From the NCBI RefSeq assembly GCF_038003525.1, contig NZ_JBBOPI010000001.1:2845001-2909000 (forward strand): a stretch of DNA of 64,000 bases, written 5' to 3'. The DNA is from Solibacillus sp. FSL H8-0538. GTDB lineage: Bacteria; Bacillota; Bacilli; Bacillales_A; Planococcaceae. The notes under the pieces were generated by a model. It was not told where the DNA came from. It saw only the letters and a program-made list of their open reading frames with translations, and made no database searches. This document shows, in pieces, positions 1 to 64,000 of this stretch (positions are counted from its first letter, which is position 1; each line of letters opens with the position of its first letter). Position numbers and translations under genes: made by a program.

Positions 1-636
1 ATTGAGAGGGAACTTAAAAAGAAGCCGGTTGGGTTGAAAACAAGTTTAGTGATTGCTACATTCAGTTGTCTGCTGACAATTATTTCGATTGAAACGGCTT
101 ATTCTACACCCGCGCGTAATGATATTAATATTACAATGGATCCGCTTCGTCTAGCTGCACAGGTTGTAAGCGGGATTGGTTTTCTAGGTGCCGGTGTTAT
201 TTTACGAAAAGGAAATGATAGCATTACGGGTTTGACGACAGCCGCTATGATATGGGGAGCTGCTGGTATCGGTATTGCTGTTGGAGCAGGTTTTTATTTT
301 CAAGCATTTGTTACAGTTGTAATTGTCGTGATTGGTATCGAGCTCTTGGCTCCGTTCCTATTAAAAATCGGACCTAGACGCTTACGCATGCGCGAAGTTT
401 CACTTAAGATTCTGATTAGTGAGGTTTCACATATTGAGACACTTATTACTTATATGAAGGAACATGATATGATGGTTGAAAATATTCGCATAAAGGATAT
501 TCCATATCATACTAAAGATTTCCACGAGGTAGATATTCGCTTTTCTACCTATAGAAACAATAATACCGTGTCACTTTATAATACACTCCACACATTAACT
601 TATATCGAACGAATCGAAATAGAATACTTAGCATAA
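1..636 (+). CDS. MgtC/SapB-family membrane protein, 5' end outside the window
   Basis: The reading frame is open from base 1, so the N-terminus lies off the left edge; the TTG at 34 is probably not the start. The visible part has hydrophobic segments (including around LVIATFSCLLTIISI) followed by the MgtC-family segment GIGFLGAGVILRKG. A soluble C-terminal part of about 75 residues resembles the ACT-like tail of longer MgtC proteins. Family members act at the inner membrane in Mg2+ limitation and acid adaptation, often by modulating ATP synthase or transporters; the exact role here is unknown. It ends 15 bp before a cation efflux gene, which suggests co-transcription and a metal-ion theme. 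Confidence 0.85.
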   Translation: MERELKKKPVGLKTSLVIATFSCLLTIISIETAYSTPARNDINITMDPLRLAAQVVSGIGFLGAGVILRKGNDSITGLTTAAMIWGAAGIGIAVGAGFYFQAFVTVVIVVIGIELLAPFLLKIGPRRLRMREVSLKILISEVSHIETLITYMKEHDMMVENIRIKDIPYHTKDFHEVDIRFSTYRNNNTVSLYNTLHTLTYIERIEIEYLA

Positions 637-651
637 CGGAGGCGTTTTTTT

Positions 652-1644
652 ATGAAAGAAATTTTCTCTTTATTAAAAGGGGGGAATAAACCTTCTTTAT
701 TAGCAGCATTTGTAAACACATTTTTAGGCATCATTAAAGGTGTTGCATTTTTCTTAACAGGGAATGTTGCAATGTTTGCGGAAATGATGCATTCACTCGG
801 TGATGCGGCAAACCAATTTTTCGTTTTTATCGGCTCCGCCTTATCCAAAAAAGCACCAACACCACAGTTTCCTAACGGCTACGGGCGAGTTGTTAACCTT
901 GTCTGTTTAGGTGCTGTGTTAATCGTTGGTATTTTGTCTTACGAAACGATTAAAGAAGGTTGGCATCATTTTGTACATCCCGCTACTGAATCAACAGGCA
1001 TGTGGATTGCACTGGGAGTTCTAGCGCTCGGAACCATTTTAGAGGGTGCCGTACTTCATAAAGCTGCAAAAGAAGTGTTGCACGAAGTTGGCGTTGACAG
1101 CAAAGGATTTTTAGCAGTATTTCAATCTGCTACCTATTTAAAACGAGCAAAACCTGCCACAAAGCTCGTTTGGATGGAGGATTTAGTCGCAACAAGCGGG
1201 AATGTCCTAGCATTTGTTGCGATATTAATCGCTCACTTTACAGGTTGGTACCGCTTAGAAGGACTCGTATCCATAGTTATTGGACTAATGATGTTTTATG
1301 TAGTGGGTCGTGTGTTCCTTGATAATGCGCGGGGAGCAATCGGCGAAACTGATGAGGAAATGCTCGTTCATATCGGAACACTCGTTATGCAAGACCCAAA
1401 TGTAGATGATATTGCTCGGTTAGAAGTAGTGAAGGAAGGCGAATTTTTACATGTGGAATTGATTGCCGAAACAGACCCCAATTTATCATTAGCGTATCTT
1501 GATGATGTACGCGATCATTTATCAGAGATGTTATTAAGTCAAAAGGGCGTAACAAAAGTAACCATCGCTTTTGATGAAGATGACGGGACACTTGATTGGA
1601 AACATATTGTATCGAAAGAACCCAACGAAAAAGGAATGATTTAA
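652..1644 (+). CDS. Cation diffusion facilitator (CDF) family transporter, YdbO-like
   Basis: This 330-residue protein has about six hydrophobic segments and the CDF helix-2 motif HSLGDAANQ (HxxxD type), followed by GSALSKKAPTPQFPNGYGR, a pattern seen in the YdbO/ZNT9-like branch. The C-terminal part (about 225-320) is a soluble CDF-type domain. CDF proteins export divalent cations such as Zn2+, Co2+, Fe2+ or Mn2+ by proton antiport; the substrate cannot be read from sequence. An SD (aacggaggcg) lies before the ATG. It probably shares a transcript with the MgtC-like gene, and a copy of the family A repeat begins directly after the stop codon. Confidence 0.88.
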   Translation: MKEIFSLLKGGNKPSLLAAFVNTFLGIIKGVAFFLTGNVAMFAEMMHSLGDAANQFFVFIGSALSKKAPTPQFPNGYGRVVNLVCLGAVLIVGILSYETIKEGWHHFVHPATESTGMWIALGVLALGTILEGAVLHKAAKEVLHEVGVDSKGFLAVFQSATYLKRAKPATKLVWMEDLVATSGNVLAFVAILIAHFTGWYRLEGLVSIVIGLMMFYVVGRVFLDNARGAIGETDEEMLVHIGTLVMQDPNVDDIARLEVVKEGEFLHVELIAETDPNLSLAYLDDVRDHLSEMLLSQKGVTKVTIAFDEDDGTLDWKHIVSKEPNEKGMI

Positions 1645-1827
1645 GAACAAAAGCGCTAAAGCGCCTGCTTAGCCCGGACAAGCTGCTTGCGAGTCCGAAG
1701 TGAAGGCGCGCTCTTTGCCTTCGCCCGAGGGATCGAAGCGACCTCGAAGGACTGGCGCTTTAGCCTAGACGTTGCATTTACTTATTTGATTGTTAACCAC
1801 ATGGCGAAATTTTATAATTTCCTTAAC
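1645..1827 (+). repeat. Family A dispersed palindromic repeat, copy 1
   Basis: Long imperfect palindrome. The outer arms gctaaagcgcc and ggcgctttagc pair over 11 bp, and inner GC-rich arms lie between them. A conserved tail (ctagacgttgcatttac ... tggcgaaattttataattt) ends in ccttaac. Seven further copies occur in the window, all on the + strand. Confidence 0.9.
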
Positions 1828-1831
1828 AAGA

Positions 1832-1878
1832 ACAAAAGCGGGACAGTTCCAATTTAATTTGAGAACTGCCCCGTTTCT
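1832..1878. terminator. Convergent terminator hairpin
   Basis: The arms gcgggacagttc and gaactgccccgt flank an AT-rich loop between the converging CDF and alcohol dehydrogenase genes. A short T-run follows in the minus direction. Confidence 0.65.
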
Positions 1879-1881
1879 TAT

Positions 1882-3048
1882 TTATAATGACATTTCTAAA
1901 ATTTCGCGTACATCGCTCGCTTGTAGTTTGGCAAAGTTTCCGAAGGGGCCGTTTATCATCGCATGCTCGACAATTTTATCAAACTGATTGTCGTCAATAT
2001 TATAATCCGCTAACCGACTCGGCGCACCTAATGAAGACCAGAATGAACTTAGACGGTCAATTCCAGCAAGTGCCACTTCCTCAGTCGTTTTCCCTTCCGT
2101 ACTAACTCCAAATACACGCGTAGCCATTTGAGCAAAGCGCTCAGGATTCACATGTAAATTATGACGCATCCAGTTCGGGAATAAAATCGCTAATCCCCCT
2201 GCATGCGGAATGTCATATACCGCTGATATGGCATGTTCAATATTATGAGATCCCCAATCTCCTCGGGAACCCATTGATAAAAAGTTATTTAACCCAACTG
2301 TACCCGCAAGTAAAATTGTCTCACGCAGCTCGTAATTTTCTAAATCCTCTATTAACTTTGGCGCTATATTAACGACCGTTCTTAACACACCTTCTGTCAT
2401 TTCATCGGTAATCGGTGTATTTGTTGCGTTATTAAAATATTGTTCGAAGCAATGCGACATGATATCGACCATGCCGTAAACTGTGTGGTTTTTAGGCACC
2501 GAAAATGTATAGGTCGGATCCAATATAGAGAACTTAGGGAATGTATATGGTGCACTACCCCAACCAAATTTCTCTTCCGTTTCCTCATTTGTAATAACCG
2601 AACCTGCATTCATCTCAGAGCCTGTTGCCGCTAAAGTTAATACAACTCCGAACGGCAATGCGTCATTAGCAGGGGCCTTACGAATGACCAAATCCCATGC
2701 ATCTGCATTACTTTTTGCGCCAGCCGCGATTAACTTCACGCAATCAATAACTGAACCACCACCTACCGCTAAAATAAAATCGATATCCTCGCTCTTACAG
2801 ATTTCTATACCTTTACGAGCCGTTTCAACGCGTGGGTTTGGTTCGACGCCAGCCAGTTCAAATACTGTTACATTAAGTTTTCCAAGTGCCGCCGTTACTT
2901 CATCATATATCCCATTGCTTTTAATGCTACCCCCACCATAAACGACGAGCACTCTGTTACCATAAGTAGGTAATTCTTTACCCAACTCTTGTAAAGCACC
3001 TTTCCCGAAATGTAACTTTACCGGATTGTAAAAAGAAAATGTATTCAT
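1882..3048 (-). CDS. Iron-containing NAD(P)H-dependent alcohol dehydrogenase (YugJ/YugK-like)
   Basis: A group III alcohol dehydrogenase of 388 residues, the usual length. The N-terminal Rossmann-like part carries [11 protein letters not shown] and [12 protein letters not shown], which bind the dinucleotide. The Fe-binding region shows [12 protein letters not shown] (Asp and His) and [19 protein letters not shown] (two His). Relatives reduce aldehydes such as butanal. An SD (aaggagg) precedes the ATG. In B. subtilis yugJ/yugK lie near yugI, which is also nearby here. Assignment between the YugJ and YugK paralogues is not possible by eye. Confidence 0.92.
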
Positions 3049-3072
3049 TTATTTATCCTCCTTTTTATGTAC

Positions 3073-3202
3073 GAACAAAAGCGCCTGATTATTAGCCCTG
3101 ACAAACTACTTGCGAGTCCTCTGGCGAAAGCACTATTACCTAGAAGTTACTTTTACTTATTTATATGTTCTCCACAAGGCAACATTTTCTAATTTCCTTA
3201 AC
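3073..3202 (+). repeat. Family A repeat, copy 2 (degenerate, shortened)
   Basis: It begins with gaacaaaagcgcctg and ends with the tail ccacaaggcaac...aatttccttaac. The middle palindrome is largely deleted. It abuts a family B copy. Confidence 0.7.
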
Positions 3203-3204
3203 TA

Positions 3205-3285
3205 TTAGAAAGGCACACTTCACCCCCAAAAAGGGTGAGACAATTTCCTGAATTATTTAGTTAAGTAAATAATGAAACTTTACTT
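3205..3285 (+). repeat. Family B hairpin repeat, copy 1 (diverged)
   Basis: The ttagaaaggcacac start and a first hairpin (tcaccc / gggtga) match the family, but the second half is diverged. Confidence 0.55.
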
Positions 3286-3405
3286 AGCCATTTTCTCATA
3301 TGTATATCCATTTATGGAAGTAAGGTGCTTCAAACAGTACTAAATACAATGTTATTCATATTGTAAGGACAATACTAATAATTTTGTAATTGTATTAGTA
3401 GAGAA

Positions 3406-3468
3406 TTAGAAAGACTCCTCTCGTCCCGAAATACGGTAAGATGATGAAACTTATACGATCTTATCCAC
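3406..3468 (+). repeat. Family B hairpin repeat, copy 2
   Basis: It starts ttagaaagactcctctcg and ends cttatccacg, one base from a perfect DnaA box. Family A copy 3 follows directly, so the two families sit head to tail here. The rest of the 3049-3717 gap between genes holds only these repeats and AT-rich sequence. Confidence 0.65.
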
Positions 3469-3650
3469 GAACAAAAGCGCTAAAGCGCCTGCTTAGCCCC
3501 GACAGCTGCTTTCGAGCCCGAAGTGAAGGCGCTCTCTTTGCCTTCGCCCGAGGGACCGAAGCGACCTCGAGGGGATGGCGCTTTAGCCTAGACGTTGCAT
3601 TTACTTTTTTAAAAATTGTCCACATGGCGAAATTTTATAATTTCCTTAAC
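3469..3650 (+). repeat. Family A repeat, copy 3
   Basis: Near full-length copy, closely matching copy 1: start gaacaaaagcgctaaagcg, outer arms gctaaagcgcc / ggcgctttagc, and tail cacatggcgaaattttataa. Confidence 0.9.
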
Positions 3651-3656
3651 AACAAA

Positions 3657-3698
3657 AAAATCCTCATTCAAGTTTTTCTACTTGAATGAGGATTTCAT
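3657..3698 (-). terminator. Terminator of the glutamate dehydrogenase gene
   Basis: The 12-bp arms cctcattcaag / cttgaatgagg are followed on the minus strand by an uninterrupted T-run. It lies 20 bp after the stop codon. Confidence 0.85.
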
Positions 3699-3717
3699 TA
3701 TTTAGCTATTGTAATAC

Positions 3718-4962
3718 TTATACCCATCCACGGAAGCGAGATGCTTCAGCAGTACGGCGCACACCAACCATATATGCTGCTAAGCGCATATCGATGTTAC
3801 GGTTTGTTGCAGTTGTATAAACGTTTTCAAATGCTGTAACCATTTTTGCATATAATTTTTCGCGTACTTCTTCTTCAGTCCAGTAGTAGCCTTGGTTGTT
3901 TTGTACCCACTCAAAGTAAGATACTGTTACACCACCAGCAGATGCTAATACGTCTGGCACTAAAAGGATGCCGCGTTCAGTTAAGATTTTTGTGGCTTCA
4001 GTAGTAGTTGGGCCGTTAGCTGCTTCTACTACGATGCTTGCTTTAATATTATGAGCATTTTCAGCAGTAATTTGGTTTTCAATTGCAGCCGGTACTAAAA
4101 TATCGCAATCTAATTCTAGTAGTTCTTGATTCGAAATTGTGTTTTCGAATAATGTTGTTACCGTACCGAATGAATCACGACGGTCTAATAAGTAATCAAT
4201 ATCTAAACCGTTTGGATCATGAAGTGCGCCGTGTGCATCAGAAATACCGATAACTTTCGCACCTAAATCACTCATGAATTTTGCTAAGAAGCTACCTGCG
4301 TTACCGAAACCTTGGATAACAATACGAGCGCCTTTAATATCAAGATTACGTTTTTTTGCTGCTTCTTCAATAACAATTGTTACACCTTCTGCCGTTGCAC
4401 GGTCACGACCTTGTGAACCACCCAGAACAAGAGGTTTACCTGTGATAAAGCCTGGTGAGTTAAACTCATCCATACGGCTATATTCATCCATCATCCATGC
4501 CATAATTTGCGCGTTCGTGAATACGTCTGGTGCTGGAATATCTTTTGTAGGACCTACGAATTGTTTAATCGCACGTACATAGCCACGGCTTAAACGTTCT
4601 AATTCACCCATAGACATTTCACGTGGGTCACATATAACCCCACCTTTACCACCGCCGTACGGAAGATCTACGATACCACATTTAAGTGTCATCCACATAG
4701 AAAGCGCTTTCACTTCCTCTTCACTTACCATTGGGTGGAAACGTACCCCACCTTTAGTAGGTCCAACTGCATCATTATGTTGTGCACGGTACCCAGTGAA
4801 TACTTTCGTTGAGCCGTCATCCATTTTTACAGGGATACGTACAGAAAGCATACGAATAGGTTCTTTTAATAACTCGAACATTGCTTCGTCATAACCAAGT
4901 TTGCTTAAAGCATCTTCGATTACTACTTGAGTTGATGTAAACAGGTTTAAATTTTCAGCCAT
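3718..4962 (-). CDS. gudB: NAD-specific glutamate dehydrogenase
   Basis: This 414-residue enzyme matches the hexameric Glu/Leu/Phe/Val dehydrogenase family in full. GGVRFHP and the catalytic-lysine segment PYGGGKGG are in the N-terminal substrate domain, and IVIQGFGNAGS is in the Rossmann domain. It interconverts glutamate and 2-oxoglutarate plus ammonium in the cytoplasm. In Bacillus it is usually catabolic (GudB/RocG); the two paralogues cannot be separated here and the symbol is a best guess. An SD-like agaggcg lies before the ATG, and a promoter is visible at 5011-5041. Confidence 0.95.
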   Translation of the reverse strand: MAENLNLFTSTQVVIEDALSKLGYDEAMFELLKEPIRMLSVRIPVKMDDGSTKVFTGYRAQHNDAVGPTKGGVRFHPMVSEEEVKALSMWMTLKCGIVDLPYGGGKGGVICDPREMSMGELERLSRGYVRAIKQFVGPTKDIPAPDVFTNAQIMAWMMDEYSRMDEFNSPGFITGKPLVLGGSQGRDRATAEGVTIVIEEAAKKRNLDIKGARIVIQGFGNAGSFLAKFMSDLGAKVIGISDAHGALHDPNGLDIDYLLDRRDSFGTVTTLFENTISNQELLELDCDILVPAAIENQITAENAHNIKASIVVEAANGPTTTEATKILTERGILLVPDVLASAGGVTVSYFEWVQNNQGYYWTEEEVREKLYAKMVTAFENVYTTATNRNIDMRLAAYMVGVRRTAEASRFRGWV

Positions 4963-5010
4963 TTTAATTTCGCCTCTTTAAAGTTTAATGTGTGATGTTA
5001 TATCGCAAAC

Positions 5011-5041
5011 ATTGTATCACACTTCTTCTAAACTTTGTCTA
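5011..5041 (-). promoter_or_regulatory. Probable vegetative promoter of the glutamate dehydrogenase gene
   Basis: On the minus strand, TAGACA and TACAAT are separated by 19 bp, about 50 bp upstream of the start codon. No operator is obvious. Confidence 0.5.
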
Positions 5042-5219
5042 TTATTTTGTCACATTTTGAACACTTTTAACGTTTTTTTTACATAACCAGGTTTAGAGAC
5101 CTTATATTTTATTAAAAAAAGAGGCGTTTAGCGAATTTAAGTCCTATTAGCGTGAAAGTCTTCAGAACTAAAAGTATTTTTGAATTACAAATTTTCGCCT
5201 TGCCATGTAAACCTCTTTA

Positions 5220-5302
5220 TTAGAAAGACACAACTCCCCAAAAATAGGGCGAGTTGATGTCCTTCCTTTTGTGAATGCGAAAGTTAAGCTTTGTTATCCA
5301 CC
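5220..5302 (+). repeat. Family B hairpin repeat, copy 3
   Basis: ttagaaagacacaactc...gagttgatgtcc forms the first hairpin. The tail gttatccacc is one base from a DnaA box. The 5042-5219 segment upstream has no gene; it contains a weak inverse match to the family A tail near 5175-5205 (tttcgcc...catgt). Confidence 0.75.
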
Positions 5303-5357
5303 AAAATAAAATACGAGAAACGTTCTTCAAAAATAGACGAGCGTTCACCGCTTATTT

Positions 5358-5732
5358 TTACTGGCCAGATTGTTCAATCCACTCTTGGAGTTTATCTTTT
5401 AATAATTGGAAGCCGTCCGCATCTACTTCATTTACGCGGTCCTGGAGTGATTTACGTGGCAGGACTTCTTTTTTTCTTTGAGGAGGTGCTTCTTGTAAAA
5501 TACGGATGGATAGGCTAATCTTTTTCGATGTTTCATCGACTTCAAGTACTTTCACCGTAATTTCATCGCCAACTTTTAAAAACTCACCAACATCCTTTAC
5601 AAAACCATATGTTATTTCAGAAATATGAACGAGACCTTGCGTTTGTTCATCTAAAGCAACAAAAGCTCCGTAAGGTTGGATTCCAGTTACTTTGCCAGTT
5701 AGCACGTCACCTACTTCATATTTTTTGGCCAT
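5358..5732 (-). CDS. yugI: S1-domain RNA-binding protein, general stress protein 13 type
   Basis: A 124-residue protein with one N-terminal S1 domain (about 6-75: VGDVLTGKVTGIQPYGAFVAL, GLVHISEI, VKVLEVDE) and a short basic C-terminal tail. This matches YugI/GSP13, a small ribosome-associated S1 protein. A role in RNA or ribosome binding follows from the family. SD-like gaaggtagg lies before the ATG. It is monocistronic, and its position beside the alcohol dehydrogenase recalls B. subtilis yugI-yugJ. Confidence 0.9.
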   Translation of the reverse strand: MAKKYEVGDVLTGKVTGIQPYGAFVALDEQTQGLVHISEITYGFVKDVGEFLKVGDEITVKVLEVDETSKKISLSIRILQEAPPQRKKEVLPRKSLQDRVNEVDADGFQLLKDKLQEWIEQSGQ

Positions 5733-5810
5733 AACTTTGTTCCTACCTTCTATTCTTTATATACGAAAATGTCATGTTAAATTATAACATATGGTAACAA
5801 TCGGAACAAA

Positions 5811-5876
5811 GAATCCCCTTAACCTAGCAAATTGGTTCAATATTACAGACAGCACTCTCTTGATTAAGGGATTTTT
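5811..5876 (+). other. Terminator-like hairpin in a gene-free region
   Basis: The arms atccccttaa and ttaagggat surround a 40-base loop and are followed by TTTTT on the + strand. No + strand gene lies upstream. The 5733-6078 gap holds this structure and the promoter of the next gene, nothing else recognised. Confidence 0.3.
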
Positions 5877-6015
5877 GTAAGTATATTTTATTTGCTGTGG
5901 CCTTATTATACGAGCAAATTCTTATACAAAAGAGCAGTGAATTATAGTTAGATATATCCTTCTGTACCTGTTTTCAAGCTATATTTCAAATTTTTTTACA
6001 ATTGCTTAAAATATT

Positions 6016-6044
6016 TTGTTTATCGCATTAAAATATTGTAGAAT
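6016..6044 (+). promoter_or_regulatory. SigA-type promoter of the NSS transporter gene
   Basis: TTGTTT, a 17-bp spacer, then TAGAAT, 35 bp upstream of the TTG start codon. Confidence 0.55.
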
Positions 6045-6078
6045 AGTTACTTGTTATACATTTTAAGGAGGTAGTATT

Positions 6079-7404
6079 TTGTCATCTAGAGATCATTTCA
6101 CATCTAGGATTGGTTTTATCCTCGCTGCTGCTGGTAGTGCAATTGGACTGGGCGCTATTTGGAAATTCCCTTATATGGCCGGGACAAATGGTGGTAGTGT
6201 ATTCATCTTACTATTCATTTTATGTACGATTTTTATAGGACTCCCTATTTTAATATCAGAGTTTATGATTGGAAGACGTGGACAGAGGGACCCAATTAAT
6301 TCATTCAAGGAGCAGGCACCAGGAAAGCCTTGGTATACGGTTGGATGGATTGGATTAATCGCGGCAGGTCTTATTTTGTCGTTTTATAGTGTTGTGGGTG
6401 GCTGGATTTTAAGTTATTTATTCCGTGCTCTAACCTTTAGTTTAACAGGGAAGGGCTTAAATTTCGCCTTGTTATTTAATGATTTAATTACTAATCCGTG
6501 GGAAGCTATCTTTGCTCAAGGGACTTTTATGCTACTAACATTACTTATTGTTCAGGCAGGCATTAAAGGTGGTATAGAAGTTGCTAGTAAATGGATGATG
6601 CCATTACTTTTCATTTTCTTCATTTTGTTATTTATACGTTCTATTACGTTAGATGGTGCTGTTGAAGGCATTAAGTTTATGTTCATACCAGATTGGTCGT
6701 ACTTTAATGTAGATACGTTAGTGTTAGCACTTGGACAAGCATTCTTTTCATTAAGCTTAGGTGTTTGTGCCATGATTACGTACGCTTCATATTTAGCAAA
6801 ATCAGAAAAGATCGTTAATTCTGCAGTGAATGTGGCAGCGATGAATATTATTATTTCCCTTTTAGCGGGACTTGTCATCTTCCCTGCTGTTTTCGCGCTT
6901 GATTATTCACCGGAACAAGGACCTGGACTAGTTTTCATTATGATCCCAGCTGTGTTTGAACAATTGCCAATGGGCAGTATATTATTAATTGTTTTCTTCA
7001 TTTTGTTATTATTCGCTACTGTAACATCTTCGATTGCACTGCTTGAAGTTGTTGTGGCTATTGGAATTGGGAACAAAACGCAAACACGAAAAAAAGCAAC
7101 ATGGATTTTTGCCATTATTATTTTTGTAATTGGGATTCCAAGTGCTTTATCATTTGGCTTACTATCGGATCTAAAGATTTTAGATAAATCGATTTTTGAT
7201 TTCGTTGATTATTTAACGAGTGGTATTTTATTGCCGATTGGTGCACTGATGATTTCATTATTTGCAGGCTTCCACTATTCAAAAAAAATCTCACGCGAAG
7301 AAATGCAGTCATCTCCCTTTATTTACTGGACATGGCTCATCATCGTTCGCTTTATTGCACCAATTGCCATTTTAGTCATTTTATTAAATAGCGTATTAGG
7401 CTAA
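6079..7404 (+). CDS. Sodium-dependent transporter, neurotransmitter:sodium symporter (SNF/NSS) family
   Basis: A 441-residue integral membrane protein with about 11 hydrophobic segments. TM1 carries the unwound NSS motif (FILAAAGSAIGLGAIWKFPY) that forms the Na+ and substrate sites, followed by GGSVFILLF. Bacterial NSS proteins (LeuT, MhsT, TnaT) import amino acids with Na+; the exact amino acid is unknown. The TTG start is supported by a perfect SD (aaggaggt) and by the first residues matching family N-termini. It is monocistronic with its own promoter and terminator, and relatives in B. subtilis are YocR and YhdH. Confidence 0.92.
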   Translation: MSSRDHFTSRIGFILAAAGSAIGLGAIWKFPYMAGTNGGSVFILLFILCTIFIGLPILISEFMIGRRGQRDPINSFKEQAPGKPWYTVGWIGLIAAGLILSFYSVVGGWILSYLFRALTFSLTGKGLNFALLFNDLITNPWEAIFAQGTFMLLTLLIVQAGIKGGIEVASKWMMPLLFIFFILLFIRSITLDGAVEGIKFMFIPDWSYFNVDTLVLALGQAFFSLSLGVCAMITYASYLAKSEKIVNSAVNVAAMNIIISLLAGLVIFPAVFALDYSPEQGPGLVFIMIPAVFEQLPMGSILLIVFFILLLFATVTSSIALLEVVVAIGIGNKTQTRKKATWIFAIIIFVIGIPSALSFGLLSDLKILDKSIFDFVDYLTSGILLPIGALMISLFAGFHYSKKISREEMQSSPFIYWTWLIIVRFIAPIAILVILLNSVLG

Positions 7405-7407
7405 GAG

Positions 7408-7443
7408 AAGAGCATTTATCATCTGGATAAATGCTCTTTTTAA
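7408..7443 (+). terminator. Terminator of the NSS transporter gene
   Basis: agagcatttatc / gataaatgctct hairpin followed by TTTTTAATTT. Confidence 0.85.
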
Positions 7444-7537
7444 TTTGATTTTTAGACAAGAAAACTTCATTTACTCTATGCGCTTTTCATATATATATTA
7501 AAATTACTAACAAATTTGGAGAGGAAGTGCTCGAAAC

Positions 7538-7741
7538 TTGAATATACAATTTCACGAACAACTAAAAATTTTACGTCAAGAACGCAATTTGTCGCTTGAA
7601 GAGTTGTCTAAAAAAACTCAAGTAGGCGTTGATAAACTTGCTTCTTATGAGAAGGGTGAACTCACTCCTTCCATTCAAACAATTTTAAAGTTATCAACGG
7701 TTTTAGAAGTGCCAGCATCAAATTTAATGGACGGCCTATAA
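7538..7741 (+). CDS. Small XRE-family DNA-binding protein
   Basis: A 67-residue protein that is almost entirely one Cro/CI-type helix-turn-helix: LSLEELSKKTQVGVDKLASYEKG, then the helix TILKLSTVLEV. No effector domain is present. The TTG start is supported by the SD gagaggaag about 11 bases upstream. It stands alone between two terminators, so it is probably a free-standing regulator; its target is unknown. Confidence 0.8.
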   Translation: MNIQFHEQLKILRQERNLSLEELSKKTQVGVDKLASYEKGELTPSIQTILKLSTVLEVPASNLMDGL

Positions 7742-7752
7742 GCATTAGAAAA

Positions 7753-7792
7753 AAGGCAAATCACAATAAAACGTGATCTGCCTCTTTTCTAT
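7753..7792 (+). terminator. Terminator of the small XRE gene
   Basis: aggcaaatcac / gtgatctgcct arms with a following T-rich stretch. Confidence 0.75.
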
Positions 7793-7806
7793 TGGTCCTG
7801 AGAAAT

Positions 7807-7935
7807 TCATTGTAGTTTTTCGAGTGCATTACTAATAAGGCGAGGGTTCACGCTACTGTTGTTTTTAGCTAACCCCACCGTGCTAAAGGACAACGTGATG
7901 GTGATCGTGGAGGCGATGTCGCATTGGGCTCGCAT
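7807..7935 (-). CDS. Possible small ORF (42 aa) with a strong ribosome-binding site, or remnant
   Basis: A 42-codon ORF starts ATG at 7935 just after a near-perfect SD (ggaggaggg, 5-base spacing). The predicted peptide begins MRAQCDIASTITITL and ends SNALEKLQ. The surrounding 7840-7975 stretch is clearly more GC-rich than its neighbours. I recognise no family. It could be a small protein or debris of an older gene. The rest of the 7793-8227 gap shows nothing recognisable. Confidence 0.25.
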   Translation of the reverse strand: MRAQCDIASTITITLSFSTVGLAKNNSSVNPRLISNALEKLQ

Positions 7936-8227
7936 GTTTGCCCTCCTCCTGTGCAAGGATCAGCTCCAGTAAGTTTTCACTAGTATTGTTTCCTTTCATA
8001 AAAACAAAAATGTTGTTTAACATAGCCAAAAATAAATCACTCATATCCAATTATCCCACATTATTTGCTGAGACATAATTTTCTAACGGGATTTGTCTCA
8101 ATTGGTGAGATTGAGCTACAACTTATTTGAAATTAAGCGTCAATGACACTTATTTACAGTTAAGTCGTATATTCAAATCATCTATTTTCGTATTTCTTTA
8201 AAAAAAAAAGCCGTTAATAAAATAAAT

Positions 8228-8488
8228 TTAAATAATACACTTCGCCTCAAACTTTATCGCAATCAGTTTATACGCGATTGTCACACAGTTTTCAAACGGA
8301 ATCCATTGTTCAAACGAATGCTCATATACTGTTTGAATAACTTTAGCGAGTTCTGTAGGATCATCTATACCTTGTAATGCAGCAACGACATCCGCTGTTT
8401 CTGTATCATAGCTGTTTACTCCTAGATTGAAAGGATCCCATGCTGCTAACATATGTACCGACTTTTGGTTCATTTCCACATTTTCCAT
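8228..8488 (-). CDS. yugE: DUF1871 family protein, YugE-like
   Basis: The 86-residue protein has the same length as B. subtilis YugE and the DUF1871 pattern: AAWDPFNLG, YDTETADVV, then a helical C-terminus with YEHSFEQWIP. Its function is unknown. It lies divergent from patB, which is also its neighbour in B. subtilis. SD is weak (gaggaaaa). Probably cytoplasmic, with no signal peptide or membrane segment. Confidence 0.85.
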   Translation of the reverse strand: MENVEMNQKSVHMLAAWDPFNLGVNSYDTETADVVAALQGIDDPTELAKVIQTVYEHSFEQWIPFENCVTIAYKLIAIKFEAKCII

Positions 8489-8570
8489 TTTTCCTCACCT
8501 GACTACTCATAATGTTATTTCGTATGATAACATATTACGTAGAATATCAAAAAGAAAAGAGTGATTTTGT

Positions 8571-9740
8571 ATGTCTATTTTTAATGAAACCGTTAGTCGA
8601 AGAAAATCTCAATCTTTTAAATGGGATCAAATGGAGAAGATTTATAACATTCCAGATGCGTCTGATATTTTACCTATGTGGGTAGCTGACATGGATTTTG
8701 CTGCACCAAAAGAAGTTATTGAGGCAATTGAAAAACGTCTCCAGCATCCCGTGTTTGGTTATTCTTATGTATGCGATGGCTGTAAGGATGCGATTGTTCA
8801 GTGGTTTGAACGCCGTTACAACTGGACGATTGATCTTCAAAGCATTTTATTCCATCACGGGGTTGTTCCCGCAATTGCGAGCATTATCGAAACGTTTACA
8901 GCACCGGGAGATAAGGTTGCGATTTCTACTCCAGTTTACCCACCCTTCTTTAATATTCCAACTGCACAGGGCCGTGTTGTTGAAGCTTGCGATTTAGTTG
9001 AAAAGAACGGAAGCTATGTATTTGATTTTGCCGCGCTGGAGGAAACGTTTAAACGCGGTGTGAGAATGTATATTTTATGTAACCCACATAATCCAGCTGG
9101 GGTAGTTTGGAGTCGGGAGGATTTAGAACAGCTCGTTTCGCTATGTATTCAGTATGAAGTTTACTTACTATCGGATGAAATTCATGCAGATATAATATTT
9201 GATAATAAAAAATACGTACCTATTTTAACAGTGAAGGATGCAGAGAAGGCGAAAATAATTAGTTGTATTGCACCAACAAAAACCTTTAACTTAGCTGGGA
9301 TTCAAGCAGCAATGATGGTCGTGCCAAATAGTAAACTACTCGCACAACTTGAGCTTAATGCACAAGCACACGGGCAAATGGCGCTGAACGCATTTGCCTC
9401 TGCTGCTGTACAAGCCGCGTATAGTCACGGCGAGGCTTGGTTAGATAAGCTGATTTCATACTTATCAATTAATATGGCTTATGTTTTGAAGGAATTAAAT
9501 GCACTTGAAGGGATTTCAGTGACGCAGCCGGACGGAACATATTTATTATGGATCGATTATCGACAAACTGGCTTGTCGGAGAATGATATAATGGAGCGCC
9601 TTTTAACGAAGGGCAAGCTAGCACTTGAACCTGGAACAAAATACGGACAAGCAGGTGAGGGCTTTTTACGCATGAACGTTGCCTGTTCCCTTGCCACTGT
9701 CCAAGAAGGGGTAAGTCGCTTTAAACAAGCACTTGCATGA
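8571..9740 (+). CDS. patB: PLP-dependent cystathionine beta-lyase / aminotransferase PatB (MalY/PatB family)
   Basis: The 389-residue fold-type I PLP enzyme starts with the MalY/PatB pattern RRKSQSFKWDQM and has LPMWVADMDF, CNPHNPAG, LLSDEIHADI and the Schiff-base lysine segment APTKTFNLAG. The family cleaves C-S bonds, releasing homocysteine or thiols plus pyruvate and ammonia, and may also transaminate. Full length. It lies opposite yugE with an 82-bp intergenic region. The cytoplasmic role in methionine and sulphur metabolism is inferred from the family. Confidence 0.92.
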   Translation: MSIFNETVSRRKSQSFKWDQMEKIYNIPDASDILPMWVADMDFAAPKEVIEAIEKRLQHPVFGYSYVCDGCKDAIVQWFERRYNWTIDLQSILFHHGVVPAIASIIETFTAPGDKVAISTPVYPPFFNIPTAQGRVVEACDLVEKNGSYVFDFAALEETFKRGVRMYILCNPHNPAGVVWSREDLEQLVSLCIQYEVYLLSDEIHADIIFDNKKYVPILTVKDAEKAKIISCIAPTKTFNLAGIQAAMMVVPNSKLLAQLELNAQAHGQMALNAFASAAVQAAYSHGEAWLDKLISYLSINMAYVLKELNALEGISVTQPDGTYLLWIDYRQTGLSENDIMERLLTKGKLALEPGTKYGQAGEGFLRMNVACSLATVQEGVSRFKQALA

Positions 9741-9944
9741 TTGAAAATGGGGTTTCCATGTAAAATTGGACTACTCCTTTTTTATTACTTCATAACACAA
9801 AAAACATAAACCAATAAAAAAATAGATACTTTACTCATATATGTTAATATAATACTTATTAAGACTTTTCAATTGGAGTTACCTTATTTAATACAGTCTT
9901 TCAAAAGAGGTGTTAAATCTCGCTCACAACGGGTGAAGCTAATT

Positions 9945-11507
9945 ATGAAAAATGTATCACTACGATTAAAAATGTTCATTTTCTCCTTTGTCATCGTGTT
10001 GTTTTCGATTATGACAAGTGGAGTGATGATGATTCACAATATTTCTGGTGCGTTCGAGAAGGAATTCGGGGCACGCGCAATTGCCATTGCACGAACTGTC
10101 GCTCAACTTTCTGATATCCAGAAAACAGTTGGCACAAACAAAGGTTTTGAGGTTATCCAACCAATTGCAGAGCGTATCAGACTGGCTACAGATGTCGACT
10201 ACATCGTTATTTTCGATACTGACGGCGTTCGCTATTCCCATCCTTCCCAATCGAAGGTCGGAACCCTTTTTGAAGGCACCGATCAAAATGAAGCATTATC
10301 CCAACACGAATATATCTCAAAGGGGCAGGGTGTACAGGGGTTTTCAATTCGGGCTTTTGTACCGATTTTAAATGTTGAAGGAACAAAGCAAGTAGGCGTC
10401 ATTAATGTAGGGATTCTATCTCCGAAATGGCATTTGCTTTTTAAATACTACCGTTCGGATATATTAATTTCATTGTTTTGGGGTATTTTAATTGGGCTTA
10501 TTGGCTCTGTATTAATTGCGAATCATTTGAAACGTCAAACACTTAATTTAGAACCTTATGAGATTGCTCGAATTGTACAAGAACGTTCCAGTATAATGCA
10601 GGCGATGGATATTGGGATCTTGGCAACAGATGCACATGGCAATGTTACGTTTATTAACCGACTGGCAAGGCAGTATACACACTTCTTCGGTAATACAACA
10701 AGACTAACTGAGTTATTTGATCAAACGTGGCTAGCAGACGATCAGCTTGAAACACATGACAATTATCGACCTCTACTCATGTATGATCAAATGTTTTTAG
10801 TCCGTACCTTCCCGATGAGTATTAATGATCGCAATGCTGGTTATTTAATTATGATGACAGACCGTAAAGAAGCGCATATGCTTGCCGAAGAACTGACAGG
10901 CATTCGAACGCTTGTTGATTCGCTTCGTGCTCAGCATCACGAGTATATGAACAGGTTACATAGTATTGCAGGGCTTATTCAGCTCAATCGTAACGAAGAC
11001 GCGCTTAGCTTAATTATTGATGAAATTTCTGATGAGGAAGAATTGACGCAAAACCTGCGTGATAAAATACATGACTACTCCATTCAAGGGTTATTACTCG
11101 GGAAATATTCACGGGCAAAGGAACTTGGGATTTCACTGATGATTGATGATGAGTCTTATTTAGATGAGTATATGACAGGGTTTTCAAGTGGGGATATGGT
11201 AACGATTATCGGCAATCTACTAGATAATTCGATGGAGGCGTGTCTGCAAAAGGAAATACAAGATGTTAGTCTACTTATCCAAGGCACGAAGCATTCGCTC
11301 ATGATTGAAGTACAAGATAGTGGACACGGCATTATAGGACCAGCCCAACGTATTTTTGAATATGGTTATAGTACAAAAAAAAGAGAGGGGCATGGCATTG
11401 GCTTAGCATTAGTGAAGCAACTTGTCGACTCCAACAAAGGCACTGTACATGTAAAATCTGAAGTCGATATTGGCACAACAATAACAATTAAAGCGGGGAT
11501 GAACTAA
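9945..11507 (+). CDS. dctS: Sensor histidine kinase of the CitA/DcuS/DctS family
   Basis: TM1 (about 8-30) and TM2 (about 175-195) bracket an extracytoplasmic sensor domain of about 140 residues (CitA/DcuS-type PAS/Cache). A cytoplasmic PAS domain (about 205-310) follows. The DHp box has RAQHHEYMNRLHSIAGLIQL with the phospho-accepting His, and the ATPase domain has GNLLDNSMEA, DSGHGI and GHGIGLALVKQ. The ATG at 9945 was preferred over the upstream TTG because the protein then starts like the family, although its SD is weak. The neighbouring TRAP genes point to C4-dicarboxylate sensing. The symbol follows the B. subtilis analogue. Confidence 0.88.
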   Translation: MKNVSLRLKMFIFSFVIVLFSIMTSGVMMIHNISGAFEKEFGARAIAIARTVAQLSDIQKTVGTNKGFEVIQPIAERIRLATDVDYIVIFDTDGVRYSHPSQSKVGTLFEGTDQNEALSQHEYISKGQGVQGFSIRAFVPILNVEGTKQVGVINVGILSPKWHLLFKYYRSDILISLFWGILIGLIGSVLIANHLKRQTLNLEPYEIARIVQERSSIMQAMDIGILATDAHGNVTFINRLARQYTHFFGNTTRLTELFDQTWLADDQLETHDNYRPLLMYDQMFLVRTFPMSINDRNAGYLIMMTDRKEAHMLAEELTGIRTLVDSLRAQHHEYMNRLHSIAGLIQLNRNEDALSLIIDEISDEEELTQNLRDKIHDYSIQGLLLGKYSRAKELGISLMIDDESYLDEYMTGFSSGDMVTIIGNLLDNSMEACLQKEIQDVSLLIQGTKHSLMIEVQDSGHGIIGPAQRIFEYGYSTKKREGHGIGLALVKQLVDSNKGTVHVKSEVDIGTTITIKAGMN

Positions 11508-11510
11508 ACG

Positions 11511-12179
11511 ATGACGAATTTATCGGTATTTATCGTAGAAGACGATCCAATGGTACTTGAAGTAAATAAAGGGTTCTTAAACCAAATGACTGGCTTTCAA
11601 CTCGTTGGAGAAGCTTCTTCCGGCAAAGAGGCACTGCAGCAAATTTATCTTCTTCAACCAAACTTAATTTTACTCGATATGTTTTTACCAGATATGACCG
11701 GAATGGATTTATTTTTAAAATTACGAAGCGATCGTATTCCAGCAGATATAATTTTGATTACTGCCGCACGTGATGCTCCTACCGTACGAGAAGCAATTCG
11801 CCTTGGTGCAGTCGATTATTTAATTAAACCTTTCCGTTTCGAACGCTTCCAAAAAGCACTTCAGGGATACTACCGTACATCTAAAAACACGCCTATTTCT
11901 AGCACCCTCAAACAGGAAGATGTTGATCAGTGGCTTGGGCATACGGAAGATGGGATTAGCTTACCAAAAGGACTAAATGACATGACGATGAAACAAATAA
12001 TCGAGGGGCTTATTGCCGCAAATGCTGCCATTACCTCCGAGCTCCTTGCACAAAATGTCGGAATGGCACGCGTAACCGTCCGAAAATATTTAGCTTTTTT
12101 AGCAAATAAAGGAAAAGTACATATTGATTTAAAATATGGCACAGTTGGACGCCCAACGAAATATTACTCTCTAAGATAA
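11511..12179 (+). CDS. dctR: Response regulator of the CitB/DctR family
   Basis: The 222-residue protein has an N-terminal receiver domain (EDD near the start, phospho-acceptor Asp in LILLDMFLPD, Lys in DYLIKPF). A linker and a C-terminal winged-helix-like DNA-binding region (GMARVTVRKYLAFLANKGKV) follow. It starts 3 bp after the kinase gene, so the two are translated from one mRNA. It probably activates the TRAP genes downstream; see the repeated octamers at 12271-12298. Confidence 0.9.
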   Translation: MTNLSVFIVEDDPMVLEVNKGFLNQMTGFQLVGEASSGKEALQQIYLLQPNLILLDMFLPDMTGMDLFLKLRSDRIPADIILITAARDAPTVREAIRLGAVDYLIKPFRFERFQKALQGYYRTSKNTPISSTLKQEDVDQWLGHTEDGISLPKGLNDMTMKQIIEGLIAANAAITSELLAQNVGMARVTVRKYLAFLANKGKVHIDLKYGTVGRPTKYYSLR

Positions 12180-12186
12180 TGCTATT

Positions 12187-12223
12187 AAACGCTTGTAAAC
12201 ACTATGTTTACAGGCGTTTTCTT
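12187..12223 (+). terminator. Terminator after the dctS-dctR pair
   Basis: aaacgcttgtaaac / gtttacaggcgttt arms with a 5-base loop, then TTTTCTTTG. It separates the regulator operon from the transporter genes. Confidence 0.85.
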
Positions 12224-12270
12224 TGTTTTACAACAGATAAAACCGAATAATTTTTGTAATATATCACAAA

Positions 12271-12298
12271 TACCATAATGTTCATTAACACCATAATA
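12271..12298 (+). promoter_or_regulatory. Direct repeat upstream of the -35: candidate DctR site
   Basis: The octamer accataat occurs at 12272-12279 and 12290-12297, 18 bp apart, immediately upstream of the -35 of the next promoter. That is where an activator would bind. Assigning it to DctR is inference. Confidence 0.4.
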
Positions 12299-12326
12299 TT
12301 GTTATTTTTTATCTATAGTTTACAAT
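12299..12326 (+). promoter_or_regulatory. Promoter of the DctB-like binding-protein gene
   Basis: TTGTTA, a 16-bp spacer, then TACAAT, 39 bp upstream of the ATG at 12365. Confidence 0.5.
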
Positions 12327-12364
12327 TCAACTAGTTGCAACGGTCATGTGAGGAGATGATTTTA

Positions 12365-13402
12365 ATGAAACAGTTATTCGGAATTATTGCATTTGGTTTT
12401 CTACTTTTTATTCCGCTTATACTCGTCTCCTGTCAATCTTCCACGCAGTACCCTGTCGATTATGAGCAATTAAGTGAAGACCAACGCATCGTTATTCGTT
12501 TCTCGCACGTCGTCGGGGAAGATACGCCAAAAGGAATGGCAGCCCGCAAATTTGCCCAACTTGTCAAAGAACGCAGTGAAGGCTACATCGAAGTACAAGT
12601 ATTTTCCAATGGCACCCTATATAAAGACGGTGAAGAAATGAATGCACTCCAGCGTGGTGACATTCAACTAATTGCACCAGCAACATCAAAACTTACAAAT
12701 TTAATTCCTGAGTTTGCTATTTACGATTTGCCCTACGCCTTCCGAAATTACGAGGAAGTGCACGCTTATGCAAATGGTGAAGTTGGGCTAACACTAACAG
12801 AAAAATTAAACGAACATAATTTAATTTCTGTCGGTATTTGGGATAGTGGGTTTAAGCAGTTAAGTAATAGCATCCGCCCTATTTCACATTATAGTGATCT
12901 GCGCGGCTTGCGTATGCGCATTATGCCGAGTGATGTTATCGAACAGCAATTTGTAACGGTTGGGGCTAACCCGAAACGGATTGACTTTAACACCGTTTTC
13001 AACCAGCTCCAAGAAGGCAATGTTGATGGGCAGGAAAATACATTGTCCAATATTACTAGTAAAAAACTACACTCCTTGCAGAGCTATTTAACGATTAGTA
13101 ATCATGGCTATTTAGGTTATTTTCTATTATTTAATCTCGAATTTTGGAACAAGTTACCCAAAGATGTACAAACACTTTTAACTGATACGCTTCAGGACGT
13201 ACAACAATGGCAATGGCAATTTGCCGAAGAAATGAATGAAGAAAAGCTTCAAGATATCGAGAACTGTTCGTGTATCGACGTCAACTACTTATCCGAGGAA
13301 GATATTACAGAATGGGAAAAAGCGTACATACCCGTTTACGATTACTATCGTAAAAATTATTCAGATAAATATGTAAACGCTTTACCAAAATTCTCGAACT
13401 AA
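12365..13402 (+). CDS. DctB-like TRAP-type solute-binding lipoprotein, probable co-sensor of the kinase
   Basis: This 345-residue DctP-family protein has a lipoprotein signal with lipobox ILVSC (Cys about 23). Family segments include FSHVVGEDTPKGMAARKFA, LQRGDIQLIAP, FNQLQEGNVDGQEN and TISNHGYLGY. In B. subtilis a binding protein of this type (DctB) touches the sensor DctS rather than feeding a transporter. Its place beside dctSR and ahead of a second binding-protein gene suggests the same job here (inference). The start was set at 12365 by the SD gaggag. It is only about 45% like the next gene by eye, so not a recent duplicate. Confidence 0.8.
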   Translation: MKQLFGIIAFGFLLFIPLILVSCQSSTQYPVDYEQLSEDQRIVIRFSHVVGEDTPKGMAARKFAQLVKERSEGYIEVQVFSNGTLYKDGEEMNALQRGDIQLIAPATSKLTNLIPEFAIYDLPYAFRNYEEVHAYANGEVGLTLTEKLNEHNLISVGIWDSGFKQLSNSIRPISHYSDLRGLRMRIMPSDVIEQQFVTVGANPKRIDFNTVFNQLQEGNVDGQENTLSNITSKKLHSLQSYLTISNHGYLGYFLLFNLEFWNKLPKDVQTLLTDTLQDVQQWQWQFAEEMNEEKLQDIENCSCIDVNYLSEEDITEWEKAYIPVYDYYRKNYSDKYVNALPKFSN

Positions 13403-13473
13403 CTTTGGTTATTAAGAAAGCGCCTATGCACTTTCTTTTAACAATAAAAACACAATCTATAGGGGGATAAATC

Positions 13474-14514
13474 ATGAAAAAATGGCTATTAGTGTCAATT
13501 ATAAGTGTATTCGCACTTGTTTTGACAGCATGTGGTGGCAACGATGACAAAGCGTCTTCAGCTTCTGGTGGTAGTGAGTACACGGCTGAGAAACCACTTG
13601 TAATTAAATTTTCTCACGTAACATCAATTGAATCAGTTAAGGGGAAAGCGGCTGAGCAATTTGCGAAGTTAGTTAGTGAGAAAACAGAAGGTAAAGTAAA
13701 AGTTGAAGTTTACCCTTCTTCTCAATTATACGGAGACAATGACGAGCTCGATGCGTTAATGTCTGGAAACGTTCATATGATCGCTCCATCTGTAACAAAA
13801 ATGGTAAAGCTTGACCCACGTTGGCAATTCGTAGACATGCCTTTCTTATTTGAAAACCAAGAGCATGTACACGCATTCTTTAACTCAGATTTAGCAAAAG
13901 ATTTAATGAACTCTGATCAATTAGCAGCAAATGATATTAAAGGTTTAGTATTCTGGGAAAACGGTTTCAAACACTTCTCTAATAATAAACATCCTTTAGT
14001 AACAATCGAAGACTATAAAGGTCTTAAATTCCGTGCACAAGCTGGTAAAGTACTAGAAGCACAATTCCATGCTTTAAACGCTGGATCTGCAACAATTGCA
14101 TTTGGTGAAACATACGCTGCCCTTCAACAAGGTACAGTAGACGGACAAGAAAATACTTATAACAACTTTGATACACAAAAATATCAAGAAGTTCAAAAAT
14201 ACTTCTCTAATACTGCTCATGGTCGTCTTGACTATGCCATCTTCGTAAATAAAACTTTCTGGGAAAAAATCCCTGCTGATTTATTAGCACAAGTAGAAGC
14301 AGCATTAGAAGAATCAACTACTCTTGCGTGGGAGCTTGCTGGTGAAGAAAATGAAAAATCATTCGAAAACATCAAAAACTCTGGCACTGTAGAAGTTTAT
14401 GAAATGTCTCAAGAAGAGCGCGATGCATTAAAAGCGGCATTACAACCAGTGTACGATGAGTTCGGCGAAGTAATCACAGCTGAATTAATCGATGGCATTA
14501 ATGCACTTAAATAA
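13474..14514 (+). CDS. dctP: TRAP transporter substrate-binding lipoprotein DctP
   Basis: The 346-residue protein has a lipoprotein signal with lipobox LTACGG, then a DctP domain (IKFSHVTSIESVKGKAAEQF, ALMSGNVHMIAP, LQQGTVDGQEN). It captures substrate, probably C4-dicarboxylates, outside the membrane for DctQM. An SD (aggggg) precedes the ATG. The coding sequence uses favoured codons more uniformly than its neighbours, which fits strong expression. A hairpin after its stop separates it from dctQM, giving more binding protein than permease. Confidence 0.92.
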   Translation: MKKWLLVSIISVFALVLTACGGNDDKASSASGGSEYTAEKPLVIKFSHVTSIESVKGKAAEQFAKLVSEKTEGKVKVEVYPSSQLYGDNDELDALMSGNVHMIAPSVTKMVKLDPRWQFVDMPFLFENQEHVHAFFNSDLAKDLMNSDQLAANDIKGLVFWENGFKHFSNNKHPLVTIEDYKGLKFRAQAGKVLEAQFHALNAGSATIAFGETYAALQQGTVDGQENTYNNFDTQKYQEVQKYFSNTAHGRLDYAIFVNKTFWEKIPADLLAQVEAALEESTTLAWELAGEENEKSFENIKNSGTVEVYEMSQEERDALKAALQPVYDEFGEVITAELIDGINALK

Positions 14515-14520
14515 TTACCC

Positions 14521-14555
14521 GGAGTGTCGGCCACGTGCCGGCACTCCCTCTTTTC
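14521..14555 (+). terminator. GC-rich hairpin between dctP and dctQ
   Basis: ggagtgtcggc / gccggcactcc arms with the loop cacgt and the tail CTCTTTT. It may be a partial terminator or an mRNA stabiliser that lowers dctQM relative to dctP. Confidence 0.75.
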
Positions 14556-14585
14556 CAAGAATAAACTCATAAAGGAGTGTACACG

Positions 14586-15083
14586 ATGAAAATGTTAAAG
14601 AAGGCATGGGCATTCATTGAAGAAGTAGCTGCTGGCTCGTTTTTTACTGTTGGGATTGCCTTAATTTTCTACGGTGTTGTCATGCGTTACGTATTCAATG
14701 AACCAAAAGCATGGGTAGAGGAAGTCGCACGTTATACAATTATTTGGGGTGTTTTCTTAGGCTTCAGTTTAGCACTTCGTCATAACCAACATATACAAGT
14801 AGATATTTTATACGATAAATTAAAGCCAAAAATGAAACGTGTACTAGATATCGTAGCAACATTAATTAGTATTGCTTTTTGTGGCATTTATACATACTAC
14901 GGTTACATTTTAGTAGAAACGCGTTTCAATTCTGGTATGGTATCTTTAGACGTTGGTATTCCGATGTGGATCATATATTTAATCTTACCAATTTCAGGTG
15001 TACTGTTCTTACTACGCTTCGTTGAGCGATTAGTACATATCCTAATCGGAAAGGATGAAAACTATGCTAATCCTCTTAATTAG
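14586..15083 (+). CDS. dctQ: TRAP transporter small permease DctQ
   Basis: The 165-residue protein has four hydrophobic segments and DctQ-family features: RYVFNEPKAWVEEVARYTIIWGVFLG, then the pair HNQHIQVDIL. It forms the membrane complex with DctM and binds DctP. The ATG at 14586 was chosen because aaaggag lies just upstream; the GTG at 14577 overlaps that SD. It overlaps dctM by about 20 bp. Confidence 0.92.
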   Translation: MKMLKKAWAFIEEVAAGSFFTVGIALIFYGVVMRYVFNEPKAWVEEVARYTIIWGVFLGFSLALRHNQHIQVDILYDKLKPKMKRVLDIVATLISIAFCGIYTYYGYILVETRFNSGMVSLDVGIPMWIIYLILPISGVLFLLRFVERLVHILIGKDENYANPLN

Positions 15084-16335
15084 TTTCTTTGTTTTAGTAT
15101 TTTTACGTGTGCCTGTTGCAATCAGTTTAGCAATGGCGACAATCTTTGTATTATTCCAAGCAGACTTTAATATGGACATGATGCCTCAGCGTATGTTTAC
15201 AGCGCTTGATTCATTCCCAATGATGGCCATTCCAGGGTTCGTACTTGCGGGGATTTTAATGGCTCGTGGTGGGATTTCTAAATATCTAATTGAAGCCCTG
15301 CGCTCTTGGGTAGGTCATTTACCTGGTGGATTAGCGGTAGTTACTATTTTAGCTTGTGCGATCTTTGCTGCCATTTCAGGTTCTTCTCCTGCAACGGCTG
15401 CTGCAATCGGTTCAATCATGATTCCAGCGATGCTTGCTGCTGGCTATGAAAAGCGTTATTCTATGGGTCTAGTAGCTGCTGGTGGTACATTAGGAATTTT
15501 AATTCCCCCAAGTATTCCGTTAATCATTTATGGGATTACTTCTGAGGAATCAATCGGGGAATTATTTATGGCCGGGGTTATTCCTGGCCTTGCTTTAACA
15601 GGACTTTTAATTGTTATGGCCATCATTTATGCGAAACGTAACGGCTTTAAAGGCGATGTACCTGCTTCAATGGCAGAGCGTGGTAAAAAATCACTAAAAG
15701 CAATTTGGGGCGGTTTCTTACCAATCTTAATTTTAGGTAGTATTTACTCTGGTGCAGTAACGCCAACTGAATCAGCTGTTATTGCGGTTGTTTATGGTTT
15801 AATCGTATCCATCTTTATTTATCGTGAACTAAAGTGGGCAGATGTGCGTCCGATTATCGTAGAATCGATTAATATTACAGCGATGATTTTCTTAATTATC
15901 GGAGCGGCTTCTTTATTCGGGCTCTATTTAACAAATGCACAAGTACCTCACCTAGTTGGACAATGGATTTCTGATAGTGATCTGAACAAATGGCTGTTCA
16001 TGTTCATTATTAACGTACTCTTCTTCATCATGGGGATGTTCTTAGAGGCAGTATCAATCATTTTAATTACACTGCCAATCTTATTACCAATCCTTGCACA
16101 CTTTGATATTAACTTAATTCACTTCGCAATCATTATGACAATCAATATGGAGCTTGGTATGATTACGCCTCCTGTTGGTCTGAACTTATTCGTAGTAAGT
16201 GGTATTGCTAAAGAAAAGCTTGGGGAAGTTGTAAAAGGGGTAATCCCATTTATCGTCATTATGATTCTTTTCTTAGCGGTTGTTGTGTTCATTCCACAGC
16301 TATCACTTTGGCTACCTGAAATCATGAAAAAGTAG
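15064..16335 (+). CDS. dctM: TRAP transporter large permease DctM
   Basis: About 12 hydrophobic segments and 423 residues, the family length. Signature stretches include FAAISGSSPATAAAIGSIM, GGTLGILIPPSIPLIIYG and ELGMITPPVGLNLFVVSG, which form the Na+ and substrate sites of the elevator-type transport domain. It imports substrate with Na+. An ATG at 15055 is also possible; 15064 has the better-placed SD (ggaaagga). Translationally coupled to dctQ. A carrier gene follows 9 bp later. Confidence 0.93.
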   Translation: MLILLISFFVLVFLRVPVAISLAMATIFVLFQADFNMDMMPQRMFTALDSFPMMAIPGFVLAGILMARGGISKYLIEALRSWVGHLPGGLAVVTILACAIFAAISGSSPATAAAIGSIMIPAMLAAGYEKRYSMGLVAAGGTLGILIPPSIPLIIYGITSEESIGELFMAGVIPGLALTGLLIVMAIIYAKRNGFKGDVPASMAERGKKSLKAIWGGFLPILILGSIYSGAVTPTESAVIAVVYGLIVSIFIYRELKWADVRPIIVESINITAMIFLIIGAASLFGLYLTNAQVPHLVGQWISDSDLNKWLFMFIINVLFFIMGMFLEAVSIILITLPILLPILAHFDINLIHFAIIMTINMELGMITPPVGLNLFVVSGIAKEKLGEVVKGVIPFIVIMILFLAVVVFIPQLSLWLPEIMKK

Positions 16336-16344
16336 GGATTGCCT

Positions 16345-17529
16345 ATGACAAAGGGATACACAATTAGGGATCGCCAATTTTGGGTTATTGTGCTGAGCTT
16401 AGGTCTTGCATCGATGTTTATATTTGCTGCAATGTATTCGCTTCAGCCCCTCATCCCCTTGTTTACAAGTGAATTCAATATTTCAATCTCTTCTGCAAGC
16501 TTGTCGATGTCACTAACCACCGTCTCGCTGATTGCAGGGTTAATTGTACTTGGATTTTTTTCTGATCGAAATGGACGTGTTTTATTTATTAAACTCTCCA
16601 TTTTTCTTTCATTAATACTATTTTTACTCATTCCTTACACCGATTCATTTTTCATCATACTAATTTTACGATTCATACAAGGGTTTACATTAGCAGGGGT
16701 GCCTGCTGCGGCAATTGCTTACATTGGGGAAGAAATTGATAGTCAGTATAGCGCACTTGCGACTTCGCTCTATATTTCATGCAATGCTTTAGGCGGAATG
16801 ATTGGGCGCATCGTTACTGCCTATGTGTCTGAACAGTATTCATGGCAGCTTGCGTTCATCTTGTTATGTATTTTTGGTACTGTTATTTTGATAATTGTAT
16901 TATTCGCCTTACCAAAGTCACGAAATTTTGTGCGTAGCGAGCGCCTGCTACGTGAGGATTTTAAAAGTTTTTTATTTCATTTAAAAAATCCTAAACTACT
17001 CTTATTATTTGGACTCGGAATCATTTTACAAGTTTCATTCACAGGGGTGTGGACATATATTCCGTTCTATTTAATTAATCCTCCCTTTTCCCTGACGCTC
17101 GATTCGATTTCGCTCTTATATTTTGCATACGGGATTGGTATTCTTGGCGCCCCCATTGCAAGCTGGCTATCTAATCACCTAGGAGTCGCAAAGGTTAGAG
17201 CCATTGCAATCTTTATTATGATTGCGGGCATTTTAGCTACACTGAGCACGTCACTTGGGGTCGTCATTTTTGGCTTATGTATTTTATGCTTTGGCTTCTT
17301 TACGTCGCATTCCTTAGCTGCCGCTACAGTTAGTCGTACGGCAACACATCAAAAAGGAAGTGCCTCAAGCCTATACTTAGTTTCCTATTATCTCGGTGTT
17401 GCCTGTGGAAGCACGCTCTTAAGTTCGCTTTGGAGCACCGAAAGTTGGCTAGTGCTCGCTAGTTTTACCGCAAGCTTACCATTACTGTATTTGATTTTTT
17501 TAACTTATCAATTTAAAAAGGTGAATTGA
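16345..17529 (+). CDS. Major facilitator superfamily transporter
   Basis: A 394-residue MFS protein with 12 hydrophobic segments. The loop motif FFSDRNGRVLFIKLS is after TM2 (GxxxDRxGR type), RFIQGFTLAGVPAAAIAYIGEE is in TM4-5, and a second half has the same layout. It resembles the YnfM/AraJ-like efflux group; the substrate is unknown. It sits 9 bp after dctM, so it is probably in the same mRNA and may handle a related acid or export product (inference). Confidence 0.8.
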   Translation: MTKGYTIRDRQFWVIVLSLGLASMFIFAAMYSLQPLIPLFTSEFNISISSASLSMSLTTVSLIAGLIVLGFFSDRNGRVLFIKLSIFLSLILFLLIPYTDSFFIILILRFIQGFTLAGVPAAAIAYIGEEIDSQYSALATSLYISCNALGGMIGRIVTAYVSEQYSWQLAFILLCIFGTVILIIVLFALPKSRNFVRSERLLREDFKSFLFHLKNPKLLLLFGLGIILQVSFTGVWTYIPFYLINPPFSLTLDSISLLYFAYGIGILGAPIASWLSNHLGVAKVRAIAIFIMIAGILATLSTSLGVVIFGLCILCFGFFTSHSLAAATVSRTATHQKGSASSLYLVSYYLGVACGSTLLSSLWSTESWLVLASFTASLPLLYLIFLTYQFKKVN

Positions 17530-17572
17530 ACATTCTTAGAAGTGAGCTTTACTTCTAAGGATGTTTTTTTAC
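17529..17572 (+). terminator. Terminator at the end of the dct/MFS operon
   Basis: cattcttagaagt / acttctaaggatg arms followed by TTTTTTT. Confidence 0.85.
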
Positions 17573-17574
17573 GT

Positions 17575-17660
17575 TTGAAAGACACATCTCGCCCCAAAGA
17601 AGGGAGAGATGATGTCCTTACTTATGTGATTGAAAAAGTGATATTTTCTTATCCACAAAA
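17575..17660 (+). repeat. Family B hairpin repeat, copy 4, with perfect DnaA box
   Basis: The first hairpin is acatctc...gagatgatgt, where copies 3 and 5 have aactc/gagtt, so the paired bases change together. The second hairpin ends with TTATCCACA at 17649-17657. Confidence 0.85.
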
Positions 17661-17686
17661 AAAACCAGCCTCCTAAAGAGACTGGG
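17656..17686 (-). terminator. Terminator of the small membrane-protein gene
   Basis: ccagcctc / gagactgg hairpin with an eight-T tail on the minus strand. Confidence 0.7.
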
Positions 17687-17693
17687 CGAAAAT

Positions 17694-17921
17694 CTAATCT
17701 TGTAATTCCTTTGCTAAACGAGCATCGCGTTCTCTAATGACGCGTACTTCTAATTCTTTCGTTTGCTCTGCTTGGCGTTTCGCAATACGACGAATCCATT
17801 TAAATGTCGCAAAAACAATAAATATTAAAATGGCAAATTCAATAGCGGCAGGAATATAGCCTGATTTATCTTCAGGGAAATACATAAAACCACCAGAAAA
17901 ATTCATTAAAAATTGATTCAT
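17694..17921 (-). CDS. Small membrane protein of unknown function
   Basis: A 75-residue protein with one strong membrane segment (about 24-44, AAIEFAILIFIVFATFKWI). It is followed by a highly charged, probably helical C-terminal half (RRIAKRQAEQTKELEVRVIR) that would face the cytoplasm. I do not recognise the family. It lies 22 bp downstream of ppiB with its own SD (aaggaagtg) and ends at a terminator, so it is probably co-transcribed with ppiB. Confidence 0.7.
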   Translation of the reverse strand: MNQFLMNFSGGFMYFPEDKSGYIPAAIEFAILIFIVFATFKWIRRIAKRQAEQTKELEVRVIRERDARLAKELQD

Positions 17922-17943
17922 CTACTCACACTTCCTTTAAATA

Positions 17944-18531
17944 TTATTCAAAAACTGTGATCGATTCAATTTTAACATCTTCTTTAGGTTTATCGCGCAT
18001 ATCTTTAGCAACGTTCGCAATATTGTCAACAATGTCCATACCTTCAACAACTTGTCCAAATACAGTATGTTTGTGATCTAACCAAGGAGTACCACCATTT
18101 TCAGCATATGCTTTAATTACTTCTTCTGGGTATCCAGCTTTCTCCATTTGACGGATCATGTCAGGTGAAATGTTTTTCATTTGCACGATAAAGAACTGAG
18201 AACCGTTTGTGCCTGGACCTGCATTCGCCATTGAAAGTGCGCCGCGTAAGTTAAATAAATCTGAATGGAACTCATCTTCGAAAGAACTACCCCAAATTGA
18301 TTCGCCGCCCATACCTGTACCAGTTGGGTCGCCACCTTGGATCATGAAATCAGTAATTACACGGTGGAAAATAATACCATCATAATAACCTGATTTTGCG
18401 TGACCTAAAAAGTTCTCAACTGTTTTAGGAGCCTGCTCAGGGAAAAGCTTGATTTTAACTGAACCCATTGTTGTGTTCATTTCAACTAATACTTCACCAG
18501 GATTTAATTCTGTCGTTAACTGTGGAAACAT
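17944..18531 (-). CDS. ppiB: Cyclophilin-type peptidyl-prolyl cis-trans isomerase
   Basis: The 195-residue cytoplasmic cyclophilin retains the active-site segment [14 protein letters not shown] (catalytic Arg), NGSQFFI, and the Trp in [13 protein letters not shown] that binds the inhibitor cyclosporin. It is longer than the 143-residue B. subtilis PpiB because of an insert of about 30 residues ([19 protein letters not shown]) before the Trp loop and an N-terminal extension. It speeds proline isomerisation during folding. SD aaggagaga precedes the ATG. Confidence 0.94.
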
Positions 18532-18721
18532 ATTTGTCTCTCCTTTTGTTCAATAAGTGGATTTTTGAGGGTATATATACTTAGATTAAGTCGTTTCTAT
18601 ACCTCGTAACAGTGTACCATATGATGACTATTATCTGCTAATCACACATGCCAATACTTTCTTCGAATACCGAAATAAGTTATACTAGACGGATGTAATT
18701 TTTAATACTACTTGGAAGAAT

Positions 18722-19948
18722 GTGATTTTTTTGCAAAACAAACGACATAACTTTTTCATCATTTTGGTCGCAAATTTTATTGTTGCTGCATCCGCAACAA
18801 TGATAATGCCTTTCTTATCATTATATATTGATACACTTGGCGATTTCTCAGAAATATTTGTACAAAAATGGGCAGGCTTAATTTTTGCCGCGACATTTAT
18901 TACAGCCTTTCTTATGTCACCGATTTGGGGGCGCATAGCAGATAAGCATGGCTTTAAACCGATTATGATTATTAACTGCTTCGGTATTGCAACGAGTATT
19001 TTCTTAATGGGCTATGTGCAAACCGTGGAGCAGTTTTTCGTATTGCGCCTATTGATGGGGGTTGTTACAGGTTTTATTCCAACATCGATTGCCTTCATTA
19101 GTAAGCATACACCAAAGGAAATTGCTGGGAAGACACTTGGTACGTTACAAATGGGCAGCGTCGGGGGGTCTCTTTTTGGACCGGTTATTGGTGGTGCGTT
19201 AGCTGATGCAGTTGGTTTTCAATATACGTTTATTTGTACAGCTATTGCCATTGCCATTGCCGCCATTATTATTATAATCGGTATTCATGAACCTAAAATT
19301 ATTCAAAAGAAAAAAAGCGCTGTCTATTCACGCAAGAATGTTATTTGGGCGATTTTCCATCATCGCCTTATTTTGAACGTCATGCTTGTGACCAGTTTAA
19401 TTCAAATTGGGAACTTTAGCATTCAGCCGCTGCTGTCATTATATGTTTCACATTTAACGACGTCTCAGGAAGTCGCTTTGCTCGCAGGTATTACCTTTAG
19501 TGCAGCAGGTCTAGGTAATATTGCATTTGCGCGCTTTTGGGGCAGGCTTAGTGACAATATCGGCTACGAAAAGGTATTGACCTATTTACTGCTTAGCTGC
19601 GTGATTTTTATTATTCCGCAAGCATTCGTCACCGATTTATGGCAGCTAATCATTTTACGCTTCATTTTCGGCATTGTATCAGGCGGGTTAATTCCAGTTA
19701 CGTCGGCCCTCATCCGACGTGAGGCAGCAATTGAAGTACAGGGGGAAATTATGGGCTACAACCAAAGCTTCCGATTCTTTGGTAATATTATCGGACCTGT
19801 ACTCGGCGGTATTGTTAGCGGCTACGGTGGCATCCATTCTGTTTTCTATACAACGGGCTTGCTTTTTTTAATTGCTTTTATCGTTGTCTATTTCATTCGG
19901 AAATTACCGAAACAATATATGGATGATGTATTGAGGGAACACGTGTAA
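18722..19948 (+). CDS. MFS drug-efflux-type transporter
   Basis: A 408-residue MFS protein with 12 hydrophobic segments. The first-half loop motif is SPIWGRIADKHGFKPIM, with RLLMGVVTGFIPTSIAFISK and LFGPVIGGALADAVG in motif C position, which is typical of DHA1 drug:H+ antiporters such as MdtG/NorA. The substrate is unknown. The GTG at 18722 lies only 3 bases from the SD ggaag; the TTG at 18731 is an alternative start. A TATACT -10 lies at 18681. Confidence 0.83.
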   Translation: MIFLQNKRHNFFIILVANFIVAASATMIMPFLSLYIDTLGDFSEIFVQKWAGLIFAATFITAFLMSPIWGRIADKHGFKPIMIINCFGIATSIFLMGYVQTVEQFFVLRLLMGVVTGFIPTSIAFISKHTPKEIAGKTLGTLQMGSVGGSLFGPVIGGALADAVGFQYTFICTAIAIAIAAIIIIIGIHEPKIIQKKKSAVYSRKNVIWAIFHHRLILNVMLVTSLIQIGNFSIQPLLSLYVSHLTTSQEVALLAGITFSAAGLGNIAFARFWGRLSDNIGYEKVLTYLLLSCVIFIIPQAFVTDLWQLIILRFIFGIVSGGLIPVTSALIRREAAIEVQGEIMGYNQSFRFFGNIIGPVLGGIVSGYGGIHSVFYTTGLLFLIAFIVVYFIRKLPKQYMDDVLREHV

Positions 19949-20017
19949 ACAAAGCTATCTGTTCATGTGTGTTTGTGATAATCTTTCATCATGAAGTGTT
20001 TTTTTGGAGGAATATAA

Positions 20018-21868
20018 ATGAAACAAATCGTAGGCTACCTACTGATTATATGTTGTGTTCCGGTGTTGCTCTATTTTGGCAATGAACTTTGGAATGAAGT
20101 CGCAACAGTCAAGAAATATGAACAGAAAATTGAACAATCAATTGTACTTCCAGAGGTTCAAGCTCAGCTACCGGTTACACTCATTGACTCAGCGGGTGAA
20201 GTATTTAGTGAAGAGTATGTTGAATGGGCACAGCCACTGCCGATCAACAAAATACCGAAGCTTGTTAAGGAGTTATTTTTACTAAGTGAGGATGAAGATT
20301 TTTATTCGCATATCGGCTTTGATGTAAGTGCAATCGGGCGTGCAGTCGTAGCTAATTCCTCCGAGCAATCGATTCAGCAAGGTGGTAGTACAATTACTCA
20401 GCAGCTCGTGCGTATGCGTTACCTCTCTGAAGAGAAAACATACGAACGTAAGTTAATGGAGTTATTTTATGCCTATGAACTAGAAAAAAAATATGAGAAA
20501 GAAACGATTTTAGAAATGTACTTGAATGAAATCTATTTCAGCAATCAAGTGTATGGCATCGCTGGGGCTGCAAGTTATTATTTTAATAAAGAGCTTACTA
20601 GTTTAACATTGGCGCAAACTGCCTTTATTGCAGCCATTCCAAACAACCCGTCGTTATATGATCCACTTAATAACTTTGACAATACAAAAAAACGGCAGGA
20701 ACGCTTAATTGATAAACTAGCTGAACATGAAGTCATTTCGCTTGCAGAGGCAGAGACACATAAAGCTGAAGCAATTACGCTGTCAATTAAAAATAAAATA
20801 CAAAAATACCCGACCTATAGTACTTATGTGTTACAAGAAATGAAATGGTTAGTGGCAGCTCAGGACGGCTTTGACGAACAACTAGCAAATGCCCAAACAG
20901 AAGAGGAAAAAAAACAATTGCAGAGCACATTACAAGATAAAATCAATCAATTATTGCAAACTGGAATTATTGTTTACACAGCGTTAGATGCCCAAAAGCA
21001 AGAACAGGATGAGGAGCAGATTAATTCGCTTTTAACCGTAAATGATCTGCAAGCAAGTGCGACTGTTATTAATAATACAACCCGAGAAATTGTGAGCTTA
21101 TACGGGGGGAAAAATTACGAGAAATTCGATTTACATCGCGCATTCCAAACACCACGGCAGCCTGGTTCTTCATTTAAGCCTTTAGCTGTTTACGCACCTT
21201 TTTTTGAAACGACGACAAATACAGCGAATTCGACTGTCAGCGGTGGCCATTACTGTGTTGGCAACTTCTGCCCGCAAAACTATGGTGGGGGCGTTTATGG
21301 TAACGTCTCGATTTCAACAGCGTTTAAATATAGCTACAATACAAGTGCGCTTCGTCTATACGACACAGTTGGCAACGACACGGCATTCAGCTATTTAGAC
21401 CGCTTTACTTTCCGTTCGCTTGTAGAAGGTGATCGTACATATGCTGCTGCACTTGGAGGACTCACATACGGTGTCACTACACTAGAAATGACGGATGCCT
21501 ATTCAAGTTTTATTGATGGCATGTATACACCAGCTCATAGCATTCGGAAAATAACAGATTTAGCTGGTAATACACTATATAGCTGGCCCACTGAGCGGGA
21601 GGAAATGTGGTCCCCTTCGACCGTGAAAACGATGCGTTCCTTATTAAATGATGTTGTTCGTAGCGGCACTGGGGCTGGATTATATAGCAGTTCTTCATAT
21701 ATTGGTGCGAAAACGGGAACAACGAATGATTATAAAGATTTCTGGTTAGCTGGATTAACCGATGACTATACCGCTGCCGTTTGGGTTGGTTATGATAAAC
21801 CGCGCTCGATGCAATCGCTTGAAAGGGCACGTATTCACTTCTCCATCTTCAATGCGATTATGAATTAA
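20018..21868 (+). CDS. Class A penicillin-binding protein (transglycosylase/transpeptidase)
   Basis: A 616-residue bifunctional cell-wall synthase. It has one N-terminal membrane anchor (4-25) and a GT51 domain (about 70-240) with catalytic Glu in SEDEDFYSHIGFD and the motif GGSTITQQLVR. The transpeptidase domain (about 335-615) has SSFK (catalytic Ser), SYN (in YSYNTSA) and KTGT (GAKTGTTNDYKD). It polymerises and crosslinks peptidoglycan outside the membrane. It is much shorter than PonA and lacks a C-terminal extension, resembling the PbpF/PbpG size class. SD ggaggaa precedes the ATG. Confidence 0.92.
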   Translation: MKQIVGYLLIICCVPVLLYFGNELWNEVATVKKYEQKIEQSIVLPEVQAQLPVTLIDSAGEVFSEEYVEWAQPLPINKIPKLVKELFLLSEDEDFYSHIGFDVSAIGRAVVANSSEQSIQQGGSTITQQLVRMRYLSEEKTYERKLMELFYAYELEKKYEKETILEMYLNEIYFSNQVYGIAGAASYYFNKELTSLTLAQTAFIAAIPNNPSLYDPLNNFDNTKKRQERLIDKLAEHEVISLAEAETHKAEAITLSIKNKIQKYPTYSTYVLQEMKWLVAAQDGFDEQLANAQTEEEKKQLQSTLQDKINQLLQTGIIVYTALDAQKQEQDEEQINSLLTVNDLQASATVINNTTREIVSLYGGKNYEKFDLHRAFQTPRQPGSSFKPLAVYAPFFETTTNTANSTVSGGHYCVGNFCPQNYGGGVYGNVSISTAFKYSYNTSALRLYDTVGNDTAFSYLDRFTFRSLVEGDRTYAAALGGLTYGVTTLEMTDAYSSFIDGMYTPAHSIRKITDLAGNTLYSWPTEREEMWSPSTVKTMRSLLNDVVRSGTGAGLYSSSSYIGAKTGTTNDYKDFWLAGLTDDYTAAVWVGYDKPRSMQSLERARIHFSIFNAIMN

Positions 21869-21869
21869 C

Positions 21870-22019
21870 TGTGTATTCACGCCCGTTTGCACTCGGGCAA
21901 GCAGCTTGCGAGCCCGTAGCGAAAGTTTACGCTCCACCACTTTCGCCCGAGGGAAGACCTCGAGCGTGTGGCGAGAATGCCTAGATGTTACTAAAAAATT
22001 TCACCTTCTTATCCACAAA
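21870..22019 (+). repeat. Family A repeat, copy 4 (variant), with perfect DnaA box
   Basis: It shares gcaagcagcttgcgagcccg and gcctagatgtta with the family, but the outer arms have changed. It ends in TTATCCACA (22009-22017), which is more like the family B tail, so it may be an A/B hybrid. Confidence 0.65.
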
Positions 22020-22056
22020 AAAAGGTTTGAGCCCCCTAGCTCAAACCTTTTTTTGT
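22018..22056. terminator. Bidirectional terminator between PBP and yufK
   Basis: Perfect arms aaaggtttgag / ctcaaaccttt with T-runs on both sides, between convergent genes. Confidence 0.9.
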
Positions 22057-22619
22057 TATTTAGCGAATGGTAAACTCGCTAAAATACCGTTATACAATTT
22101 AAAGATCGCGTAGATGACTAGCGTTAACAACATTGACCACATTAAAATTTCAAAGAATATTAATCCAATCATGCCACTAAAAGACATGAAATGACTCATT
22201 TTATACACGATATAAATGAAATAGATAAATACCGTTGCTATAAGAATAACTACAAGCACGATAATCGACTGAATCCCCATCACCGACGCAAAAGCACCAA
22301 AGAAGAAAATCACATAGCCACCGCGCGCTACACTAATCGTCTCCCCTGCCTTGTCTTTAGAAAAAAACAACATACCTAGTTCGTGGATTGTTTCTCCAAT
22401 TAATTTTAGTGCAGAAAATAACATAAAAAAGCATAGCGCAAAGACAATTAGTAAGACAAAGCGTAGTTCAATATCTGATAAAAACTCGCGCATTCCACCA
22501 TAGACACCAATCGCCCGAAACAACTCGAGCGATTCCGTTACAGCAAAAATCCCGAATGTTAAACTAAATAATACAATTGTGAAAAGTGGTAAATAACCAT
22601 ATAAATATGGATTTTTCAT
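22056..22619 (-). CDS. yufK: YufK-like integral membrane protein (DUF5366)
   Basis: The 187-residue protein has five or six hydrophobic segments, starts MKNPYLYGYLPLF and contains ALKLIGETIHELGMLFFSKD and IFKLYNGILASLP, as in B. subtilis YufK. Function is unknown. In B. subtilis it also lies near the mrp cluster. It is divergent from mrpA, sharing a 167-bp region that contains a palindrome and a promoter for mrp. Confidence 0.8.
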   Translation of the reverse strand: MKNPYLYGYLPLFTIVLFSLTFGIFAVTESLELFRAIGVYGGMREFLSDIELRFVLLIVFALCFFMLFSALKLIGETIHELGMLFFSKDKAGETISVARGGYVIFFFGAFASVMGIQSIIVLVVILIATVFIYFIYIVYKMSHFMSFSGMIGLIFFEILMWSMLLTLVIYAIFKLYNGILASLPFAK

Positions 22620-22696
22620 AAACTTTTTTTACTCCAAACATTTTATTTCCTACATATTTATAATAGCTAAATTGTATCATCGGTTGCAATAGTAGA

Positions 22697-22718
22697 AATG
22701 CATACATAGGTATGCATT
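22697..22718. promoter_or_regulatory. Palindromic operator candidate in front of mrp
   Basis: Arms aatgcatac / gtatgcatt with a 4-base centre (perfect 9-bp arms). It covers the position of the -35 for the TATAAT at 22735, so a bound protein would block or replace RNA polymerase contact. The regulator is unknown. Confidence 0.5.
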
Positions 22719-22734
22719 CAAATTAAATATAAGG

Positions 22735-22740
22735 TATAAT
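22735..22740 (+). promoter_or_regulatory. -10 element of the mrp operon promoter
   Basis: Perfect TATAAT, about 47 bp before the TTG start of mrpA. The -35 region is poor and overlaps the palindrome at 22697-22718, which suggests that activation or alternative recognition is needed. Confidence 0.5.
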
Positions 22741-22786
22741 TATTATTATTCACTGTATTAACTTGCATTACGGAAGGAGGATTATC

Positions 22787-25204
22787 TTGATTCAAGTTTT
22801 AACTATTTTCATTCCGGTTATTGCGGCAATTTTAATTCCTTTATTATTTAAAACTGTACGTAGTATTCATACCGGTTGGTTTGTGTTAATTGTACCAATA
22901 CTGTTGGCCACATATTATGCAACTTTTGTAGCAAGCATTGCAAATGGTGATACGTTTATTCAACAATTTGATTGGATACCATCACTGAATATCGCATTCG
23001 TTTCGTATCTAGATGGACTAAGCTTACTGTTCTCTCTTCTCATTACAGGAATCGGCGCACTCGTAGTTTTATATTCCATCTTTTATTTAGACAAAACGAA
23101 GGAACAGCTACATAATTTTTACATTTATTTACTGATGTTCATGACGGCAATGCTTGGCGTTGTGCAGTCAGATAATATGATGACCCTTTATTTATTTTGG
23201 GAGTTAACATCGATTTCGTCATTTTTGCTTATTGGTTATTGGTTTAATCGTGACAAATCTCGTTTTGGCGCGTTGAAGTCCATGATGATTACCGTTGCGG
23301 GCGGTTTAATGATGCTTGGAGGCTTCGTGTTACTAGCCATTATGGGTGGTACATATTCGATTCGTGAGCTTGTCCAAAATGCGCCACTACTAGTAGAACT
23401 AGATTATTTTGTATTTGCACTAGTATTAGTGTTACTCGGCGCATTTACAAAATCTGCACAGTTTCCTTTCTACATTTGGTTACCCGATGCTATGGAAGCA
23501 CCTACACCTGTCAGTGCGTATTTGCACTCTGCCACAATGGTTAAAGCTGGTATTTATTTAGTTGCTCGCTTTACGCCGATTTTTGCGGCTAACGAAGTTT
23601 GGATCTGGCTCGTAACGGGCATTGGTTTACTGACTTTATTCTGGGGTTCTTTCTTTGCTGTAAAACAAACTGATTTGAAAGGTATATTAGCGTTTTCTAC
23701 GGTTAGTCAACTCGGTTTGATTATGTCCATGCTTGGCGCTGGTGCTATCGCCTATCATGTAGACGGCGCGGAAAATACGGTATTTAAATATGCCGCTTTT
23801 GCAGCGATTTTCCATCTTATTAATCACGCTACTTTTAAAGGCAGTCTCTTTATGATTGCTGGAATTGTCGATCATGAAACAGGGACGCGTGATATTCGTA
23901 AGCTTGGCGGCTTAATGAGCGTTATGCCACTTAGCTTTACTGTCGCTCTAATTGGTAGCTTCTCTATGGCTGGTTTACCACCGTTTAATGGTTTCTTAAG
24001 TAAAGAGATGTTTTTAACTGCAATGCTGTCGATTAAAGAGTTCGAATTATTCGAATATGGTACTTATGGCATTATATTCCCTATAATCGCTTGGATCGCT
24101 AGCGTATTCACGTTTGTGTATAGCTTCTATTTCGTATTTAAAACATTTACAGGTAAGCTTCAGGCAGAGCAATTGCCGAAAAAACCACATGAGGCACCGA
24201 TTGGCATGCTCATTTCACCGATCATACTTGCGGTATTTGTTATTACGATTTTCTTTATTCCAAACGTGATTGGTGATACATTCGTGAAACCAGCCGTTGC
24301 TGCGATTCAGCCATTTCTTTATAACGCACCAAACGAAGTTGATGTGCATATCGCAGCTTGGCATGGGGTAAAAACAGAGCTATTAATGACAATTGGTATT
24401 ATAGTGCTTGGCTTGGTACTGTTCTTGACACTTGCAAAATGGCAAAAGGCGTACCTTGTTATTCCAGCAAAATTATCACTAAATGCACTTTATGATTTCA
24501 TAATGGATTCTGTATTAGACCGCGGCATGAACCGCTTCTCGAAGCTTTATATGACGGGCTCTATTCGTCAATACTTAACGTATATGCTTGGCTCCATTGC
24601 AGTCATTGTAATCGGAACGCTATTTATTAAAGATGCGTTTAAGCTAACATTTGATGGCGGTACACCGATTCAACTGTACGAACTTACATTACTCATTGTT
24701 TTAATAATTGGTACATTAACCACATTACTAGCTAAATCACGCTTAACGGCGATTATTGGCTTAGGTGCAGTGGGCTATACTGTCGCATTGTTTTTCGTTA
24801 TTTTCAACGCACCAGACTTAGCTCTAACACAACTCGTTATTGAAACGATTTCTGTCGCATTATTTTTACTCGCTTTCTATCATTTACCGAAGCTTGGCAA
24901 AGTAGAGGAACGTGTTCGCTTCCAACTTGGACGTGCAGCTGTATCAATTGCAGTCGGTGCGATGGTAACACTTCTTGCTTTGTCTGCACATTCACAAAAG
25001 ATGATTCCGTCCATTAAGACGTACTACGAGGAAACGGTGTACTCTCTTGCAGGTGGCGGAAATATCGTAAACGTTATTTTAGTAGACTATCGTGGCTTCG
25101 ATACATTATTCGAAATTACGGTACTTGGCATTGCTGGAATGGGCATTTACGGAATGATTAAGCTTCGTTTAAGTAGAAAGGAGAAAACAAATGAAAACGA
25201 ATAA
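22787..25204 (+). CDS. mrpA: Na+/H+ antiporter subunit MrpA
   Basis: The 805-residue protein is a fusion of a complex I NuoL-like proton channel and a C-terminal MrpB-like region. Key features are MMTLYLFWELTSISSFLLIGYW (conserved Glu in TM5), KSAQFPFYIWLPDAMEAPTPVSAYLHSATMVKAG, and HATFKGSLFMIAG. Mrp complexes expel Na+ in exchange for protons and support growth at alkaline pH and in salt. A TTG start is used; it follows a strong SD (ggaaggagg) by 6 bases, and upstream in-frame codons lack one. First gene of seven. Confidence 0.95.
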   Translation: MIQVLTIFIPVIAAILIPLLFKTVRSIHTGWFVLIVPILLATYYATFVASIANGDTFIQQFDWIPSLNIAFVSYLDGLSLLFSLLITGIGALVVLYSIFYLDKTKEQLHNFYIYLLMFMTAMLGVVQSDNMMTLYLFWELTSISSFLLIGYWFNRDKSRFGALKSMMITVAGGLMMLGGFVLLAIMGGTYSIRELVQNAPLLVELDYFVFALVLVLLGAFTKSAQFPFYIWLPDAMEAPTPVSAYLHSATMVKAGIYLVARFTPIFAANEVWIWLVTGIGLLTLFWGSFFAVKQTDLKGILAFSTVSQLGLIMSMLGAGAIAYHVDGAENTVFKYAAFAAIFHLINHATFKGSLFMIAGIVDHETGTRDIRKLGGLMSVMPLSFTVALIGSFSMAGLPPFNGFLSKEMFLTAMLSIKEFELFEYGTYGIIFPIIAWIASVFTFVYSFYFVFKTFTGKLQAEQLPKKPHEAPIGMLISPIILAVFVITIFFIPNVIGDTFVKPAVAAIQPFLYNAPNEVDVHIAAWHGVKTELLMTIGIIVLGLVLFLTLAKWQKAYLVIPAKLSLNALYDFIMDSVLDRGMNRFSKLYMTGSIRQYLTYMLGSIAVIVIGTLFIKDAFKLTFDGGTPIQLYELTLLIVLIIGTLTTLLAKSRLTAIIGLGAVGYTVALFFVIFNAPDLALTQLVIETISVALFLLAFYHLPKLGKVEERVRFQLGRAAVSIAVGAMVTLLALSAHSQKMIPSIKTYYEETVYSLAGGGNIVNVILVDYRGFDTLFEITVLGIAGMGIYGMIKLRLSRKEKTNENE

Positions 25205-25613
25205 TGTTATTTTGCAGTTCACTGCGAAAATCGTCTTTTTCATCATTTTCTTCTTCTCGATTCATATTTTCTTCGCTGGTCACTACACGCCTGGCGGAGG
25301 ATTTGTCGGAGGATTATTGGCATCTAGTGCCGTTGTGCTTTTAGTAATTTCCTTTGATTTAAAAACAGTGCGTTCAATTTTACCGTTTAACTTTATGTTC
25401 GTAACTGCTACAGGGTTAATCTTAGCGTTATCAACTGCAGCGTTTCCGATGTTTGTAGGCAAGCCATTTTTCACACATTTCTTTGATTATTTCACATTGC
25501 CAATTATCGGAAAAACATCACTTCATACAGCTGCACTTTTTGATTTAGGCGTATTCTTGGTTGTTGTCGGAGTTACGATGACCATTATTCAAACGATTGG
25601 AGAAGATGAATAA
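25191..25613 (+). CDS. mrpB: Na+/H+ antiporter subunit MrpB
   Basis: 140 residues with four membrane segments and the MrpB pattern FFAGHYTPGGGFVGGLLASSA. It overlaps mrpA by 14 bp with its own SD (aaaggag). It is required for assembly of the Mrp complex in characterised species. Confidence 0.95.
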   Translation: MKTNNVILQFTAKIVFFIIFFFSIHIFFAGHYTPGGGFVGGLLASSAVVLLVISFDLKTVRSILPFNFMFVTATGLILALSTAAFPMFVGKPFFTHFFDYFTLPIIGKTSLHTAALFDLGVFLVVVGVTMTIIQTIGEDE

Positions 25614-25954
25614 TGGAAATAGTGATGGCATTTGTGTGTGGCTTTTTATTTATGGCTGCCATTTATTTAATTTTATCGCGTAGTTTGCTGCGTATTATTA
25701 TTGGGACAGGTCTTCTGAGTCATGGCGCTCATTTGCTCATTTTAACAATGGGTGGACTTGGTGGTACTGCGCCACCCGTTTTATCTGAAGGGGTAACAGA
25801 TTTTGCAGACCCTCTCCCGCAAGCACTTATTTTAACAGCGATTGTTATATCCTTTGGTGTTACAGCCTTCTTCCTAGTACTAGCTTATCGCGCGTATCAG
25901 GAATTAAATACGGATGATACAACATTAATGAAAGGAAGTGACGAGGATGAGTAA
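25613..25954 (+). CDS. mrpC: Na+/H+ antiporter subunit MrpC (NuoK-like)
   Basis: 113 residues, three membrane segments, homologous to complex I subunit NuoK: LSRSLLRIIIGTGLLSHGAHL and DPLPQALILTAIVISFG, which carries the pattern expected of MrpC. Translationally coupled through a TAATG overlap with mrpB. Confidence 0.95.
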   Translation: MEIVMAFVCGFLFMAAIYLILSRSLLRIIIGTGLLSHGAHLLILTMGGLGGTAPPVLSEGVTDFADPLPQALILTAIVISFGVTAFFLVLAYRAYQELNTDDTTLMKGSDEDE

Positions 25955-27437
25955 CTTCCTGCTACTACCGATTATTATTCCATTTTTCTTCGGTATGATC
26001 TTAATGTTTTTCCAAAAAAACATTCATTTTCAGCGTAAACTCACATTACTTGGCTTACTCGTTGCAACTTTTTGCGCGTTTATACTAATCGTCGATGTGT
26101 ATAATACGGGTATTAAAGTGTTAACGTTCGGTAACTGGCCTGTTCCATTTGGAATTACGATGGTGGCGGACGGCGTTTCAACACTGCTTGTTTTTACAAC
26201 ATTAGTAATCGCCTTCTTCGTTGTTTGGTATGCGTTTGAATCCATTGGCAAAGAGCGCGAGAAATTTTTCTTCTATCCGGGTATCATGCTTATTATTACT
26301 GGGGTAAACGGCGCCTTCACAACGGGCGATATTTTTAACCTTTTTGTATTCTTCGAAGTATTATTAATGTCTTCTTACTTGCTCATTGTTTTAGGTGGCG
26401 AAAAGGCACAGCTTCAAGAGTCCATTAAGTATATTTTAGTAAATGTTATTTCTTCAGCATTATTTGTTATTGCTGTTGCTTACTTATATTCAGTCGTAGG
26501 TACATTGAATATGGCGGATATTTCAGTTAAGATTGCGGATATTAATCAGCCTGGAATTATTACGACGATTGCTGTACTATTCCTAATGGTATTCGGACTT
26601 AAGGCGGCGATTTTCCCGCTCTACTTCTGGCTACCTAGCTCATACGCAGCACCACCAATTCCCGTACTTGCACTATTCGGGGCACTGTTAACAAAGGTCG
26701 GTATTTATGCGATTACACGTACATATACGTTATTTTTCGTACATGAAGCATCATATACGCATGAATTACTCCTTATTTTAGCGGTAATTACGATTGGAGC
26801 GGGCTGTATTGGTGCACTCGCAACATTCGATGTGAAGCAAATTATTATTTACAACATCGTCATTGCAGTTGGCGTTATTTTATTCGGAGTAGCACAAATG
26901 AATACAGTTGCTCTACAAGGTGCTATGTTCTATTTAATACACGACATGATTATTAAAGCGGCCTTGTTTATGCTAGTTGGCATTGTCATTTACGTAACGG
27001 GTACAACCAATTTGCGTAAAATGGGCGGGCTTATGAAGCACTACCCCGCACTCGGTTGGTTTTATTTAATTGCAGCATTCGGTTTAGCTGGTATTCCACC
27101 GCTTAGCGGCTTCGTTGGTAAGCTTCTTATTGTTCAAGGTGGTTTTGCTGCCGGTAATATTTGGAGCAGCTTATTCATTTTAGCTTCTAGCTTACTCGTA
27201 TTACTTTCGGTCATTCGCATTTTCGTCTATGCCTTTTGGGGTGAGGGCGGTCAGCTTGAGCCGAACGTTAATAAACAATCGTATAACCGTTTATTTTATC
27301 CAACAGCGATTTTAGTCGTTATTTCAATCGCTTATGGTGTCGGATCTGAATGGATTACACCCTTTATGGATAATGCAGCAAATGTACTTAGCAACCCATC
27401 TGTCTATGTGGATGCTGTTATGAAAGGAGGAGAATAA
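25947..27437 (+). CDS. mrpD: Na+/H+ antiporter subunit MrpD (NuoM/N-like)
   Basis: 496 residues and 14 membrane segments. Complex I antiporter-like features include FNLFVFFEVLLMSSYLLIV (conserved Glu), KAAIFPLYFWLPSSYAAPP (conserved Lys) and IHDMIIKAALFMLVG. It forms a proton channel with MrpA. The ATG at 25947, overlapping the mrpC stop, is preferred to the GTG at 25938 because aaaggaag is then correctly spaced. Confidence 0.95.
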   Translation: MSNFLLLPIIIPFFFGMILMFFQKNIHFQRKLTLLGLLVATFCAFILIVDVYNTGIKVLTFGNWPVPFGITMVADGVSTLLVFTTLVIAFFVVWYAFESIGKEREKFFFYPGIMLIITGVNGAFTTGDIFNLFVFFEVLLMSSYLLIVLGGEKAQLQESIKYILVNVISSALFVIAVAYLYSVVGTLNMADISVKIADINQPGIITTIAVLFLMVFGLKAAIFPLYFWLPSSYAAPPIPVLALFGALLTKVGIYAITRTYTLFFVHEASYTHELLLILAVITIGAGCIGALATFDVKQIIIYNIVIAVGVILFGVAQMNTVALQGAMFYLIHDMIIKAALFMLVGIVIYVTGTTNLRKMGGLMKHYPALGWFYLIAAFGLAGIPPLSGFVGKLLIVQGGFAAGNIWSSLFILASSLLVLLSVIRIFVYAFWGEGGQLEPNVNKQSYNRLFYPTAILVVISIAYGVGSEWITPFMDNAANVLSNPSVYVDAVMKGGE

Positions 27438-27438
27438 T

Positions 27439-27918
27439 ATGGCGTTACAACTAATATTAAACTTCTCCCTCGCCTTTCTTTGGATGTTCTTGTCCGATAA
27501 TTATACAGCTAGCGGCTTCATTATCGGCTTTTTACTCGGGATGCTAAGTGTTATCTCGATGCGTCGCTTCTTCCCAGGACGTCTTTATACAGGGCGTATT
27601 TGGGCGATGATTAAACTTACAATCTTATTTTTGAAGGAATTAGTGTTAGCGAATGTCGCGGTGCTTAAGGTTGTTTTAAAACCAAAGCTTGATATGGCAC
27701 CTGCCTTCTTCAAATATGAAACAACATTAACGAGAGAATGGGAAATTACGCTACTTTCAAGCTTAATTACCTTAACACCAGGAACGGTTGTTGTGCATAT
27801 TTCCGATGACTCAAAATACTTATTTGTCCATGCAATTGATGCTGCGGATGTAGAAGGTACTATTCATTCCATCCGTGATTCATTTGAAAAAGCAATTTTG
27901 GAGGTGAGCCGCGCATGA
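27439..27918 (+). CDS. mrpE: Na+/H+ antiporter subunit MrpE
   Basis: 159 residues with hydrophobic N-terminal segments (SLAFLWMFLSDNYTASGFIIGF), then a soluble domain with LTREWEITLLSSLITLTPGT and VHAIDA, the family signature. SD ggaggag lies before the ATG, one base after the mrpD stop. Confidence 0.95.
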   Translation: MALQLILNFSLAFLWMFLSDNYTASGFIIGFLLGMLSVISMRRFFPGRLYTGRIWAMIKLTILFLKELVLANVAVLKVVLKPKLDMAPAFFKYETTLTREWEITLLSSLITLTPGTVVVHISDDSKYLFVHAIDAADVEGTIHSIRDSFEKAILEVSRA

Positions 27919-28199
27919 TCTACTTTATTGGGGGCTCCATCGTAATTATTACACTGTCAATGATTGCAGTTATTTACCGTCTTGTCGTTGGACCAAGTGC
28001 ATCAGATCGTGTTGTAGCACTCGATGCACTTGGCATTTCACTGATTTCATTAATCGCCCTTTTCTCGATTATGGTAGACACGAGCTATTTCCTCGAAATT
28101 ATTTTACTGCTGGCGATTTTATCATTTATCGGTACAGTAGCTTTCTCAAAATTTATTGAGAAAGGAGATATTATCGACCGTGACAATTCTAGCAAATAG
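27915..28199 (+). CDS. mrpF: Na+/H+ antiporter subunit MrpF
   Basis: 94 residues, three membrane segments, with the MrpF core YRLVVGPSASDRVVALDAL, whose conserved Asp sits in the membrane. ATGA overlap with mrpE gives translational coupling. Confidence 0.95.
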   Translation: MIYFIGGSIVIITLSMIAVIYRLVVGPSASDRVVALDALGISLISLIALFSIMVDTSYFLEIILLLAILSFIGTVAFSKFIEKGDIIDRDNSSK

Positions 28200-28548
28200 T
28201 TTAGTCGTTATTTTTATTTCAATTGGTGTACTATTTATCGTCGTAGCAGCAATCGGGGTTTTCCGCTTGCCGGATCTTTATACGCGTGCACATGCGGCTT
28301 CAAAAAGTGCAACGCTTGGTGTCATGTGTCTTTTAATCGGGGTTTTCTTTTATTTCTGGTTACTCGATGGGCATTTTAATCCGCGCATTTTATTGGGGAT
28401 TTTATTCTTATTCATAACTGGGCCAGTAGGGGGGCATATTATGACGCGCTCCTCTTATATTGCCGGTGTAAAACCTTGGTCTGGGACAGTTCATGATGAT
28501 TTACATGATGAAATTGCTCGTATGAAGAAAGAACAAGGAATTGAATAA
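28180..28548 (+). CDS. mrpG: Na+/H+ antiporter subunit MrpG
   Basis: 122 residues from the GTG at 28180, the usual MrpG length. It has three membrane segments and the pattern GVFRLPDLYTRAHAASKSATLGV. It overlaps mrpF by 20 bp; the upstream TTG at 28156 would add eight residues not found in the family. Last gene of the operon, with a family A repeat directly after the stop. Confidence 0.93.
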   Translation: MTILANSLVVIFISIGVLFIVVAAIGVFRLPDLYTRAHAASKSATLGVMCLLIGVFFYFWLLDGHFNPRILLGILFLFITGPVGGHIMTRSSYIAGVKPWSGTVHDDLHDEIARMKKEQGIE

Positions 28549-28549
28549 A

Positions 28550-28685
28550 GAACAAAAGCGCTAAAGCGCCTGCTTATCCCCGACAAGCTGCTTTCGATCC
28601 CTCGGGGGGCTGGCGCTTTAGCCTAGACGTTGCATTTACTTTTTTGAATGTTATCCATATGGCGAAATTTTATAATTTCCTTAAC
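28550..28685 (+). repeat. Family A repeat, copy 5 (internal deletion)
   Basis: The outer arms and tail are intact, but about 45 bp of the inner palindrome is missing. The tail has TTATCCATA at 28651, one base from a DnaA box. Confidence 0.88.
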
Positions 28686-28689
28686 GATG

Positions 28690-28740
28690 AAAAATGGGCT
28701 GTGTCAAACGTGAGTACCTCACATATGACACAGCCCTTAC
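28690..28740. terminator. Hairpin after the mrp operon
   Basis: gggctgtgtca / tgacacagccc arms enclosing a second stem gtgag / ctcac. The same outer arms recur in the hairpin at 29214. The T-run is better on the minus strand. Confidence 0.6.
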
Positions 28741-28802
28741 TACTGGAAACAGTTCTGCCATTGAAGTTTTTTTACGGCTTTCGGCAATACCTTTCAACGC
28801 AT

Positions 28803-28838
28803 AAAAAAGGTGTCTCAGTGATCTTATGAGACACCTTT
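28803..28838 (-). terminator. Terminator of the Tyr/Pro-rich protein gene
   Basis: aaaggtgtctca / tgagacaccttt arms, with a run of T on the minus strand. Confidence 0.85.
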
Positions 28839-28841
28839 CTA

Positions 28842-29093
28842 TCAATATGGACGATATGGTGGGTATGGTGGGTATGGTTGATACGTTGGATATGGTGGGT
28901 ATGGTTGATACGTTGGATATGGTGGGTATGGTTGATAGTATCTTGGCGGTGGTGGATACCGGTAGTAAGGAGGATAACGATTAAACGCCCCCCCTAAAAA
29001 ACTACCTAAAAATCCACCAATAAACGGCGCACCAAAAGGATAAAAATTCCCGAAACCTGGTGACCCATAAAAGCTGTTATTTCTCACCATCAA
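28842..29093 (-). CDS. Small Gly/Tyr/Pro-rich protein, spore-coat-like
   Basis: 83 residues. The N-terminal half is rich in Gly and Phe (FGNFYPFGAPFIGGFLGSFLGG). The C-terminal half is almost only Pro and Tyr, built on a 9-residue unit YQPYPPYPT present twice with partial copies around it. No catalytic motif. Such Tyr/Pro-rich proteins are found in spore coats and other crosslinked envelopes, so a structural role is likely but unproven. Good SD (gggagg). The DNA has a 27-bp tandem repeat, so length variation between strains is expected. Confidence 0.75.
   Translation of the reverse strand: MMVRNNSFYGSPGFGNFYPFGAPFIGGFLGSFLGGAFNRYPPYYRYPPPPRYYQPYPPYPTYQPYPPYPTYQPYPPYPPYRPY
28867..28937 (+). 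repeat. 27-bp tandem repeat inside the Tyr/Pro-rich gene
   Basis: A 27-bp unit (ggtgggtatggttgatacgt...) is present about 2.6 times. The unit is a multiple of three, so copy changes keep the frame. Confidence 0.85.
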
Positions 29094-29213
29094 ATGCCTC
29101 CCTTTTCAGCTAGTGTATGTGAGAAAGCCTAGTAGGCATAGTGATTGGCCTAATTTAAACGACTTGCCTATGTTTAAGAAAACTGTGATTGCAATACTTT
29201 ATCCACGAACAAG

Positions 29214-29258
29214 GGCTGTGCCAAAAGTGAAAATCCCCACTTTTTGACACAGCCCTTC
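29214..29258 (-). terminator. Terminator of pepA
   Basis: Arms gggctgtg and cacagccc plus an inner agtg/cact stem. The outer arm is the same as that of the hairpin at 28690. Confidence 0.65.
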
Positions 29259-29263
29259 TATTT

Positions 29264-30769
29264 TTAGTTTTCTTCACCTAATTGTTCTATAAATGTTGCA
29301 ATTGATCGTACCATCACGCCTGTGCCGCCTTTTGGTCCTAAATCATGCGGGCCTTGTGCATCAGAAGTACCCGCAATATCTAAATGGATCCACGGTGTTT
29401 CTTCAGCAAATTCGCCAACAAAACCACCTGCAAAAATCATATGACCATCACTTCCTGGTGAATTATTTAAATCAGCTACAGTTGATTTTCGAATACGCTT
29501 TTTATCATTTTCTGTTAACGGCAGACGCCAAACGAATTCGCCTGTTTCGATTGTTGCTTCCATAAAGCTATCAAAGAACGCTTCATTATTTGTTAGCGCA
29601 CCTGTTTTATCAAAGCCTAGCGCCGTAATAACACCACCTGTTAGTGTTGCGACATCAATTAAATAGTTAGCACCCTGCTGCTTCGCATACGTTGTTGCAT
29701 CAGCAAGTACTAAGCGCCCTTCAGCGTCCGTATTTAACACTTCAACGGTTTTGCCATTGTACATTGTAATGACATCATCTGGCTTGAATGCATCGCCTGA
29801 AATCATATTATCTGTTGAGCCAATGACCGCGACAACATTTTGATTCGGACGTGTTTCACCAATAATTTTCATCGCGCCAAGAATGGCAGCAGCACCACCC
29901 ATATCGCCCTTCATACCGACCATGCCTGTCTTTGTTTTAATAGAATAACCACCTGTATCATACGTGACGCCTTTTCCTACTAAGCCGATAACATCTTCCC
30001 AATTGTCGCGCGCTTGATATTTAATTGTAATAAGACGCGGCTCTTGTGTTGAGCCAAGGTTTACGCTTAAAATACCACCCATGCCAAGCTCCTGTAATTG
30101 AGCTCGATCGAGTACTTCAATGTCAAAATCATATTGCTTTGCCAGGGCTGTTGCATAATCCGCAATATCGGTCGCTGTCAGCATATTTGGTGGTAAGTTA
30201 ACTAAGCTACGTGCCTCATTTACTGCATCCGCATAAATACGCCCCACTTCAAAGCTTGCAGCCACTTCATCAATATCTGCCTCCGTTACAAAATGAATTG
30301 TTTCAAAGTAAGTATCTACATCATTTGAGGTAGTTTTATAGTTAGGTACTGTATAAAACCCTAGTCCAGTGCCCTCTGCAGCTAAAAAGGCTACATCAGA
30401 TTCTTTAATAGCATCCGTTGTAAATGATTCTAACCAAATCGTTGCATCGCTTGCTTTAAGTGATTTCAGTTGCATTCCGACTAAACCAAATGTTTCACGC
30501 AGCTCATCCTCTGTTAATGTTTTGCGCTCACCTAAACCAACAAACAAAATTCGTTTAATGTGCTTGTTTGTACCTGCATACGGCAGCTTCATGATCTTTT
30601 TACGATCGGCAGAAATTTCACCTGTACGTAGCCACGCATCTACTGCCTCGCCTGAAAACACACTAAATGCATCCCAGTTTTTCATTTGCCCACGATGCTT
30701 CTGTACCCCGATAATTAATGTTTCAGTTGTAACCGTTTCAAAAGTTTTCACATCTTTTACGATATTCAT
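29264..30769 (-). CDS. pepA: Leucyl aminopeptidase, M17 family
   Basis: 501-residue cytosolic metallo-aminopeptidase. The N-terminal macro-like domain is followed by the catalytic domain, with VGKGVTYDTGGYSIK (Lys/Asp metal ligands), MKGDMGGAA and the signature NTDAEGRLVLADA. It releases N-terminal residues from peptides as a hexamer with two metals per subunit. It corresponds to B. subtilis yuiE, which also lies next to yuiD. SD ggagg precedes the ATG. Confidence 0.95.
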   Translation of the reverse strand: MNIVKDVKTFETVTTETLIIGVQKHRGQMKNWDAFSVFSGEAVDAWLRTGEISADRKKIMKLPYAGTNKHIKRILFVGLGERKTLTEDELRETFGLVGMQLKSLKASDATIWLESFTTDAIKESDVAFLAAEGTGLGFYTVPNYKTTSNDVDTYFETIHFVTEADIDEVAASFEVGRIYADAVNEARSLVNLPPNMLTATDIADYATALAKQYDFDIEVLDRAQLQELGMGGILSVNLGSTQEPRLITIKYQARDNWEDVIGLVGKGVTYDTGGYSIKTKTGMVGMKGDMGGAAAILGAMKIIGETRPNQNVVAVIGSTDNMISGDAFKPDDVITMYNGKTVEVLNTDAEGRLVLADATTYAKQQGANYLIDVATLTGGVITALGFDKTGALTNNEAFFDSFMEATIETGEFVWRLPLTENDKKRIRKSTVADLNNSPGSDGHMIFAGGFVGEFAEETPWIHLDIAGTSDAQGPHDLGPKGGTGVMVRSIATFIEQLGEEN

Positions 30770-30873
30770 AAAATAGTAGCCTCCTACTCAATAGATACCC
30801 CCATTATATACCTTAACAATTAGTTCAGGTATCGAAACAAAAAAAGTTTTCTAATAATTGAAATATTTAATGG

Positions 30874-30879
30874 TATACT
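30874..30879 (+). promoter_or_regulatory. -10 element of the yuiD promoter
   Basis: TATACT, with a weak -35. Its position rules out the ATG at 30881 as the start and supports 30911. Confidence 0.4.
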
Positions 30880-30910
30880 AATGATAAAAGTGTCGAAGGT
30901 TGGATTGCAT

Positions 30911-31387
30911 ATGGGACTATTACACAATACACCTCTCTTGCTCGGGCTATTTGCCATCGTCTTTGCTCAATTCCTAAAAGTACCGATTTCCTTTGTTATG
31001 ACGAAAAAAATTAATTGGGGCCTACTTACCTCTACTGGGGGCATGCCAAGCTCTCACTCTGCCGCTGTGACGAGCATAGCCACCGCTGTAGGTTTTGAAA
31101 CGGGCTTTGAATCACCTACCTTCGCCGTAGCTACGATGCTAGCGGGAATCGTCATGTACGATGCAAGTCATGTGCGCTTCCAGGCTGGTCAACATGCCGC
31201 CGCATTAAATGAAATTCGCCATGATCTCCATATTTTCTTCAGTGAAATTAAACGCTGGCCAGGCAAAAATGAGGAAGAAAAAATTCAAGAGCTGAAAACA
31301 TTGCTAGGTCATAAAAAAAGCGAAGTATTTATCGGAGGACTGTCTGGCATTTTATTAAGCATTTTTGTGTATGCTTTTATTGCCTAA
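30911..31387 (+). CDS. yuiD: Divergent PAP2 family membrane protein
   Basis: From the ATG at 30911 the product is 158 residues, the same length as B. subtilis YuiD. Features are LKVPISFVMTKKINWGLLTSTGGMPSSHSAAVTS and IVMYDASHVRFQAGQHA, the divergent PAP2 phosphatase motifs (GGMPSSHSA carries the catalytic His). Four membrane segments. It probably acts on a lipid or isoprenoid phosphate; the substrate is unknown. It is divergent from pepA. Confidence 0.9.
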   Translation: MGLLHNTPLLLGLFAIVFAQFLKVPISFVMTKKINWGLLTSTGGMPSSHSAAVTSIATAVGFETGFESPTFAVATMLAGIVMYDASHVRFQAGQHAAALNEIRHDLHIFFSEIKRWPGKNEEEKIQELKTLLGHKKSEVFIGGLSGILLSIFVYAFIA

Positions 31388-31427
31388 ACGCACAATTGAG
31401 AACATTCTCCTCTGTGCTTTTTCCTAT

Positions 31428-31610
31428 GGATTCTGTTAAACAAAATTGTTGTTTTTATATAATAAAGATTAGTATTGAAAACTTACTACGACCGTTCCTT
31501 GCACAGTGGTTAGCAAACATGCGAAATCGCCCAAAAGACCACACCCGCGTTGGTCTTTTGCACGGTAGGATTAGCTAATACAACAACAGGGGTGTTTAAA
31601 CTAACGCCTT
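31428..31610. mobile_element. Possible MITE-like element (about 180 bp)
   Basis: The ends ggattctgttaaacaaaatt...tgttgttt (31428-31455) and an inverted, diverged copy (31582-31610) resemble the inverted repeats at 31794 and 32361. Inside is a hairpin aaaagacca / tggtctttt (31534-31560). There is no convincing gene. Weak evidence because the right end is diverged. Confidence 0.35.
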
Positions 31611-31612
31611 TC

Positions 31613-31791
31613 CAAAACAAAAGTGCTAAAGCGCCTGCTTAACCCCGAAAAGCACTGGAGAGTTCGAAGTGAAGGCGCCCTTTGCCTTCCCCGAAGACAG
31701 ACCGCGACCTCGAGAGGCTGGCGCTTCCGCCTAGGCGTTGCATTTACAAATTTGAATGTTATCCACAAGGAAAATTTTAAAATCCCCTTAA
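31613..31791 (+). repeat. Family A repeat, copy 6, with perfect DnaA box
   Basis: Diverged but near full length: aagtgctaaagcgcctgctt, then ggctggcgcttccgcctagg. The tail carries TTATCCACA at 31759-31767. With the MITE-like element it fills the 31388-31793 gap. Confidence 0.8.
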
Positions 31792-31793
31792 AA

Positions 31794-32388
31794 TAAGGCT
31801 CTGTTTAACTACATTGTTGTTTATGTGCAATATTAAAGGCCTATATGAGTAAATTCACATACGCTTTAATTTCATTTATGTATGAAACATCAATTAAACT
31901 TTAACTATCCTGAACTTCTTTTCTTCGGAAAAACCAACTTGTTATACCAAAGATAAATCCAGAACTTAGAAAGAATGCATGGAACAGCATTGCTTCTGCC
32001 GAGAATATGGCTAATACACCGCCGAAACTAAGTGTAATAAATGCGGTAGGTATGAAAAAGGCAAGCATACAACTTAACGGATAAAAGAAATGCTTATGTT
32101 TACTAAATCTAGTATCTATTAGATTTATCATTAATAGATATATAGGAACAGCAATTATGAGGAAAGCTTGACCTCCCCAAAACAAAACAGAATAAGCATC
32201 CCCGCCAAGCGATTCGTTCCAAACGAGCTTCAAAGTTAAAACATAACACATAATACCAACTATAAATGATAACAACCCGGCAATAATCGACTTCACTATT
32301 ATCCCTACCTCTTTATTAATCTATTCTTTACTATAAAACGCACATTCTTTCTAGTCAAAAAAACAACAGTTTCATTAAACAGAGCCTA
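31794..32388. mobile_element. Small cassette flanked by inverted repeats, carrying one membrane-protein ORF
   Basis: The left end (31794-31822) and the right end (32361-32388, inverted) share ggctctgtttaa followed by tgttgttt, about 22 of 26 positions. The 595-bp unit encloses one ORF and no transposase. This is what a non-autonomous transposable cassette would look like. No target-site duplication could be identified with confidence. Confidence 0.5.
31901..32296 (-). CDS. Unknown four-helix membrane protein in an inverted-repeat cassette
   Basis: 131 residues with four hydrophobic segments (about 4-25, 36-58, 72-95, 100-122) and a short basic tail SWFFRRKEVQDS. GTG start after gaggtaggg. 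I do not recognise the family and it has no counterpart in this place in B. subtilis. The gene lies entirely within the inverted repeats at 31794 and 32361, so it may have moved in with them. Confidence 0.65.
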   Translation of the reverse strand: MKSIIAGLLSFIVGIMCYVLTLKLVWNESLGGDAYSVLFWGGQAFLIIAVPIYLLMINLIDTRFSKHKHFFYPLSCMLAFFIPTAFITLSFGGVLAIFSAEAMLFHAFFLSSGFIFGITSWFFRRKEVQDS

Positions 32389-32390
32389 AA

Positions 32391-32427
32391 ATAAAAAAAC
32401 GCGTGCACCAAGGAGGTACACACGCAA
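32391..32427 (-). terminator. Terminator of yuiB
   Basis: gcgtgcacc / ggtacacacgc hairpin with a seven-T tail on the minus strand. Confidence 0.75.
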
Positions 32428-32431
32428 CTGA

Positions 32432-32761
32432 TTAAAACATTCGATATCCTGCTTTTCGTAAATAAATCATGACAATCCCTGCAACAATAGCACCACCAAA
32501 GCCCCCCGCTAAAATGACAAAATCAACAATTTGCAGTACTTGTAGCTTGTCCATTAATGCAGGAAATGCAGTACCAGGTTTAAAAATATAATCAAGGAAG
32601 CTAACTTCATCAATAATAAATACGACAACAATAGGATACAAGACAGCCATTAACCAAGTCATGCGCAACAGCATGTTTAAAAGAAACCCAATGCCGAAAA
32701 ACATAACGAAGAATAGAACGACCGAAATAATTAATTGAACTAATGAAACTGAACCACTCAT
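32432..32761 (-). CDS. yuiB: YuiB-like membrane protein
   Basis: 109 residues from the ATG at 32761, which follows a G-rich SD (ggggggt) at 9 bases; the ATG at 32779 would add six residues. Three membrane segments: FFGIGFLLNMLLRMTWLMAVLYP, then a DE pair, and GGFGGAIVAGIVMIYLRKAGYRMF, as in B. subtilis YuiB. Function unknown. Confidence 0.85.
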   Translation of the reverse strand: MSGSVSLVQLIISVVLFFVMFFGIGFLLNMLLRMTWLMAVLYPIVVVFIIDEVSFLDYIFKPGTAFPALMDKLQVLQIVDFVILAGGFGGAIVAGIVMIYLRKAGYRMF

Positions 32762-32849
32762 GCTATGTAGACCCCCCATTTTCCTCTCATAAGTTTACAT
32801 TATTCAGAGGATGCTTTCAATTGAATCCACCACAAAATCATCTGATTCA

Positions 32850-33347
32850 TTATTTTTTAAAAAATAGATTATATTCTGTATAACCAAAAATATCGCCAGG
32901 ATTAATACCATCGATTTTATCGAGCATATGACGTTGCACATTATGTTTTGCCATTTCGACAAGCATGACAGACGCAATTTCATCTTGTGCAAGGAGCGTT
33001 GGATGAATCCATTTTGCCTCTAAAATTTCATGTTCCTGCACAATAATGTTGCAGCTTCCCGGTACAGGTTTACAATAAAAAATAGCCATATTATCACTTA
33101 TCTCATTGCGAATGACGCCTGTACGAAATCCAATAATACCTTGTACAACACAATCAATGCCGGTTTCTTCTTTTACTTCGCGTATTGCAGCCGAATTGAC
33201 AGTCTCACCTTCATTAACAAACCCCGCAGGCAATGACCAACGCCCCTTTAAACCACTATACGCTTTTTTCACGACGAGCCATTCACCGTTTTCATTTTCT
33301 ACTACTGAGGCAACACCTAACCACACTTTCCCACGATCTTTTTTCAT
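32850..33347 (-). CDS. NUDIX hydrolase
   Basis: 165 residues with a complete Nudix box ([20 protein letters not shown], then TGI), which holds the Mg2+-binding glutamates. Preceded by WSLPA, typical of nucleoside-diphosphate-X hydrolases. The substrate cannot be predicted. C-terminal extension of about 35 residues ([20 protein letters not shown]). SD aagggtg lies before the ATG. It has its own intergenic regions, so it is probably monocistronic. Confidence 0.9.
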
Positions 33348-33398
33348 CTAAATCACCCTTTTTCTCTTAACTATTTCTATTATAATAGTTTCTCTAGA

Positions 33399-33484
33399 TT
33401 AGAAAGACACAACTCGCCCAAAATAAGGCGAGTTGATGACCTTACAAATGTGAATGGGAAAGCTATACTTTCTTATCCACATAA
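33399..33484 (+). repeat. Family B hairpin repeat, copy 5, with perfect DnaA box
   Basis: The cleanest copy: aactcgcc / ggcgagtt first hairpin, then gaaagctatactttc within the second, then TTATCCACA (33473-33481). Confidence 0.92.
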
Positions 33485-33485
33485 G

Positions 33486-33521
33486 AAAAACACCGTCTTC
33501 TATAAAAGAAGACAGTGTAAG
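33486..33521 (-). terminator. Terminator of yumB
   Basis: caccgtcttct / agaagacagtg hairpin with a T-rich tail on the minus strand. Confidence 0.85.
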
Positions 33522-33531
33522 GAATTATTGA

Positions 33532-34743
33532 TTATAGCAATTTAAATTTACCTTTTTTAACTGTAAGACTAACGCCACCTACTAAGTAAAGTGCACGGTT
33601 ATCTACTACTTTCTTAAGAGCAGAAGCAGATTTACCTAAGAATTTACGGCCCATTGCGTTACCGATTGCATCGTCATGTCCTAATGAACATACTGCACCT
33701 TTATCGTCGTAAACAAATTCTTCAGTATCTTCACCTTTAATAAGGTGTTTGATATTTTTCGCAATGTTTACAGCTTGTTGCATAGCGATTTGAGCTGTTG
33801 GTGGGTAAGGACGGCCCGCTTCTTCATTTAGAAGGAATGCACAGTCACCTACTACGAATACATCATCAAATTCTGGTGCACGCATATCTTTACGTACAGC
33901 GATACGCGCACGGTTAGATGCGATACCAGAAGTTTCTACTAACTTATTTCCACGGACACCAGCTGCCCAGATAACAGTACCAGCTTTGATGAACTCGAAC
34001 TCATCTTCGCCTTTTTTGATTTTAACGCCTTCTTCAGTTGCTTGTACAACTGGAGTACCGATTGAGAATTCGATACCTTTTTTCGCTAATTGAGTTTTTG
34101 CATACTCTACTAATTGTGGGTCAAAGCCTGGTAATACCATTGGAGCTGCTTCGACACATAGTACGCGTACTTTTTCTTGAGGAACATCAAACTCTTTGCA
34201 CAGTTCAGGAACACGGTTGCCAAGCTCCCCTAATAATTCGATACCTGTGAATCCAGCTCCACCTACAATAATTGTAAGCTTGCTATCATCTTTCACTTCA
34301 TCTAATGACCAAGAAGCGAATTGATATTCAATATGCTCGCGAATTTGACGAGCTGAATTTAAGTTTGCTAAAGATAATGCGTATTTATCTAAACCTTCAA
34401 TTCCGAAAGTTTCACCCTCGAATCCAAGACCAAATACTAAATAATCATACGTAAATTCACCAGCAGATGTTTCTACTTTACGTGCGTTTACATCAACATT
34501 TTCTACTGTGGCTTGTACAAATTTCACATTGCTGTTAATAACGCTTGAAACTGGGTAACGAGCTGCTTCTGGAGCAATTGTTCCTGCTCCAACTTCATGT
34601 AACCAAGTTGATTCATAATGGTAATCATTTTTATTTACTAAAATGATTTCCGCTTCTTCGCCACTAACCAATTTCTGTAAATTAACTACAGTTGTTAAGC
34701 CACCGTAACCCGCGCCTAATACTAAAATTGTCGGTCTTTTCAC
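33532..34743 (-). CDS. yumB: Type II NADH dehydrogenase-like flavoprotein YumB
   Basis: 403 residues with FAD-binding VLGAGYGGLTT at the N-terminus, a second nucleotide-binding motif IIVGGAGFTGIELLGEL, and FVVGDCAFL with PPTAQIAMQQA, the NDH-2 quinone-side segment. NDH-2 enzymes pass electrons from NADH to menaquinone at the membrane surface without pumping protons. GTG start with SD aaagggg. A second member, yutJ, is 4 kb away. Confidence 0.9.
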   Translation of the reverse strand: MKRPTILVLGAGYGGLTTVVNLQKLVSGEEAEIILVNKNDYHYESTWLHEVGAGTIAPEAARYPVSSVINSNVKFVQATVENVDVNARKVETSAGEFTYDYLVFGLGFEGETFGIEGLDKYALSLANLNSARQIREHIEYQFASWSLDEVKDDSKLTIIVGGAGFTGIELLGELGNRVPELCKEFDVPQEKVRVLCVEAAPMVLPGFDPQLVEYAKTQLAKKGIEFSIGTPVVQATEEGVKIKKGEDEFEFIKAGTVIWAAGVRGNKLVETSGIASNRARIAVRKDMRAPEFDDVFVVGDCAFLLNEEAGRPYPPTAQIAMQQAVNIAKNIKHLIKGEDTEEFVYDDKGAVCSLGHDDAIGNAMGRKFLGKSASALKKVVDNRALYLVGGVSLTVKKGKFKLL

Positions 34744-35051
34744 TTAAATCAAAACCCCTTTAATTTTATTGTACTAGCGCAAGTCAAACAAAAAAGTAAA
34801 TAGATACTTCACACGTTTGTTACGCTAGGTCGACATATTTTCGACAAAATTTCCTAAATACTATATTAGCCCTTTTCCTATACAATTTCAATACATTAGT
34901 ACACGTTAAAACAAAAACAAACATTACTAGTTTTAATTAAGTCATATCGGATATAACTAGTGAAAAACTACCAAAACAAAAAGATCCAAAAAGCTAATTT
35001 TCACCAGATTATTTTGTATACGAAATATATTTTCCGGAATTCTGACTATTT
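34744..35051. other. Intergenic region without recognised features
   Basis: AT-rich, 308 bp, upstream of yumB and downstream of the ykuI-like gene. I see no ORF, hairpin or repeat that stands out. Confidence 0.5.
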
Positions 35052-36257
35052 TCAGTTCACAATATTGTGCTCATATAAATAGTCATATGAAATATCTACA
35101 AATAGAAATTCATTGTTGTGAAGGGCCATCGAAAACGTTCGTGTGAGCTCTCCCGTTTCAATATCACTATAAATAGCAGAAAACTCGCCTTTTAGATCAT
35201 TACGCATTTTTATAATATTTAATAAAAAATATGGACGCCAACTCCAGTTTTTCCCTTTCGCTTCTTTTTGAATTTCCCACTGGTGATCTTTCCACATAAT
35301 ATTTGGAGCAGTTTGGAATCCTCTGCCATTACAAATATAAATACGGAAAGCATATTTTTCTAAAGCCTGAGCAAGCTGTAATAGCTTACCTTCATCTGTA
35401 CTTGATGGATTAAGTTGCTCCACAATTGTACAAATCGTTTTTTCTAAACGTTTCATTTCCTCATATTTTTGTTCAAGTAATTTCTTTTCAGTGACGATGA
35501 ACTGCTCGCATTCATCTCGGAAACGCTCCTTTAAGCTGTCACGCGGTATAAACCCTTTTTGCGGACGTTCTAAATATTCACCCTTATAGTAACGCGCGCC
35601 GTTTTTCCATCCGTGTTGAAGTTGGTAGACTGTTTCAACTTCTTCAATCATAAGCGAGGCACCTATTTTCAATGCTAATGCGCGCAATGTCGCAAAGACG
35701 TGATTTTGTGCACCCCATAAATTATAATTTAACTGGCCTACATTTATCTTTAATACAGTTGGCTCTAATAAGAGAATATGGTCTAACTGGCTTTGAGAGC
35801 CTACATCTTGTAGTGCAACTTTAATACCGTACGTTTTTAAATAACGGACAACGTGATGTAATTGTTGAATATCACCGACGTATTGATGCTCTGCCATTAC
35901 AAGTATGATTTTCCCAAGTAACTCTTCTGGCAGCGTTTCCTTTAACATGGCAAAATAACTCTCTCCAAAATCTAGCATTAGTAAATTGGGGTTACATGGG
36001 ATATATAAATCAATTTCATGTAATGACTGTTTGACGGCCTCGATTGATTGACGAACGACTAGCTGTTCAATTTCGGCGCAAATATCTCCAGGCGCATCCG
36101 ATCTATATGTAAACTGTTTAATATTCACTGTTTTCTCTTCATCTCGAATTTGCCCAATTACTTCATAAGCAACAATTCGATGCTCATCGGCACTATAAAT
36201 GGGTTCAAATAATATTTCTATTTGATCAAGCCTATCTAACATATCTAGTACATCCAC
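35052..36257 (-). CDS. ykuI: YkuI-like EAL-domain protein with degenerate active site
   Basis: 401 residues from the GTG at 36257 (SD aggagg, 7-base spacing). EAL domain (about 5-240) followed by the YkuI_C sensor-like domain (to the end; NWSWRPYFLLNIIKMRN). The EAL glutamate survives (AYEVIG), as do the Asn in NPNLLML and the Glu in EEVET. But the metal ligands differ: EITE is VMAE, the DD/DN pair is QD, and KID is KIN. It probably binds c-di-GMP, or a partner, rather than cleaving it. It is not in this chromosomal place in B. subtilis. Confidence 0.88.
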   Translation of the reverse strand: MDVLDMLDRLDQIEILFEPIYSADEHRIVAYEVIGQIRDEEKTVNIKQFTYRSDAPGDICAEIEQLVVRQSIEAVKQSLHEIDLYIPCNPNLLMLDFGESYFAMLKETLPEELLGKIILVMAEHQYVGDIQQLHHVVRYLKTYGIKVALQDVGSQSQLDHILLLEPTVLKINVGQLNYNLWGAQNHVFATLRALALKIGASLMIEEVETVYQLQHGWKNGARYYKGEYLERPQKGFIPRDSLKERFRDECEQFIVTEKKLLEQKYEEMKRLEKTICTIVEQLNPSSTDEGKLLQLAQALEKYAFRIYICNGRGFQTAPNIMWKDHQWEIQKEAKGKNWSWRPYFLLNIIKMRNDLKGEFSAIYSDIETGELTRTFSMALHNNEFLFVDISYDYLYEHNIVN

Positions 36258-36403
36258 AGTAAAACCTCCTAAAGCAAATCTGTTATTCCTATAATAAAGC
36301 ATCTTTTTAGTGAATTCAAAGGCAGTCGCCATTCCTCAGTTACATTCTAGGAATAATATACTTTACTATAAATAGAGACGAATAGACGGCTGAAGAGTGT
36401 TCC

Positions 36404-36475
36404 TTAGAAAAACACATTTGGCCAATAAAAGCGAGATTATATGGATAAGAAGTTTATACTCTCTTAACCACATAA
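36404..36475 (+). repeat. Family B hairpin repeat, copy 6 (decayed)
   Basis: ttagaaaaacacat start, then agtttatactctcttaacca. It ends TTAACCACA, one base from a DnaA box. Confidence 0.65.
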
Positions 36476-36514
36476 AAAAAGAGAAATAACTACCTCCTAG
36501 TCATTCCTCTCCTT
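36474..36514 (-). terminator. Terminator of yutM
   Basis: agagaaataacta / tagtcattcctct hairpin (with G-T pairs) and a seven-T tail on the minus strand. Confidence 0.8.
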
Positions 36515-36519
36515 AATAT

Positions 36520-36894
36520 TTATTCACAGTTTCCTGGCGTACCCGTTCGTTGTGGCGCTCTAAAGGAAGTCCCACAGCCACAAGATGCAATGGCGTTCGG
36601 ATTATCGATGGTAAAGCCGCCACCCATTAATGATTGTTTAAAGTCAATTTTTGTACCAGCTAAAATTGGGGCATCTTCACGGGAAACAAGAATTTGAATA
36701 CCGTGTTGTTCATCTGTGAAATCTTTATCCGTAATTTCTTGATCAAAAGCCATTCCATATGAAAGTCCGCTACAGCCACCACCTTTTACAGCAATGCGTA
36801 AGCTTGTATTTTGTTCTTCGTTTTGTAGCATCATTTCCTTCACCTGAAACGAAGCTGCTTCTGTTAGGATAATCACTTGTTTTTTACTTGTCAT
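36520..36894 (-). CDS. yutM: HesB/IscA-type Fe-S cluster carrier
   Basis: 124-residue A-type carrier with the three cysteines of the family: GGGCSGLSYG and CGCGTSF. It receives clusters from the SUF machinery and delivers them to apo-enzymes. The ATG at 36894 (SD aaggtagg at 8 bases) is preferred over GTG at 36903, which sits on the SD. With YutI and LipA in the same neighbourhood it may serve the [4Fe-4S] enzyme lipoyl synthase (inference). Confidence 0.93.
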   Translation of the reverse strand: MTSKKQVIILTEAASFQVKEMMLQNEEQNTSLRIAVKGGGCSGLSYGMAFDQEITDKDFTDEQHGIQILVSREDAPILAGTKIDFKQSLMGGGFTIDNPNAIASCGCGTSFRAPQRTGTPGNCE

Positions 36895-36960
36895 CCCAGT
36901 CACCTACCTTCTTCCTTCATCATATCAATTGTTTTTACTATGTGACAACAAAACTGCTTT

Positions 36961-37046
36961 TTAGAAAGACACATCACGCCCAAAATAGGTAGGAAGATGT
37001 TCTTTTTATATGGTTGAGAAAGGTATACTTTCTTAAGCACATAAAA
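36961..37046 (+). repeat. Family B hairpin repeat, copy 7
   Basis: ttagaaagacacatcacgcc, then gagaaaggtatactttctta. It ends TTAAGCACATAA. The pairing gaaag/ctttc is kept. Confidence 0.8.
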
Positions 37047-37128
37047 AAAAAATAGATTAAAATCACTACTTTATGTACTGATATTGTTATAATAGAACTA
37101 ATATATTTTACGAAAGGTATGAAAATAA

Positions 37129-37827
37129 ATGGAAATATCCCCTTTTTATGAGAAAAACATTGACTGTCTTCACTGTAAGAAAAGTTTTCCTACTCTAAAA
37201 GTACGAACAAAAGCTATTAAAGTTGCGCATTCAGAAAGTGACTTCCAGCCTATTTATGCGGACGAAAATGTAAATGCCCTTTATTATAATGTATTCGTTT
37301 GCCAACATTGTGGCTTCTCCTTCACGGAAGATTTTACAAAATATTTTGCACCTGGTATTATGGAAGAAATTAACAATCAAATTTCGAATAACTGGGTACC
37401 ACATAGCTTTAAAGGTGAACGAACTGTATTTGATTCGATTCAGGCATATAAGCTTGCCTTTTTATGTGCCACACTAAAAAAAGAAAAGTTCGTCATTACA
37501 TCGGGGTTAGCTCTTAGGATAGCTTGGCTTTACCGTTCATTAAAAAATGAAGGTCAGGAAATGCGTTTCTTGAAAATTGCACGTGATCATTATATGGAAA
37601 CGTTCTCAAATGAAGATTATGCTAGCACACAAATGTCTGGTGTTCGTGTTATGTATATGATTGCAGAATTATCTCGTCGTTTAGAGGACTATGAAAATGC
37701 GACACGTTTCTTCTCACGCGTTATAGAAAGCCAACGCGTTGGTGGTGAAGCCAAACTTGTTGATATGGCGAAGGAACAATGGGAACTAGTGCGCCAAGCT
37801 CGTGGTCAAGCTATAGGGGCTGAGTAA
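37129..37827 (+). CDS. DUF2225 family protein with zinc-binding cysteines and TPR-like region
   Basis: 232 residues. The N-terminal part has CLHCKKSFP and, 50 residues later, CQHCGFSF, which form a zinc site. The C-terminal part is helical and TPR-like (AELSRRLEDYENATRFFSRVIE). DUF2225 proteins are common in Bacillota and their function is unknown. -10 TATAAT at 37088. SD aaagg is 11 bases from the ATG; a nearer ATG is in another frame. Confidence 0.88.
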   Translation: MEISPFYEKNIDCLHCKKSFPTLKVRTKAIKVAHSESDFQPIYADENVNALYYNVFVCQHCGFSFTEDFTKYFAPGIMEEINNQISNNWVPHSFKGERTVFDSIQAYKLAFLCATLKKEKFVITSGLALRIAWLYRSLKNEGQEMRFLKIARDHYMETFSNEDYASTQMSGVRVMYMIAELSRRLEDYENATRFFSRVIESQRVGGEAKLVDMAKEQWELVRQARGQAIGAE

Positions 37828-37834
37828 TTGAACA

Positions 37835-37878
37835 TAAAAGGGATAGCGACAAATTAACACGTCGCTATCCCTTTATTA
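37835..37878 (+). terminator. Terminator of the DUF2225 gene
   Basis: aaagggatagcgac / gtcgctatcccttt arms. A second hairpin (gcgtgcatt / aatgcacgc, 37924-37953) lies further into the convergent gap. Confidence 0.85.
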
Positions 37879-37993
37879 GTTGCTCCTACGATTACTCGTC
37901 GCAAAGGAAAATTTGCTCCTGCATCGCGTGCATTCGGCTTCGCTCAATGCACGCTAATTTCGGAGCAGAGTATTTTATTTAGCTCGGCGCTAA

Positions 37994-38230
37994 TTAAAAT
38001 ACTTGCTCTACTTCAATAATACCCGGAACCTCTTCTAGTAACGCTCGTTCGATACCTGCTTTTAGTGTGATCGTAGAACTTGGGCAGCTTCCGCATGCAC
38101 CTAATAAACGTAACTTTACGATACCGTCTTCAATATCTACTAATTCGCAGTCTCCGCCGTCACGTAATAGGAACGGGCGTAATTTATCTAAAACTTCTAG
38201 TACTTGGTCTCTTTGTTCTGTTTCTGTCAT
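37994..38230 (-). CDS. yutI: NifU C-terminal-domain Fe-S scaffold protein
   Basis: 78 residues, only the NifU C-terminal (Nfu) domain with [20 protein letters not shown]; the CxxC binds a [4Fe-4S] cluster shared by two subunits. It carries clusters to target enzymes. It is shorter than B. subtilis YutI at the N-terminus, but the domain is complete. SD aagggag before the ATG. It is adjacent to yuzD as in B. subtilis. Confidence 0.93.
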
Positions 38231-38313
38231 TTTACTCGACTCCCTTCACTAAAATTATTATAATGTGAAGAAGTAAAAAAATCCAATGTTGAATAACGGG
38301 AGGTCGGAATTAA

Positions 38314-38643
38314 GTGAAACAAATGAATCCAGTAATTGAAGTTTATGGTGCAGATATTATGTGTGCCAGTTGCGTGAACGCACCATCCTCAAAAGATACA
38401 TATGAATGGTTACAGGCTGCAATTGACCGTAAGTATCCAAATCTATCGTACACAATTCGTTTTATCGATATTGAAGCGCCTCTTGAAGATGCTCGTGATG
38501 CAGATTATGCTGCACGTATCCAGGACGATGAATTTTTCTACCCGCTTGTTCTAATTAATGATGAGGTTGTTGGAGAGGGCTATGTACAAATTAAACCAGT
38601 CTTCGCCGCTCTTGAAAAACTAGGCTTTATTTCAGCTGAATAA
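38314..38643 (+). CDS. yuzD: YuzD-like DUF1462 protein
   Basis: 109-residue thioredoxin-like protein with IMCASCVNAPSSKDTYEWL, the CxxC-containing family core. Function unknown; a thiol or Fe-S link is suggested by the neighbours yutI and yutJ. GTG at 38314 follows SD gggagg by 10 bases; ATG at 38323 is an alternative. Confidence 0.88.
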   Translation: MKQMNPVIEVYGADIMCASCVNAPSSKDTYEWLQAAIDRKYPNLSYTIRFIDIEAPLEDARDADYAARIQDDEFFYPLVLINDEVVGEGYVQIKPVFAALEKLGFISAE

Positions 38644-38648
38644 TAAGA

Positions 38649-38688
38649 CGAATCCACTTGCATTGTATTGTGTGCAGGTGGATTTTTA
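38649..38688 (+). terminator. Terminator of yuzD
   Basis: aatccacttgca / tgcaggtggatt arms followed by TTTT. Confidence 0.8.
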
Positions 38689-38689
38689 G

Positions 38690-38870
38690 TTTACTGGCGA
38701 CTTTGAGTAGTTTACTGGCGATATTTTTTGTTTACTGGCGACTTCAAGGGATTTACTGGCGATAATCTTTATTTACTGGCGACTTCAAGGAATTTACTGG
38801 CGATAATCTTTATTTACTGGCGACTTCAAGGGATTTACTGGCGATAATCTTTATTTACTGGCGACTTTAG
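38690..38870 (+). repeat. Nine-copy tandem array of tttactggcga
   Basis: The 11-base core tttactggcga occurs nine times with a 20-21 bp period. Two alternating linkers (cttcaaggga and taatctttat) make a 41-bp double unit in the centre. No ORF or palindrome. It fills the gap between yuzD and yutJ. Confidence 0.95.
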
Positions 38871-38889
38871 GCTAGCTCCCTCTAACCTC

Positions 38890-38916
38890 AAAAAAGACAG
38901 CACCGTAGCACTGTCT
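38890..38916 (-). terminator. Terminator of yutJ
   Basis: agacagcac / gcactgtct hairpin with a six-T tail on the minus strand. Confidence 0.75.
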
Positions 38917-38928
38917 CCATTAAGTCTA

Positions 38929-39996
38929 TTAATTATCGTTTTGACGTTTATACATCCACAGTAAACCAGACTTCATTAACCGCGCGATACGACCTGTTAC
39001 TGTTGTATCCGCTAGGTGTACAAAGCCTTGTTTCTTACCTAGTGAACCCATAAAGCCTTTAAGTTTAATTTCAGGCATAACATCTGGTAAATTCTCACCA
39101 TTCCAACGATGGCGTAACACACGAACAACGCGCTCGGCCTGTTCCTCTGCTAGCTGTGCAGTTGGTGGTAATGGTGATGATGCACAGTCCCCGATTACGA
39201 AAATGCTCTCGTCATCTGGTAAATGGAAGTATTGCGTAATTACAGGACGACCAAAATTGTCCTTTTCCGCCTCCATATCACGTACGATTTTTACTGGTTG
39301 CACACCAGCAGTCCATACAATGGCATCTACATCGATCACTTGATCATGATTATATAAACGTGTTTCTTCTACACACGTAATATTGGATTCAGCAATCACT
39401 TCTACGTTATGTTTTTCAAACCAAGATTTTACGTAATCGCTTAACTTCTCGGGGAAATCGCGTAAAATACGTGGTGAACGGTCGAATAATTTAATTTTTA
39501 AATCCGAACGACTTTCGCGTAGCTCACTTGCCAGTTCGATACCTGATAATCCAGCGCCAACAATACCTACAGTTGAGCCTGGTGGAAGACCGCAAAGTTT
39601 TTCAAATGTCGTACGTGATTTAGCAATTGTCTGAATACTATACGTAAACTCCTCTGCACCCGGTACATCGTGGTATTTATCTTCACAGCCTAAACCTACA
39701 ACTAAATCATCATATTCAACTTCTTGTCCATCTTCTAAAAACACTTTCTTTTCTTCACGGTCAATGCGAGTAATTTCTCCAAACACTCGATTTAAACGGT
39801 CATTTTCTGGAAATGCAACGCGGATCTCTTTATCAGTGGACGTACCCGCTGCTAATGCATAAAATTCCGTTTTCAAGCTATGAAATGGTGTACGATCAAC
39901 TAATGTAATTTCAACATCTGATGGAAAATTCGGTAGTAGGCGTAATAAAATGCGCATATTGCCATAGCCGCCGCCTAATAATACTAATTTCTGCAT
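38929..39996 (-). CDS. yutJ: YutJ-like NADH dehydrogenase / FAD-dependent oxidoreductase
   Basis: 355 residues with FAD-binding LLGGGYGNMR, NAD-binding VGIVGAGLSGIELASEL and VIGDCASSPLPPTAQLAEEQ. It is shorter than YumB and lacks part of the C-terminal membrane-binding region, so its partner may differ. Family evidence supports NAD(P)H oxidation with an unknown acceptor. SD agggag precedes the ATG. Confidence 0.88.
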   Translation of the reverse strand: MQKLVLLGGGYGNMRILLRLLPNFPSDVEITLVDRTPFHSLKTEFYALAAGTSTDKEIRVAFPENDRLNRVFGEITRIDREEKKVFLEDGQEVEYDDLVVGLGCEDKYHDVPGAEEFTYSIQTIAKSRTTFEKLCGLPPGSTVGIVGAGLSGIELASELRESRSDLKIKLFDRSPRILRDFPEKLSDYVKSWFEKHNVEVIAESNITCVEETRLYNHDQVIDVDAIVWTAGVQPVKIVRDMEAEKDNFGRPVITQYFHLPDDESIFVIGDCASSPLPPTAQLAEEQAERVVRVLRHRWNGENLPDVMPEIKLKGFMGSLGKKQGFVHLADTTVTGRIARLMKSGLLWMYKRQNDN

Positions 39997-40177
39997 AAGT
40001 TTCTCCCTCTATAAAAAATTGATAAGTTATGTTCACAAAGTATCCATAAACGAGTATATCCCATTGTGAGATGTTTCACAATATAGCAATAAACTTTTTG
40101 TGAATATTTTCACAAGAAGCGTATTATTGACGAATTCAATAAAACCGAGTAGCATGACAATGAGTGAGGTGACGGTC

Positions 40178-40414
40178 GTGAATCCAATGGTAGAATTTTG
40201 TATTATTAATCTTGCAAACGGTGCACAGGAGACATATGAGGTGCTTGACAAGGACCCCAATATTGATGTACTTGAATATGGTTGCTTAAGCTATTGTACA
40301 AAATGTGAAGAGTCTTTTTATGCGCTAGTGAATGGTGATATTGTGGAAGCAGATTCACCTGCTGAGTTAACAAAAAGAATCTATGAATATATTGAAGATA
40401 ACCCTTTATGGTAA
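40178..40414 (+). CDS. yuzB: YuzB-like DUF1450 protein
   Basis: 78 residues from the GTG at 40178, the same length as B. subtilis YuzB; SD gaggtga is just upstream. The core YGCLSYCTKCEESFYALVNG holds three cysteines, suggesting metal or redox binding. Function unknown. It is divergent from yutJ as in B. subtilis. Confidence 0.87.
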   Translation: MNPMVEFCIINLANGAQETYEVLDKDPNIDVLEYGCLSYCTKCEESFYALVNGDIVEADSPAELTKRIYEYIEDNPLW

Positions 40415-40417
40415 AGA

Positions 40418-40447
40418 TAAACGCTAACATATGTTGGCGTTTTTATT
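40418..40447 (+). terminator. Terminator of yuzB
   Basis: aaacgctaacat / atgttggcgttt arms and a T-run. Confidence 0.85.
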
Positions 40448-40470
40448 TTGTTATAAGAATTCTACCACAA

Positions 40471-40545
40471 CAGTGCTTTTGCCTAGACGTTGCATTTACT
40501 TATTTCATTGTTAGCCAAAAGGCGAAATTTTATAATTCCCATAAC
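40471..40545 (+). repeat. Family A repeat, copy 7 (3' tail only)
   Basis: Only gcttttgcctagacgttgca through ggcgaaattttataattccc remains; the palindrome is gone. Confidence 0.85.
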
Positions 40546-40546
40546 A

Positions 40547-40590
40547 AATAGAAAGCGAACCGAGTTTCACATCGATTCGCTTTCTAATTA
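40547..40590 (-). terminator. Terminator of yutF
   Basis: agaaagcgaaccgag / atcgattcgctttct hairpin, overlapping the stop codon region. Confidence 0.75.
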
Positions 40591-41346
40591 ATATTCGTCT
40601 AAAGAGTTCACTACATAAGTCGGTTGCTGTTCCTTTAAACGAACCTGCTCTGTTGGGGTCACGCCGGTATTGACATGAATCGTATCACAGCCGAAATTGA
40701 TGCCGCACAAAATATCCGTGTCATAATTATCGCCTACCATGACCATTTCTTTTTTACTAAAACCGTGATCTTCTGCGATTGTTTGTAGCATAACCGGGGA
40801 TGGCTTGCCTATAAACACTGGTTCCACACCCGTTACATTTGCTACTAATCGTACAAACGAACCGTTCCCTGGCAGGAAGCCGATTTCTGTCGGGAATTTC
40901 ACATCTCCATTTGTTCCAATTAACTGAGCCCCATTTTGCACCGCTACACAAGCATGCGCGAGCTTTGAATAATCAACTGCTCGGTCAATGCCCATAACAA
41001 ATACACCTGGTTGATCTTCAGTAACCGTTATTCCTTCTGCCGCTAATGCTACACGTAGTCCGTCTGAACCGATCACTTGAACACTAGCCTGCGGATGATG
41101 TTGTACAATATATTTCGCCGTCGTCAGTGCACTTGAATAAATATGCTTAAGTGGTGCATCAATACTAATTTCTTTTAATGCCTGCTGAAGCTGCTCGCGT
41201 GTTTTTGAAGAATTATTTGTCACATAAAAAGGCTCTATCCCTTGCGTTTGTAATTTATGAATAAATCGTATTGCCGAGTCAATACCAGACTTGCCGCGAT
41301 ACACTGTGCCGTCTAAATCAAAACAATAAGCCTTATATCGTTTCAT
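40588..41346 (-). CDS. yutF: HAD-superfamily hydrolase, NagD-like
   Basis: 252 residues: motif I CFDLDGTVYRGK, motif II VTNNSSKTREQL, and motif III/IV VGDNYDTDILCG. A class IIA HAD phosphatase; relatives dephosphorylate nucleotides or sugar phosphates. Cytoplasmic. It overlaps the yutE stop through TAATG, so the two are translationally coupled. Confidence 0.92.
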   Translation of the reverse strand: MKRYKAYCFDLDGTVYRGKSGIDSAIRFIHKLQTQGIEPFYVTNNSSKTREQLQQALKEISIDAPLKHIYSSALTTAKYIVQHHPQASVQVIGSDGLRVALAAEGITVTEDQPGVFVMGIDRAVDYSKLAHACVAVQNGAQLIGTNGDVKFPTEIGFLPGNGSFVRLVANVTGVEPVFIGKPSPVMLQTIAEDHGFSKKEMVMVGDNYDTDILCGINFGCDTIHVNTGVTPTEQVRLKEQQPTYVVNSLDEY

Positions 41347-41795
41347 TACGCTTCCTCTGGTAAAAAGGCAGACACAGGACCTAATTCATGTGTTAAAAAA
41401 TTATATACTTTGCCTGAGAATTGTTTTAAGACCGGTAAATTTGCTGTTATCACCTCTACAACCTCCGCATTATCTACTGCTAAAAATTCACGTACTAGCA
41501 TTTTACGTAAGCCAACAACCGCTTTTAACGGTGCATCCATTTCAGGTGTAATTACTTTTTCATCCACAAAAATATCGATAATGTCTTCATAACTACCTGG
41601 ATCACGCATAATAAAGCCATCGATGACTAAATTCCCAACGTCCATCATCGCTTCCATCACATTATGACCAATGCGCTGTAATGCTAATTTCGAAATATCA
41701 TCTTTTAACCAATTTTTCTCTGATTCAAAAATTGCTAAAAGTTCATCTAAATGCGATAAATTCAGTGTAATCTTGTTTCTATCTACGAAATACAT
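41346..41795 (-). CDS. yutE: YutE-like DUF86 protein, HepT-like fold without the RNase motif
   Basis: 149 residues from the ATG at 41795 (G-rich SD at 8 bases). All-helical DUF86/HepT-like family member. HepT toxins use an RX4-6HXY motif; here the equivalent LRKMLVREFL has Arg in place of His and Phe in place of Tyr. No MNT nucleotidyltransferase gene is adjacent. A toxin role is therefore unlikely, and it is probably a housekeeping derivative. Coupled to yutF. Confidence 0.85.
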   Translation of the reverse strand: MYFVDRNKITLNLSHLDELLAIFESEKNWLKDDISKLALQRIGHNVMEAMMDVGNLVIDGFIMRDPGSYEDIIDIFVDEKVITPEMDAPLKAVVGLRKMLVREFLAVDNAEVVEVITANLPVLKQFSGKVYNFLTHELGPVSAFLPEEA

Positions 41796-41886
41796 AGATA
41801 AAGCCCCCATTCAATTGATAAAAGTTGATAGTCATTTCTAATATATAGTACCATATTCTAGAGAACTGGAAGGAGCACATTGCAAA

Positions 41887-42153
41887 ATGGAACGATTTTT
41901 CTTATATGATGATGTAGAAGACACAAAAACACGCTTTGTCAGCTTTGCAGGTAAGACGCAACGCTATGATTTAGCCATTTTACAAAGCAGCCGATTTTTT
42001 GGTAAAGTGCTTGTATTAGATATTCAGTTTGGACGCTTTGCAATCATTGGCCCAGACGATGTCGAGGAGCCAGGCTATCTTGAACATGTGTACAATCGCA
42101 CAGAAGAGGAAGCAGCCGATTTACGCGAATACTTAAACGAACTACTAAGTTAA
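41887..42153 (+). CDS. DUF3055 family protein
   Basis: 88 residues with the DUF3055 features MERFFLYDDVEDTKTRFVSF and FAIIGPDDVEEPGYLEH. Cytoplasmic, no catalytic motif visible; function unknown. SD aaggagc precedes the ATG. A family A repeat follows 8 bp after the stop. Confidence 0.82.
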   Translation: MERFFLYDDVEDTKTRFVSFAGKTQRYDLAILQSSRFFGKVLVLDIQFGRFAIIGPDDVEEPGYLEHVYNRTEEEAADLREYLNELLS

Positions 42154-42161
42154 TCGTAGAA

Positions 42162-42346
42162 GAACAAAAGCTCTAAAGCGCCTGCTTAGCCCCGACAACT
42201 GATTGCGAGCCCGAAGCGAAAGTAAACGCTCCACCACTTTCGGTAGAGGGCAGACCGCGACCTCGAGGGGCTGGCGCTTTAGCCTAGACGTTGAATTTAC
42301 TTTTTTGAATGTTGTCCACATGGCGAAATTTTATAATTTCCTTAAC
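42162..42346 (+). repeat. Family A repeat, copy 8
   Basis: Near full length; internal arm gaaagtaaacgctccaccac like copy 4, outer arms like copy 1. It shows mosaic exchange between copies. Confidence 0.9.
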
Positions 42347-42349
42347 AAC

Positions 42350-42396
42350 GAAAAATACCGAACGAAGTAGAATATGCTACTTTCGTTCGGTATTTT
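42350..42396 (-). terminator. Terminator of yutD
   Basis: Long arms aaataccgaacgaagtag / ctactttcgttcggtattt with a T-rich flank on the minus strand. Confidence 0.9.
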
Positions 42397-42731
42397 TATT
42401 CCACCTGTTGCGGCAGTTCGCTTAACTCTGGAACATGAACCTCTATCTCTTTTGGTGCGCGACCCGTTTTACGTAAAATAAAATACGCACAGCCAAAATT
42501 ACAATACTCATATAAATAATCTTCAAGTGTGCTAATCTTTGTATCAAATGTCGATTTTTGATTTTTATCGTCAAAAAAGCCTTTTAGTCGGAGCTGACCG
42601 TAGCCCCAGTCTCCAACTATATAATCGTATTTCCCTAAAATATCTGAATAACGGACGATAAAGCTTTCCTCGTTAAACCCTTCACGAACATCTTTAAGGA
42701 TTTCATATGCATAGCCTTCAGCAATAATCAC
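42396..42731 (-). CDS. yutD: YutD family protein
   Basis: 111 residues with the YutD-like pattern KYDYIVGDWGYGQLRLKGFF and EYCNFGCAYFIL. Cytoplasmic, function unknown. GTG start with SD aggtgg at 7 bases. In B. subtilis yutD also lies between yutE and lipA. Confidence 0.88.
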   Translation of the reverse strand: MIIAEGYAYEILKDVREGFNEESFIVRYSDILGKYDYIVGDWGYGQLRLKGFFDDKNQKSTFDTKISTLEDYLYEYCNFGCAYFILRKTGRAPKEIEVHVPELSELPQQVE

Positions 42732-42818
42732 CTGGACACCACCTATCTTCTATCCATCATGTTAAGCAATATTGCGCATGAAATCAATATTGTTCACTTG
42801 TATTTTGCATAAATTATT

Positions 42819-42902
42819 TTGAAAGACACATCTCCCCCAATATAGGGCGAGATAATGTCCTTACTTATGTAGATACGAAAGACATGCTTTCTTATCTACT
42901 GA
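42819..42902 (+). repeat. Family B hairpin repeat, copy 8
   Basis: gaaagacacatctcccc, gggcgagataatgtcc: the arm pair atctc/gagat is the compensated form. It ends TTATCTACT. Confidence 0.8.
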
Positions 42903-42911
42903 AAAAATTTT

Positions 42912-43832
42912 TTAAACTTCTGCCTTTGCCTGTCTTTCCTTCGCAGCTGCATTTACTTGTTCATCAGCATGATAGCTACTACGTACAAGCGGGCCTGCCT
43001 CACAATGGCTGAAGCCCTTTTCCATGGCGATTTTACGCAGCTTGCCAAACTCTAACGGTGAATAGTATTTTTGCACAGCTAAATGCTTCTTAGATGGCTG
43101 TAAATACTGGCCAATCGTCATAATGTCGACGTTATTTGCACGCAGATCATCCATTACTTCATAAATGTCTTCCAGTGTTTCACCAAGACCAATCATAAGC
43201 GAAGATTTTGTTGGAATCGTTGGTTGCATTTCTTTCGCACGACGTAAAAACTCTAGTGAACGCTCATATGTTGCACGTGCACGAACTCTTGGCGTTAAGC
43301 GACGCACCGTTTCAATATTATGGTTTAAAATATCCGGCTTTGAATCCATTAACATTTGTAAGTTTTCTTCATGACCACCTAGATCTGAAGGTAATACTTC
43401 CACCGATGTTAACGGGCTTTTACGGCGAATTGCACGGACAGTTTCAGCAAGTACAGCAGCTCCACCATCTTTCAAATCATCGCGTGCAACCATCGTAATT
43501 ACGACATGTTTTAAATTCATTAATGCAACAGAATCTGCTACACGTTCTGGCTCTGCTAAATCTAATTCATTAGGTAACCCTGTTTTAACCGCACAAAAAC
43601 GACATGCACGAGTACAGATCGAACCTAAAATCATCATCGTTGCTGTACGGCGCTCGCCCCAGCATTCATGAATATTTGGACAGCGTGCTTCTTCACAAAC
43701 AGTATGCAAATTTTTCTCACGCATTAGCTTCTTTAAACCTTTATATTCATCATTCGTATTTAACTTAATTTTTAACCAATCAGGTTTTCTTACATGTTCT
43801 CCTTTGTTGCTCGTCGGTTTACAAGATGTCAT
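42912..43832 (-). CDS. lipA: Lipoyl synthase
   Basis: 306 residues from the ATG at 43832 (SD aaaggg), which then aligns with the family N-terminus. Radical SAM enzyme: CTRACRFC binds the SAM cluster and [12 protein letters not shown] binds the auxiliary [4Fe-4S] cluster that donates sulphur. It ends with [13 protein letters not shown]. It inserts two sulphurs into octanoyl chains on E2/GcvH proteins. [10 protein letters not shown] has Met where most have Ser or Ala. Upstream in-frame ATGs would add 30 residues without homology. Confidence 0.96.
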
Positions 43833-43953
43833 GAATTTACGCCCTTTCGATTTGACCATTAATAGGTACATTACTGATGTCAATGTAACATATTCCACCA
43901 CTCGCAACAACAAACTTTTCAATTCACACTAATAATTCTTACTATACTGGCAA

Positions 43954-44727
43954 CTATTCATATGGAACTGGTACTTCTAACGAAGGTTGCACGCCTTCAC
44001 CACCATTAGTATAAATATGTGGGACAGTTCCTCGTATTAATCCGATTGCCACTGGGATACGTTGCTCTACTGTCGCCGAACTGCTTGCAAAAGGAACAAT
44101 AATTTGGACATTTACTTTAAGAAGGATATTAACCTCTACTTTGGCGTTATTTATACCAAATTCCGTAACGGAAGATTCAACATTACTAGTAACATTCCCT
44201 ATAATATGAAAGCGAATCGGAATTTTCGGTCCTAAATTACCGATAATAGGTATATTGGCTGCCTGACCAAGCGGGACAAAAAATACAATTCCATCTCCAG
44301 CTTCCATTCTGCCTACATCATATTCAACATTTTCCAAGTTCGGTAAATGGGTTAAATCGCCGTTTTCTGCCTGCTCTAAATATTCTTTTACGAGTGTTTG
44401 TGTTTCCGCACGCACTTGGTTTATTATTTCAGTGTTAAACTTAGTCGTAATCATATCGGTTGATTGGGATGGAAGGTCCACAATAATATCATTCACGTTG
44501 AGTACACGAGATGTTCTTGAATCTATGGCCTTACTTACTACAGATGAGGCTACCTTATATGTTTGTACCTCGGCATATTGTAAATACGTTGGCATCAGTC
44601 GTATATTAATAATATATAAACTAGCAACAACCATTATTAACAAGCTCACAAAAAGTAGAACAGCCCAGTTTGATTTCCGACGTTTGACGCGGTTAAAACG
44701 CATCCCCTTTTTTCGACGAGAAAACAA
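43954..44727 (-). CDS. yunB: Sporulation protein YunB
   Basis: 257 residues, basic N-terminus, one membrane anchor (about 23-44, WAVLLFVSLLIMVVASLYI), then an external domain with TYLQYAEVQTYKVAS and GLIRGTVPHIYTNGG, as in YunB. The gene belongs to the SigE sporulation set in B. subtilis and affects spore formation. TTG start after gaggaggag. That SD is one arm of the terminator of the upstream gene (see findings). Confidence 0.92.
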   Translation of the reverse strand: MFSRRKKGMRFNRVKRRKSNWAVLLFVSLLIMVVASLYIINIRLMPTYLQYAEVQTYKVASSVVSKAIDSRTSRVLNVNDIIVDLPSQSTDMITTKFNTEIINQVRAETQTLVKEYLEQAENGDLTHLPNLENVEYDVGRMEAGDGIVFFVPLGQAANIPIIGNLGPKIPIRFHIIGNVTSNVESSVTEFGINNAKVEVNILLKVNVQIIVPFASSSATVEQRIPVAIGLIRGTVPHIYTNGGEGVQPSLEVPVPYE

Positions 44728-44769
44728 AAAAAACTCCTCCTCTTCATATTTTATGAAAAGAAGGAGTTA
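44724..44769 (-). terminator. Terminator of the HD-GYP gene, containing the yunB SD
   Basis: aactcctcctcttcat / atgaaaagaaggagtt arms (two G-T pairs), followed by eight T on the minus strand. Confidence 0.85.
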
Positions 44770-44770
44770 A

Positions 44771-45874
44771 CTATTCGACATATGTAACATAATCTGTTTC
44801 CACTTTTTCGACTTGGACGTCGGGATATTCTGCTAAACTCATTTCATATGTAGCGGTTAACATAGTTTCGTCTTCTTGAAAAACACGTACCCAAGGGCGA
44901 GCAGGGTTGTCCATATTTTGCTTTGAAACAATTCCGCGGCGTAGATCTGATAGAACAACAATACAGCCATTTGGATAATGGACAATGCTTCGTTTTAAAG
45001 CCTCGACAACACGTGCATCATAAATTTTTCCACTCCCACCCTCAATGATAGCAATTCCTTGAGAAGGAAGCATTTTTTCACGGTATACACGGTTTGAAGT
45101 AACTGCATCAAACACATCTGCTACACCAATAACTTTGGCAAAAGGATGGATTTCAAAATCAACAATGCCTCGTGGGTAACCACTACCATCAATTCGTTCG
45201 TGATGCTGGAACGCACAATGTGCCACTAAGAGTGACACTGAATGTAAATTTCTGAGTAGATCAAAGCCGTAACGTGTATGCTGCTTCATGACCTCAAATT
45301 CCTCTGTTGTTAAACGTCCAGGCTTAAATAAAATCTCTGATGGAATGAGTAATTTACCAACATCATGCAGCATGGCGCCAATGCCAATTAACCGTAAATC
45401 TTCGTATGAATAACCCATTTCTTTTGCAATCGCGATTGAATAAAGCGTTACTTGAAATGAATGTTGATACAAATATTCATCATATAGATACGCATCCGTT
45501 AATACAGTTAGAATTTCTTTACTATCTAAAATCGAATTTAATAAATCTTCAACGATTGATCCAATTACCTTTGATTGTTGATCAAGTACATACGATGCTT
45601 GACCCGACTTCACTTGTTTCACGGCAATAAATGAATCTGTAATATTTTTTACAGCTTTAATACGCTTGGCAGGAGAAACCGTTTCCTCTACTTCAATACC
45701 TGTTGAAATTTTATCTTCAATGTATAAATAACGTATATTCAACTGCCTTAATCGATCGATAATACGTTCACTGACTACAGCATCTTTTTGCAACAAAGGA
45801 TGACCAGCTTCATTCCAAATAGTCCTACCAACTACCATGCCTGCTTTAAGAACATTAATTGATATTAGTCGCAT
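44771..45874 (-). CDS. HD-GYP domain phosphodiesterase
   Basis: 367 residues. N-terminal DUF3391-like or unassigned region (1-100), then an HD-GYP domain with HSFQVTLYS, LHDVGKLLIP and HHERIDGSGYPRGI, all canonical. Predicted to hydrolyse c-di-GMP in the cytoplasm using two metals. It differs from the EAL-like protein at 35052, whose active site is degraded. No membrane segment. Weak SD ggggaaaag. It ends at a terminator in front of yunB. Confidence 0.92.
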   Translation of the reverse strand: MRLISINVLKAGMVVGRTIWNEAGHPLLQKDAVVSERIIDRLRQLNIRYLYIEDKISTGIEVEETVSPAKRIKAVKNITDSFIAVKQVKSGQASYVLDQQSKVIGSIVEDLLNSILDSKEILTVLTDAYLYDEYLYQHSFQVTLYSIAIAKEMGYSYEDLRLIGIGAMLHDVGKLLIPSEILFKPGRLTTEEFEVMKQHTRYGFDLLRNLHSVSLLVAHCAFQHHERIDGSGYPRGIVDFEIHPFAKVIGVADVFDAVTSNRVYREKMLPSQGIAIIEGGSGKIYDARVVEALKRSIVHYPNGCIVVLSDLRRGIVSKQNMDNPARPWVRVFQEDETMLTATYEMSLAEYPDVQVEKVETDYVTYVE

Positions 45875-45960
45875 CTATATACTTTTCCCCATTCCATCTA
45901 CTACATTACGTATTATTATAAAGACAAATTTAAAAATATGAAAGTAATGCCAAAAATTTG

Positions 45961-47325
45961 TTATTTAAATTTCATTTTACACGATTCTCGAAAAATATCA
46001 CGTAAAAATAATGGTAGAAAATACTCTTTTTTCGCATATTTAAAATTTGGAAAGAAATAACCAAATGTAAATAAATCAAGTGTTGCCAATTTGTATATTT
46101 TTTCTGGGTCTGCTACTTGACCATTTACAATGAGTTCTCGTTTGTCATTCATCTTGAAGCTGTACGTTAATAGCTTACCGAAGATGACTCCACGGAAACC
46201 AAGTCCTTTAATTTCAAGCAATGGCCATTCTTCATTTTTCGTCTGTAAAAATACTTCTTTTAATTCACTACCAGTTAAATGTAAGACACAAGTATTTATC
46301 GGATGTGGTAAAATTTTGTGAATATCATAAGCGGAAATATCTCCTTTATTCATATCTTCCACAAAAATACCCGCATTAAACATGGCACAGTCAGCCTGCG
46401 TATAATCTAATAGTGCATGGGCGAATAGATTGGATAGCTGTGAGCGGTGAAACCATTCTTTAAAATACGTTTTCGTCGTCGTAAAGTATGGTTGCTCGAG
46501 CAATGTTTTGGCGTGTTCATGTAGCGTATTTAGCCACGCCGTTTCTCCGTCTACTTCAGGCAATAATGCATTTTCGTAAAGTGTATCCAGCTTGTCCACA
46601 ATGCACTTGCTATCATGATCAAATTCAATTGTCAAATGCCCTATAAATTGGCCAAATTTCCCTCCACCTGTAAGTAATACGTCGTTCACTAGCTTGCCTT
46701 CAGGTAAAATATGATGTGTATGAGAGCCGAAAATTACGTCTATAGCTGCACATTCCTTTGCAAGTAACTCATCTTCTGTAATACCTAAATGCGATAAGCA
46801 TAAAATAATATCTACTTGGTCACGCAAGCTTATTGCCAGTTCGATTAACTTTGCACGCGGCTCGCTCACTTCCCAATTTAGCGCCCGGTAAAATGCATCA
46901 AATTGAGCTGTGGCACCAATGACCGCTATTTTCGTGCCAAACTTTGTCGTTAAGATCGTATAAGGCTTGAGCCACTGAGGATTTTCGCCGTCTAAAGCTT
47001 GTAAATTAGCAACGACCACCTCAAATTCCGCCTCTGCATAAAGTGTTCGTAGCTCTTCGTAAGACAGTGTAATGCCTTCGTTATTGCCAATTGTGACAAC
47101 ATCATATTGGGCAGCATTTAGGATTTCGACATTACCCCGCCCAAGCGTCGCCTCTGTATAAATATTCGAACGATCCATATGATCACCGATATCGAATAAA
47201 AAGCTTGGCTCATTTCGTGTTGCATAAACTTTTCGCTGCGCTTTTATAAACGACTGCATCCGTGGCCAAAACCCAAAATGACTATGCAAATCATTTGTAT
47301 GAAAAAAATGAATCCTCTCGCGCAC
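45961..47325 (-). CDS. yunD: 5'-nucleotidase/cyclic phosphodiesterase-type metallophosphatase
   Basis: 454 residues from the GTG at 47325 (SD aaagaggtgg). Metallophosphatase domain: FHTNDLHSHFG, FLFDIGDHMDRSN, IGNNEGITLS, CLSHLGI and GSHTHHILPEG, then the C-terminal 5'-nucleotidase domain with MFNAGIF. No signal peptide, so it acts inside the cell, unlike secreted relatives. The natural substrate is unknown; family members hydrolyse nucleotides. It starts 22 bp after yunE on the same strand. Confidence 0.9.
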   Translation of the reverse strand: MRERIHFFHTNDLHSHFGFWPRMQSFIKAQRKVYATRNEPSFLFDIGDHMDRSNIYTEATLGRGNVEILNAAQYDVVTIGNNEGITLSYEELRTLYAEAEFEVVVANLQALDGENPQWLKPYTILTTKFGTKIAVIGATAQFDAFYRALNWEVSEPRAKLIELAISLRDQVDIILCLSHLGITEDELLAKECAAIDVIFGSHTHHILPEGKLVNDVLLTGGGKFGQFIGHLTIEFDHDSKCIVDKLDTLYENALLPEVDGETAWLNTLHEHAKTLLEQPYFTTTKTYFKEWFHRSQLSNLFAHALLDYTQADCAMFNAGIFVEDMNKGDISAYDIHKILPHPINTCVLHLTGSELKEVFLQTKNEEWPLLEIKGLGFRGVIFGKLLTYSFKMNDKRELIVNGQVADPEKIYKLATLDLFTFGYFFPNFKYAKKEYFLPLFLRDIFRESCKMKFK

Positions 47326-47346
47326 TATGGCCACCTCTTTCAAAAG

Positions 47347-48168
47347 TTAAAGTAATCCATCTAAAATCGAACGAATTCCTACTATTAATAAAATAATACG
47401 CAACACAACAACGAGCGTATTAGAATTTAATTTTTTATTCAATTCTGCCCCTATTTTTGCCCCCATATAGGCAGCAGGAATAACCGGTAGCGTATAAATC
47501 CACTGCACATGCCCGAAGTAGATATGACTAGCTGAATTGACAAGTGCTGTTAAAAACACTAAAAACATCGACGTCGCAATCGCCACATGTGGTGGGAATA
47601 AAAATAAAATAAGCATAGCCGGTACAAGCATCGAGCCGCCACCAATACCAAAAAGTCCTGAAAGTATGCCCACAAAAAAAGTTAACATCAGGGCAAACCA
47701 AATCGGATAGCCGTAAACAAACTCTTTTCCTGCCGAGTCCACGTATAAACGCTTCGTTCCATGTTTAACAAACCACTGAACAGGTTTTAAACGGTCCCTC
47801 ACGAGTAAAATTGTTGCTAATACAATTAACAAAAGACCAAAATATAAATTAAATGATGGCAAATCAAGCCCTTTATTAATATAAGCACCAATTATTGTAC
47901 CTGGCACACTACCCGCAAAGAAAATAAAGCCTGATTTAAAATCAACCATTTTTGATTTTACATAGGAAATAGTTGATGCGAGCCCCGTAAAAATCATCAT
48001 AATAACCGATAAGCCAACTACCTTCTGCGGGGTCATATCCTGAATATAACCTAAATTAATGCCTACAAATATTGTTGCTGGCACTAAAATTACGCCACCA
48101 CCTAGTCCAACAAGCGCACCAACAGCGCCTGAACATAGTGCAATGACAAATAAAAATATGAACTCCAC
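47347..48168 (-). CDS. yunE: TauE/SafE family anion exporter
   Basis: 273 residues, eight hydrophobic segments in two repeats, each with the family motif (GALVGLGGGVILVPA and LFGIGGGSMLVPAMLI). TauE/SafE proteins export sulphite or organosulphonates; the substrate here is unknown. GTG start with SD aaggag. It lies 2 bp after the yunF remnant stop, as expected for a yunFED operon on this strand. Confidence 0.92.
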   Translation of the reverse strand: MEFIFLFVIALCSGAVGALVGLGGGVILVPATIFVGINLGYIQDMTPQKVVGLSVIMMIFTGLASTISYVKSKMVDFKSGFIFFAGSVPGTIIGAYINKGLDLPSFNLYFGLLLIVLATILLVRDRLKPVQWFVKHGTKRLYVDSAGKEFVYGYPIWFALMLTFFVGILSGLFGIGGGSMLVPAMLILFLFPPHVAIATSMFLVFLTALVNSASHIYFGHVQWIYTLPVIPAAYMGAKIGAELNKKLNSNTLVVVLRIILLIVGIRSILDGLL

Positions 48169-48170
48169 AA

Positions 48171-48518
48171 CTATTCTCCTTCAAACATGTTTAATTGCTT
48201 TGGTGATAATCCTTCATAATCTAGCTGTAACATCTGCTGTAAGCTTTTCGCATTCGCAGTTGCATGTCCCCCAGAGTTATTATTGAATAGCACGAAAACT
48301 TCCTTTGCTTGCTTTTGTAAAAACTGAATTTGTGTGCTAAGACCTTGTAGCTCTGACTCATTATAATCGTATAAAAATCGAACCTTGCGCCAATTTTCGT
48401 TATTGCCGATATTGCGCCAGCCATGTATATTGCGTCCATGAATACGTACGAGCGCTGTACTCGCTGTCGCAATTGCAACAAACGGAACCGATCCTACACC
48501 TGCTTGCGGTTCAACGCA
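48171..48518 (-). pseudogene. yunF: Truncated yunF (DUF72), C-terminal 115 codons only
   Basis: Minus-strand translation in one frame gives a DUF72 C-terminus: EPQAGVGSVPFVAIATAS, LVRIHGRNIHGW, VRFLYDYNESEL, KEVFVLFNNNSGGHATANA and ending LNMFEGE, then TAG at 48171. Intact members have about 150 further N-terminal residues. Here homology stops at 48518, next to a TAA. No start codon remains, so the gene is broken. This is where the conserved chromosome order ends. Confidence 0.9.
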
Positions 48519-48686
48519 TTATATTAGATAACCCGTTGGGTGAAATTAACCTTTTCCTTTATTATCATATGTTATATCAATTTCCACACAATAAGACTTG
48601 GGTGGAATAAATTAAAAAACACATTTTTTGTTTATTTCATTGTATCTAATACATATTTATTCACCAAGGTATCGCTCTTTTCTAAG

Positions 48687-48815
48687 CTAAAAGAATAAAA
48701 TTCTTTTACGATTTAATTTCTTCAATAACTGTAGAACCTCCTCTGTGTTTGCTCTTCTGTTCAACTCTTTTCCGATATAGTTGAAATACGAGAATAAACC
48801 CTGGCTTTTCTTTCA
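48687..48815 (-). pseudogene. Possible short gene remnant
   Basis: A minus-strand frame without start codon reads KKSQGLFSYFNYIGKELN, then RRANTEEVLQLLKKLN, then a stop. It looks protein-like but matches nothing I recognise. The rest of 48519-48926 is AT-rich without genes. Confidence 0.25.
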
Positions 48816-48852
48816 AACTTTTTCACCATAGACCCTCCTGCTCTGATGAATA

Positions 48853-48889
48853 AAAGAAGACCACAAATTAAGAGTGGTCATTCTTCTTA
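48853..48889 (-). terminator. Terminator of the HNH gene
   Basis: gaccac / gtggtc core extended by A-T pairs, T-rich tail on the minus strand. Confidence 0.65.
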
Positions 48890-48926
48890 AATAAATATCC
48901 CATTGAAAAAATTCTAATGAGTCAAA

Positions 48927-49265
48927 TTAAACATTTAAACTCTGCTTTAATGGAATAAATATGTTTTCATAATTAAATCGAACACATACACTTGAGAATT
49001 CATGTTCTAGAACTTTTAATTCTGTATTGTGTATTTCACTTTTTTCGTCAATATGAATAATCCTCTTAGGATTCATTGGGTCTAAAGCTATTATACCAAG
49101 GTCAAACAAAGTGTGATGATTCGGGCATAATGCAATCATATTAGGCAAATCATCCATTCCATTATGCTCTGTTCCATGAGGCTGTATATGATGGACTTCC
49201 GAATAAGAAATCGAATCTATTAAAGTAAAACTTGTTCCACATATTTGACAAGTATTATTGTACAT
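48927..49265 (-). CDS. HNH endonuclease domain, probably the C-terminal part of a frameshifted gene
   Basis: 112 residues with CQICG, EVHHIQPHG, MDDLPNMIALCPNHHTLFD: a complete zinc-containing HNH nuclease site (Cys pairs plus HH and N/H residues). The ATG at 49265 has no SD and sits on a run of seven A (minus strand). The upstream frame runs VKEIKK to the same run, so one indel would give a single protein VKEIKK-MYNNTCQICG. Probably a restriction-type or homing nuclease domain in a broken or frameshifting gene. Confidence 0.7.
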   Translation of the reverse strand: MYNNTCQICGTSFTLIDSISYSEVHHIQPHGTEHNGMDDLPNMIALCPNHHTLFDLGIIALDPMNPKRIIHIDEKSEIHNTELKVLEHEFSSVCVRFNYENIFIPLKQSLNV

Positions 49266-49978
49266 TTTTTTATTTCTTTCACCTTTTTGGAGTCTCTATG
49301 CCGCTTCATAAGAATGTGGAGTAGTAGCTTATCTTGTTCATCCTCCAATTTTTCTTCTTCATCACTGGAGGTTTCTTCGTTATCATTTTCAAATGATGAA
49401 GTTTGATTAAAAAAATCGTTAAAACCGTAATATATCGTATGGTTTGTTGATTCACAATAATTTCCAAAAGCTTTTTGGATGAACTCTGGAAAACCAAATA
49501 CCTCAATAATCCCATGCAGTGATGCACCTGATGAATTTAATAGTGAATGGTAAACCATATTCGTTTTTAAATGTTTTGCTTTTAAGATATTATTTAAATT
49601 CATTTGAACTGAAATATGTTTAAGTGAATAATTTAACAATTCGTGAGGTTGCTTCGGCTTTTGCCTCCAAAGGTTTTTGTCATATTTAAGATTACGGTTA
49701 TCCCATATTACATAGATAAAGTCATCTTCACTAACAGATGCATTTATTCTACGCTCATAATATTTTCTTATATACTCTGCACATTTTCCTCTTATTATAA
49801 TTCTTGGAATTGTTGATTTTTTTGAGTAATTAGGGACAGTTACAAAATCATTAGATATTTCCACATTTTCTAACTTTAAAGGAACAGGTGTATTATTGCT
49901 CTTAGAAAAATCACCAGTATCATAACCAGCAGATAAACAAAGGGCAATACATGCCTTTATTGTTGTAATGCCATCATA
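49220..49978 (-). pseudogene. N-terminal part of the frameshifted HNH nuclease gene
   Basis: A minus-strand frame is open from 49978 (after a TGA) to 49220. It contains DGITTIKACIALCLSAGYDT upstream of the only plausible start (GTG at 49864), then a helical region of about 215 residues with an acidic stretch (ENDNEETSSDEEEKLEDEQD). No SD is near 49864. The protein-like sequence upstream implies lost N-terminal codons. Family not recognised; the HNH domain follows in another frame. Confidence 0.6.
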
Positions 49979-50054
49979 TCAACATAATTTTAAGTGTACA
50001 TAATCAATTTTTTTATTAAAACCCTTTAATCCCAAATATATCATCAATTAAATC

Positions 50055-50104
50055 AATATGTACATAAAAAATCGATGTACATATTAATCATTTAATATGT
50101 ACAG
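50055..50104. repeat. Inverted and direct copies of aatatgtac(at)
   Basis: A perfect 11-bp inverted repeat (aatatgtacat / atgtacatatt) with a 9-base loop at 50055-50085 and a further copy aatatgtac at 50094. It could be an operator or protein-binding array. The 49979-50202 gap otherwise holds only a terminator. Confidence 0.5.
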
Positions 50105-50130
50105 TTTTGATTCTAGCATCTAAATTTATT

Positions 50131-50174
50131 AAAAAAAAGTTCACTTGCATTAAGTTAATGCAAGTGAACTTTCA
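50131..50174 (-). terminator. Terminator of the 50203 gene
   Basis: aaagttcacttgcatt / aatgcaagtgaacttt arms, eight-T tail on the minus strand. Confidence 0.9.
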
Positions 50175-50202
50175 AAGTAATTTATATTTTTAATAGCCGC
50201 AT

Positions 50203-50640
50203 TTAACCTAACTTCAACATCCCTGTTTTACAAAAGAACATTAATAGATCACTGAAGAATTTTTCGAACTTGATGTATAAAGTGACTTTAGCATCTATTT
50301 CTTCACCGTTACATTCAATTACTACTAGCCGATCTTTTATTATCGAGGTCATTTTCGAAGTTTCACTGTATGTTAGAACTTCTATTATTGCACCTTTTCT
50401 TAAGTTGTCTAATTTTTCATCCCAATCATATCGATCACTATCATATTTTTGGTAATGCTTCACTAGGCGAATTGAAACTTCCCCACTCTTAATGTCATAT
50501 TCAATATCCCCATGATTTAAAAAATCAATTACAATATCCATTTCTTCATCTGATCCGTAAAAGTAATACTTATATACATCATTGCTCATTACAGAACAAA
50601 GCTCTGAGAACTTCTTATTAAAATTATCTGTATTAACCAT
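50203..50640 (-). CDS. Unknown 145-residue protein
   Basis: A charged, soluble alpha/beta protein (SDEEMDIVIDFLNHGDIEYD, SGEVSIRLVKHYQKYDSDRY). No motif recognised, no membrane segment until a weakly hydrophobic C-terminus (FFSDLLMFFCKTGMLKLG). SD aaggag is 12 bases from the ATG. It is divergent from the XRE gene at 50824 and may be regulated by it (inference). Confidence 0.65.
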   Translation of the reverse strand: MVNTDNFNKKFSELCSVMSNDVYKYYFYGSDEEMDIVIDFLNHGDIEYDIKSGEVSIRLVKHYQKYDSDRYDWDEKLDNLRKGAIIEVLTYSETSKMTSIIKDRLVVIECNGEEIDAKVTLYIKFEKFFSDLLMFFCKTGMLKLG

Positions 50641-50823
50641 CTCTTCACTTCTCTCCTTACATGGTCACCTCATGCTATTTGCACATTTAAATTAGGTATT
50701 CACATCTTAATACTAAAAGATATTATAAAGCAAACGAAATTACCTTATAAGTTAAATATTTTATATTTAAGTAGTATTTTATGTTTCTTCTAGCTCAATT
50801 AGGCTTTAATTGAGGTGATTCAA

Positions 50824-51174
50824 ATGAATTTAACAAAAAGAGTAGGTATGAACATTAGGGCAATAAGAAAGGCTCAAAAACTAACAATCGATGAATTAGC
50901 AGAGATGTGCGATTTTCAAGCTCCCTACTTATCAGACGTTGAACGTGGCGAAAGAAATATTACGTTACAAACATTAACGAAAATATTAGACGCTCTACAG
51001 GTCGATGCAGCGAATGTGCTCATACCCGAAGCAAGAGCACAACCTGATTCACCGAACAGTAGAAATGAGATTTTAAGCCTTTTAATAAATACACTGGAAG
51101 ATAAAGATGAAGATGATATTCGCATGTTATTGAATGTATCTAATGAGATTTTTGGTCGATTTAAGGGAAATTAA
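50824..51174 (+). CDS. XRE-family regulator of the island
   Basis: 117 residues from ATG 50824 (SD gaggtg). The HTH (about 5-65: LTIDELAEMCDFQAPYLSDVERG) resembles SinR/SlrR-type regulators, followed by a short helical tail with EDKDEDDIRMLLNVS, perhaps for dimerisation. It lies between the unknown gene and the nuclease/ATPase set, a usual place for the control protein of a defence or mobile module. Confidence 0.85.
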   Translation: MNLTKRVGMNIRAIRKAQKLTIDELAEMCDFQAPYLSDVERGERNITLQTLTKILDALQVDAANVLIPEARAQPDSPNSRNEILSLLINTLEDKDEDDIRMLLNVSNEIFGRFKGN

Positions 51175-51327
51175 AAGTGGCTTGGATCAAGAGGAGAAGC
51201 TCTTCAGAAAAATGCGGATTTGTAACGCTAAGAATATACAGGATTTTATACAGAATGAGGAATACGTTTTGTAAGCACAAATTCAATCGTTTCAACGTTT
51301 TAAACACGCTGCATAAATATTGTTGAT

Positions 51328-51374
51328 AAGAAAAGCACGAAACGTTGATGTGACAACATTCGTGCTTTTTTCGT
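51328..51374 (+). terminator. Terminator after the XRE gene
   Basis: aaaagcacgaa / ttcgtgctttt arms with an inner gttg/caac stem and TTTTTT. A smaller hairpin cccaaac / gtttggg follows at 51381. Confidence 0.8.
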
Positions 51375-51448
51375 GTATTCCCAAACTTTTGTTTGGGAAA
51401 TTTCTTTCGCTTAACGTTGTAAATACATATAAATCTGACCGGACCCTT

Positions 51449-52759
51449 TTAGATTAAAGTTAAATCGAAAGGTATTTTTTGCGTATTTATTATATCACCA
51501 TCATTAAGTTCAAAAATCCGAGTTAAACCAGGTGCATATGAAGGACTTATGTTATTGGCGTTTTTAATTAAATAGGATTCAACTGTATTTTGGTAAATAT
51601 ATTTATTTTGCATCGTCATTTTTATTTTTTCGTTCTTGTTTCCAACCACAAGTTTTGGTGAGATCTTACTGGAACTTCCAATAGGGATAACGAAATCTAG
51701 AGTTTCGTTGGAATTCCAAGGGAATTGTCCATTTAAATTATAAATAGCTTCCACAGTAGTATTTAATATTAATGTGTCCTTAGTTGGATCATATAAAATA
51801 TGACTTTGTAAAAATATAATTCCTGAAGTTGAAGAATAATTATTTTTAAATCGCTTTAAAAAATGTTCACACACGTTTGTTATATCGAGATATCTAGGGA
51901 TTTTAATAACAGTAATATTTTTCTTATTGAGTTTAGTGACATCTTTAAATTTGGCATTCGCTTTTTTTATGATTCGGTCAATTCTTGATAGCTCATTTTC
52001 CAAACTAAAATCAAAAAAAGAAGTGTAATCATAACTTATATTATTAAGTGAGTAGCCTTGGGTACCAGGTATTGTAGGTAATCTATGTTTGAAAGAATAA
52101 TAATTATCAGAACAAATAAATTCAGTAGGTTCTTGTTGTTTAAAATATCTTTCTATATTTGCACCAAACATAAATTTAATTTGTTCCAGTGTAGGAAAAG
52201 AATCTATCCTATTTACTTGTGAGGTTAACGTCCAACCAGTAACATTATAATCTTTTTGAGCCTGAATAAATTTATTCTCGGTATCTTTTGAATATGTTTC
52301 GAATTCGTAGTAATTGTCGGAAGGAAGACAGACTTTACAGGAAACTTGCAATTCTGTGCCTTTTAAAGTTGTAATATCTAGATCATAACCTTGAGCTGAA
52401 GGTGGTAGTAGTTGAACTTTATATTTATTTTCAGAAAAAAGGGTACTGACTAAAAGTTCGAAAATATACCCATTTTGATTTGAAATTTGTTTTCCTAATA
52501 TTTCAGTTTTTTTTCCATCAAAATCCGTTCTCTTATGACCTTGTTTTCTTAAGTATAAAATTGAGTAGCCAATTAAATATAGTTCTGTGTCTGAAGCCCA
52601 ATTAGGGTTTTGCCACATTATTTGAATAGGGTGTGTTCCTTTTTCTTGATTAAGCCATTCTTTCCCCAGCCACCATTGACATGCAGCGTAGACTTTAATT
52701 AAATTTTTTCTAGAAATATGTTGACTTAAAGTAGATCCTATTTGTGAAATTCCCTTCAT
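51449..52759 (-). CDS. PD-(D/E)XK-like protein downstream of the ATPase (third gene of the set)
   Basis: 436 residues. An N-terminal helical region (about 10-90) is followed by a nuclease-like pattern: Glu101 in GYIFELLVSTLF, Asp126/128 in GYDLDITTLKG, and ELQVSCK (Lys142). This E...D...QxxxK layout fits a PD-(D/E)XK fold, but some ligands are non-canonical. The C-terminal half (about 240-436) is unrecognised. It has its own SD (aaaggag), 60 bp after the ATPase gene on the same strand, so it is probably co-transcribed. Nuclease activity is inference. Confidence 0.7.
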   Translation of the reverse strand: MKGISQIGSTLSQHISRKNLIKVYAACQWWLGKEWLNQEKGTHPIQIMWQNPNWASDTELYLIGYSILYLRKQGHKRTDFDGKKTEILGKQISNQNGYIFELLVSTLFSENKYKVQLLPPSAQGYDLDITTLKGTELQVSCKVCLPSDNYYEFETYSKDTENKFIQAQKDYNVTGWTLTSQVNRIDSFPTLEQIKFMFGANIERYFKQQEPTEFICSDNYYSFKHRLPTIPGTQGYSLNNISYDYTSFFDFSLENELSRIDRIIKKANAKFKDVTKLNKKNITVIKIPRYLDITNVCEHFLKRFKNNYSSTSGIIFLQSHILYDPTKDTLILNTTVEAIYNLNGQFPWNSNETLDFVIPIGSSSKISPKLVVGNKNEKIKMTMQNKYIYQNTVESYLIKNANNISPSYAPGLTRIFELNDGDIINTQKIPFDLTLI

Positions 52760-52818
52760 AATATACTCCTTTTATTTAGTGGAAATATTGTATACTTATA
52801 TAAATTTTATTCGCTATC

Positions 52819-54480
52819 TTACAATAAAAAATCAAACCATTTCACTAAGTCTCTATTATTATGTGAAACATCTTCTAAAATTGGTTTTTCTAAAAATATA
52901 ATGTTATATTCTATTGCTGAGTCTAAGTAATTTAAATTCTCTTCTATTATAGAGAAAAATATTTGTCTATTAAGACTAAAAAGGTTATTTTCAACATATT
53001 TAAACATTGCTGATTTAAATTCTTGTGAAGTTTCATTTTTAATAAAAGAGTCCATACCAAATGGCAATATATAATTAGAATGACTAACAATAATATTAAA
53101 ATAGATAATATATAGTGCTAAAATATTTTGATTGGCATCATTACCACTCGATTTAATTTCTCTAAAATCGAAATATTCAATCGCATTTAGATTAATTTCT
53201 TTCAACTGAAGATTAGCTTTATTTTTCAATTGCTGAAACAAAGTTTTACTTTTTATGGATTTTTCTTTGATTGTTTTTTTTCTATCACTAATTGACTTAG
53301 CTATTTCATTTTTTCTTTCTGTCTTAGTTAAAATTTCATTTTTTATTATTCGTTCTGTAAATAAATAATTTTGAGCCAATCTTTTATTAGTTTCTAACTC
53401 GATATAATGATTTACATTTGCTGATTTTTCTAATTCAATTAGCGATTCTTTAAGCCTTGTATATAAATTAGTATTTTCTACTTTTATGTTTATAAGAAAC
53501 TCTAATTTATTTTCAAATTTATTTAATTCATTCTGTTTTATATCTACTTGATGATTAATTTCAAATAAATTGTTTCTTATTTTTAATCGTGTTAGAGACT
53601 GTTCATATGTTAGTTTTGAATTACAATGCTTACACTCATATTTTATTTCCGTCTGTATTTCCTTATAACTAGCTGCTAATTTTTCCAATTCGTTTATATC
53701 GTATTTCAAAGTGTCAATCTTCTTTTGGATTGTAAAAACTTTATTATTATTTTCAGCAATTACTATTCCAATCTCATTAAATTTATTTAGATGTTCCTCT
53801 ATTTGTTTTTGATAATACTTTATATCAATTTCTTTATTTTGATTTGTGGCTATATATTTTTGCTGGGATTCTAATAAAATTAAAGAACTCAATTTCCGAT
53901 TAGCAGTTAAAATTTCTTTCGACAAATTTGCTTTTTTAACTTCTAATTCGATAATATCGGCATTAGATAAACCTATGTAATACTCTAAAACATCTTTAAC
54001 TATATTACTGTATCTACCATAAGAATCAGATGAATTCTTAAAAATATAACCACTCCATGATTTATCTTGATCTACATAAAACGGTAACAAAACCTCACTT
54101 GCATATACGCTTTTTAATTCTTCGCTCATTTTTTCTTTTGAAAGAATATTAATTCCTATCTTATTTTGTAACCATACTGAATATTCCATTTCTGTTAATG
54201 GAGATTTCTCTTCATCAATGTAAAATAAATTTTTTAATCTAGTAATTTTATACTCAGTTCCATTAAATAAAATACAGACTTGGACTACTTTATTATCTAT
54301 TTCCCAACCTTTTGGAAATATTTTAATTGAATAACCTAAACTATAATACAAAGTTTTCATTAAACTAGATTTACCAACAATATTTCCTTTACTAACAAAC
54401 AAGTTCACCTGAGATGTGAATTCAAATTTATTGATTTTTTTATCTACAAAATCATAAATTACTAGATGCTGTATTTCCAA
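52819..54480 (-). CDS. SMC/Rad50-like ATPase with a CxxC hook (LmuB/ABC-type defence ATPase)
   Basis: 553 residues from the TTG at 54480 (gggag SD at 8 bases; GTG 54489 overlaps it). Walker A GNIVGKSS (32-39). A long coiled coil is broken at its centre by CKHC (283-286), a zinc-hook arrangement as in Rad50 and RloC. Near the C-terminus come a signature-like SSGNDANQN and LPFGMDSF at the Walker B position. It probably dimerises and senses DNA. It overlaps the nuclease gene by 29 bp, so the two are tightly coupled. Confidence 0.8.
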   Translation of the reverse strand: MEIQHLVIYDFVDKKINKFEFTSQVNLFVSKGNIVGKSSLMKTLYYSLGYSIKIFPKGWEIDNKVVQVCILFNGTEYKITRLKNLFYIDEEKSPLTEMEYSVWLQNKIGINILSKEKMSEELKSVYASEVLLPFYVDQDKSWSGYIFKNSSDSYGRYSNIVKDVLEYYIGLSNADIIELEVKKANLSKEILTANRKLSSLILLESQQKYIATNQNKEIDIKYYQKQIEEHLNKFNEIGIVIAENNNKVFTIQKKIDTLKYDINELEKLAASYKEIQTEIKYECKHCNSKLTYEQSLTRLKIRNNLFEINHQVDIKQNELNKFENKLEFLINIKVENTNLYTRLKESLIELEKSANVNHYIELETNKRLAQNYLFTERIIKNEILTKTERKNEIAKSISDRKKTIKEKSIKSKTLFQQLKNKANLQLKEINLNAIEYFDFREIKSSGNDANQNILALYIIYFNIIVSHSNYILPFGMDSFIKNETSQEFKSAMFKYVENNLFSLNRQIFFSIIEENLNYLDSAIEYNIIFLEKPILEDVSHNNRDLVKWFDFLL

Positions 54481-55432
54481 ACATTTCACTCCCTTTCGAA
54501 CTAATAATTTCTATTGTTATAGCTACTAAAACACTATTTTCAGCTTTTCCCTTAAATCGATTCAAAACTTCATCGATAATTTCTCTATCTGGTTTTAATT
54601 CAAAATCAATTCCTTCTAACCAAATTTCAATATCCCTCTTTAAACTCTTATACATTAACTCAATTTTTAATTGTTCACCTTTAACCTTTGCCATAAATGC
54701 TGTTGGAAACGTTAATCGATTCAATATATCATCAAAAGTTATAAGTTCTATTGTTTGTATCAAGGTTTTCTTAAAATACTCCTGAGAAAGCTCTTTTAAT
54801 ATTAATTGCCCCTCATCTTCTATAACAATTTCACTTTTTTGATCAATCATTAAAGACAGCTCTGCAATAATTTCTCGCCCTTTATTGTTATCTATTTTTA
54901 TCCCTTTAATATTTAATTTTCCAGTCAAATAAATAATCACATCTGTAAGTTCATTGGGAAACGGTGGAAAATAAATTTTAAAATTATCTAGCCTAGCTTC
55001 TACATCATTCAAATCACCTTTTAAAGTTTGAATTACAGTATTTTTTTGATCAACACTTAATATATATACTCTTTCACATATATCCCCAGGAGTCTTGGTT
55101 TCTAGTAACTTCTTTTCTTTTTCAATAAAATCTCGTAAAAATATTTTATGATGATTGTTAGGAGTACCTGTCTCTAAGTTTTTTTGAAGAATAGATGGGA
55201 AGACTTTTTTCTTTTTCGTTTGTGATTTAATTAAATTTGAAACACTTAATTTTTGATTTTTACATTGCACAAAAGCTTTATAATTAATATATTCAATTAC
55301 AAAATCATCTTCCCCCTCTACAACTACAGTAAAATTTTCTTTTAAAAAATTATCTATTATCACATTAATAATGCTAGCTTTTTGAAAATTAAATCCTCTT
55401 ATTGCATATGCTCCACCATTATCTAAGGCCAT
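54452..55432 (-). CDS. Cap4/DUF4297-like nuclease-domain protein (LmuA-like)
   Basis: 326 residues from ATG 55432 (SD gaggtg). The N-terminus has the DUF4297/Cap4 dsDNA nuclease layout: GGAYAIRGFNFQKAS, then VVVEGEDDF (Glu/Asp-Asp), then FVQCKN (Lys58), the PD-(D/E)XK core. The C-terminal 200 residues are unrecognised and may contact the ATPase. Lamassu LmuA proteins and several ABC-ATPase defence systems pair such a domain with an SMC-like ATPase. First gene of the set. Confidence 0.75.
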   Translation of the reverse strand: MALDNGGAYAIRGFNFQKASIINVIIDNFLKENFTVVVEGEDDFVIEYINYKAFVQCKNQKLSVSNLIKSQTKKKKVFPSILQKNLETGTPNNHHKIFLRDFIEKEKKLLETKTPGDICERVYILSVDQKNTVIQTLKGDLNDVEARLDNFKIYFPPFPNELTDVIIYLTGKLNIKGIKIDNNKGREIIAELSLMIDQKSEIVIEDEGQLILKELSQEYFKKTLIQTIELITFDDILNRLTFPTAFMAKVKGEQLKIELMYKSLKRDIEIWLEGIDFELKPDREIIDEVLNRFKGKAENSVLVAITIEIISSKGSEMFGNTASSNL

Positions 55433-55609
55433 TTTATTAACACCTCTATTCACTTTTTACATTTAATTGAGGAAGAATTTCTGGAATGATATCTAAATAC
55501 ATAAAAAAGAATTTTGTATATCACTATAAATAATAACTTAAATATAATTTTTTTCCATATTTATGTTATATAATTATTTATATACAAAATTACGAAATGA
55601 GGAATCTCT
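55433..55609. promoter_or_regulatory. Divergent intergenic region between two defence-like operons
   Basis: 177 bp, very AT-rich, carrying start signals for both directions. It must hold the promoters of the three-gene set (minus) and the two-gene operon (plus), so they may be co-regulated. TATATAAT-like stretches (55566-55580) suit the + strand, but exact hexamers are not clear. Confidence 0.4.
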
Positions 55610-56284
55610 ATGAAGGTTGCTGATTATATAAAGATTTTTACTCAAGCATTGAATAAAGTAAATAATGTTTATTATGGTAATAAGGATTGGGTAGATTCTA
55701 TGTTAAACGGTAATAATGTCTTTGAAAAAGATCCTCGAAGAGAAAAGTTAATCCCTCTTCTCAGTAAGCACCATGAAAGAGTTTTTTGTTACGAACTTTA
55801 TCATCAAGCAAGAAAAATAATGGAAACTAAGCAACTTACTAACCAAGTATTTCTTCAAGCAGAGCTTCGAAAAAATCAAGTAACATCAGAAATTGAAGAA
55901 TTATTCGAAATTAAAAATATTAACGGACCATATTATCCCGACTTTTTAATACATAATCCATTATCTTTTGATGATCAATATTTAATTATAGAAGTAAAGG
56001 CAAATCCTGAATTAAATATTAACGATATGGTAAGAGATATTAAAAAAATTGATGAATTTATCAATAAGTATAACTATCAAAAGGGAATTTTCTTAGCTAT
56101 TAATCTTTCTGAAAAAAGACTGAAAGCACTTCTAAATAACAATGAATTTTTGAAAGAAATCAATGATAGTATTAGTTACAAAGATAAAATATTATTAATT
56201 TTTAAAGAGGATGCAAATAAGAATCAAAAATTAATAAACCTTAATACACTTATAGAAAATAAAGGAGTATCTGATGATTTTTGA
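55610..56284 (+). CDS. PD-(D/E)XK nuclease-like protein, first gene of a divergent pair
   Basis: 224 residues with a textbook PD-(D/E)XK site: Glu62 in CYELYHQ, Pro110-Asp111 in YYPDFLIHNP, and Glu128-x-Lys130 in LIIEVKANPE, on an alpha/beta scaffold with a helical N-terminus. It fits a DNA endonuclease similar in size to restriction enzymes, but no methylase gene is near. SD gaggaa. The next gene overlaps its end by 11 bp. The target is unknown. Confidence 0.75.
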   Translation: MKVADYIKIFTQALNKVNNVYYGNKDWVDSMLNGNNVFEKDPRREKLIPLLSKHHERVFCYELYHQARKIMETKQLTNQVFLQAELRKNQVTSEIEELFEIKNINGPYYPDFLIHNPLSFDDQYLIIEVKANPELNINDMVRDIKKIDEFINKYNYQKGIFLAINLSEKRLKALLNNNEFLKEINDSISYKDKILLIFKEDANKNQKLINLNTLIENKGVSDDF

Positions 56285-57521
56285 ATACAAATGGCCTCAT
56301 GCGAATCCAAATATGAAACTTATTAAATCTTTAGAAAACAAGATCACGATTCATAACAATAATACTATGGATAAAGTCTTCTATGAATATGCATGCAATT
56401 TCAAAAAATCTGCTAGAATTGTTGTCGATAAATTGGTTAATAATCAAAATATTAGCGAATTGGACAGTTATTTTTTCTCAGTAGCTTTCTTATATAGGCA
56501 TTCTCTCGAATTGCTTTTAAAAGCTATTGGGTTTAAATCCATTCAAAATGCTGAAGAAGGAAAATTATTTATTAAAGATACATTTCACAATCTATCGGGT
56601 TTATTTGAATCTATAATTCCATTTATTAATTGTATTGATTTAGATAGGGTAGAATGGTTAAGAGAATATTTTAATAGCATTAATTCCATGGATAAAGAAT
56701 CGGATTCTTTTCGTTATCCATTTAGCATTAAGTTCAAAAAAGACGAAGGGAACCCTAAAACATATTTTATTGAACCTTTCTTTGCTAAACAAACCCATAT
56801 AGATTTAGTATCATTTGTAAATAAAATAGAAGCGGCATTTTCAATTTTAAATAGTTTCTATAAAGAATCTGCTACTTATGATGAATTATATAAAGATTAC
56901 TCACCTACTTTTTTAGATGAAGGAGGCAATTATCGCCTTCAAAGCGTTATAGGATACAATTATCAAAGACAGCGATTTTATCCACTAATCAGGGCTTATA
57001 CTGAATGTGCACAGCTGTTATTTTTAGAGTATAAAAATAATAAATATTTAGGCTATACTATCTTTTTCCCGATGACATATTTATTTAGAAACGGGTTAGA
57101 ATTATCAATGAAGGAAATTCTTTTTGAAGAATGTAATTTAGACTTTCAAACTTCAGCGAAACTTTTGAAAGATTGCAGCCATAATGTAAATAAACTCTGG
57201 AAGAATATAAAACCAGAAATTATTAAACACTCTCTTCATTCAGAAGATAATCATACTTTGGATTATGTTGAAAAGTACATATGTCAAGTTCATGATTTTG
57301 ATGGAGCATCTGATAAATTTCGCTACCCAACTAATAAATATCTTAATTTTTATTTTAATAAAAAAACTAATTTTGATATTGAGAATATTTATGAGTTTTT
57401 CACAGAGGTCAACAATTTCTTCGGAGGTGCATCTTCAATGATGTCTTCACAAAATGAATTATTGGCTGACATGGAAGCAGAGTATAGGGCTGAAATGCAA
57501 TCATACTACGATTATTACTAA
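56274..57521 (+). CDS. Unknown protein with an internal duplication, partner of the PD-(D/E)XK nuclease
   Basis: 415 residues. Two halves repeat the same pattern: 65-150 (LYRHSLELLLKAI, FHNLSGLF, SDSFRYP) and 260-352 (LFRNGLELSMKEI, SHNVNKLW, SDKFRYP). The helical motif with an invariant Arg and LEL..K, then HN, then SDxFRYP recalls HEPN-like folds, but no RX4-6H catalytic motif is seen. SD aaaggag; ATG lies inside the end of the nuclease gene, so the two proteins are made together and may form one complex. I do not recognise a named family. Confidence 0.7.
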   Translation: MIFEYKWPHANPNMKLIKSLENKITIHNNNTMDKVFYEYACNFKKSARIVVDKLVNNQNISELDSYFFSVAFLYRHSLELLLKAIGFKSIQNAEEGKLFIKDTFHNLSGLFESIIPFINCIDLDRVEWLREYFNSINSMDKESDSFRYPFSIKFKKDEGNPKTYFIEPFFAKQTHIDLVSFVNKIEAAFSILNSFYKESATYDELYKDYSPTFLDEGGNYRLQSVIGYNYQRQRFYPLIRAYTECAQLLFLEYKNNKYLGYTIFFPMTYLFRNGLELSMKEILFEECNLDFQTSAKLLKDCSHNVNKLWKNIKPEIIKHSLHSEDNHTLDYVEKYICQVHDFDGASDKFRYPTNKYLNFYFNKKTNFDIENIYEFFTEVNNFFGGASSMMSSQNELLADMEAEYRAEMQSYYDYY

Positions 57522-57569
57522 AACATCCCATTACTTATAATCAAAATTATTTATTCAAAAAAATCCCTA

Positions 57570-57620
57570 AAAAACAGCGATTCTTCTTTCTGTACATTAG
57601 AAGAATCGCTGATTAAATTT
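57570..57620. terminator. Bidirectional terminator between convergent genes
   Basis: cagcgattcttct / agaagaatcgctg perfect 13-bp arms between the two-gene operon and the ParA partner gene. Confidence 0.85.
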
Positions 57621-57683
57621 AAAAAGTATCATTTGAATTTTCGAAGATCATACCAGAAATTACATAATTGTTTATTTCATAAC

Positions 57684-58133
57684 TCACAAATTTTTAATCA
57701 TATCCTGTGTTCTTGCCTCGTTATCAAAATAATTTTTAATCATATAATAAATATCTAATTTTGTTTTTCGCTTCTGAATAGGAATATTAGAAATAATAGA
57801 ATATAAATACTTTAGCTCTGGAAGAGTAATCATATTTATAAATTGGCTATCCTCTATATCAGAAAATAAATTAGACAGCGAATTATAGTAATAGCTCCTC
57901 AATTCATCTATTTGTGTAATATTTGCAATTTCATCACGAAGTACTTCTTTTTTTTCTATTTTTAATTCTTTACTCTCTGATGCGAAAAGTATTTCATGAA
58001 CCTCTTCTGGAGTATATTTGAAGTTTTTTATAAACTTAGAATTAAAAAATGTTTGTGGTTTAGAACTATTAATTATAGGATATAAAGCTTTGTAAATTTC
58101 AAATAAATCCTTTTCTATGGCTTCCTTATCCAT
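57684..58133 (-). CDS. Unknown partner protein of ParA
   Basis: 149 residues, soluble and mostly helical (FNSKFIKNFKYTPEEVHEIL, ELKYLYSIISNIPIQKRK). It starts 2 bp after the ParA stop with SD aggagg inside the parA end, so it is expected to work with ParA as an adaptor or centromere-binding protein. No ParB motif is seen. Confidence 0.7.
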   Translation of the reverse strand: MDKEAIEKDLFEIYKALYPIINSSKPQTFFNSKFIKNFKYTPEEVHEILFASESKELKIEKKEVLRDEIANITQIDELRSYYYNSLSNLFSDIEDSQFINMITLPELKYLYSIISNIPIQKRKTKLDIYYMIKNYFDNEARTQDMIKNL

Positions 58134-58135
58134 GT

Positions 58136-59140
58136 CTAGCCTCCTAATATTTCAATTAATACATTCGATATTTTCTTATAGGATGGAGTAATTTTTCCCC
58201 TAGCTGTATTTTGAGGAATACTTTCTCCACCCGAACGATTATCTTTATTAGCTATATAGTCTTTAAATATATGTTTTGTCTCAAAACTATCTTCACTTTT
58301 ATTATATCTATATTTATCATAATTTTTACTTGATAGAACCGATTGAATATTTATCTGTGTAATATTCCTATCTAAACTTTCAATTTGATGGCTATTATCT
58401 GCATTACCTCTCCTTTCTTTATAAATAGTTTCAAACACCCCCAAAAATTTCGGCTTTGATTTAAAGATCTTAGTTACCATTATGCCACCAACCTGTTCAT
58501 GCATACTAAACTTATTATAAGTTTTTTCAATTTCAGTGATATAATCAGGTACACCCTTAGTACTTACCTCATCACAAATAGTTGGTACAATATAATAGTC
58601 TGAGGATAAAAATACACTTTGTATTAACAAATTGCTTGTAGGTGGACAGTCAAAGAAAATATAATCAAATTTATCCATTCTCCTTATATTTTCGATAAAT
58701 AATTTCATCAAAAACACATTATTTATATTATCATTCATCCGTTGTGCTAACTCATTTAATCGGCTATTCTCATAGCTTAAACTTGAGGGAATATAATACA
58801 AGTTAGATTGTGTTTCCAAACTACACTTTTGGATGGCGTTTTCTATATGTACATTAAATTCGACGATGCCCTCATCAAAATTCCCTGTTAATAACATAAA
58901 ATCAAATAATGGTGTATTTTTAATATATCGAATATATAGCTCTACAATATAATTAAATGTCTTTTCAACTTGTACATTATTCGATTGATTTGAAGCACAT
59001 ATATTACTTAATGAACATTGTGGGTCCAAATCAATTACCAACACTTTTTTTCCATTTAATGCAAAGTGTCCAGCTACCTGATATACACTTGTAGTTTTCC
59101 CTACTCCACCTTTATAATTTCCCCAAAAAATCGTCTTCAT
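58136..59140 (-). CDS. ParA-family ATPase
   Basis: 334 residues. Deviant Walker A KGGVGKTT (10-17) with the signature Lys, Walker A' VLVIDLDPQCSLS, and FIFFDCPPTSN (Walker B). The long C-terminal half has no known domain. ParA proteins position or partition plasmids and mobile elements. SD aaggggga precedes the ATG. With its small partner it suggests the island is, or was, able to maintain itself as an extrachromosomal form (inference). Confidence 0.88.
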   Translation of the reverse strand: MKTIFWGNYKGGVGKTTSVYQVAGHFALNGKKVLVIDLDPQCSLSNICASNQSNNVQVEKTFNYIVELYIRYIKNTPLFDFMLLTGNFDEGIVEFNVHIENAIQKCSLETQSNLYYIPSSLSYENSRLNELAQRMNDNINNVFLMKLFIENIRRMDKFDYIFFDCPPTSNLLIQSVFLSSDYYIVPTICDEVSTKGVPDYITEIEKTYNKFSMHEQVGGIMVTKIFKSKPKFLGVFETIYKERRGNADNSHQIESLDRNITQINIQSVLSSKNYDKYRYNKSEDSFETKHIFKDYIANKDNRSGGESIPQNTARGKITPSYKKISNVLIEILGG

Positions 59141-59351
59141 TAAACCATCCCCCTTAATTAACTATATAAAAAAATCGATCACACCTACAATAATATACAA
59201 TTTTCCATTTTTGAACAAAAAATAATTTACCAATCGTTATAACTGTCTCTATTAGTTAACCATTTGAGAGCTTATTCACTTGATTTCAAAGCAAACTTCC
59301 CCTAACTAAATTAAAATAAATTTTCAAATTTATCTTTAAGTTTCTCCATAT

Positions 59352-59846
59352 TTATCGAATTTTGTTCCTCCTTCGTTTGCTGTGGTGCAGGGAATAATCA
59401 TGTAAATTATTTAAACCTAAATTTCTATTAACTGATTCATTAAAATTGATTAAGTTATTTTTCAGCCCCATTTGATTTCTTAAAGTTGCATCTACACTGG
59501 CTACAGTAATTTGTTCGTACAATTGCCTGTAGTGCTCTTTTTCTAACTTCAGCTTACCAATATACTCTTCTTGTTCTTTAGCTCTTTCTGTGACCTTCTG
59601 GACCGCTTTAAACTTAGCCTTCAATTCATTTCTCTCTTTAAATAAATGTTGAAATAATATTTCGAAATCCTGAAGTTCGTTAATAATTTTATCAGTGTTA
59701 TTTCCATACAGCTAAAAAATACTTTCAATATTTGGAAAGTACATTTCATCGCCATCTACATTATTAATTTCACGAACAATTGGAGTATTTAATTCTTGTA
59801 TAAAGCTCTCCAATCTCCTTTTCCAAGTATTTCTGCTTATTGCCAC
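59352..59846 (-). pseudogene. Tn554 TnpC-like accessory gene split by an in-frame amber codon
   Basis: One frame runs from GTG 59846 (SD aagggg) to 59352 with a single TAG at 59712-59714 (codon 45). The N-terminal part is RNTWKRRLESFIQELN, and after the TAG comes LYGNNTDKIINELQDFEILF, then a long coiled coil ending in basic KRRRNKIR. Together 164 residues, near the size of TnpC (125). A downstream TTG at 59624 could restart translation. Either an inactivated gene or read-through. Confidence 0.6.
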
Positions 59847-59863
59847 TCGCCCCTTATATATAT

Positions 59864-60607
59864 CTATTTATCATCACGAAAATTATCTGTTATTTGTTGT
59901 AGTCTGCTTTTTCTAATCGGAGTAACTATGGTATCTTTTTTTGAATTCTCGTCAATTGTATTTTTCTTTCTATACTCTTCAAACTTTTCATAACCCTCCA
60001 TTGGATTAGAAAATGCAGTTTCAAAAAACAAATCAACGATAGGTTGTCTCGATTTTCCTGTTGTAATTAAATTTGTCAAAGGAACATCGGTTTTAAGACT
60101 TGCGTTGAACCAAGAGAATAATATCATTTGTTGTTGTTTAACTAATGCCTGTAATTCCTTATTTTTTTCATGGTGTACAGACAATTCCTCTTTCATAGTA
60201 TCTATTTTTACTAATAGATTATTCGATTCTTTAGCCTTTTTCTCATTTATTTTTAAGGCTTCTATTAATCTTTTTTTATCAGATGGTTTCCCCGAAAAGA
60301 ACTTATTAACACATTCTTCGGTATCCACATAAACACCATGAGATTTATCATTTTTATTAATTATTGTGTTTTCGTATAACTTATTTGTCTTATCAATTAT
60401 TTCTTTTCCTTGTCTACCATCTCTTCTCCAATAATCTTCACTTAATTTATAGTTTATAACCCTCTCCTCATATAGTTTGTTAGCGAAACGATAGACTTCT
60501 GAATACTTAATCCACCCTGTAACTTTTTCCTTTTGAGTAAATAGGTAAATAATATTTTCAATCTCTGCTTGAGGATATATGGAAGGCTTTCTACCCCTTG
60601 TTTCCAA
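59864..60607 (-). CDS. Recombinase-operon accessory protein, function unknown
   Basis: 247 residues. The N-terminal region IYLFTQKEKVTGWIKYSEVY resembles a DNA-binding helix-turn-helix, and a coiled coil (about 125-165) follows. TTG start overlaps the end of the recombinase gene by 17 bp, and SD aaagga is nearby. Three overlapping or adjacent genes in a row suit an accessory to the recombinases. Confidence 0.65.
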   Translation of the reverse strand: METRGRKPSIYPQAEIENIIYLFTQKEKVTGWIKYSEVYRFANKLYEERVINYKLSEDYWRRDGRQGKEIIDKTNKLYENTIINKNDKSHGVYVDTEECVNKFFSGKPSDKKRLIEALKINEKKAKESNNLLVKIDTMKEELSVHHEKNKELQALVKQQQMILFSWFNASLKTDVPLTNLITTGKSRQPIVDLFFETAFSNPMEGYEKFEEYRKKNTIDENSKKDTIVTPIRKSRLQQITDNFRDDK

Positions 60608-62351
60608 TTAATTCAATCCTTTCTTTTACTTTTGCGAGATTCACATATTTTCTCACTGCATTGTCTATTCGTTTAGATTTATTAATTAATTCTTTACGAA
60701 TATCATTGTTATCATTTGAATAAAATTCATCTTTTCCAATATTAGCGTAGATCCCTTTATATAAGTCTTTAAGATTCTCTATCACATTATTTAACTCAGA
60801 TTCACTGTCTGATAATTTCCTCTCTAAAATACACCTCTTTTCAATAAATTCTTCTTCTGAAATCCTCCATGAAGTACATTGCCAACAATCCTCAACTTTG
60901 CACCGTTGGTGCGGGTCAGTACAATAACCATCTATCATTTTCATTTTGAAATTTGTTTGCGACGGTCTTAATACATATTTCTCAATGAAGGACATGCTTA
61001 TTTGTTGCTCATGGTTGAAATCCGAATCAATTTTATGTTTGTAGCTATCCAAATCACTGTTGGTAATTAACTCTAATACTTCAAGGTCTACAAAACTCTG
61101 AATATGGTTAAAGTAATGATTCTGTGTTTGTAATGTAACATGTCCGCCCAGCCTTGCAATCTCGGTAGGATGATAGCCCTGTCTTTTTAGATTGATGAAC
61201 GCCAAGTGCCTTGTATCACCCACTCTAAGTTGTTGAGAAATACAGGATAAAGTATTTTTACTGGATTCGTTTTTATCTAATCTAACCTTATACTTCAAAA
61301 AAACTATATGTTTGTAAAAAGAAGATAAATTATTTCTAAAAAGTGTCAAAGAAAATTTGTATGGTTTAAGTCTAAGTGTATGGTAATAAACATTTTCAAC
61401 ATACTCGCCATTAACGATATTGGGCATTGAAAGATAAGAAATTAATGTTTCTGTTCTTCCATATGATGCTGTTCTATGTTTATATTTTTCTATCTCACTA
61501 TATAATTTTTCAGAAATCCTAACTTCATTTAAAATTTGTATATTTCTTTTGTTATTCAGCTTTTGTTTATGTCTTGGAAGTTTTATATAATAATTATCAC
61601 CTTTTTTAAAAATACAGTCTCTGTCTATATTGCAGTATTCACTTGGTCTTATAGGAATCAGAGTAGTTAAGTTCCACCATAACCATACTGGGAACCATTT
61701 TCTATATTCTAAATCGGACATCTCATTAGAAAAGTAATCTTCTAAAAGCTTTGAAAAAAAAAGGATATCTTTAGAGGGAGGAAGAAGTCTTGCCTCAACT
61801 TTATTTATTACTTTAAATGAATATATCATCGATATATATTCTTCAATTTCAATTGGATAATCATTATAATAATCAAAAAAGTTCAATATACTATTACGAA
61901 TAGTATTTTTCCTTCTATTTGAGAAAGCAGCGAATTCTTCGGCTATCTCTTCATAATTATTACTTGTAAATCCATTTGTTAAATTAAGAAATGATCTCAA
62001 TCCTTCGTGTACCATTTGTACAATAACAGTAGAATTATAGCCTTGGTTAATTAATGAAGCAGTCCAACATTTAACTATATTGATAAACTCTGTAGTGTTT
62101 ATTTTTTTGTTAAATTGTATAGATTTTTTCACTGTATTGAAATCAACAGAAGCTCTTTTAGACTCCAAAGGTAACTCAATGTACCATTTGTTTTCTTTAA
62201 ATTCACATTTACTTAGTTGATGTATCCTCATTTCATCCTCAAGGATTATTTTCGATTCCTCAATAGAGCTGTTTAAATCATAACTACTATCCGAATATTC
62301 CTGAACTTTATCTATTAATTCCTCCATAATATCCGTTATCGTAGTTTCCAT
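60591..62351 (-). CDS. Large tyrosine recombinase (Tn554 TnpB-like)
   Basis: 586 residues with catalytic residues Arg235 (IPIRPSEYC), Arg381 (GDTRHLAF), His404 (ARLGGH) and Tyr413 (QNHYFNH), in the usual order and spacing. The first His of the HxxR box is replaced by Gly378. After the domain a cysteine cluster (CTDPHQRCKVEDCWQC) may bind zinc. It probably cuts and joins the ends of the island as an integrase. SD aaagaggg before the ATG. Confidence 0.85.
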   Translation of the reverse strand: METTITDIMEELIDKVQEYSDSSYDLNSSIEESKIILEDEMRIHQLSKCEFKENKWYIELPLESKRASVDFNTVKKSIQFNKKINTTEFINIVKCWTASLINQGYNSTVIVQMVHEGLRSFLNLTNGFTSNNYEEIAEEFAAFSNRRKNTIRNSILNFFDYYNDYPIEIEEYISMIYSFKVINKVEARLLPPSKDILFFSKLLEDYFSNEMSDLEYRKWFPVWLWWNLTTLIPIRPSEYCNIDRDCIFKKGDNYYIKLPRHKQKLNNKRNIQILNEVRISEKLYSEIEKYKHRTASYGRTETLISYLSMPNIVNGEYVENVYYHTLRLKPYKFSLTLFRNNLSSFYKHIVFLKYKVRLDKNESSKNTLSCISQQLRVGDTRHLAFINLKRQGYHPTEIARLGGHVTLQTQNHYFNHIQSFVDLEVLELITNSDLDSYKHKIDSDFNHEQQISMSFIEKYVLRPSQTNFKMKMIDGYCTDPHQRCKVEDCWQCTSWRISEEEFIEKRCILERKLSDSESELNNVIENLKDLYKGIYANIGKDEFYSNDNNDIRKELINKSKRIDNAVRKYVNLAKVKERIELIGNKG

Positions 62352-62363
62352 AGAATCCCTCTT

Positions 62364-64000
62364 TCAATCTATAAATTGTAAGTTCTCTGGGTCTGGCTGT
62401 TCTTCTAATTCATTTATTACATTATTTAATTCATTATTAATCAACATCACTATTATTTCTTCCCCAAACTTTCTTTTGGCTTCCATAATACTTGTATAAT
62501 CTCTAAGCAATAAGTTATAAAGTTTATTTTTCTCTCCTAATGGAATATCTGCTTTTCTTGCTATGTCCTTATACTTAATAAGAGTTCGCTTTATCCTCTT
62601 AGCAATAACGCTAATTGTATAAAAATGTGGGATAGAAAACGGACAATTACTACATTCAATTTCATTAGAGATGCATTTAGAAAATAAACATTGGTATGTT
62701 TGTTCTTTTGCTGGTGAAAGACCAAGATTAATTAAATTTAATTTTTTCTTTAACTCTTCTTTAGGCATTTCTTCAAATAATTTACCTAAATCTTCTCGTT
62801 CTTGTGATAAATAATTCAAATAAGCTGTTGTATCTTCCAATTTAACAACGTCACCAAATAAAGCCCTTAGTTCGATTGACTTTTTTGTTTGCTCTATTCT
62901 ACTGACAGGACTCTCTCCAATTAAGAAATGATTTAATTGAGAATATATAAATCCAAAGTAGCCTGTATCAAATAGCTGCCCCATGATAAAATCTAAATGC
63001 TCTGGAGGAAGTTGAATGTAAATGTTAGAAGTTTCCCTGCTTACATGACCCCGTAAATGTTGAGCAATCGTTACCGGATCGCTATCTAAAGTAGATTCAA
63101 TTACTGAACTTGTATAAGTTAAAACAGTTCTATTCATTTTTCTGGATTCAAATCTAAAATCATCTGAATGATTTTTAAAAAATGAATCATGAGAACTGGA
63201 GCTAACTCTATTCTCCTTAGTATAAAAATGAATTAGATTCGATTCATCATCAAGATGTAATTTTCTACACCTAAACTCACATATTAAAATTGCATAAGCC
63301 ATTGGCAAGGTTAGTAAACTGGAACAATAAAATGTTGCCTTTTCTTTAGTCTTATTATGTTCAAACCATTGTACCTGATAAAAACTTACGATTTTTAATG
63401 CATCACTGTAAGTTAATTTAAGGTTTTCTAATGATTCAATAGTATTTATATTCAATTCATCAAACGAGGAACTATGAAAGCGTGGAAAGTCTAAAACAGT
63501 GCCATTTCTCCAACCATTGTTCATGTGTAGCAAAACATATAACCACATAGAATCATATTTTTTATATTCCTTACTATTTGTTAATCCTTTTTTAATATCT
63601 TCTATCGCTAATCTTTTATGGGTATCATAGTCACTAACATAATTATTCAAACTCAAATATTCCTCAACAGAGTAAATTTCTTTTTCTTTTATGCCTTTGC
63701 TATTATTGCTATGTTTAAAATTTATTTTTGACAAGTCAAAAATTCTTTTCCCAAATCTCTGTTCACTATTTTGTGTGATGTTAAACAGGAAAGAACGTAG
63801 TTCTTTTCTATGCTTAAACGAGACATGGTTATTAAACAACCCTAAATTAAGTTCTTTCTCAGAGAACTCACTAATTTCTTTACTACCTATAAAATCAACA
63901 AAGATTTTTGTGATTTTAGATAAATCTACCACTCTTCTAATACAACTTGTTCTATTTCCGTTCATTTTTTTCAGTTTCCAATCAACATATTGAAACCAAA
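62364..64000 (-). CDS. Second recombinase-like protein, continues past the right edge
   Basis: The ATG at 63965 has no SD, and the frame stays open to 64000 (WFQYVDWKLKK upstream), so the real start is probably outside. Features are NNGWRNGTVLDF and QHLRGHVSRETSNIY (HxxR-like and Tyr positions of a tyrosine recombinase, weakly conserved), plus a Cys cluster (CLFSKCISNEIECSNC). It ends 12 bp before the next recombinase. Likely partner of that enzyme in a Tn554-like set. Confidence 0.65.
   Translation of the reverse strand, partial: WFQYVDWKLKKMNGNRTSCIRRVVDLSKITKIFVDFIGSKEISEFSEKELNLGLFNNHVSFKHRKELRSFLFNITQNSEQRFGKRIFDLSKINFKHSNNSKGIKEKEIYSVEEYLSLNNYVSDYDTHKRLAIEDIKKGLTNSKEYKKYDSMWLYVLLHMNNGWRNGTVLDFPRFHSSSFDELNINTIESLENLKLTYSDALKIVSFYQVQWFEHNKTKEKATFYCSSLLTLPMAYAILICEFRCRKLHLDDESNLIHFYTKENRVSSSSHDSFFKNHSDDFRFESRKMNRTVLTYTSSVIESTLDSDPVTIAQHLRGHVSRETSNIYIQLPPEHLDFIMGQLFDTGYFGFIYSQLNHFLIGESPVSRIEQTKKSIELRALFGDVVKLEDTTAYLNYLSQEREDLGKLFEEMPKEELKKKLNLINLGLSPAKEQTYQCLFSKCISNEIECSNCPFSIPHFYTISVIAKRIKRTLIKYKDIARKADIPLGEKNKLYNLLLRDYTSIMEAKRKFGEEIIVMLINNELNNVINELEEQPDPENLQFID

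Follow-up and report, generated by a model that had tools for sequence, protein, structure and literature searches.

A tandem HEPN-T-like gene behind a PD-(D/E)XK-like nuclease gene in Solibacillus sp. FSL H8-0538, and the varied defence neighbourhoods of its relatives

The window analysed here is a stretch of 64,000 nucleotides from Solibacillus sp. FSL H8-0538 (contig NZ_JBBOPI010000001.1, positions 2,845,001 to 2,909,000). It holds two forward-strand genes that overlap by 11 bp (56274-56284), exactly as the original prediction had placed them. The first, P0001 (55610-56284), is an ORF encoding a 224-aa PD-(D/E)XK-like nuclease, recognized by its P110-D111 and E128-V129-K130 motif. The second, P0002 (56274-57521), encodes a tandem HEPN-T-like protein of 415 aa, so named from its ORF, an AlphaFold2 model and profile comparisons. 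Reading of the sequence pointed to likely forward-strand ribosome-binding sites for both P0001 (TGAGGA, 55598-55603) and P0002 (AAAGGAG, 56261-56267), the latter located within the 3' end of P0001 and 6 nt ahead of the P0002 ATG. Downstream of P0002, folding revealed a terminator-like hairpin with a perfect 13-bp stem and an 11-nt loop (57575-57611, given without a strand), which was absent from the output of a terminator scan.

The defence operon said to adjoin the pair is a Lamassu operon. It lies on the reverse strand, divergent from P0001, and its LmuA (DUF4297; 54452-55453, E = 1.4e-77) and LmuB (SMC-like ATPase; 52819-54489, E = 6.9e-151) genes are neighbours outside the pair. The third gene of this operon (51449-52759, reverse strand, 436 aa) had a weak match in Pfam (0.02) and none in PADLOC or NCBIfam; by eye, its GYDLDI...QVSCK stretch resembles a restriction-endonuclease core. 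A divergent promoter shared by the two operons had also been proposed, and this idea was not borne out: 55300-57750 held 14 promoter-like sites where shuffled sequence would be expected to give 18.2, and zero lay on the forward strand between the operons. On the other side, a ParA-like ATPase gene (AAA_31, 4.7e-32) and a 149-aa uncharacterised gene behind it (57684-59140, reverse strand) are convergent with P0002. Genes for two integrase-like proteins (586 and 533 aa) and two smaller genes occupy 59352-63965 on the reverse strand; the 586-aa protein matched Phage_integrase in Pfam (0.0011) and the 533-aa one was named by eye. The arrangement resembles the recombinase genes of Tn554-like elements and may be what carried the island. 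The G+C content is 25-33% from about 48 kb onward compared to 35-43% before, and P0001-P0002 falls within the low-GC stretch.

The catalytic residues originally proposed for P0001 stood up well, since P110-D111, E128-V129-K130, E62 and E85 are invariant in all four rows of its alignment (A4), one of which is a shortened ORF. The stretch ERVFCYELYHQ is also conserved in A4. We infer that P0001 has nuclease activity. The sole Pfam hint was a TnsA-like endonuclease over residues 99-148 (E = 0.0027, below the cut-off), no PADLOC match was obtained up to E = 1, and so none to PD-Lambda-3_A, and modelling of P0001 alone gave a pLDDT of 47, too poor to judge a PD-(D/E)XK core fold. Relatives of P0001 are rare, with three of 261 genomes of the order and five of 398 of the class, its own genome being included in both counts and the four other class-level relatives being weak. 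One more was found in a plasmid record (L008), and none in viral contigs or phage records. L008 is accompanied by UvrD and DUF262 genes, L041 by DISARM-like genes (DrmD-, PglX/DrmMI- and Mrr-type), and one intervening gene separates L042, a shortened ORF, from a SIR2-like gene upstream. Among the closest known systems is PD-Lambda-3, which includes a PD(D/E)XK domain according to a table in PMC10952713 and acts by abortive infection according to a passage of PMC13190303. Its PADLOC family PD-Lambda-3_A was matched weakly by the L008 nuclease (0.0022) and well by the more distant nucleases L133 and L134 (4.2e-21 and 1e-28), whereas P0001, L041 and L042 had no PD-Lambda-3 match.

The duplication in P0002, also part of the original prediction, is far beyond chance. 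A 47-row single-domain profile (P0002 left out, with some rows being fragments of two-domain proteins) matched the protein twice, at E = 1.7e-45 and 2.1e-35, compared to 0.017 at best for reversed P0002. Repeat 1 spans approximately residues 31-205 (56364-56888, forward strand) and contains R75, E79-x3-K83, H105, D140 and F146-R147-Y148-P149. Repeat 2 spans approximately residues 229-395 (56958-57458, forward strand), and the conserved set is present alike as R272, E276-x3-K280, H303, D343 and F349-R350-Y351-P352. Among 140 domain instances, K83 and H105 are present in all, E79 and R147 in 139, Y148 in 138, D140 in 135, R75 in 133 and F146 in 129. Of the residues once listed as invariant (an Arg, HN and SDxFRYP), the N of HN is constant solely in repeat 1 across the eight two-domain rows that make up alignment A3, and it varies in the wider family. 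AlphaFold2 (35 rows) predicted with confidence two mainly helical repeats (pLDDT 90.9, pTM 0.91), but Foldseek returned no match to this model in the PDB at E ≤ 0.001, an absence that does not itself count as evidence. P0002 reached the threshold of no family in PADLOC, NCBIfam or Pfam, yet it appears HEPN-T-like, hence not an unknown domain.

Relatives of P0002 were found in 12 of the 261 genomes of the order (its own included), in seven plasmid records and in at least 80 loci of the genome collection, and none in viral contigs or phage records. Single-domain relatives occur in Pseudomonas, Planctomycetota, Acidobacteria, a cyanobacterium and others. PDB sequence searches gave nothing relevant; influenza haemagglutinin chains, the sole PDB matches of profile A6 (E = 0.13 or worse), were taken as chance. 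Searching NCBIfam with 22 single-domain rows, we set aside Drt2, whose first-row match was limited to the foreign C-terminus of a truncated ORF, and six other families with one weak match each. The truncated ORF (7989-8585 of locus L083) is a hybrid, broken within the domain and carrying a tail that matches the Drt2 C-terminus (1.5e-5).

Several comparisons related the repeated domain to HEPN-T (PF05168). The motif order of the P0002 family (E-x3-K, His, Asp, RYP) is in register with that of 33 genuine PF05168 proteins, in which a His (33/33) and an Arg (32/33) are aligned opposite H105 and R147. Since this set was built from the 30 best-scoring loci of one search and three of the four from another (L124 failed to join the profile), it represents one part of PF05168. 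Against it, hhalign scored the joint domain profile at 33.2 (single-comparison E = 3.8e-5, probability 71%) and the single-domain profile at 31.0, compared to maxima of 20.3 and 20.4, respectively, in 200 column shuffles and to 12.9 and 13.4 for the reversed profiles. Profiles of repeat 1 only and repeat 2 only scored 15.8 and 19.2, inside the shuffle range as taken from the joint-profile shuffles. With Pfam, matches shared by two or more of the 22 single-domain relatives were confined to HEPN (four rows, best 0.0022), and the relative at L037 matched HEPN at 9.4e-4. Four of five consensus sequences also matched HEPN (0.0028 to 0.068), about as well as the consensus sequences matched the unrelated families Mis12 (0.0027) and DUF7880 (0.0092). 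None of the matches of P0002, its relatives or the consensus sequences reached the curated Pfam cut-off. As for the four-helix HEPN fold, structure comparison is no more than suggestive: with VIA, the best match of the P0002 model was the HEPN domain of Csm6 (Z 6.9), tied with a rhodopsin (Z 6.7).

As for the putative active site, the canonical Rx4-6H is present in six of 139 instances at the RYP arginine and in none of 133 at R75. The E-x3-[KR] of the HEPN superfamily is found in the P0002 family as E79 and K83, and an alternative His N-terminal to a basic residue as H105 and R147, at the frequencies given above. According to Anantharaman et al. 2013 (PMC3710099), the Rx4-6H His is typically missing from AbiV and from AF0298-type HEPN-T proteins, in which another conserved His is a possible alternative RNase site. 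By its motifs, the P0002 family fits this description, sharing with HEPN-T (typified by AF0298, 2hsb) and AbiV the E-x3-K, the His N-terminal to a basic residue, RYP and the absence of the Rx4-6H His. AbiV itself (PF18728) had no match in the genome that holds P0002 and was missing from the Pfam results for P0002 and its relatives. The family differs from HEPN-T by staying below the Pfam cut-off, by a domain of about 170 residues compared to a 117-position profile, by the LYR[HQN] ahead of the E, by its frequent duplication, and in that no MNT partner was noticed. Like the P0002 family, HEPN-T clusters with R-M operons, as listed in a table of PMC3710099; many more kinds of defence neighbour were seen for the P0002 family. 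Taken at the level of sequence, the P0002 family resembles the HEPN-T branch of the HEPN superfamily.

To describe these neighbourhoods, we parsed 99 loci, 96 fetched with the partner (P0002-family) gene and three with the nuclease. Removal of duplicates (L033, L034, L035, L061, L103), nuclease-only loci (L008, L041, L042) and two loci in which no partner ORF reaching 80 aa was called left 89 distinct partner loci. ORF calling was greedy with approximate start codons, family searches covered a chosen subset of partner loci, and locus counts do not equal frequencies in nature because the searches were seeded with P0002 and its relatives. A same-strand gene (at least 100 aa, within 250 bp) was present upstream in 54 of the 89 loci, downstream in 39 and on neither side in 23, so the partner gene is able to stand alone.

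Defence genes recur around the partner family, and the suggested role in immunity is thus probable. In two BREX loci, L037 (family search) and L040 (by similarity), PglZ lies on one side of the gene and the gene for a roughly 1170-aa protein, taken as PglX by eye and position, on the other, with gaps of 31-90 bp to these flanking genes; L111 is a further BREX case (PglZ, by similarity). Type I R-M genes are about 0.5 kb away in L004, adjoin the gene in L038 (by similarity) and surround it in L109, where its two neighbours are HsdR (by similarity) and, judged by position, a putative HsdS. Family searches identified Gabija (GajA and GajB) in L032, Avs3a split over two ORFs in L065, Lamassu-like PDC-M46A/B in L034, HerA in L030, a Ser/Thr kinase in L033, TIR-SLOG in L003, TIR-SIR2 in L059, HEPN_LA2681 in L051, DUF2806 in L055 and AAA_14-DUF4143 in L082. 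Similarity pointed to Avs3 in L073 and to Gabija-like loci with an OLD-like ATPase nearby in L077, L099, L101-L103 and L108, while record annotations gave Shedu in L006 and RelA/SpoT in L007. At L083, a PD-Lambda-3_A-type nuclease gene (8.8e-8) is 127 bp upstream of the truncated P0002 relative. Some neighbours had no family match, such as those of 413 aa in L043 and 282 aa in L048.

Other features of these loci were observed along the way. In several Pseudomonas species (L099, L101, L102, L103 and L108, around 7854-11216), the single-domain relative is convergent with a UvrD-like gene (by eye) and an OLD-like ATPase gene. In L031, L032 and L053, TniQ-like genes (by eye) stand close to single- and two-domain relatives, which would be cargo of putative Tn7-like elements. 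The partner gene is at or near an rlmH homologue (by eye) in L038, L081, L083 and L089; we take rlmH to be a known integration site. Kindred mobile-element backbones in L059, L061, L062 and L076 keep the partner gene while the upstream cargo varies (TIR-SIR2, a SEC-C protein or none). DUF2971-like proteins (by eye) also recur near the family (L035, 6186-6947; L048, 3187-4095; L076, 9975-10874; L104, 6203-7162).

A tree of 45 two-domain proteins contained sister rows with differing upstream genes (L030/L043, L033/L034), and DNA comparisons located where such pairs begin to match. In L030, which has HerA upstream, and L043, which has an unannotated operon there, identity reaches 95% over a block that opens 14 bp ahead of the ATG and closes some 165 bp past the stop, a few tens of bp beyond a hairpin, with no further matching block within 4 kb upstream. 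For L054 (PDC-M46) and L057 (kinase), the block (86%) opens 8 bp upstream of the start and closes some 130 bp past the stop, again beyond a hairpin. The hairpins of these two pairs stand 3' of the partner gene at a distance similar to that in the window. L031 (345-aa gene) and L032 (Gabija) match at 92% from about position -12, and their block continues through a common downstream gene. Identity begins within approximately 35 bp of the called ORF start in L059/L064 (93%), L050/L051 (84%) and L059/L062 (80%), the last pair sharing a mobile backbone further out. Counter-examples with upstream DNA also in common are L037/L040, L065/L073, L052/L056, L082/L087, L084/L089, L115/L117, L114/L116 and most Pseudomonas pairs. 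In diverged pairs, the border at the start codon may stem partly from faster change of intergenic DNA, which is unlikely for the pairs at 92-95% identity.

Because the HEPN-like gene adjoins many defence systems, apparently as a swappable accessory, P0001-P0002 looks like one of many combinations and not like a fixed new system; we view it as two combined defence parts that are each found in other company too. P0002 belongs to a widespread HEPN-T-like family for which we found no name, with its domain duplicated here into a covalent pair. The account we lean towards, though with less than even confidence, is that P0002 is an exchangeable tandem HEPN-T-like gene, probably for an RNA-acting second-line effector, with P0001 as the DNA-nuclease first line. 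The P0002 gene would be a 3' module that brings its own ribosome-binding site and downstream hairpin. P0001 would attack invading DNA, and co-expressed P0002 would bind or cleave RNA through an alternative site of His (H105/H303) and Arg (R147/R350), as proposed for HEPN-T and AbiV, halting growth once the first line is overwhelmed or blocked. The ORFs, the duplication, the HEPN-T motif correspondence, the range of defence settings and the borders of exchange were observed, and the RNase activity and trigger of P0002, and any contact with P0001, are what we infer here.

Two known arrangements provide the analogy. Stand-alone HEPN genes within or beside BREX loci have been read as suicide effectors in sections of PMC12839542; L037, L040 and L111 may be of this kind, but the P0002 family also occurs by Gabija, Avs3, Shedu, TIR, HerA, kinase, Lamassu-like and type I R-M genes. 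PrrC/PrrI combines R-M with an HEPN ribonuclease as a second line of defence, as outlined in parts of PMC3710099, and the logic proposed for P0001-P0002 is alike, with a DNA-targeting first line and an RNA-acting second line. P0002 differs from PrrC in having neither the ABC ATPase domain nor the canonical motif. By analogy with PrrC and the BREX backup effectors, a second-line, RNA-acting role is the most likely one for P0002.

Alternatively, P0002 could be a defence that works on its own from a single gene, or some other cargo of the island; its neighbourhoods would then reflect hitchhiking within defence islands instead of a functional link. The copies in L081 and L089, which adjoin the rlmH homologue (by eye) with no other close upstream gene, fit this view, as do the copies in mobile elements, those in Pseudomonas without an operon, and a homology block that brings its own ribosome-binding site and hairpin. 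The gene is, however, also placed inside operons, as in L037/L040, where PglZ and PglX (the latter named by eye and position) flank it, and in L109, where HsdR and a putative HsdS do, and we regard this possibility as unlikely, if still worth serious consideration. Somewhat less likely again is a regulator or antitoxin-like silencer, in which a generic HEPN-fold clamp would hold the upstream effector (nuclease, TIR, kinase or RelA/SpoT) inactive until infection. P0002 does overlap and follow a potentially toxic nuclease, its relatives follow other potentially toxic effectors (TIR, RelA/SpoT, Shedu), and HEPN domains can serve as non-catalytic regulatory or dimerisation modules (in the parts of PMC3710099 consulted). 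For AbiA, defence does not depend on the HEPN residues, and the domain was read as structural (a passage of PMC11077055), which also speaks against the effector account. Yet a single family would have to silence more than 10 unrelated effector types, and close copies with differing upstream genes, like the 23 of 89 loci with no close same-strand neighbour, would be unusual for a dedicated antitoxin.

The original prediction had envisaged a dedicated two-gene system. Co-occurrence was its suggested check, and no P0001 relative was found beside a P0002 relative; the link of the partner family to defence nevertheless holds. Of the 99 loci, nuclease profile A4 matched the three nuclease-fetched ones and no others (E up to 0.05); because it finds no second pairing, the pair is not conserved elsewhere as far as searched, an outcome that the original prediction had itself named as refuting, and the dedicated system was dropped for want of a second case. 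An obligate two-subunit complex of P0001 and P0002, forming a specific new two-gene defence system, is accordingly improbable: the 11-bp overlap, the second ribosome-binding site within the first gene and the distant PD-Lambda-3_A-matching nuclease of L083 speak for it, but nuclease relatives are rare and none of the other six nuclease places, including the non-relative L136 (E = 0.61), is beside a partner.

Returning to P0002 as an exchangeable second-line effector, a bolder and rather doubtful extension is that one mobile tandem HEPN gene could be a universal plug-in effector, joined via its ribosome-binding site to the rear of almost any defence operon (BREX, R-M, Gabija, Avs, Shedu, TIR, kinase, HerA or a free nuclease) and triggered by a signal that all of them have in common, for example nucleic acid damaged by phage or a blocked first line. 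That HEPN domains serve as add-ons to defence systems is already known. Searching literature mostly outside subscription papers and bioRxiv, we found none on the P0002 family or on such gene exchange; as far as searched, the tandem HEPN-T-like family, the breadth of its partners and the exchange at the start codon are new. For annotation, the family accounts for unnamed proteins within or beside BREX, R-M and Gabija loci. The natural swaps, with the same add-on behind another upstream system and DNA 86-95% identical, represent ready-made test pairs. If one add-on serves many unrelated systems, it must recognise a common feature, and, if this is true, finding that common signal would bear on how bacteria sense the failure of their first line of defence.
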